IMG/VR virus record: IMGVR_UViG_3300043607_000020
Coordinates: 1-20,895 of that record
Source of the DNA: a virus
DNA: 20,895 nucleotides
Reading direction: 5' to 3' (one strand)
Part shown: in pieces, positions 1 through 20,895 of the stretch
Position numbering within the stretch: the first letter of the stretch is position 1
How the letters are laid out: each line of letters begins with the position of its first letter
Translations under genes and position numbers: made by a program
Notes under the pieces: generated by a model
Told to the model about the DNA's origin: nothing
The model's input: the letters and a program-made list of their open reading frames with translations, nothing else
The model's database searches: none

Positions 1-359
1 GGCAGGTAGGCGATCTCAAGCGCGGTGCACGAGCACGAGCCGTTGCACGAGCCGCACGTCAGGTTGAACCACTGGCCGTTGTAGTTCCAGGGCATCGGCC
101 AGGCGCCGGCGCCGCCCCCGTACCCGTCCCATTGCCACCACGAGCCCCAGCCGCCGTACGCCCCGCCCCCGCAGGACTGGCGACACGGGCGCACGGTGAA
201 CTCGCAGATCGAGAACCGCTGGCCGGAGAGTTGATAGAGCACCTCGGTTGCGGCCATGAGCGCCGAGCCCGAGATGGCCGTAGCCGCCGAGGTCAGGTCG
301 CAGCAGAAGATCGGATCCCATGGCGAGCACGGGCCGCGCGTCGGGGTCGGGCTGGTCAT
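1..359 (-). CDS. Cys-rich head-tail connector candidate (cut by window edge)
   Basis: An open frame runs from ATG 359 off the left edge, 119 codons visible. The first 60 residues give WDPIFCCDL, then MAATEVLYQLSGQRFSICEF and TVRPCRQSC. That order (CCDL, a helix with ATEVLxxLSGRxF, VRPC) is typical of actinobacteriophage head-to-tail adaptor-like proteins, which form a ring below the portal. A Gly/Trp-rich loop (GGGAYGGWGSWWQWDGYGGG) follows and then NLTCGSCNGSCSC. Ten cysteines occur in 119 residues, far above normal for a cytoplasmic protein, suggesting metal binding or disulfides in the virion. The frame is supported by its own strong ribosome site. The role is inference from motif order. 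Confidence 0.7.
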   Translation of the reverse strand, partial: MTSPTPTRGPCSPWDPIFCCDLTSAATAISGSALMAATEVLYQLSGQRFSICEFTVRPCRQSCGGGAYGGWGSWWQWDGYGGGAGAWPMPWNYNGQWFNLTCGSCNGSCSCTALEIAYL

Positions 360-367
360 CGCGTGCT

Positions 368-375
368 CACCTCCT
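368..375 (-). promoter_or_regulatory. Strong ribosome site of the connector gene
   Basis: AGGAGGTG lies 8 bases before the ATG at 359 and fixes the start of the partial gene at the left edge. Confidence 0.7.
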
Positions 376-383
376 AAGGCTAA

Positions 384-412
384 CGGGCCGGCTCCCCCGA
401 GGCGCCGGCCCG
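384..412 (-). terminator. Strong hairpin between tail-protein and connector genes
   Basis: CGGGCCGGC (384-392) pairs with GCCGGCCCG (404-412), a perfect 9-bp stem with an 11-base loop. AGGCTAA (377-383) and TTAGCCT (438-444) can form an outer stem. No U-run follows; instead AGGAGGTG of the next gene begins right after. It may be a partial terminator that tunes how much of the next gene is made. Confidence 0.45.
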
Positions 413-447
413 CTGCTCCCAGGTGGGCCCGGGACTCTTAGCCTAGA

Positions 448-1107
448 TCAGCTAAGGGCGATGGCGCATGCACTGGGGGGCGGCGCGGTGTTCTGCAGGT
501 TGCGCAGCCAGTGGTCGCCCTGGATCACCTGGCCGGCCCCGAGGTAGGTCGCGCCGAGCGTCCACAGCGGCGAAGCGTCGTAGGTCTCGCCGATGATCTG
601 CAGGGTGGTCGGGTCGTTGGAATACGTGATGTCGCCCAGCTTGCCGTCGCTGATGTGCGGCCAGGCGTGATACGGGTAGTAGACCGTGCCCGACCCGTCG
701 CAGGACTGCGGCGGGGCCTGCCACAACTCGAGGGACCAGTGCGCCTCAAGCGAGTTCGCCCAGGTGCCCAGGGCGAAGCCCGTACCGGTCGGCGAAGAGG
801 TCGCCGTGAGCAGCCGTCCCGCGAGCGTCTCCACGATCAGGCCAGGGTGCCAGACGCAGAAATCGGCGGTCAGCTTGAAGTCGGTAAACTGGTCGGGAAG
901 CTTGAAGTTCTGGCACAGCTGGCCGTTGGCCTTGCGCGTGATCTTGCGGTCGCCCGTGTCGTACTCGGGAGACTGCACGACCTGCGTAAACCCGTCCATG
1001 ACGATGATGCCCGCGGTTGCCCCGGTCACCAGAACGCCGCACGCGTTCAGCTTGGCAATGCGGACGATCAGACCCTCGATCGGGCTATCACAGATGACTG
1101 CAGGCAT
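448..1107 (-). CDS. Major tail (tube) protein, probable
   Basis: The 219-aa protein is beta-rich and shows the order of landmarks I know from actinobacteriophage major tail proteins: IAKLNACGVLVTG, NGQLCQNFKLPD, LTADFCVWHPGLIV, WSLELWQAP, CDGSGTVYYPY, LGDITYSND and a Pro-rich end with a final Cys (TAPPPSACAIALS). These proteins stack as rings to form the tail tube. It has six cysteines, in line with other virion proteins here. The ATG at 1107 has GGAAGGA upstream. Unusually, it lies before the connector gene rather than after several head-tail joining genes, so a related non-tube role remains possible. A hairpin follows the stop. Confidence 0.6.
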   Translation of the reverse strand: MPAVICDSPIEGLIVRIAKLNACGVLVTGATAGIIVMDGFTQVVQSPEYDTGDRKITRKANGQLCQNFKLPDQFTDFKLTADFCVWHPGLIVETLAGRLLTATSSPTGTGFALGTWANSLEAHWSLELWQAPPQSCDGSGTVYYPYHAWPHISDGKLGDITYSNDPTTLQIIGETYDASPLWTLGATYLGAGQVIQGDHWLRNLQNTAPPPSACAIALS

Positions 1108-1123
1108 GTCTTATCCTTCCCGA

Positions 1124-2050
1124 TCAGTTCGGCGAGAGGGGCTGGCCGGTGATGTCGCCGCCGAGCGCCAGCGGTACGGCACCCAGGCAGCAGCACGAGT
1201 AGCCGAGCACGTAGGGCCGCTCGACGATCGCCTTGAGCGTGTTGTTTGTCCGGTCAAGCATCTGGTAGAACCGGAACGTCTCCGGCGCGCCGCGGTACAT
1301 GAATACCGGTCCGGTCGCGTACACCCAGGCCACGTTCGGCGTAGCGACGCCGCTGGGCGACGTGCCGGGATAGCCGCCCCCGAGGGCGACCAGGTGCCCC
1401 GTCTTGGTCAGCATCTGCTCGCCCTGCGGCGCGATGACGCCCCACTGGATGAGCGCCTCGCCGAGCACTGAGGGCACGTGCAGGGTCAGCTGACCCGAGT
1501 AGCACTGGGCCATCTGGTACTCGAGGCGCTGCAGACCCTCGACCACGTCGAGGACGACCGAGCCCGACACAGTCGATGCCGCGCACTGCAGGGTGACCGA
1601 CATGATGGTGATGTTCGGGTCGACCACGGCCTCGGCCGAGGCCAGGTGCGGGAACACGATGCCGGCGTCTCCGCCAGCGCGGCCCGTCCAGAACGCGCCC
1701 TCGACCTGGAACGCCTCATTGCGCGTCAGGGCCGCGGCCGCGTCGGCCTGGCGCTCCTGGTCGCTGTAGCCGACCGGGCTGCAGTCCAGCTCGGCGACGA
1801 CGGCGAACGGGGTGGCACCGAACGTTGAGCGATGCACGTTGGACGACTTCGCCCCGCCGGTCGTGGTGACCGTGCCGGCCGAGAGGCAGCCGCTGTAGGT
1901 CGTGCCGGCCATCCCGCAGAGATCCTGCCAGGTCACGCCGTTCTGCCAGTGCTGATCGGCCGCCGTGCTGCGGTCCTGCACGACGCTGAGCAGGCCGAAC
2001 TTGCGTAGGTCGAACGTCGGGGGTTCCACGAGCAACCGCGCTCCGGCCAT
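1124..2050 (-). CDS. Conserved virion-module protein after the capsid gene
   Basis: The 308-aa protein opens with LLVEPPTFDLRKFGLLSVV and has WTGRAGG (121-127), LTLHVPSVLGEALIQWGVIA (188-206), LGGGYPGT (223-230), WVYATGPVFMYRG (242-254), an ERPYVLG step and CCC (286-288). I recognise this order of motifs from proteins encoded right after the capsid gene in other actinobacteriophages; their role is not settled. The strand pattern LHVPSVLGEALI then VALGGGYPG resembles part of an HK97 capsid-type fold, so a minor shell or pentamer/decoration role is possible. The ATG at 2050 has GAGAGGGGGTGAC upstream, the same motif as before the protease. There is no membrane segment. Confidence 0.7.
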   Translation of the reverse strand: MAGARLLVEPPTFDLRKFGLLSVVQDRSTAADQHWQNGVTWQDLCGMAGTTYSGCLSAGTVTTTGGAKSSNVHRSTFGATPFAVVAELDCSPVGYSDQERQADAAAALTRNEAFQVEGAFWTGRAGGDAGIVFPHLASAEAVVDPNITIMSVTLQCAASTVSGSVVLDVVEGLQRLEYQMAQCYSGQLTLHVPSVLGEALIQWGVIAPQGEQMLTKTGHLVALGGGYPGTSPSGVATPNVAWVYATGPVFMYRGAPETFRFYQMLDRTNNTLKAIVERPYVLGYSCCCLGAVPLALGGDITGQPLSPN

Positions 2051-2105
2051 CCCATGTCACCCCCTCTCGTTCGTCATGAGCCCTGCCTGAGTTTCGATGT
2101 CAGGC

Positions 2106-3941
2106 TTACGGGCAGCAGGCGGTCAGGTCGGCCGCACCGGTCGTGCCGTCGGCGCAGGCGTTCGTGGTGTACTCGCGCACTTCGTGGCCGAAGCGGGCGA
2201 TGAGGTGGCACTCTTCCATCCACGCCGCGGTGAAGTCGTTCCGGGCGTTCAGGGTGGAGTCGCGCACGACGCCCAGGTCCAGCGTCATGCCGTTGCCCCG
2301 GGCGACCGTGCCCGCGGCGTACAGGAAGTTCTTGACCGTGCTCGGGTACGCCGTGATCGCGGTGCTGGCGCCGGGCTGGCCGGCCGCGCGCACCTGGTAG
2401 TCCTGGACGAACTGAGCGCGGATACCGCGCACGTCGAACCAGGCCGCGATCTCGCTGTCCGGGATCCGCATGAAGTCACTGACCCCGGTCCGCTTGGCCA
2501 GGTCGGCGCGGATCAGGCCGAGCGCCCACTCGGGGTACACAGCCTCCATCACGTCGGTCCCGCACATGCCGTACTTGGCGCGGTAGTCGATCGCGCCCAG
2601 CTCAGCCGTGGAGAGGATCGGCGCGGCCGCGCCCTGACCCGAAGCTGAGCAGCTCGCGACCTGCGTCGCGAGGCTCGAAATCGTGGAGATGTACCGGCCG
2701 TTGCTGGCGTGGTAGTGCGCCGACATGAGCAGCGCCAGGAAGTTGCGCGTCGACTCCGGCCACGCGTTGTCGGCCAGGTTGCCGGCCGTGAGGCAGATGC
2801 CATAGCACTCAAGGCGCCGGTCGCTCATCGTCGAGCAGGGCACCCGAATGCAGGGCTTGGTCGGCGAGCCGGTGACGGCCAGGATGTCGTCGCCCTCGGT
2901 CCAGAGCCACGGGACAGTCGCGTTGCTGAACGCGGTGTACCAGGCCAGGGCCGGCGAAACGAAGGTGTCGGCGAGGCTCGGGCTGACCGGGAAGTTGATG
3001 CCGCCCCGCTCGACGCCGAACGTCGGCAGGTCGATCATGCCGCACTCGCGGGCGATGTTGAAGAAGTCGTAGCGGATCTGGCTGGGCGCACACCAACCGC
3101 CAGCGGCGACGAGGGAAGCGAAGTTGCCGATGCCCCGGTCGCTGTTGATCTTGTCGATGTACTCCTGCACGACGTCGACCGAGGACGAGTCGTTGAACTT
3201 GGTGGCGAAGTCGTTTCGGATCGAAGCGACCTGCACGCCGCCGTACGGGTCATCGTGGCGCCGACGACGCTGCTGGGCCGACGGGATCATGCCCTGGTTC
3301 GGCATGTTCTTGGCGCGAGCCTCCATGAGGTCGCCCAGGCCGCGGATCGAGGGGATCTCGCTGCCCATCTCGAACTGGCCCGGCAGCCCGACGCTGGCCG
3401 TGATGGCGAGGCGCTGCTCGGGGGCGACCTGGGCCGGCCCGTTGCTCTTGGCGCCCGACAAGCTCGGGTTGACGCGGTGCGACGGACCGCGCAGACCACC
3501 CGTGTCGCGCGACGCGGTAACCACGCCGCCGGCGGGGCGCTGCGAGCTGGCCGTCACGAGCTGCGGGGCCGGTGCGCCCTCGGGCGTGGTCGCCTCGGCC
3601 GGCGTCTCGCCCTCGACGGGCGCCTCGCCCTCGGCGGCAACCGGCTCGGGCGGGGTCGCGCGCTGGCGCAGGGCGTCGAACTTGGCGGCGTTGTCGGCGG
3701 CCTCGGCCGCAACCTCGCCCTTGCGACCCTCGACCGACTCGAGCGCGGTAACGAGCTCTTCGGCCTGGGCGTACTGCTCGGCGGTCGGGCCGCCCTCGAC
3801 GTCAACGATGGCCGTGAAGGCCTCGCGCGCCTTGATCGCGAGCTCGTCGAGCTGCTCAACCGTGAGCGTCGAGAGGTCGGCTGGAAGGGAGAACGGGGCG
3901 CCCGCGTCGCCAGCGCCCGCGTTCTGGGTGTCCTTTGGCAT
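2106..3941 (-). CDS. Major capsid protein with N-terminal scaffold-like region
   Basis: The 611-aa protein has two parts. Residues 1-200 are acidic, helical and low-complexity (STLTVEQLDELAIKAREAFT, then a Pro/Glu/Ala-rich linker), as in the delta/scaffold region removed by the prohead protease. From about 235 on it is a typical HK97-fold capsid of actinobacteriophages, with GGWCAPSQIRYDFF (281-294) and CGMIDLPTFGVERGGINFPV (300-319), and a conserved end (MEECHLIARFGHEVREYTT). It carries about 12 cysteines, ending CCP, so disulfide or metal cross-links are possible. The ATG at 3941 has a weak G-rich site upstream. It builds the head shell around the DNA. The call is firm from pattern and gene order; the protease cleavage point is not visible. 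Confidence 0.93.
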   Translation of the reverse strand: MPKDTQNAGAGDAGAPFSLPADLSTLTVEQLDELAIKAREAFTAIVDVEGGPTAEQYAQAEELVTALESVEGRKGEVAAEAADNAAKFDALRQRATPPEPVAAEGEAPVEGETPAEATTPEGAPAPQLVTASSQRPAGGVVTASRDTGGLRGPSHRVNPSLSGAKSNGPAQVAPEQRLAITASVGLPGQFEMGSEIPSIRGLGDLMEARAKNMPNQGMIPSAQQRRRRHDDPYGGVQVASIRNDFATKFNDSSSVDVVQEYIDKINSDRGIGNFASLVAAGGWCAPSQIRYDFFNIARECGMIDLPTFGVERGGINFPVSPSLADTFVSPALAWYTAFSNATVPWLWTEGDDILAVTGSPTKPCIRVPCSTMSDRRLECYGICLTAGNLADNAWPESTRNFLALLMSAHYHASNGRYISTISSLATQVASCSASGQGAAAPILSTAELGAIDYRAKYGMCGTDVMEAVYPEWALGLIRADLAKRTGVSDFMRIPDSEIAAWFDVRGIRAQFVQDYQVRAAGQPGASTAITAYPSTVKNFLYAAGTVARGNGMTLDLGVVRDSTLNARNDFTAAWMEECHLIARFGHEVREYTTNACADGTTGAADLTACCP

Positions 3942-4045
3942 GGCTGCCCCCGTGGAAGACGTGAATGAGTTTCAGCGTCTCGGCGGCATCCGAGTGTTGC
4001 GCGTCATGGTAGACGGTAAAGATCGGTTCGTGCTACTGGCCTAGC

Positions 4046-4132
4046 TCAGGTTCCCGAGCCGCCCGCAGGAGACGGCGGTGGTGGTGGCGGGGGCGGAGGT
4101 GGTGCGACTCGGCCGCATGCACACATGGTCAT
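4046..4132 (-). CDS. 28-aa Cys/Pro-run peptide between protease and capsid
   Basis: Directly after the protease stop (TGAATG) an ATG opens a 28-residue frame: MTMCACGRV, then ten consecutive prolines, then SPAGGSGT. The protease's final codons supply the ribosome site (GAGCGAGGTGA). The CAC and the Pro run differ from any shadow of a neighbour, because no other gene covers this stretch. A polyproline helix could bind a capsid or scaffold partner. A second ATG at codon 3 is possible. The remaining 104 bases to the capsid start hold no gene I can support. Confidence 0.45.
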   Translation of the reverse strand: MTMCACGRVAPPPPPPPPPPSPAGGSGT

Positions 4133-5599
4133 TCACCTCGCTCTCTGTACTCGGTCGCGCAGCGCGGCGACGCGCGATGCACGATCCAGACCAACGGTAC
4201 GCGCCAGCCGGTCCAGCGCCGGGCGCAGATTCGGGGCGGCCGCGACGATCGGGGCGTCGAACTGCATCGGCACGCAAGACGCAACGACCGTGTCGGCCAG
4301 CACGCGTACAGAGGCAGCCACGCGGGTCGGGAACCCCTCGACGGGCACGAGCAGAGCCGCGTTCAGCTTGCCGCCCTGCCAGTCACCCGACAACGCGCAG
4401 GCCATCATGCGTTCGACCGTGTCGGGCGTGATGCCGTGCATCAGCGCGCCGGCCACCCATGTGCCCTGCGAGCTCTCGCCGACCCGGATACGCGCGGCCA
4501 CGCTGCACGAGTTGTCGTAGTGCGCCATGGCCCAGGACGCGTCAGCCCGGCGCTCGTCAAACGGCGAGGCGTGCCCGCAGTCGAACGTGACGTTGCCGGC
4601 GTTGATTTGGTAGACGTGCCCGTCGGCGCCGGCGACCAGGGCAGGCTTGTTCTGGAATTCCGAGTAATCGATGCCGCGGGGCGCCTCGACGCGACCACCC
4701 GAAGCGCGGAACGCACGGTGGTCGACACGGGAGGGCGCGAGCAGCCCGAAGACACGCCCCTCGGGCGTGATGTGCAGCGCGCCGAACGGCGGCATCTCGC
4801 GCGGCTGCTCGAACCAGGACTCGGGCCAGATGTCGGGAATGGTGATCGTGTAGGCCGCGGCGACAACGGGCTGCGCGGCGTACGGGTCGACCATGGCCGC
4901 CCCCTCGTTGGTGCTGGCCTCCATGATCTCGACCGGCTCGTCGATGATCTCGGGAGCCATGGGCGGCTGGTCGGGGGAGATGCCCAGATAGACACGGCAC
5001 TCAACAAACGCAGCCTCGGGCAGCAGCGTCAGCGATCGGACCCGGCCCGAGTGAATGATCATCAGATTTGGCTCTGGCGCCTCGATCGGCTCACCCTCGA
5101 TCGGCGCCAGATCCACGTCCTCGGGACCGACGTAGACGAACTCGATATCGGCATTCTCAATGTCGTCGGCCATGATCGAGACGCCGGTGACGTACTGGGC
5201 CGCGATCATTCGCGCAGCCTCGCGACCCATCTGGCCGACGTTGTCCAGGCAGCCAATCCAGCGGATCAGCGCGCCGTCGCGCCACATCGCGTCAACCCGA
5301 CCAGTGACGATCGAGCCGCCGTGTCCCTCGGCCTCGACCACCTGCCATTTGAAGCTGAACGGGGTCGGCGCAAACTCAAGGCCGCCGGGGGCGAACATCC
5401 GCCGAGGGCTACCTCCATCGGGTATGCCCTCGACGCAGCCGACCCCGTAGCAGGGGATCTCGGCCGCCAGCGTGTACTCGGCCATGGCCATCTCGAGCGC
5501 GTCGACCGTCACGGGCGAGTCGCCATCGTCGAGCAACGGCACCGCAAACTCGTCCTGCAGTACCTGCGGGTCCTCGTCTTCTGGCACGTCAGGCTGCAT
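4133..5599 (-). CDS. Capsid maturation (prohead) protease
   Basis: Its place directly before the capsid gene and the motif pattern identify it. Residues about 50-157 resemble the HK97-type prohead protease core: a His in EGHGGSIVTGRVD (H93), then GALIRWIGCL, and the Ser in YVTGVSIMAD (S141). The second half (about 255-430: WFEQPREMPPFGALHITPEG, then HASPFDERR, HYDN and CALSGDW) is a separate domain that typically follows in actinobacteriophage proteases; its Ser and His residues could also matter. It cuts the scaffold-like end of capsid protein and itself during maturation inside the procapsid. The start ATG has GAGAGGGGGTG upstream. Its TGA is immediately followed by the ATG of the 28-aa gene. 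At 488 residues it is long for the family. Confidence 0.83.
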   Translation of the reverse strand: MQPDVPEDEDPQVLQDEFAVPLLDDGDSPVTVDALEMAMAEYTLAAEIPCYGVGCVEGIPDGGSPRRMFAPGGLEFAPTPFSFKWQVVEAEGHGGSIVTGRVDAMWRDGALIRWIGCLDNVGQMGREAARMIAAQYVTGVSIMADDIENADIEFVYVGPEDVDLAPIEGEPIEAPEPNLMIIHSGRVRSLTLLPEAAFVECRVYLGISPDQPPMAPEIIDEPVEIMEASTNEGAAMVDPYAAQPVVAAAYTITIPDIWPESWFEQPREMPPFGALHITPEGRVFGLLAPSRVDHRAFRASGGRVEAPRGIDYSEFQNKPALVAGADGHVYQINAGNVTFDCGHASPFDERRADASWAMAHYDNSCSVAARIRVGESSQGTWVAGALMHGITPDTVERMMACALSGDWQGGKLNAALLVPVEGFPTRVAASVRVLADTVVASCVPMQFDAPIVAAAPNLRPALDRLARTVGLDRASRVAALRDRVQRAR

Positions 5600-5638
5600 C
5601 TAGGCCACCCCCTCTCGCCGTGATGGTACGCGCCTAGA

Positions 5639-6604
5639 TCAGACAGGGCACCTGGCAGAGAGGTGCGGTTCGCCGATGCTCGCCCCACAGTAGGGACAGC
5701 CACTGAATCGCACGCGCTGGGGAGTTGCCGACGCGACCGCGGGCGCTATCCCCTGCTCGCCTGCGGTCGCGTCGGCGCTCTCCACCACGGCGGGGCTGGT
5801 TCCGCCGAGCGGAAAGTCATGGATCTCGCCAGCGAACGCGACGCGCAGTACGTCGAACGTGGCCGGGCCGGTGCGCTCAGCAAACTGGCTCTTCGCCCCG
5901 AGATCGGGCGCAGCCTGCTCAGGGGCGACGTAGGCGAGGGAGACGTGCGCGTGCCATGGCCGGTACTGCTCGGGCAGGTCGACGATGTCGCTGATCTCAG
6001 AGATCGCGATTTCGAAAAACTCGGCCAGGTCAGCGCCGCCGAGCAGCATGACGATGCACGGCTCGGTCGACGGGTTGAGCACGGCCGGCCCGATGGCGTC
6101 GACCGGTACGGGATCGGTCGCCTCAGCCGCCTCGGCCGCCCAGACGAGTAGCTCCTGGCGCACGGGCTCGCCGAGCTCTTCGGCCAACCCCAGGTAGGCG
6201 ATCGTGCAGTGCAGCTCGTCGAGCGGCTCACCGAGACCGGGATCGAGGACGAGGCGCTGCGCATCGGTCGCCGACGGGATCAGCGCGACCATGGCGCCGG
6301 TCTGCGCGTCACCCAGGTTGCCGGCCGCGGTCAGGGGAGAAGTCATCCCGGCAGTATCGCGCGGCGGCGTGGCCATGGCGTACATCGGGAAGGCCAGCCC
6401 GTTGGTTGTCCACTGCAGCCCGTGGTCGCCGGGCAGCGGGTCGCGATGGTCGAGCAGGTTCTGGTAGATCTCGGTCGGGATGCCGCCGGGGTAGGCCGCG
6501 CAGTTGCTGGGCAGGCTGTAGCCACCGTCGGGCCCTTTGCCGCGGGCAAAGGTAGACGTGAAGCGTTCGCACGTCGCGCACTGCGAGGTCGCCTGGGTGG
6601 TCAT
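5639..6604 (-). CDS. 2H phosphoesterase (2'-5' RNA ligase-like) with flanking Cys motifs
   Basis: The 321-aa protein has the two hallmark motifs of the 2H superfamily: HCT at 132-134 (LDELHCTIAYLG) and HVS at 220-222 (WHAHVSLAY). These are the paired catalytic His-x-Thr/Ser that open or form 2'-5' or cyclic phosphate bonds. In front lies a conserved N-terminal piece (CATC at 9-12, C35, then YPGGIPTEIYQ and DHRDPLPGDHG) often seen as a separate small domain next to phage head genes. The C-terminus carries CPYC (303-306) and C319, a possible zinc site. Phage 2H enzymes can degrade cyclic-nucleotide or 2'-5' oligoadenylate-type signals, so an anti-defence role is possible; a head-associated role is equally possible. 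It sits between MuF-linked genes and the protease. The enzyme fold call is firm, the substrate unknown. Confidence 0.85.
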   Translation of the reverse strand: MTTQATSQCATCERFTSTFARGKGPDGGYSLPSNCAAYPGGIPTEIYQNLLDHRDPLPGDHGLQWTTNGLAFPMYAMATPPRDTAGMTSPLTAAGNLGDAQTGAMVALIPSATDAQRLVLDPGLGEPLDELHCTIAYLGLAEELGEPVRQELLVWAAEAAEATDPVPVDAIGPAVLNPSTEPCIVMLLGGADLAEFFEIAISEISDIVDLPEQYRPWHAHVSLAYVAPEQAAPDLGAKSQFAERTGPATFDVLRVAFAGEIHDFPLGGTSPAVVESADATAGEQGIAPAVASATPQRVRFSGCPYCGASIGEPHLSARCPV

Positions 6605-6849
6605 TCGTCGACCACCTGCGCGTCTTCGATCTCGCGGATCGGCTCGCCGACCGTCGCGACCGTGCGGTACGGCTCGAGTCCGCTAGCGTCGGACTCGAGC
6701 CGACCGCGTAGGCCCAGTGCGCTGGCGAACCAGTCCAGCGTCGCGTCCCGCTCAGCCTGGCCGCGGGCGCCGATCGTCGACTCGTCGCCATACAGGGACT
6801 GGCCCGCCTGCGGGATGTTCAGCCCGACGTGCGGCAAGTGACGCGTCAT
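6601..6849 (-). CDS. Small protein (82 aa) in the head operon
   Basis: The ATG at 6849 overlaps the previous stop by one base and its own TGA overlaps the 2H phosphoesterase start (ATGA). It opens MTRHLPHVGLNIPQAGQSLY, has a short helical middle (RDATLDWFASALGLRGRLES) and an acidic end (EPIREIEDAQVVDE). There is no Cys or membrane segment. The palindrome TGACGCGTCA lies over codons 1-4. Function is unknown; conserved tight spacing suggests a head role. Confidence 0.7.
   Translation of the reverse strand: MTRHLPHVGLNIPQAGQSLYGDESTIGARGQAERDATLDWFASALGLRGRLESDASGLEPYRTVATVGEPIREIEDAQVVDE
6839..6848. promoter_or_regulatory. Third copy of palindrome TGACGCGTCA, at a gene start
   Basis: It covers the start codon region of the 82-aa gene. 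Unlike the other two copies there is no TANNNT at -10 distance downstream, so it is not a promoter here. It may be a coincidence of coding sequence. Confidence 0.25.
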
Positions 6850-7088
6850 TAGGCCAGGGTAGCGGCTGCGAGCGCCTCGTCAACGGCTAGCGCGAACATA
6901 TCCAGCGCTACGCCCGAGGCCTCGAGATCGGGTACGTGCTGGTTGTAGTCGCTACCCGCAGGCCGATCGTCCGGCACGGGCACATCGAGGCCGGCCGCGA
7001 TCTCGCCCGCAACCCAGGCCGCGTGCGCGTCGGCAATGGCCAGCGAACGAGCGCGAGCCACGTCGGGAGGATCGATCCGCACGGGCAT
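6849..7088 (-). CDS. Small acidic protein (79 aa)
   Basis: It starts with ATG directly after the MuF stop and ends with a TAA sharing one base with the next ATG (TAATG), so it is inside the head operon. The sequence is helical and acidic with no Cys (ADAHAAWVAGEIAAGLDVPV, then EASGVALDMFALAVDEALAA). It may be a small head-assembly or scaffold-like factor because of its place, but I do not recognise the family. Confidence 0.7.
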   Translation of the reverse strand: MPVRIDPPDVARARSLAIADAHAAWVAGEIAAGLDVPVPDDRPAGSDYNQHVPDLEASGVALDMFALAVDEALAAATLA

Positions 7089-7089
7089 G

Positions 7090-10000
7090 TCACAAGTACA
7101 TCACGCCGTGCCAATCCATCGTCTTATCCAGCAGCAGCCATTTGCCCGGCCAGACCGCCTCTTTGCCACCTTGGCCAGGCTCACGGCCGAACTGGCTCAG
7201 GTCGAACGCGCGCGCCAGGATATCGCCGCGCCGCGCTGAGCGCACATACTCCTGCAGTTCTTCGAGCTGTTGGCGCGTGACGCCTTTCGGCGGTCGAGGC
7301 TTCGCCAGCGCCTGCGTAAGGCGAGTCTGCGCCTTCCCGAGCAGCCGTTCGGCTGCGGCCGGGCTGCTGAACTCGAATCCCTTGCTGGCCCAGGCATAGG
7401 CGCCCACATCGATATTGGCGTGAATGTCGACCTTCGTGATCCCCGAGCGCCGGTACCAGTCGTACAGGTTCTGGTTGAACTGCTCGGCGAATCCCGAACC
7501 GCGGTAGTCGCGACTGAGTACGAGCTTGGCGTGGCCCGCTGTGATCTCGCCCGTATCCGCGTTACGGGTAAAACTGCGCGTGAAGTCGCCGACTTTCTTA
7601 CCCGTAACCGGATCGGTGATCTTGCCCTCGATCAAGATGAAGTCCCGCGACAGAGCATTGGTCTTTGTAACCTCGACGCGCAGCCCGGCATACTCGCCGT
7701 CGATCGCCTTGGCCAGGCGCCTGCCGCCGGCCTCGATGATGTCGTAGCGCTCGGCCATGGTCTCCATGGCGTAGAAGTCCTCGTAGGTTGGCGCCTCGTC
7801 CATAAACTCCCGAATCGTCGGCTGGCCGACGTTGGGACGCGCCGACGGCTTCGGCACCGTGACGACCTGAGCGCGGGCCAGGGGCGCCTCAAGCTGCGTG
7901 CCGTCGGGCAGAGTCAGCGTCGAGCCGCGGCGCACGATGACCACGTCGGCGCCGGCTGGTATTTCTATGCCGCCGACGCTCTCCATGGTTGCCGGGTCAA
8001 ACTTTGCCTTGGCACCCGCCTTGCCGATCGGCTTGATCTTGGCTTTTGGCGCGTCGGCGACCGGACGACCCTGGGCCTTGGTGATCGCGGCGCGCAGCTT
8101 GGCCGTGTCGCCGGTCGCCAGCGCAGCCCGCAACGATTCGAGGGCAGCCGGGTCGGCCCCGCCGAAGATCTGGCCAGGCGCGATCAGGGCCGGATCGAGC
8201 CGCTCGCGAATGACGGCCTTTTCGGCGCCCTTGGCAATGAGTTCATCGACCTCGGCCAGAAGTCGGGCCGTCCCCTGCGCGCTCTCGATGACGCGGTTGC
8301 GCTCGCGGGCAGCATCGCGCAGCGCCTTACGCTCGGCAGCCACGATCTGCGCCGGGGTGAGCGGCTCGGCGGGCCCGGCCTCGATCAGCTTGACCAGGTC
8401 AGCCTTTTTCGTGCCGGTCGGCACGGGGATGCCGCGCTCTTTGGCCAGGGCCCGCAGCTCACCAACGGGCAGCTTCGCCAGGGGTCGCGCGGACACCTCG
8501 GCGAACCGGGAATGCGAGGCGATCGCATCCAGCCGAGCCTCGATGTAGTCGAGCCAAGCGCCCTTTTTCAGCTCGACGAATTCGGGCCGCAGTGCCTCGA
8601 GTCGCTGACGCATGGTCGCGACCTCGACGGGCGTCAAGTCGTTGCCCTCGCGCCACACGTCAACCAGGCTGTCGTCGAATCCGCGTAGATCGTTGCGATC
8701 AAACTCTGCGCCGATCTTCGGCCGTACTCCGCGCCCCTCGGGACCAACGTCGATGAATCGTTCTGCGAAATGGTCGCTGCCGCGCGTGTCCTGGCCTGGC
8801 AGCGGCACGCCCCGGTGATCCTTTGGCAGGTCCAGCCGGAACCGTCCGGCCTCGGTGATGACCTGCGCGGGGGCATTGTCAATTGCGATGATCTTGCCGT
8901 CGCGCACAATCGTATTCGCCGACCATGCCGCGCGGTCAGAGTTACCGATGAGCGCATCCATGAGCCCGATCAATCGGGCGTCGGGATCGGTGGCAATGAA
9001 CTCTTCGGTCAGACCAGCCTCGCGGCCCAGCGTGCCCTCGATGTCCTCGAGGAAGAGCGTTCGCGCATTGGCCCGGAACACGGCCGGGACCGGCGCGCCG
9101 ATCGCCTGCCCGACCCGGTTGGCCAAGTACTCCGTGTCTAGGCTGCTGCCCTCGCCGGGATGCACCGCCTTGCGATAAGCGAACGAGCCGTCTTCGAGCT
9201 GGACGCGGCGGACAACGGCCGAGACGCCCTGCTCAGGCTTGACGGCCGACGACTCGACGACACCGGTCCCAACGCGCTGCTCAAGATCCGCGTTAGCCGC
9301 CCTGGCTGCGTCGGACGCGATGGCCTCGCGTCGGGCCAGGCCCGGAGTCAGGGGCAGATCGGTCACCTGCACCGCGGCCCGCTCAACGGGCAGCACCTCG
9401 TCGCCCAGGTGCAGACGCGTGGCCGGCCGGATCAGCTGCACCGGCGTGCCGTCGGCGATGTCGGCCCCGATGGACTGGTGCAGGCGCCGGTCGAAGCGCA
9501 CCACGTCGCCGGTCGCGCCGACGAGCTCGATGCCCTCGCGCCCAGCGATCTCGCGCGCCGCAGCCCGCAGCGCGGCCGGCTCGTCGACCAGGTCGCGCAA
9601 CCGAGCCACGTCAAACTCGCTCAGCCCGCGGGCCGGCCCGGTGCCCACGGTGTGCAGCAGGGCGCGCCGGCTGGCTCCGTTGGCCACGAGCTCATCGACT
9701 CGGGCCGCGAACTCGCCGAACGGCACCGCCCGGTCGATCTCGGCCTGGCGGGCGACCGCCCTGGCCTCGGCGCCGCGGATGCGTTCGAACGACGCGGTAC
9801 TGCGTGCGACCACGCCCGGGGCGACCTGCGCCGGCAGGGCGGCGCCTGGAATTGGTGGGTCGGGTGGGCCTTCCCGTAGCGCCGAGACGAGGTCGGATTT
9901 CTTGGCCCGGGCCGCGACCGCGATGCCGCGCTCACGCGCCAGCTGGCGAAGCTGGGCGATCGTCAATCGGTTGAGGTCGAGCGACTCAGAGTTCATCAGC

Positions 10001-11805
10001 AGGTTGAGCAGCTCATCTTGTGGCAACTCGTGCCGGCCACGGGCGTAGGCCTCGCGCATCAGCCGCAAGACACCCTGGCTCAGCTCGGATGCCGCGGGAC
10101 CGGACATGATCGCATCGGCGCTGGCCTCGGCGATGAGCTCATCCATGCTGTTGAGCGCGTAGCCGCCGATCTCGCGCTCGATGTACTCGGGCAGCGGCAG
10201 GCCCGCGGCCTCGCTCAGATCGTCGAGCAGACGCGAGGTGCGCTCGCGCATCCAGTACGGATCGTGGGTGAAGTGGATCCGATGCATAGTCTCGTGCGCC
10301 GAGATACCAGCCGGGTCGGCCATGGCGCGCAGGTGGTAGCGGCGCAGGCGGTCATTCTCCAGCTTGGCCCGGTACAGCGTCGCATCGAGCGACAGATCAG
10401 CGTTGAAGCCCACGACGCCCGTACCGACGTGCGTGCTGGCATAGATCGACTCAGGGTGGTACTGCGATACGTAGATGACGTCGCCGTCGGGGAACTCGCG
10501 CAGCACGCGCAGGGCGCCCTCGGCGTGCGCCTTGGCGATGCCGAGTTCTTGGTCATCGAAGTCGGCCAGGACGTCGCGGCCCGTGATGCGCTTGGCCTCG
10601 ACCTGGAAAGCCCGCGTGACCTCCTCGGGCGTCTTGGCCCGGCGCAGTCCAATGCGCAACCCGACCGGATACGGGGGCGATGGCACCAACGCGTCGGCCG
10701 CGCCCTCGACGCCCTCGCTGCGCAGGCCGAACCGCTCATCGAACGCCTGGCCGACCTCGCGGCGCACCTGATCGGCGCGGGCCCGCACGTCGCCGATCAC
10801 CTGCTCGACACGTGCGCTCTGCTGCGCCGCCAGCGCGTCGAGCGCGCTGGGTCCCGCATCCTCGACGAGTGCGGGCGCGTCGCTGGTGCCGGGCAGCGTC
10901 TCGATCTCGGACGGCGCGAGCTCTGCGGGCGCCCGCTTGACCTGCGCCTCGGTCATGACATAGCCGACCGTGCACCGGCAGTTGTAACGCTCCTCGGGCG
11001 GCAGCCCGGCCTGAGCCGGGAACATGGCCGAAAACCCGCCGACGATGAACGGCTCGTTGAGCGGGATCGGCTTGGCCTGGTACTTGGCGCCGGCCTCGAG
11101 GTGCGTCTCGCGCGTGCGGGGCGGCCCGGTGTCGATCCACTCTTTGCGCATGCCCAGGCCTGACGCCTGAGCCATGGCGAACGAGCCGGCGTTTGACGCC
11201 TCAATGACCTGGGTGCGGGCGACGAGCGTGGCGTTAGCGACCGTCCAGGGCGCATAGGGCACCACGGCCGCCCCGCGCAGCCGCTCGGCCAGCTGGGGGA
11301 TGGACTCGCCGCGCTCGAATCCGTCGAGCAGCGCCTGGCGCGCATTGGCCCAGAGTCCGTCTCCGACCTCGTCGAACGTGTTCTTCGCCTGGGCCAGGTA
11401 GGTCTCAGCGGCCAGCGACCCGACTGGCGCGATCGTCGTGACCCCGGTCGCGTCGATTAGACCTGCGTGCAGCGCGCCGGCCGCCGACTGCCAGACCTGC
11501 GCGACGACGGGCAGCAGATTGGAGACGACCTGCTCTTGCCATAGCGGTGTGATCGCGGCCAGGTCATCGGCGCTGACGTAGGGCTGGCCGGGCGGCAGGC
11601 CGTCATTGGGCGGTACCGGGGGCGTGGCCGGGATGTCGTCCTCGCCGGCCGCGACGAGCGCGAGGACGCCCGAGGCAACCCGGATCTTGGCGATGCGGTC
11701 GGCGATCGCGTCCATGACGACCTGCATGGCCGTCTCGATGGCGCTCTCGGCTACGGCCTCCCACTCGAGCACCGTCGCGTCGGGCAGCCCCGTGATGTGC
11801 TGCAC
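7090..11805 (-). CDS. Giant MuF-type head protein with peptidase-, kinase- and GNAT-like domains
   Basis: At 1571 residues this is several times longer than an ordinary MuF minor head protein. Residues about 150-285 are the MuF domain, ending in ERYNCRCTVGYVM. About 400-580 holds a zincin-like motif HETMH (504-508) with a downstream acidic partner in MDELIAEASADAI. SAP-like modules lie at 610-646 and 1109-1144. Residues about 855-1090 look like a protein or lipid kinase fold: K879, E892, the catalytic loop LMDALIGNSDR with N955, D957 and N964, and IAIDN with D976. Residues about 1360-1490 resemble an acetyltransferase core (SRDYRGSGFA, VGAYAWASKGF). It starts with GTG at 11805, with AGCAGG upstream. 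MuF proteins sit inside the head and can be ejected with DNA, so these domains may act in the host. This matches the 'polyvalent protein' concept; activities are inferred. Confidence 0.9.
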   Translation of the reverse strand: MQHITGLPDATVLEWEAVAESAIETAMQVVMDAIADRIAKIRVASGVLALVAAGEDDIPATPPVPPNDGLPPGQPYVSADDLAAITPLWQEQVVSNLLPVVAQVWQSAAGALHAGLIDATGVTTIAPVGSLAAETYLAQAKNTFDEVGDGLWANARQALLDGFERGESIPQLAERLRGAAVVPYAPWTVANATLVARTQVIEASNAGSFAMAQASGLGMRKEWIDTGPPRTRETHLEAGAKYQAKPIPLNEPFIVGGFSAMFPAQAGLPPEERYNCRCTVGYVMTEAQVKRAPAELAPSEIETLPGTSDAPALVEDAGPSALDALAAQQSARVEQVIGDVRARADQVRREVGQAFDERFGLRSEGVEGAADALVPSPPYPVGLRIGLRRAKTPEEVTRAFQVEAKRITGRDVLADFDDQELGIAKAHAEGALRVLREFPDGDVIYVSQYHPESIYASTHVGTGVVGFNADLSLDATLYRAKLENDRLRRYHLRAMADPAGISAHETMHRIHFTHDPYWMRERTSRLLDDLSEAAGLPLPEYIEREIGGYALNSMDELIAEASADAIMSGPAASELSQGVLRLMREAYARGRHELPQDELLNLLMNSESLDLNRLTIAQLRQLARERGIAVAARAKKSDLVSALREGPPDPPIPGAALPAQVAPGVVARSTASFERIRGAEARAVARQAEIDRAVPFGEFAARVDELVANGASRRALLHTVGTGPARGLSEFDVARLRDLVDEPAALRAAAREIAGREGIELVGATGDVVRFDRRLHQSIGADIADGTPVQLIRPATRLHLGDEVLPVERAAVQVTDLPLTPGLARREAIASDAARAANADLEQRVGTGVVESSAVKPEQGVSAVVRRVQLEDGSFAYRKAVHPGEGSSLDTEYLANRVGQAIGAPVPAVFRANARTLFLEDIEGTLGREAGLTEEFIATDPDARLIGLMDALIGNSDRAAWSANTIVRDGKIIAIDNAPAQVITEAGRFRLDLPKDHRGVPLPGQDTRGSDHFAERFIDVGPEGRGVRPKIGAEFDRNDLRGFDDSLVDVWREGNDLTPVEVATMRQRLEALRPEFVELKKGAWLDYIEARLDAIASHSRFAEVSARPLAKLPVGELRALAKERGIPVPTGTKKADLVKLIEAGPAEPLTPAQIVAAERKALRDAARERNRVIESAQGTARLLAEVDELIAKGAEKAVIRERLDPALIAPGQIFGGADPAALESLRAALATGDTAKLRAAITKAQGRPVADAPKAKIKPIGKAGAKAKFDPATMESVGGIEIPAGADVVIVRRGSTLTLPDGTQLEAPLARAQVVTVPKPSARPNVGQPTIREFMDEAPTYEDFYAMETMAERYDIIEAGGRRLAKAIDGEYAGLRVEVTKTNALSRDFILIEGKITDPVTGKKVGDFTRSFTRNADTGEITAGHAKLVLSRDYRGSGFAEQFNQNLYDWYRRSGITKVDIHANIDVGAYAWASKGFEFSSPAAAERLLGKAQTRLTQALAKPRPPKGVTRQQLEELQEYVRSARRGDILARAFDLSQFGREPGQGGKEAVWPGKWLLLDKTMDWHGVMYL

Positions 11806-11809
11806 GGCG

Positions 11810-13357
11810 CTACCTGCTCAGCAGCTCATGATACTTCCCGTTGCCGTTCACGCTGGCCGCGAGCGCCGGGGGCGGGCCGGGCGCCGGGGGCGGCACGTTG
11901 CGGGTCGGGGGGATTCCGGCGGCCGGACTAACGGGCTCAGCGGTCGGTCCCGTGGGGGGCGATGGCGCTGGGTTGCTTCCCGATGCCGCGGGCGCCAGCC
12001 CGGCCGCCGAGTTCGGATCGCCTGACAGCGTGGCAGCTGCGACGGGCGTCAGCTCAGCGGTCGAGGCGGCTTTCTTCCAGACCATGATCTTGAGTTCATC
12101 GGGCGTCGGGGCGTCGGACTCGTCGAACCCGGCCTCGCGGCGCAGGGCCTCCCCCGAGATCTCCATGCGGTCGTACAGATTGAACGCCGGCTCGGTCTTG
12201 TCCGGACGGGCAGTGAGCTCGCTGACGTCGTACCAGCAGATGATCTTTCCGCCGTTGGGCCCGACCGGGGAGAGGCCGGCACTCTTGAGCATCGGCTGTA
12301 GATAGATCTTGGTCACGGCGCCGCAGATGGTCTCAGCCATCGGCGAGAACGTCAGCCTGACCTCTTCCTCGCTGACCTGCCACGCGCCCCAGTGGTTCAG
12401 CTCGCCGGTACCGCCGGTCACGCGCTCGCGAGCGATACCCAGAGTGTCGCCGAGACGGCCGAGCTCGTCCTCGCGCTCTTTCAGTAGCCACTCATCCAGC
12501 GGGTCATCGGCTTTAAGGATCTTCCATTTGTCGATCAGGTCGGCCGTGAACTTGACCGGGATCGGCAGGCCGGCGCTGGCCATCCCAGGGTTGCCGATGT
12601 TGCGCGATGCGATGTCAATCAGCATCGCCACGAACGGATCGGGCGCGTCTTTGTACTGCGGCGGGACCGAGAACGTGCCCTCTTGCGGGATGAGCATGAT
12701 TCCGTTCATGACCAGCCGCGAGATCATCATGGCGACGATGCGCTGGTCGATCAGGAAGATCCGCCGCATGATCGGCACCGCGGCCTCGGCGTTGCTGGTC
12801 GCGAGCCAGGGGTACTGCGGGTCGGGCTCGTAGATGCGCATCGGCAGGTTATCGGGCTCGAGGTCGCGCCACATCGACGGGCCGACCCGGACCCTGAACC
12901 GCGAGCCCAGGCTCTCGACGCAGTCGGTCGAGTAGACGCCCCAGTCGGCCGCGGATAGCGGGATCATCGGCGAGGCGCGCTCGGCGATGAGCCAGCCCTC
13001 ACCGGGGATCTCGAGGTGCGGAGTGATCGCGCGCAGAAACGCCGAGTGCCCGGGCGGACCGCCGCAGAAGTCCTGCATAAGCTCGGCGGCCGGCCCCTCG
13101 GTGAGCATCTCGGGCTCGTCGGCGCCCGGCGCCACCTCGGCCGCGCCCAGACGGATGCGCGACATGGCGCGCGCCGTCCAGTCCATGGCCTGGTTGAACT
13201 CGCCCAGGGTGCGACGGAAGTTCCAGGCCTCACGCTGCCAGGGCATGGCGCCGAAGAGCTGGCCGTTACGCCATTCCTGCGGCGTGTAAGTCGCCGCGGC
13301 CGCGGTCAGGGCGCGAGTCTTGCGTACGGGTACGCGAACGCTGTCCGGCACGCTCAC
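11810..13357 (-). CDS. Portal protein
   Basis: The 515-aa protein has the length and architecture of siphovirus portals: an N-terminal wing region (WNFRRTLGEFNQAMDWTARA), a beta-rich middle (PHLEIPGEGWLIAERASPMI), the conserved clip/stem helices (KFTADLIDKWKILKADDPLD, then ERVTGGTGELNHWGAWQVSE) and the crown helix near ETICGAVTKIYLQPML. The last 80 residues are Pro/Ala-rich and disordered. It forms the dodecameric ring at one capsid vertex, where terminase docks and the connector joins. The start is GTG at 13357; a second in-frame GTG at 13351, with GGGGGTG in front, is an alternative. The MuF gene follows after 4 bases. It is separated from the accessory block upstream by terminator-like hairpins, so it may have its own promoter, though none was convincing. 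Confidence 0.93.
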   Translation of the reverse strand: MSVPDSVRVPVRKTRALTAAAATYTPQEWRNGQLFGAMPWQREAWNFRRTLGEFNQAMDWTARAMSRIRLGAAEVAPGADEPEMLTEGPAAELMQDFCGGPPGHSAFLRAITPHLEIPGEGWLIAERASPMIPLSAADWGVYSTDCVESLGSRFRVRVGPSMWRDLEPDNLPMRIYEPDPQYPWLATSNAEAAVPIMRRIFLIDQRIVAMMISRLVMNGIMLIPQEGTFSVPPQYKDAPDPFVAMLIDIASRNIGNPGMASAGLPIPVKFTADLIDKWKILKADDPLDEWLLKEREDELGRLGDTLGIARERVTGGTGELNHWGAWQVSEEEVRLTFSPMAETICGAVTKIYLQPMLKSAGLSPVGPNGGKIICWYDVSELTARPDKTEPAFNLYDRMEISGEALRREAGFDESDAPTPDELKIMVWKKAASTAELTPVAAATLSGDPNSAAGLAPAASGSNPAPSPPTGPTAEPVSPAAGIPPTRNVPPPAPGPPPALAASVNGNGKYHELLSR

Positions 13358-13366
13358 CCCCGTGAG

Positions 13367-13398
13367 TTATCCCCAGGACCCTCCACAGGATGTGGATA
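13367..13398. promoter_or_regulatory. Pair of DnaA-box-like sequences around a small dyad
   Basis: TTATCCCCA (13367-13375) and TGTGGATAG (13391-13399 region, opposite orientation) each differ by one base from the DnaA box TTATCCACA. Between them TCCACAGGATGTGGA (13382-13396) is a perfect 6-bp dyad. Together they lie just upstream of the portal start. Binding by DnaA is a guess; it could equally be a hairpin or a site for another regulator. Confidence 0.3.
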
Positions 13399-13454
13399 GC
13401 GCCCATCGTAGACCGAGATCACCTGGGCAGCGCTAGGCCGTGCGGACGCAGAGA

Positions 13455-13494
13455 GGCGCCCGCGGTCTCGACGGGGAGAAGAGCCGCGGGCGCC
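13455..13494 (-). terminator. Strong GC-rich hairpin, probable terminator
   Basis: The arms GGCGCCCGCGG (13455-13465) and CCGCGGGCGCC (13484-13494) form a perfect 11-bp stem around an 18-base loop with its own small inverted repeat (TCTC/GAGA). The minus-strand exit is TCTCTGCG and the plus-strand exit is GTTTCTC. U-poor hairpins of this kind are common terminators in GC-rich actinobacteria. It sits between the Ig-like gene and portal. Confidence 0.55.
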
Positions 13495-13498
13495 GTTT

Positions 13499-13518
13499 CT
13501 CGGCAGGGGGGTGCCGAG
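13499..13518 (-). terminator. First of two tandem hairpins after the Ig-like gene
   Basis: A perfect 7-bp stem (CTCGGCA/TGCCGAG) with a 6-base C-rich loop starts 8 bases after the stop codon. It is followed on the minus strand by AAACGG, not a U-run, so on its own it is a weak intrinsic terminator. Confidence 0.4.
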
Positions 13519-13526
13519 GGGTCGGA

Positions 13527-13838
13527 TCAGACCTGCTCGGTCACGACCGGGTCGCCGAAGTTGATCACGGCCACGCCGCCGGGAACCACGTCGACCGAGA
13601 GCGAGCCCGAGATCAGCGGGTCACTGCCCGGTACCGACACGGTGATCAGGGTCGAGCCGGGCGCCACTGCGGTCGCCGCGATGGTGCCGAGCTCGCCGCC
13701 GGCCGGCGCGGTGTAGACGACGGTCGCGACCGCGTCGTCGCTGTTGACCACGTCAAGCGGCGTGGTCACGTCGAACCCGCGGTCGTCCTCGGGGTCAACG
13801 GTCCAGGTCACAACCTGGCTGGTGTCAATCGTGGCCAT
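13527..13838 (-). CDS. Nested Ig-like/decoration protein from internal start (103 aa)
   Basis: The ATG at 13838 is preceded by AGGAGG (13848-13843), the closest match to the anti-Shine-Dalgarno in this block, 4 bases away. The product MATIDTSQVVTWTVDPEDDR onward would be a free-standing beta-sandwich of about 100 residues, the usual size of a decoration or Ig-like domain. It is acidic, has no Cys and no signal peptide. It is listed separately because the ribosome site favours this product over the long form; no stop codon separates it from the upstream half, so both may be made. Confidence 0.5.
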   Translation of the reverse strand: MATIDTSQVVTWTVDPEDDRGFDVTTPLDVVNSDDAVATVVYTAPAGGELGTIAATAVAPGSTLITVSVPGSDPLISGSLSVDVVPGGVAVINFGDPVVTEQV

Positions 13839-14105
13839 GCTTCCTCCTGCGGTAGAAACGATCTCTCCTGTGTCCTGCTCCGTCACTGTCGCAGGGCCGA
13901 ACTTGATGCTGACCGGCCGACGCAGCCAGGCGACGAACACGTCGGCTACGGCCGTGACCCGCTGCGCTGCCTCGATCGCGCCGCCCATGGTGCAGCCAGC
14001 CTGGTCGCAGAAGCACGGGGCGAGCAGCTTGGTTGCTTGCTCAAGCGCGTTCATCTGGTCATCTGAACGGGCAAACATACCCATCGGATCGGTCACGAGA
14101 TCCAT
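13527..14105 (-). CDS. 192-aa frame: small helical protein joined to an Ig-like/decoration candidate
   Basis: The frame has two unlike halves. Residues 1-89 are helical with CFCDQAGC (31-38), then EAAQRVTAVADVFVAWLRRP. Residues 90-192 are beta-rich, Thr/Val/Gly/Asp-rich and look like a bacterial Ig-like fold (AAATAVAPGSTL-type and SGSLSVDVVPGG segments). An ATG at 13838 between them has a very strong ribosome site. Either this is one virion protein with a helical anchor and an Ig-like domain, or two products share a frame. Ig-like domains in phages usually sit on the head or tail surface and bind cells weakly. The gene is followed by two strong hairpins, so it probably ends a transcription unit. 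There is no clear ribosome site before 14105. Confidence 0.65.
   Translation of the reverse strand: MDLVTDPMGMFARSDDQMNALEQATKLLAPCFCDQAGCTMGGAIEAAQRVTAVADVFVAWLRRPVSIKFGPATVTEQDTGEIVSTAGGSMATIDTSQVVTWTVDPEDDRGFDVTTPLDVVNSDDAVATVVYTAPAGGELGTIAATAVAPGSTLITVSVPGSDPLISGSLSVDVVPGGVAVINFGDPVVTEQV
13843..13848 (-). promoter_or_regulatory. Strong internal ribosome binding site
   Basis: AGGAGG lies inside the 192-codon frame, 4 bases before the in-frame ATG at 13838. It decides in favour of translation initiation at that ATG. Confidence 0.6.
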
Positions 14106-14136
14106 GTTAGCGGCCTGCCGGGGCGTACGCGCAGGT

Positions 14137-14640
14137 TCACTGCGGTCTCATCCTGGGTAGGTAGTCGGCATGAATACGCTCGCCCTCGTGCTGCTCGTCC
14201 TCGCGGCGGTTCTCTTCGGGCTGGCCGTGGCCGCCTTCACTGTCGGATTCCGCGACCGCCTGATCGCTGGCGGACTGCTCGCCTTCACCCTGGCCCAGAT
14301 CGCGCCACACCTCGGCTAGGTGCGGCAGGTCCAGCGCGGCCCACAACGCCCGCAGCGCCACGAGCTGGCCCTGGTAGCCAGCGCGGCGCGCGCTGCCTTC
14401 ACAGCCGTGCCCATCGTCGGTGATCAGGGCGTGCATCGCGGCCGCGGCGAGCGTCTCGATGTCGAGCGCGACCGTGCTGGCCAGGTACCGACCGGGGTAT
14501 GTGCGCATGCTGGTCACCTCCATTAGGTCGCCAAGTCCGTCGTCGATGCACGTGCAGGGCCATTGATCACAGTTCTCGCACCATGGGCCCGAGAACGACT
14601 CGTAACAGCCGCTACAGCGCACGCTGCTGGTCACCTCCAT
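14137..14640 (-). CDS. Zinc-ribbon-like protein with a second in-frame start
   Basis: The full frame codes 167 residues. The N-terminus has CSGC (9-12), CENC (21-24) and CTC (29-31), a CxxC-x8-CxxC arrangement that fits a zinc ribbon. Residues 45-115 form a helical domain (MRTYPGRYLASTVALDIETL onward). The last 50 residues are an acidic, Gln/Glu-rich tail. Two starts are possible: ATG at 14640 or GTG at 14622, and an internal ATG at 14508 with an ideally spaced GGAGGT. A 16-base repeat carries both ribosome sites. The internal start would give a 123-aa protein lacking the zinc ribbon. The tail region is antisense to a plausible membrane peptide on the plus strand. Function is unknown. Confidence 0.65.
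   Translation of the reverse strand: MEVTSSVRCSGCYESFSGPWCENCDQWPCTCIDDGLGDLMEVTSMRTYPGRYLASTVALDIETLAAAAMHALITDDGHGCEGSARRAGYQGQLVALRALWAALDLPHLAEVWRDLGQGEGEQSASDQAVAESDSEGGHGQPEENRREDEQHEGERIHADYLPRMRPQ
14170..14319 (+). CDS. Possible small membrane protein, antisense to the neighbouring gene
   Basis: This is the only plus-strand reading frame in the window that looks like a protein. It codes 49 residues: MNTLALVLLVLAAVLFGLAV begins a continuous hydrophobic helix, then FRDRLIAGG and a second hydrophobic stretch LLAFTLAQIAPHLG. The pattern of a helix, a short charged turn and a second helix resembles small hydrophobic proteins often seen in actinobacteriophages. It lies wholly opposite the acidic tail of the 167-aa frame, so a chance mirror of that Gln/Glu-rich segment is possible: Glu and Gln codons read backwards as Leu and Phe. 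A weak AGG lies upstream of the ATG; no clear promoter was seen. If real it would sit in the host membrane. Confidence 0.45.
   Translation: MNTLALVLLVLAAVLFGLAVAAFTVGFRDRLIAGGLLAFTLAQIAPHLG
14508..14523 (-). repeat. Direct repeat copy 2 (16 bp) leading into an internal ATG
   Basis: It is identical to copy 1. Here GGAGGT lies 7 bases before the ATG at 14508, an excellent ribosome site in the middle of the 167-codon frame. The repeat suggests duplication of a gene-start element around the zinc-ribbon segment. Confidence 0.8.
14625..14640 (-). repeat. Direct repeat copy 1 (16 bp) carrying a ribosome site
   Basis: ATGGAGGTGACCAGCA on the minus strand is identical to copy 2 at 14508-14523, exactly 117 bases (39 codons) away and in the same frame. 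It contains the end and stop of the DUF1360 gene and GGAGGT. Confidence 0.8.
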
Positions 14641-15038
14641 GAGTCGATCTCGTGCTGGCGGATCTTGTAGCGCTGCTCGTGCTCCGACTCGACCTGGCTA
14701 CCCAGCCCGGTCACGAGCGAACCGGCCGCGACGACCAGCCACGGGAACGGCACATCGAGGCGCAGACCCTTCCCCTCGGCCAGAACGACGAGCACCGCGC
14801 CGACCCAGACCGACATGCACCATGGGCAGGTCCAGAGATAGGCCAGCGAGTACGTGAGCCAGCGGATCCACCGCGGTCCGATGCCGCCGACGAGGTTTCC
14901 CTGCTCGTCACCGACCCCGAATGTGCTGACGAACCACTCACGGATCGCCTTGACCGGCGGAAACTCGTCGATGATGAGCAGCCTCGTCACGCGCCAGATC
15001 GCCACGATCAGCCCGAGCGCCAGCACGATCCGCCACAT
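14631..15038 (-). CDS. DUF1360-type small membrane protein
   Basis: The 135-aa protein has an N-terminal membrane helix (about 2-20, WRIVLALGLIVAIWRVTRLL), a soluble loop, then two further hydrophobic segments (about 60-85 and 96-115). The hallmark TCPWCMSVWVG at 70-80 is the CPWC-type motif of the DUF1360 family, which is frequent in actinobacteriophages and Gram-positive bacteria. The CxxC could bind metal or be redox active; no biochemical role is established that I know of. It probably sits in the host inner membrane. Its stop codon lies inside the ribosome-site-like sequence TGGAGGTGACC that serves the next gene. The family call is firm, the role unknown. Confidence 0.85.
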   Translation of the reverse strand: MWRIVLALGLIVAIWRVTRLLIIDEFPPVKAIREWFVSTFGVGDEQGNLVGGIGPRWIRWLTYSLAYLWTCPWCMSVWVGAVLVVLAEGKGLRLDVPFPWLVVAAGSLVTGLGSQVESEHEQRYKIRQHEIDSWR

Positions 15039-15280
15039 CAGCGACCGCCGCGATGCTTGCGCAGCCGGGAAGGCTGACGAGCCAGGCCGCCCGTGACATA
15101 ACGCCCACTGCCGCGCATGCGGCGCAGCTGACCCCAGCGGCCCGGCTCGTCGTGGGCGAAACCGGTATCGCGCGGCCCAGCGTAGTCGTGCCCGCGGTCA
15201 CGCCCCGAGTGGATCGTCGGCTGCGGGGCGCCGCCGCCCTTGCGCGGTGCGCGTGCGTTTCGAACCTTGACCTTGGCCAT
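15038..15280 (-). CDS. Small basic protein (80 aa)
   Basis: The ATG at 15280 has a Shine-Dalgarno-like purine run, GAAGGAGAGAG, upstream, supporting it although it lies inside the preceding frame. The protein opens MAKVKVRNARAPRKGGG and stays rich in Arg, Gly and His throughout, with no hydrophobic core, as in a disordered nucleic-acid-binding peptide. Its TGA shares one base with the ATG of the DUF1360 gene (TGATG), so the two are coupled. I do not recognise it. Composition alone would not prove it, but the ribosome site and the coupling do support it. Confidence 0.55.
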   Translation of the reverse strand: MAKVKVRNARAPRKGGGAPQPTIHSGRDRGHDYAGPRDTGFAHDEPGRWGQLRRMRGSGRYVTGGLARQPSRLRKHRGGR

Positions 15281-15572
15281 AGGGCACTCTCTCCTTCACG
15301 CCGGCCGCGATCTTCTCGATGCCTGGCACCTGAACCATCATGATCACGCGGTCATCGTTGTACTCGGCCCGGTGCGCCAGCTGGACAGTGCGCGGCGCGA
15401 CGAGGCAGCGCAGAATGTCGATCGCCCAGTTGTCCATGCGCCGCGTGGTTCCCATGGCCTCGCTGATGACGACCTGCCCACCCGGCATGGTGACCCGGCG
15501 CTGATCCCACTTGATCAGGGGCAGCATCGAGTAGGGCTGCACCATCACGAGCTGCGGCGGCCACCTATGCAT
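15198..15572 (-). CDS. Unrecognised 124-aa protein with a basic tail
   Basis: It begins MHRWPPQLVMVQPYSMLPLI and has a folded-looking first 90 residues with strands (GGQVVISEAMG, RVIMMVQVPGIE) and one Cys (ILRCLVAPRTV). The final 35 residues are rich in Arg, Gly and Gln and overlap the next gene in another frame for 83 bases. That long overlap is unusual here. Either the tail is a real disordered extension, or the true protein is shorter than the frame in a related sequence. The overlap with the upstream stop is 8 bases. Function is unknown. Confidence 0.6.
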   Translation of the reverse strand: MHRWPPQLVMVQPYSMLPLIKWDQRRVTMPGGQVVISEAMGTTRRMDNWAIDILRCLVAPRTVQLAHRAEYNDDRVIMMVQVPGIEKIAAGVKERVPYGQGQGSKRTRTAQGRRRPAADDPLGA

Positions 15573-16032
15573 CGGGGCGCAACTCCCAGGTGAGGCCCTC
15601 GGTGTCGTCCTGGATGCGCCAGTGATCGGGGTAGGCGACGATCGTCACGCCGCGGATATGGCCGAGCAGGTCGATCTTGTCGACCTGCGCCATAGATCGA
15701 GCGTCGATGATCTTGCGAACCACGCCGGGCGGGACTGTTATCTGACCGGCTGACTCGTGCTGCGCGGTCGCCACTGGCTGCCAGAAGCGCGACGCGACCC
15801 AGTGCTCGGCGGCCTCGCGCGTCTCGATGTTCTGCGCGAGGGTCGGGCGCGGGTCGCCGCACGACGCGCCGGCCATCTCAGCCTCGACGTAGAACGTGAC
15901 CGCGCCGTCGGGCTCGTGGTCGAGGCGCTTGATCTCCTGGAAGCGGTGCCCGATGCGGATGCGACGCACGTGCGCCAGGTTGATCGCCTCGCCGCTCAGG
16001 TCGAGGATCCAGCCCGGCTCGCCCGCGTTCAT
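15565..16032 (-). CDS. Unrecognised 155-aa protein
   Basis: The ATG overlaps the upstream stop (ATGA). The sequence alternates beta strands and short helices (GWILDLSGEAINLAHVRRIR near the start, AVTFYVEAEM in the middle, GHIRGVTIVAYPDHWRIQDD near the end) and ends acidic. The opening strand, with its INL step, resembles small phage proteins that measure or bind a ligand, but no catalytic motif is visible. It is soluble with one Cys. The stop overlaps the next gene by 8 bases. Function is unknown. Confidence 0.75.
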   Translation of the reverse strand: MNAGEPGWILDLSGEAINLAHVRRIRIGHRFQEIKRLDHEPDGAVTFYVEAEMAGASCGDPRPTLAQNIETREAAEHWVASRFWQPVATAQHESAGQITVPPGVVRKIIDARSMAQVDKIDLLGHIRGVTIVAYPDHWRIQDDTEGLTWELRPDA

Positions 16033-16250
16033 TCGCCCAACCCCCTGCCGGCCTCGACGCGAAGCACGTCGATAGCGTCCGATCGCCCCGCATCATCGTC
16101 GCTGCGGCATGCCTCGCGAATCTCGTCCTGGCCGAGCCACTCTTGCACCGCGCCGACAGTCCCGGCCACGGCGATCAGGTCGTCAGCGCGGTAACCCTCA
16201 ATCACTGACTTACGGGCCTGCTCGGCGATCAGGTCGAGCAGGCGCTTCAT
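16029..16250 (-). CDS. Small helical acidic protein (73 aa)
   Basis: The start ATG at 16250 is chosen because it overlaps the preceding stop (ATGA); the frame extends 18 codons further upstream only into a low-complexity stretch inside the previous gene. The protein, starting MKRLLDLIAEQARKSVIEGY, is predicted to be mostly amphipathic helix with one Cys and an acidic middle (SDDDAGRSDAIDVLRVE). Its own stop overlaps the next ATG by 4 bases. It has no family I recognise; small helical proteins of this kind in phage accessory blocks are often regulators or host-takeover factors, which is only a general expectation. Confidence 0.7.
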   Translation of the reverse strand: MKRLLDLIAEQARKSVIEGYRADDLIAVAGTVGAVQEWLGQDEIREACRSDDDAGRSDAIDVLRVEAGRGLGE

Positions 16251-16495
16251 CGCAGCACCGCCAGCACGTGACCCTCTTTGTGCCGGATCCGCCGCTCCTG
16301 ACAAGACGTCAGGAACTCGCGGCCAGCGAGGTAGTTCTCGGTGCGCTGCGAGGTATCGAGCGGATGAGTCACCACGGCATAGTCGGCCACGCCGCCCGTA
16401 CGGTGGCCGCGGTCGCGGGCGCGCTGCGCCTTGCCGGCCCGGCGCGCCGTCATGCGCTTCTCGCGCTGCGCCCTGTCACTCCGGTTCACTGGCAT
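16247..16495 (-). CDS. Small very basic protein (82 aa)
   Basis: The first 33 residues are almost all Arg, Lys, Ala and Gln (NRSDRAQREKRMTARRAGKA), followed by a small domain with a single Cys (LTSCQERRIRHKEGHVLAVLR). The charge suggests binding to DNA or RNA. It overlaps the upstream gene by 20 bases and its TGA overlaps the next ATG as ATGA, so it fits the operon. The family is unknown. The basic composition is also what a chance frame in GC-rich DNA gives, so support rests on the tight coupling at both ends. Confidence 0.6.
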   Translation of the reverse strand: MPVNRSDRAQREKRMTARRAGKAQRARDRGHRTGGVADYAVVTHPLDTSQRTENYLAGREFLTSCQERRIRHKEGHVLAVLR

Positions 16496-17213
16496 AGCTC
16501 CAATCCAGATCGGCCTGCTCGAAGTCCTTGCGGACGTTGCGCCTGATGCTCGGTTTCATGAGGCGCGCGATCGTGCGCCGGACCGCAGCGGTAAGGCGCT
16601 GACCGCGCGACATGCGATCGCCGTACGCAGCCACGGCGGCGCGGTCGACTGCCCGCGTGAACGCCATGAAGAACTGCGCCGCACTAGCCGGGTCGGCCAC
16701 GTCGGGCAGGTGCAGCACCGAGATCGGGTCGATCAGCTTCGCCCAGTCCAGGCGCGGCGAGGTCACGACGTGCGCGCTATACAGGATGCGACGAGCCCGG
16801 CCCAGACGCGCCGGATCCTCCCAGCGGTCGCGCACAGCCTCGTCGATCGCCGAATCACGCGTCTCGTCGTTGCGGCCCGGCTGGATGGCCAGATACGCAG
16901 GCCGAGCCGCACCCAACGGGAAATGCACATCCACGATGGTCATAAACTCGAGGCGCTGAAACTCGTCCCAGACGTCGAGCCGGTCGACGAGCTCGTCGAG
17001 GTCAGCGAAGATAATGGCCGGGCCGCGCGCCGGAAACGAGAACTGCGGCTGCTCGTTGCGGTCGGGCTCGGGATAGGGCGACACGCTGAACGGGAAACCG
17101 TCGCCGCCCTCGGCCTGCTCGACGATGTAGTCGAACACATGCTGACCGCGCAGTTTGCACCCCAGCTGGCCAGCGTCGCTGGCGTGATTGAAGAGGCGAT
17201 AGACCTTTAGCAT
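16476..17213 (-). CDS. Unrecognised 245-aa protein, first gene after P2
   Basis: The ATG at 17213 has no clear ribosome site (only GGCGGC) and sits 7 bases after a strong -10, which points to leaderless translation, common in Actinobacteria. The sequence is soluble and mixed alpha/beta: a hydrophobic strand ARGPAIIFADLDELVDRLD near residues 62-80, another strand FMTIVDVHFPLG near 90-101, and a strongly basic helical C-terminus (MSRGQRLTAAVRRTIARLMK onward). There is no Cys cluster or membrane segment. I do not recognise the family. It overlaps the next gene by 20 bases. A nucleic-acid-binding C-terminus is plausible from the charge only. Confidence 0.75.
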   Translation of the reverse strand: MLKVYRLFNHASDAGQLGCKLRGQHVFDYIVEQAEGGDGFPFSVSPYPEPDRNEQPQFSFPARGPAIIFADLDELVDRLDVWDEFQRLEFMTIVDVHFPLGAARPAYLAIQPGRNDETRDSAIDEAVRDRWEDPARLGRARRILYSAHVVTSPRLDWAKLIDPISVLHLPDVADPASAAQFFMAFTRAVDRAAVAAYGDRMSRGQRLTAAVRRTIARLMKPSIRRNVRKDFEQADLDWSYASEPE

Positions 17214-17220
17214 GCCGCCG

Positions 17221-17249
17221 ACGCTAGCCGTTTCCTAGTGACGCGTCAA
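17221..17249 (-). promoter_or_regulatory. Candidate promoter P2 giving a leaderless transcript
   Basis: On the minus strand TTGACG (17249-17244), a 17-base spacer and TAGCGT (17226-17221) form a near-ideal promoter in the gap after the large terminase. The -10 ends 7 bases before the ATG at 17213, so transcription would start at or next to the start codon. It shares the 15-base block TTGACGCGTCACTAG with P1. Confidence 0.65.
17239..17248. promoter_or_regulatory. Palindrome TGACGCGTCA overlapping the -35 of P2
   Basis: It is the same perfect 10-bp inverted repeat, in the same position relative to the -35, as at P1. A shared DNA-binding regulator is the simplest reading, but the repeat could also just reflect duplicated promoters. 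Confidence 0.4.
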
Positions 17250-17252
17250 GTG

Positions 17253-18773
17253 CTAGCGCCCACCACCGAACATGCCGCCGAATAGGTCCGTCTCGGACAG
17301 CGTGACCGCGCCGGCAACCGAGCCGTCCCCGCTGCTCGGCACGGGCAGCAGTTCCAGTGCGAGGTACACCGACGCGTCGATGCGGCCCGGCGACTCGGTC
17401 GTGCCCGGCGTGTAGGTCGCCCATTCGCTCTCGAGGTCGGGCAGGTAGGCCGCGGTCACGATGCGATTCTCCACCCACTGCTGCGCGACCGGCTCGGCCC
17501 GCAGCATCTTCCCGCGCTTGGCCGTGACCTCGATGATGCGCGGCACCATGGCGCCGAAGCGGTCGGGCTGCTCGCGCCGCAGCGCATCCCACGACGTGCG
17601 GAGCATCAGCTTGACCATGTCGCCGCCGTAGTTCTTCTCCGCCACGAAGAAATCGGCCCCGGTGTCGGCGGCCAGCTCGCACGCCGCCCGGCCCCAAGCA
17701 TCCGAGCTCATCACGCCGGACGCGTCGTGCGTGAAGTGGCAGCGCCCGTCCTCGCCGAGGTAGCCGGCCACCACGCCGGCCGTGTCCCGGCCACCCCCGC
17801 TGGGGTCGACGGCCACGCCGATGCGCTGGGGCGTCGAGCACTGCTGCACCTCATGACAGCGACGCTCACGCAGCAACGCCCAGGACAGCAGGGCGCCCTC
17901 GGGGGCGCGCGGGTCGCACTGATACAGGGCACGCCAGTCGCGCACGGTCTGGGCCGAGCGGATGCGCTCCCAGTACCGCACGAGCCGCTCTATGGCGCCG
18001 TCGGGGATCTTCGGGTGGGGCAGCGGTTCGCCGGGCGAGCGCCCCAGCGGGTCGGTCTTCGGATCCTCGCAGATGGCCGGCATGATGACCACGCGCCAGC
18101 GTCCGCCGTCGGCCCGGTCGCCCTCCTGCTGCACCACGCGGGCCCGCAGGTCGTCAACGTGCCAGGGCGTCTGCACGATCATGACCTTCGTGCCGGGCTG
18201 CTGGCGAGACAGGATGTCGGCCGAGTACCAGTTGAAGATCGCGTCTCGGCGGGCCTGGCTCTCAGCCTCGGCCCGCGACTTGGTCGGGTCATCGACGATG
18301 ACCAGGTCGGCCGAGAATCCCGTGATCGACGAGCCGACACCGACCGAGCGCACGCCCCCGCCCGTGGTCAGGTTCCAGTGCTTGACGGCGGCCGCGCCGC
18401 GCTCGAGCACCAGCCCGTAGGCCATGCCGTACGTCTCGACGAGTTTCTTAATGGCCCGCCCGAGGGGGACCGCCCGGTCATCGCCGTAGGACCCGACCAC
18501 GATGCGCGCGGTCGGGTTGCGGCAGAGCCACCAAAACGCGCCCCACTCGGTGGCGGTCGTGCTCTTGCCGGTCTGCGGTGCCGTGTTCAGTAGCAGCCGA
18601 TCGAAGTCCCCCCGCTCGAGCGCGTCGAGCTCGTCGCCGATGACGCGCAGGTGCGCGCGCACCTGGTAGCGCGAGTCCAGGTGCGAGGCCAGGGTGACCG
18701 GGGTGCGCAGTTCGGGCCGCTCGACGACGTGGTCGGGATCGATGATCGCCGCAGCGTCGGCGAAGATGCCCAC
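17253..18773 (-). CDS. Terminase large subunit (ATPase and nuclease)
   Basis: This is the packaging motor. With the GTG start at 18773 the protein has 506 residues. The N-terminal ATPase has Walker A APQTGKST (about 65-72), Walker B LVIVDD (157-162) and the coupling motif QTPWH (about 201-205). The C-terminal nuclease has an RNase H-like acidic triad: D323 in GVAVDPSGGG, E379 in FVAEKN and D466 in GRIDASVY. Length and order are normal for a phage TerL. The frame is open 39 codons further upstream, but that part overlaps the 81-aa gene and reads as low-complexity Arg/Ser. It acts at the portal vertex, pumping DNA and cutting it into genome lengths. It is followed by a 39-base gap holding a new promoter. 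Confidence 0.95.
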   Translation of the reverse strand: MGIFADAAAIIDPDHVVERPELRTPVTLASHLDSRYQVRAHLRVIGDELDALERGDFDRLLLNTAPQTGKSTTATEWGAFWWLCRNPTARIVVGSYGDDRAVPLGRAIKKLVETYGMAYGLVLERGAAAVKHWNLTTGGGVRSVGVGSSITGFSADLVIVDDPTKSRAEAESQARRDAIFNWYSADILSRQQPGTKVMIVQTPWHVDDLRARVVQQEGDRADGGRWRVVIMPAICEDPKTDPLGRSPGEPLPHPKIPDGAIERLVRYWERIRSAQTVRDWRALYQCDPRAPEGALLSWALLRERRCHEVQQCSTPQRIGVAVDPSGGGRDTAGVVAGYLGEDGRCHFTHDASGVMSSDAWGRAACELAADTGADFFVAEKNYGGDMVKLMLRTSWDALRREQPDRFGAMVPRIIEVTAKRGKMLRAEPVAQQWVENRIVTAAYLPDLESEWATYTPGTTESPGRIDASVYLALELLPVPSSGDGSVAGAVTLSETDLFGGMFGGGR

Positions 18774-18777
18774 GGGG

Positions 18778-19023
18778 CTACGTGCCCGACCCCGGTAGCG
18801 AGGCGAGCCAGAAGACCTCTCGACCGCGGCGCGTGGCGCTGCGCAGCTCGTAGCCGGCCGCGTTGACGAAATGCCCGCACGCCAGGTCATAGCCGATGAT
18901 CGAAGCCGGCAGGTTGACCCGGCCGCACAGGGTCTCCACGTTCTCGACCGCGGCCACCTGACGCGCGGCCACGGTGCGCGTACCCGACCGGCAGAACGGG
19001 CAGTCGATGCTCGCCCCGATCAC
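18778..19023 (-). CDS. Small zinc-ribbon-like protein (81 aa)
   Basis: The GTG at 19023 overlaps the stop of the preceding gene as GTGA; the frame is open further upstream, but that would overlap the 70-aa gene heavily. The protein carries DCPFC near its N-terminus, a single Cys (TLCGR) and then YDLACGHFV, so CxxC plus CxH could hold one metal ion. It ends with a short basic stretch and FWLASLPGSGT. Its stop lies 4 bases before the large terminase start. I do not recognise the family. Its place between the terminase subunits suggests a packaging accessory or a small regulator. Confidence 0.65.
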   Translation of the reverse strand: MIGASIDCPFCRSGTRTVAARQVAAVENVETLCGRVNLPASIIGYDLACGHFVNAAGYELRSATRRGREVFWLASLPGSGT

Positions 19024-19232
19024 GAGGTCATCGCCGGGTCGTGTATTTCGCAGCCAGGCTTGTACAACTGGCCAGGCTGGAGATCGTGACAGATGCAGAG
19101 CGCGCCGATCTCCAGCGTCTGATCGGTGAACGACGGGCACGGGACCGCGGCACAGGGTTTGTTCCGTCCGGTCGCCAGATCCGTCATCTCGATCCATGCG
19201 CCTTCTGCGCGGCTCGGGGGCATCTCGGTCAC
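19020..19232 (-). CDS. Small Cys-rich protein (70 aa)
   Basis: It starts with GTG overlapping the small terminase stop and ends overlapping the next GTG, so it is one link of a tightly coupled string. There are five cysteines (CAAVPC, CICHD, GC) and two histidines in the last 45 residues, enough for a zinc-knuckle-like fold. There is no membrane segment or signal peptide. It is not a family I recognise. The double GTGA overlap and the Cys/His spacing support it as real. A structural or DNA-binding zinc protein acting with terminase is possible but unproven. Confidence 0.65.
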   Translation of the reverse strand: MTEMPPSRAEGAWIEMTDLATGRNKPCAAVPCPSFTDQTLEIGALCICHDLQPGQLYKPGCEIHDPAMTS

Positions 19233-19909
19233 GCGATCACCTCGCCGTCGATCATCGCAGCGTGGCGCTCGTCGAGGTCACGCAGCAGTCGCGACGCCGC
19301 GCGCTTCTGGTCATCGTTCAGTGCCAGCTCGGGCGAGAGCATCAGTTGCACGATCGCGGTCACCTGGCTCTGCTGGAACGTGAGTCGGCGCGCGTCGAGG
19401 TCCAGCTTGATCATTGCCTCACACAGCTTGGCGAAGCGGTCGCGCTCTTCGTTGAGCAGGCGTACCCAGATGTTGAGCGAGGCGCCGCTCTTCGTCTTGA
19501 GCTCGACCGGGGCCAGGTCGCCGTCGTCAGCGTCGACCGACGGGCGCGACTCCTCGCTGGTCAGCTCGCCGTACACCACCTCATCGGGCAGCAACTGGGC
19601 GCACATGGCCTCGTAGGAGTCGATCAGGCCGGCGCTTCGCTGCAGCTCCTCGGCCAGGCCGTTGACCGGGTCGATATCCGAGCGCGGCACGGCGAAGAGC
19701 GCGGCCACCCGGCGCGCCAGGTTGAGCCGGACGTGGCGCCCCTGCATGCGGGTCGCGCCGCCGTGGAACTTGCAGTGACCCTCACCCGAGTGATCGGTAC
19801 CCCAGCCCGACGGGCGCCGGCACGTCTGCCCCGGATACTCGGGTTGGCGCTTGCGGGCGCCGCAGAAGACTGGACCCCTCGGAATTCGGACAAGCGTCGT
19901 ATTCCTCAC
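19229..19909 (-). CDS. Terminase small subunit (probable)
   Basis: This 226-aa protein has a Cys/His cluster at its N-terminus (C16, C30, C46, H49), ending in GHCKFHGG. That pattern is typical of small terminase or terminase-associated zinc-finger proteins in actinobacteriophages. The rest is mainly helical, with a long segment (about 140-225) rich in Arg, Leu and Ala. The small subunit recognises the packaging site on phage DNA and hands it to the large subunit, encoded two small genes later. The GTG start at 19909 is chosen because a good ribosome site (GGGAGGA, 5 bases upstream) precedes it. The stop overlaps the next GTG (GTGA). The call rests on the Cys/His motif and gene order; the helix-turn-helix usual for this family was not clearly seen. 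Confidence 0.75.
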   Translation of the reverse strand: MRNTTLVRIPRGPVFCGARKRQPEYPGQTCRRPSGWGTDHSGEGHCKFHGGATRMQGRHVRLNLARRVAALFAVPRSDIDPVNGLAEELQRSAGLIDSYEAMCAQLLPDEVVYGELTSEESRPSVDADDGDLAPVELKTKSGASLNIWVRLLNEERDRFAKLCEAMIKLDLDARRLTFQQSQVTAIVQLMLSPELALNDDQKRAASRLLRDLDERHAAMIDGEVIA

Positions 19910-19977
19910 GAATCCTCCCTATCTGCCATGACCCTCGCACCGGCAGAATGGCCCGGCCACGCCGCCCGTTGTCCACG

Positions 19978-20661
19978 TTACCGACCGGGAACACGCCCCG
20001 ATGCTACGGCGGCTGCTAGTGACGCGTCAACGAGCCGCACGCCCTCGAGCGCGTCGGCCACACCCCGCGTTCGTGCTGGCGGCGTAGCGTGCGTGACCCC
20101 GCGCACGAGCAGCTCGACCAGCACCTGGTCCTTGCGGCGGTTCTTCGTCGCGATCACAATGCCGCGCTCTTTGGCCAGGTCGAGCAGGGCTTTCACGCTC
20201 ATCGACTCGACCGGCGCGGATAGGACCACCTCGCGATGCCCGACACGCCGCGCGCCCAGCGGCTCCATGCCGGTCGGGCCGAAGTACCAGGCGACGTCAA
20301 ACGCCCCGTTGTGCCAGGCCGCCCAGACGCGCTCGTTGCCCCGAGCGGCCCGCAGCGTGACGACGTTGACCACGCCCCGGGTCGGTTCGGCCGCGGTCGA
20401 GCCGATCAGTCGGGCCGACCAGCCGCACGAGTGCGCCGCATCCAGCCAGCGCGCGGCGTCGCGCGACACGCCGTCAGAACCTGAATCCAGTTCACGTGCG
20501 GGCTCGAATACGACCGGTACGGCCGGCTGACCTGAACGCGATTCATGTTTGGCGGCCAGGCGCGCCTCGATCCTCTGGCGCTGGCGCACCTTCCAGGCGA
20601 CCTCACGCGCGTTGAAGTGCGCCAGCCACTCGTCGGGGGTCAGCGGCAGCGTCTGCGTCAT
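19978..20661 (-). CDS. Unrecognised 227-aa protein with SAP/Rho-N-like module
   Basis: The ATG overlaps the stop of the resolvase gene by 4 bases, so translation is probably coupled. The N-terminal 40 residues are basic and helical. Residues about 70-150 look like a compact mixed alpha/beta domain with several Trp (RVWAAWHNGAFDVAWYFG) that I do not recognise. Residues 154-188 (MSVKALLDLAKERGIVIATK onward) form a two-helix module ending in a basic segment, like SAP/Rho-N/LEM-type helix-extension-helix domains that bind nucleic acid or proteins. The same pattern occurs twice in the large MuF protein further along. The last 40 codons contain a promoter for the terminase genes. The function is unknown; a DNA-handling role is only suggested by the neighbours. 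Confidence 0.75.
   Translation of the reverse strand: MTQTLPLTPDEWLAHFNAREVAWKVRQRQRIEARLAAKHESRSGQPAVPVVFEPARELDSGSDGVSRDAARWLDAAHSCGWSARLIGSTAAEPTRGVVNVVTLRAARGNERVWAAWHNGAFDVAWYFGPTGMEPLGARRVGHREVVLSAPVESMSVKALLDLAKERGIVIATKNRRKDQVLVELLVRGVTHATPPARTRGVADALEGVRLVDASLAAAVASGRVPGR
20001..20030 (-). promoter_or_regulatory. Candidate promoter P1 upstream of the terminase string
   Basis: On the minus strand TTGACG (20030-20025) is followed after 18 bases by TAGCAT (20006-20001), which fits sigma70-type -35 and actinobacterial TANNNT -10 elements. The first 15 bases, TTGACGCGTCACTAG, recur exactly at the promoter near 17249. It lies inside the end of the upstream gene and would start a transcript near 19994, about 85 bases before the small terminase start. 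Confidence 0.6.
20020..20029. promoter_or_regulatory. Palindrome TGACGCGTCA overlapping the -35 of P1
   Basis: This is a perfect 10-bp inverted repeat covering most of the -35 and the start of the spacer, a typical position for a repressor or activator site. The same palindrome overlaps the second promoter (17239-17248) and occurs once more at 6839-6848. Operator function is inference. Confidence 0.4.
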
Positions 20662-20895
20662 GGCAACGCGACCACGCTCAGCGCCATGCCGTGCTCGCCC
20701 GACGCCCCCTCGGGCACCTTCTCGAGCAGCAGTCGGGTCACCTGCACATCGTCGTCGTACGCGCCGGCATCAGTCAGCGCGTCCAGCGTGTTGCGCGCCA
20801 GCTTGTCCAGGTCGCCCGAGCGCACCGCGGTCGCGTCGGCGACCGGCAGCGCGTACCGGGCGGCCACCCCGACCCGGCCACGAAGCGGCCAGGTC
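20658..20895 (-). CDS. RusA-like Holliday junction resolvase, C-terminal part (cut by window edge)
   Basis: The reading frame is open to the right edge, so the N-terminus lies outside the window. A GTG at 20867 is an internal codon, because the residues just before it (PLRGRVGVAARYALPV) read on smoothly in the family pattern. The visible part has the acidic signature GDLDKLARNTLDAL followed by GAYDDDVQVTRLLLEK. This matches the Asp-rich metal-binding core of RusA-type endonucleases (first Asp pair, Lys, then the DD of the second motif). RusA enzymes cut four-way DNA junctions and in phages are thought to clear branched DNA before packaging, which fits its place just upstream of the terminase genes. 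Its TGA overlaps the next ATG (ATGA). The family call is firm; the role in packaging is inference. Confidence 0.85.
   Translation of the reverse strand, partial: TWPLRGRVGVAARYALPVADATAVRSGDLDKLARNTLDALTDAGAYDDDVQVTRLLLEKVPEGASGEHGMALSVVALP

Follow-up and report, generated by a model that had tools for sequence, protein, structure and literature searches.

How does a single phage head gene come to encode several enzyme-like domains in one chain, and what might such a protein do? The gene in question belongs to a soil phage represented by a metagenome contig, IMG/VR record IMGVR_UViG_3300043607_000020, all 20,895 nt of which were analyzed (hereafter, the window). An earlier note, made from the letters of the sequence alone, had read it as a 1571-aa MuF protein with a zincin motif, two SAP-like modules, a kinase-like domain, and a GNAT-like C-terminus, and had suggested that the protein may deliver a set of host-directed activities at infection.

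A multidomain protein in the head operon

The open reading frame occupies positions 7090..11805 of the minus strand and encodes 1571 aa without an internal stop. Its start codon is GTG, located 5 nt past the last base of the portal protein gene directly upstream (11810..13357, minus strand; phrog_776, 2.1e-94). The head operon has the order TerS-like gene, TerL, portal, MuF gene, 79-aa gene, 2H phosphoesterase, protease/structural gene, and major capsid protein. Judged by capsid and terminase, the nearest isolates are phages of actinobacteria; the closest by terminase is Saccharomonospora phage PIS 136 (50%), in whose MuF protein Pfam finds only MuF. Scanning cellular genome contigs with narrow patterns revealed no relative. 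The G+C content of the third codon position is coding-like (0.79-0.90) over every domain of the MuF gene. The 1571-aa protein as a whole has no direct PDB match; by parts, the chain runs from MuF and zincin through a SAP-helices-GrpE-like beta module, a kinase-like domain, and a second SAP-helices-GrpE-like beta module to GNAT.

The MuF head-morphogenesis domain (aa 1-300; 10906..11805, minus strand) has its Pfam core at aa 156-280 (PF04233, 2.2e-10; phrog_2468, 2.6e-27) and is 47-56% identical to that of syntenic phages. MuF proteins, such as gp7 of SPP1, bind the portal inside the head (PMC5576092). The zincin-type metallopeptidase domain that follows (aa 381-594; 10024..10665, minus strand) has the motif HETMH at aa 504-508 and the third ligand E556. 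Both His residues and the catalytic Glu of HExxH, as well as the third-ligand Glu, do not vary among 11 aligned relatives. Neither a Pfam peptidase match to the window's zincin nor a solved structure reached by sequence with the zincin profile was found, and the relatives match PF06167 (M90) weakly; we assign the domain because of the motif, its conservation, and these weak M90 matches in relatives.

Two stretches, near aa 610-644 and 1107-1143, match the SAP/Rho_N/HeH family (PF07498, 4e-13). Module 1 (aa 608-819; 9349..9984, minus strand) comprises the Pfam SAP match at aa 610-644, a long coiled helix with further helices, and a small beta domain, and its AlphaFold2 model has a pLDDT of about 85-95 over most of the module, in both helical and beta parts. 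Module 2 (aa 1107-1319; 7849..8487, minus strand) has SAP at about aa 1107-1143, a helical part, and a beta domain with KFDPATME. The two modules are related even when the SAP part is left out (Smith-Waterman z = 7.8, 500 shuffles), and both SAP regions are parts of a SAP-helical-beta module that has been duplicated, with copy 1 preceding the kinase-like domain and copy 2 preceding GNAT. Module 2 has 49-66% protein identity to relatives from several phage lineages and is the gene's most conserved DNA. With Foldseek, module 1 matches GrpE entries 9blt, 9a81, and 4ani (probability 0.91-0.97, E about 0.02-0.04). Like the GrpE nucleotide exchange factor, the module has a long helix, a helical bundle, and a small C-terminal beta domain; unlike GrpE, it is preceded by SAP and repeated inside a phage protein. 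Because the match to GrpE by sequence is not significant (3a6m, E = 2.3), we term the module GrpE-like in fold only. A literature word search, made mostly within journals open without subscription, found no paper on a GrpE-like fold with SAP in phages. SAP-like domains seem to recur outside the MuF protein, in a 227-aa gene upstream of the small terminase (19978-20661, minus strand) that has a SAP-like C-terminal stretch.

Between the modules lies a HipA/PI3-PI4-type kinase-like domain (aa 844-1098; 8512..9276, minus strand), recognized by alignment to relatives. It keeps K879, D957, and D976, and its catalytic-loop Asn is displaced: the loop is DRAAWSAN in the window versus DRxxxN or DRRRN in relatives. 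Given this altered loop, kinase activity of the window copy is uncertain. The window segment alone has no Pfam match, whereas its homologues match PF00454 (PI3_PI4_kinase) with E-values of up to 5.9e-12, and TIGR03843 also matches relatives. Searched against the PDB, a profile of the family finds nothing but kinases, and these weakly (FAM20B, ABC1, PI4K). The model of the window domain has a pLDDT of 68, and its top Foldseek match is HipA, with a probability of 0.98 but an E-value of 4e-3. The kinase prediction is firm in the relatives, which share the core motifs of HipA-family and PI3-PI4-like kinases, and the window copy appears diverged. In contrast to HipA systems, a HipB-like gene was not identified.

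The C-terminal part of the chain (aa 1320-1571; 7093..7848, minus strand) is a GNAT acetyltransferase domain with the acyl-CoA loop RGSGFA at aa 1435-1440, which fits the pattern (Q/R)xxGxG/A. Its AlphaFold2 model has a pLDDT of 92.9 and a pTM of 0.86, and each of the best 50 fold matches in the PDB is a GNAT or an enzyme that contains one; NatD, GmvT, TacT, and AtaT are among them. By profile, nearly all PDB matches are also GNATs or GNAT-containing enzymes, with weak E-values. Pfam Acetyltransf_1 is detected in 3 of 58 related proteins (best 9.2e-7), and 47 sequences share the conserved GNAT core motif. The models make the fold assignment firm; acetyl transfer itself is predicted. TacT, AtaT, and GmvT are toxins of type II toxin-antitoxin systems with the same GNAT fold, from which the window GNAT differs in being fused to a phage head protein and in having about 100 extra residues.

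Most of the earlier note's outline therefore stands: the MuF frame is real, the zincin motif and the GNAT-like C-terminus hold, and its domain boundaries were nearly right. Both of its SAP-like stretches are found as well, although the duplicated module to which they belong was overlooked, as was the specific pairing of the next gene with the C-terminal domain. Its kinase-like domain is supported by the homologues and by the HipA fold match, with the window copy itself falling short in Pfam and in model confidence.

Exchange of effectors among phages

Searches with the whole chain and with single modules retrieved MuF or VG15 head proteins whose beginning (zincin, SAP modules) is shared and whose effectors vary; the effectors include ART (PF03496), a DUF3626-like domain, papain-fold Gln_amidase, kinase, a second zincin, and GNAT. 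Ten phages (the window and nine contigs) are syntenic, with portals 60-73%, major capsid proteins 61-65%, and TerL proteins 63-77% identical, but the content of their MuF genes differs. Taken together, the portal, terminase, and capsid genes of the ten are 57-77% identical. Across TerL, portal, capsid, and neighboring structural genes, the nine contigs are 53-77% identical to the window. Different C-termini are found in the same operon of L003, L007, L010, L011, L012, L014, L132, L149, and L153. The earlier note had suggested a search for the same domain order in other phages. L003 and L007 are indeed collinear over MuF-zincin-module 1-kinase-module 2 (aa 1-1338 and 1-1283, respectively), but the GNAT end occurs in none of the nine syntenic contigs. 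The window's zincin is 46% identical to that of L015, a phage of another lineage, versus 26-32% within its own clade, and the window's GNAT is 43% identical to those of L002 and L015. Because zincin and GNAT are closest to phages of another lineage, these domains move horizontally.

The DNA of module 2 is similar to 17 of the 18 loci compared, across lineages, and the similarity stops where the beta domain ends. Another block of conserved DNA, about 90 bp long and also found across lineages, lies near the start of the 2H gene. These two blocks indicate that the exchanged unit is the C-terminal effector plus the small gene behind it, located between module 2 and the 2H-gene start as its 3′ boundary, and the blocks may act as recombination arms. 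The 2H gene (5639..6604, minus strand; PF13563, 1.3e-4; phrog_2659, 4e-24) encodes a 2H phosphoesterase or 2′-5′ RNA-ligase-like protein with a Cys-rich N-terminus. It also has a C-terminal zinc-finger-like motif and is kept behind the MuF gene throughout the clade. Since 2H enzymes destroy the signal nucleotides of some anti-phage systems, a role of this gene in counter-defense is possible. The gene after it (4133-5599, minus strand) matches the C-terminal half of phrog_859 and part of phrog_18402 (head maturation protease), families in which its homologue is fused to MuF or to a 2H domain; over the whole region, then, one set of parts is split in some phages and fused in others.

Multidomain head proteins are also found in other phages. 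The largest, L118:1432-12570, is a head-linked protein of 3712 aa with 2H, three zincins, ART, NUDIX, SAPs, GNAT, and kinase, and with a likely intein (Pfam Intein_splicing, aa 543-793). Among isolated phages, the unannotated record of Micromonospora phage pMLP1 (L161:4696-6639) encodes a fusion of a Phage_min_cap2 head protein with a PI3/PI4-type kinase; there are three weak GNAT matches, and Microbacterium phage Jera has GNAT on an annotated capsid maturation protease. The earlier note took the order of domains for the most unusual thing in the window. The novelty of the combination is partial, as zincin, GNAT, and kinase occur together in L118, and a MuF-type protein occurs with a kinase in pMLP1.

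Small genes behind the C-terminal effector

The gene right behind the MuF gene varies among phages and tracks the C-terminal effector. In the window this gene (6849..7088, minus strand), directly after the MuF gene, encodes 79 aa with a pI of 4.1 and is a candidate immunity gene of a GNAT-specific family whose members are 67-92 aa long and have an invariant DYNxH motif. Using an iterated profile, we found this family behind 30 of 50 GNAT-ended loci and behind none of 25 others (Fisher's test, 1e-7; the loci are not all independent). In a scan of 2.9 million viral contigs for the partner alone, a GNAT end was directly upstream in all 17 loci detected. Kinase-ended proteins have another small family (GWSNGY) behind them in 7 of 15 cases, and this family is found behind none of the others (Fisher's test, 3e-6). 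The corresponding scan, for which alignment A15 was used because A14 was too diverse, gave 12 loci, each with a kinase upstream and 11 with the kinase at the very end. L003 and L132, both DUF3626-like-ended, have a third small gene in common, and the ART-ended L007 and L149 share a fourth.

The GNAT partner is a real coding gene, as its dN is below its dS (0.32 versus 1.08 between the window and L002 copies). In the window the partner is acidic and the GNAT basic (pI 8.9), a contrast that is not universal in the family. The partner families have no Pfam match, in the case of the GNAT partner none at E up to 1; nor did Pfam support a likeness of the kinase partner to small HipS-type proteins, which we considered. 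Antitoxins known for GNAT toxins are of the RHH type, and the GNAT partner, in which no antitoxin domain is recognized, is unlike them. About 40% of GNAT-ended loci, including isolated phage Jera, lack a detectable downstream partner, and no GNAT-partner match above chance was obtained in isolated phages. In the window the GNAT partner is present and the kinase partner absent, in line with the window kinase being internal. An internal kinase with no partner implies that some effectors can do without an immunity gene. This, the partnerless GNAT loci, the unlikeness to RHH antitoxins, and the altered catalytic loop of the window kinase count against the toxin-immunity reading that we favor below.

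Two further arrangements were observed at related loci. The 102-aa gene behind the papain-fold (Gln_amidase) C-terminus of L012 (7671-7979) by eye resembles known deamidase immunity proteins and has no Pfam match. In L057, L062, and L068 (about 7100-10700), GNAT head proteins are followed, some hundreds of bases downstream, by two to four separate kinase-domain ORFs, which suggests stand-alone kinase cassettes beside the main gene.

Polyvalent proteins, MuF toxins, and the role of the protein

The locus is of a kind already known, in fact of two. Polyvalent proteins carry several unrelated enzyme domains per chain, among them MuF, zincin, kinase, GNAT, and rare Rho-N/SAP, and Iyer et al. (2017, PMC5512222) proposed their ejection and processing by their own zincins and described effector-loaded MuF proteins. 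The window's gene has a zincin, a kinase-like domain, and GNAT in one frame and is encoded by a phage in the portal-to-capsid operon, which, with the definition given in that work, supports the earlier note's filing of it as a phage polyvalent protein. Its kinase differs in being of the HipA/PI3-PI4 type rather than of the class that lost the C-terminal subdomain, and a word search of the same paper found neither a duplicated SAP-helical-GrpE-like module nor effector-specific downstream partner genes. MuF polymorphic toxins (Zhang et al. 2012, PMC3482391; PMC5576092; PMC11699363) likewise have an N-terminal MuF, a variable C-terminal enzyme, and, immediately downstream, a small gene that varies along with the C-terminal domain; in the case of Bxa and Apk2, immunity genes lie next to the MuF toxin (PMC11699363). 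In the window and its relatives, too, the C-terminal effector varies behind a conserved N-terminus with MuF. Unlike these toxins, the window's protein has several effectors per chain and not one, a zincin in mid-chain, and effectors of GNAT and HipA-like kinase type; its clade mostly lacks an integrase, and its immunity gene is a candidate. As far as the literature and libraries searched show, it is new that a HipA/PI4-type kinase and a GNAT serve as effectors of MuF proteins, each with a partner of its own; new, too, are the effector-specific partner families with no Pfam match and the duplicated SAP-GrpE-like joint. A word search for GNAT with minor capsid and immunity, of the same mostly open-access coverage, found no paper.

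The domains, their exchange, and their pairing with small genes, together with the precedents of MuF, polyvalent, and MuF-toxin proteins, have as their most likely reading a virion-borne carrier of several effectors. We propose, as a probable though by no means secure reading, that this is a capsid-associated, polyvalent MuF protein with the organization of a polymorphic toxin and effector-specific immunity-like genes; delivery, processing, toxicity, and immunity are all inferred. Through MuF, the protein would sit at the portal within the head, where the SAP modules may anchor the chain on packaged DNA. The zincin would cut the chain in or after the head, and the pieces would pass into the next host with the DNA. 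There, GNAT may acetylate a host component, either a protein or an aminoacyl-tRNA, and so impair the cell or a competitor. In the virion-producing cell, the 79-aa product of 6849-7088 would bind and silence GNAT, so that the newest, C-terminal effector would be a toxin held in check by its own small partner. Module 2 and the 2H-gene start would form the conserved arms between which effector-plus-partner units are exchanged, much as polymorphic toxins swap their toxin-immunity ends. The earlier note's host-directed set would thus be only partly apt: several enzyme domains are present, but the C-terminal effector is swapped with a dedicated small gene and looks toxin/immunity-like rather than part of a fixed set.

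We also conjecture, with somewhat less than even confidence, a more specific history, in which the C-terminal enzyme and its immunity gene are exchanged as a unit between unrelated phages, and the SAP-GrpE-like module serves as universal joint and recombination arm of a multi-warhead head protein. Older warheads would have become internal and lost their immunity genes.

The evidence that bears on these proposals can also be read in other ways. The enzymes could be takeover enzymes comparable to T4 Alt, ejected to modify the phage's own host and favor infection, with the small gene encoding a chaperone or an adaptor for packaging, under which the C-terminal enzyme would stay inactive or foldable up to that step. 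A dedicated small gene beside its client is equally expected of a chaperone, internal effectors have no partner, and Iyer et al. modeled such proteins as early-phase effectors (PMC5512222). The clade also looks mostly lytic, with an integrase in 1 of 10 records and a resolvase in none (the records may be fragments); because the known association of MuF toxins is with temperate phages (Jamet et al. 2017, PMC5576092), this counts against the toxin-immunity reading. However, internal effectors would need chaperones too, and separate small-gene families for each type of C-terminal effector, swapped together with it, are the usual signature of toxin and immunity. We consider the takeover explanation rather unlikely, though a serious competitor.

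A mainly structural protein, in which MuF has gathered further domains for decorating the portal or binding packaged DNA and whose enzyme folds are relics, would suit the altered catalytic loop of the kinase, the DNA binding suggested by SAP domains, and the nature of MuF itself as a head protein. It is difficult to reconcile with invariant zincin ligands, with a GNAT core motif conserved across 47 sequences, with enzyme types that are replaced by other enzyme types instead of decaying, and with partner genes under purifying selection, and we regard it as improbable. That the protein is large and unusual and comes from a 20.9-kb metagenome contig might also point to an assembly or frameshift fusion of separate genes, which the earlier note had named as a finding that would undo its reading. 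This we ruled out, leaving it a negligible chance: every junction recurs in independent contigs from other samples (L002, L015, and L027, for example, span that of module 2 and GNAT), and the coding signal is continuous.

Polyvalent phage proteins and MuF toxins have until now been treated as related but distinct ideas, and this one locus shows both. The identity of the small gene follows the C-terminal enzyme and not the phage, and two unannotated small protein families are hereby named, each with a predicted partner. The pairing offers a way to test if effectors carried in virions are toxic to the cell that makes them, which would then have to survive them. If the multi-warhead conjecture is true, GNAT with the DYNxH family and HipA-like kinase with the GWSNGY family would be two new effector/immunity pairs, and virions would be vehicles of phage-phage or phage-host warfare with cassette-style arsenals.

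Follow-up and report, generated by a model that had tools for sequence, protein, structure and literature searches.

A palindromic promoter element repeated across related high-GC phage contigs and its candidate ribbon-helix-helix-like regulator

The 20,895-base virus fragment analysed here (the window; GC 0.69) carries two exact copies of the 15-mer TTGACGCGTCACTAG, at 17249-17235 and 20030-20016 on the minus strand, which comparison with related contigs indicates to be copies of a real, phage-wide control element. The element, CCACTTGACRYGTCACTAGGT, is carried by about 20 uncultivated high-GC IMG/VR phage contigs, most of which hold several copies. Our preferred reading, to which we assign a probability of about 0.7, is an autoregulated phage-wide regulon in which the repeats serve as promoter and operator together, and a ribbon-helix-helix (RHH) protein would bind their palindrome and repress both its own gene and the phage promoters.

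Results

Copies of the element in the window

The first copy forms the promoter P2 (17221..17249, minus strand), with a -35 box TTGACG at 17249-17244, a spacer of 17 and a -10 box TAGCGT at 17226-17221. The second forms P1 (20001..20030, minus strand), with TTGACG at 20030-20025, a spacer of 18 and TAGCAT at 20006-20001. The palindrome TGACGCGTCA lies inside both. A 15-mer present exactly twice, followed by TAGCnT at spacings of 17 and 18 and enclosing a palindrome, had been described in a first-pass annotation of this DNA, and each of these features is borne out at both sites.

P2 fills the 39-bp gap between the gene for the large terminase subunit (terL, 17253..18890, minus strand; phrog_38, 1.8e-82; the true start may be 18773), which lies upstream and whose stop codon is 17253-17255, and the next gene. 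This first gene after P2 (16476..17213, minus strand) encodes 245 aa with no assigned function; its ATG at 17213 stands 7 nt past the -10 box, and its transcript from P2 is probably leaderless. The predicted P2 operator (17234..17253) comprises 20 bp around TGACGCGTCA, with a half-site GTCAnnnGG deduced from relatives; its outer base, G17253, doubles as the final base of the terL stop. The location recurs: TTGACRYGTCACTAG followed by TAGNGT and a start codon is found just after terL in two relatives (G002:23126 and G003:3702), and the copy at G001:12902 occupies a similar place 200 bp after terL.

P1 sits within the 3' end of ORF 19978-20661, the gene before terS, and in its reading frame, an overlap that had gone unmentioned in the first-pass annotation. 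Downstream of P1 lies the small terminase subunit-like gene terS (19229..19909, minus strand; phrog_9231, 3.9e-5), whose GTG start at 19909 is preceded by GGGAGG; a P1 transcript would give it a leader of about 85 nt. The predicted P1 operator spans 20015..20034; relatives keep the site at this position, in reading frames that differ from the window's and in one case in inverted orientation.

Looking for the palindrome elsewhere, as had been proposed, revealed a third exact TGACGCGTCA that the earlier description had missed. Its core is 6839-6848 (6834..6853 with flanks), at the stop/start junction of two small genes; this copy is coding, as it overlaps the start of ORF 6601-6849, and a promoter-less operator in the structural operon is a possible interpretation. 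The half-site GTCATTAGG is read there on the plus strand.

Judged within the window, the TTGACGCGTCACTAG repeat is by itself weak and uninformative evidence. Simulations of the window under two Markov models yield 2.8 or 8.3 exact 15-mer direct pairs by chance and further exact 15-mer repeats are indeed found, so the pair alone proves nothing. A chance repeat or a coding coincidence in a GC-rich phage would also suit the location of P1 and of the third palindrome in coding DNA, but it is ruled out by the copies in relatives and by comparison with simulated replicas, which leave it next to no probability. The three copies of TGACGCGTCA compare with 0.05-0.09 expected, no replica of the window reaching three, and the relative-derived pattern TTGACRYGTCACTAG matches the window twice, versus 0 in 300 replicas.

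Recurrence in related contigs

Relatives were found through TerL (65-70% identity: L004, L005, L006, L008) and by pattern scans. Genes in these contigs, which may be incomplete, were called in this analysis; near-duplicate contigs were merged before counting, and low-GC viral matches with chance-like copies (G005, G007, G027, G030, G031) were excluded. The longer genomes have 4-12 copies each. The exact core TTGACRYGTCACTAG occurs 69 times in 722 kb, versus 0 in 20 Markov replicas, and 62 of 75 zero-mismatch copies are intergenic in genomes that are about 91% coding.

Window-type structural genes accompany the element in G001, G002, G003, G017, G018 and G019 and in fragments. Three further contigs (G004, G023, G009) carry the element with different structural genes and have mainly the replication and early module in common, so that a search by motif can bring together phages that differ in structural module and share this control system. 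In the TerL relatives G011 to G016, the element is absent or reduced to one degenerate match. A scan of host genomes with TTGACRYGTCACTAGG returned 30 single matches across unrelated phyla, none of them multi-copy. Copies also precede exonuclease, primase-side regulator and helicase/methylase genes and a gene of about 300 aa; the earlier proposal of joint control over packaging and accessory genes is thus drawn too narrowly.

Promoter anatomy

Among 67 non-redundant copies with 0-1 mismatch, a TAnnnT -10 box follows at a spacer of 16-19 in 58 (5, 12, 36 and 5 copies at 16, 17, 18 and 19, respectively) and at close to none of the other distances. An ATG or GTG lies 5-8 nt past the -10 in 45 of these 58. 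Parts of the element outside the search pattern are conserved across the 67 copies as well, namely CCAC ahead of the -35, GGT following CTAG, and TAnnnT; the G directly behind CTAG was fixed in the scan that recruited the contigs and is therefore partly selected. The combination TTGACN plus TAnnnT at 16-19 bp, as for the housekeeping sigma factor (sigma-70/sigma-A type), is present in the element, including both window copies, and TTGACR with TAnnnT at a spacer of 17-18 marks these promoters, by sequence, as of the housekeeping-sigma type; they also look leaderless. The first-pass annotation also raised an alternative role for the host sigma factor; this is unneeded, since the -35 and -10 resemble ordinary housekeeping boxes. 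The -10s are G+C-rich (TAGCGT/TACCGT). The predicted operator is present in most intergenic TTGACN-N16-19-TAnnnT promoters of the element-bearing genomes.

With -35, spacer, -10 and start-codon distance all correct, one might suppose a housekeeping promoter conserved for sigma and RNA polymerase contacts alone, with an incidental palindrome and no dedicated protein. We consider this improbable, because conservation extends through the spacer (GTCACTAGGT) and into the upstream CCAC, and because of the behaviour of the palindrome itself, which is enriched over its permutations, is perfect in one G001 copy (CCACTTGACGCGTCAAGTGG), and persists in syntenic copies that are promoter-less, inverted or independent of reading frame.

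The palindrome as a predicted binding site

TGACRYGTCA occurs 67 times in ten records, versus 0-12 times (mean about 2) for 23 other half-site arrangements, an enrichment of about 29-fold over permuted palindromes. The central RY varies (GT, AC, GC, AT) while TGAC and GTCA are fixed. A two-fold symmetric site is thus enriched beyond composition, which is the sequence-level signature of an operator for a dimeric regulator. Its near-palindrome of about 20 bp, CCnnnTGACRYGTCAnnnGG, extends over the -35 and the adjoining half of the spacer. The copy at G001:48799 is the perfect 20-bp palindrome mentioned above, and the upstream CCAC would therefore be half of the operator, with GTCAnnnGG as the half-site.

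Syntenic copies are instructive in this respect. At the P1 spot, at the 3' end of the coding sequence preceding terS, the site is kept in G001, G002, G018, G019 and G020 in reading frames that differ with respect to that coding sequence; in G020 its TAG serves as the stop codon of the upstream gene, and in G017 the site is inverted. The -10 is not conserved at this position and a good one is often missing, which suggests that the P1 copy is kept in relatives mainly as a predicted binding site. Likewise, an orthologous tail-region gene of 210-240 aa has a copy nearby in six contigs, in sense orientation in G002 and in antisense in G001, G003, G018, G019 and G021, and without a -10 in G001 and G019. 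Because such syntenic copies lack a -10 or are inverted, the element is predicted to bind a protein in addition to serving as a promoter.

Symmetric forms CTAnTGACRYGTCAnTAG/TGG were also seen in gaps at G009:46216-46233, G009:38666-38683 and G003:45324-45341; the G009:46219 site lies in the loop of an inverted repeat, GCACAGCC...GGCTGTGC.

A candidate regulator

Contigs that include the early module encode a conserved protein of 80-125 aa, divergent from one special copy of the element, CTACTTGACGTGTCACTAGGTGGTCAACTAC; its gene adjoins the primase gene wherever gene order was read. In most genomes read, its own promoter takes the form TTGACC-N18-TAGNGT or TACCGT-ATG and carries the palindrome in its spacer, and a palindrome between -35 and -10 would be the usual layout for autoregulation. 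Of 24 records searched, 13 bear the element, and 11 of these encode the protein, the remaining two being fragments; the 11 element-less TerL relatives all lack it. A scan of the viral collection with the regulator alignment gave 11 loci, all on element-bearing contigs. The gene is absent from the window contig, which is a fragment, and the protein has no match among the INPHARED isolated phages. Co-occurrence of regulator and element can be common descent, yet G004, G023 and G009 differ in their structural genes. Together, the constrained -10, the fixed start-codon distance and this co-occurring small DNA-binding-type protein give good support to the earlier suggestion of a repeated promoter with a palindrome and a phage-specific regulator.

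An invariant T-x-Q strand and a helix motif SxxxxxR...G are seen in the protein, and its structural model (pLDDT 74) places two helices after an extended stretch. RHH proteins (MazE6, CopASO, MatP, ParG and VapB) are prominent among the structures that align with it, at Z 3.0-4.8 (Z 4.0-4.8 for those among the top alignments), with HU close behind. Profile matches to RHH_1, Arc-like, CopG-like and RelB are weak, four regulators weakly match a plasmid RepA/CopB-type model, and Pfam alone gives no identification. With weak profile matches, a middling model and VIA Z under 5, we regard an RHH protein as probable.

Another small conserved gene (HTH-like, 92-110 aa, G001:51844) was rejected as a candidate for the regulator, being missing from the gene calls of G003, G017, G004, G023 and G009. 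The regulators at G004:40287-40676 and G023:14913-15290 have an extra N-terminal Cys/His-rich segment, which weakly resembles a phage zinc-binding domain in the one of the two that was scanned.

Discussion

Based on the above data, we propose that the RHH protein, as a dimer or a pair of dimers, would bind the palindrome, hide the -35 and keep RNA polymerase off, so that its own gene and the phage promoters are repressed together. Dilution, replication or an antirepressor could lift the repression, and the promoter-less copies in the tail operon might act as extra binding sites or elongation roadblocks. For the window, this would place the genes after terL under P2 and terS under P1. Repression is the most likely sign to judge from the geometry of the site. 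The same element and regulator could also work by activation, the protein sitting on the -35 and spacer and, once made, aiding polymerase at the GC-rich -10s. In its favour, almost all recognisable promoters, whether early or late, include the site, and a lysogeny repressor has no obvious use in genomes where no integrase was found. However, TTGAC is a strong -35 that requires no activator, the site lies over this -35, or over the spacer in the regulator's own promoter, as is usual for repressors, and some copies have no -10 at all; we therefore hold activation to be unlikely.

In its mode of action the proposed repression resembles that of the cluster A mycobacteriophage stoperators (PMC9283540; PMC6550527). 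Phages such as L5 and Bxb1 likewise have many short genome-wide sites, at promoters and between genes, with TTGAC inside and one phage protein to bind them. Stoperators proper, served by a monomeric repressor like Bxb1 gp69 or L5 gp71, would agree with the resemblance of half of the element to the Bxb1 sites (GTTACGWDTCAAG, 27 copies), with TTGAC in the same sense, and with the copies found between co-directional genes. This explanation is nevertheless very improbable: no significant homologue of Bxb1 gp69 or L5 gp71 was found among 924 predicted proteins, TGACRYGTCA is absent from Bxb1, and cluster A sites are asymmetric (PMC9283540), 13 bp long and more than 20 per genome, versus palindromic sites at 4-12 per genome here. 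Most of our sites are, moreover, promoters themselves, and no integrase was found.

Other known systems share some of these features. SvtR of SIRV1 and AvtR of AFV6 are small RHH proteins that each bind the promoter of their own gene along with several further promoters of the virus (PMC5569661), as is predicted here for a small RHH-like regulator. They belong to archaeal viruses, in a different domain of life, with another promoter type and imperfect AT-rich repeats. Arc and Mnt of phage P22 and the plasmid proteins CopG and CopB combine the RHH fold and autoregulation with palindromic operators overlapping the promoter, at one or two promoters rather than genome-wide. The Streptomyces phage phiC31 has many inverted-repeat operators (CIRs), some of them over early promoters; as far as is known, these differ in protein family and sequence and serve a lysogeny repressor. 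In cluster K mycobacteriophages, start-associated sequences form a short repeat just before several gene starts, whereas the repeat described here is the -35/spacer element of apparently leaderless promoters.

No integrase (PF00239/PF00589) was found in any element-bearing record, which may be incomplete, and the ParA partner (PF13614) of an RHH partition system of the ParG/omega type was not found in 13 records; an ordinary lysogeny repressor is therefore not established. A broader reading, at somewhat less than even odds, is that in these integrase-less high-GC soil phages one autoregulated RHH protein would hold essentially all recognisable promoters, early and late, through a palindrome fused into leaderless promoters and with promoter-less roadblocks in the tail operon, as a global switch, for on/off control or for timing, that works independently of integration. 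Why a phage with no visible integrase would keep one repressor-like protein across its early and its late promoters is a question to which superinfection exclusion, episomal carriage or timing may be the answer. For a dark group of soil phages, the sites offer a readable regulatory map that marks gene starts and operons. They also single out a small protein as the probable master regulator and hint at a compact design of one promoter with one operator.

The GC content, the leaderless starts and the neighbours of TerL suggest an actinobacterial host. The nearest isolate by TerL is Saccharomonospora phage PIS 136 (50%), and primase comparison with isolated phages gives partial coverage only.

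Several other genes deserve mention. A window protein of 1571 aa (7090-11805, minus strand) combines a phage Mu F-like domain with two Rho_N/SAP-like segments, after which comes a long tail, and its counterparts in relatives vary strongly in length. Among the head genes, a 321 aa protein conserved in relatives (5639-6604, minus strand) has a weak match to 2'-5' RNA ligase (2H phosphoesterase-like; 0.00013, below Pfam's cut-off). A conserved tail-distal pair of glycosyltransferase-like genes, recognised by eye from motifs, is present at G018:12132-14409, at G001:44582-47196 and in relatives, and in G018 and G025 the element stands before one of the two genes.
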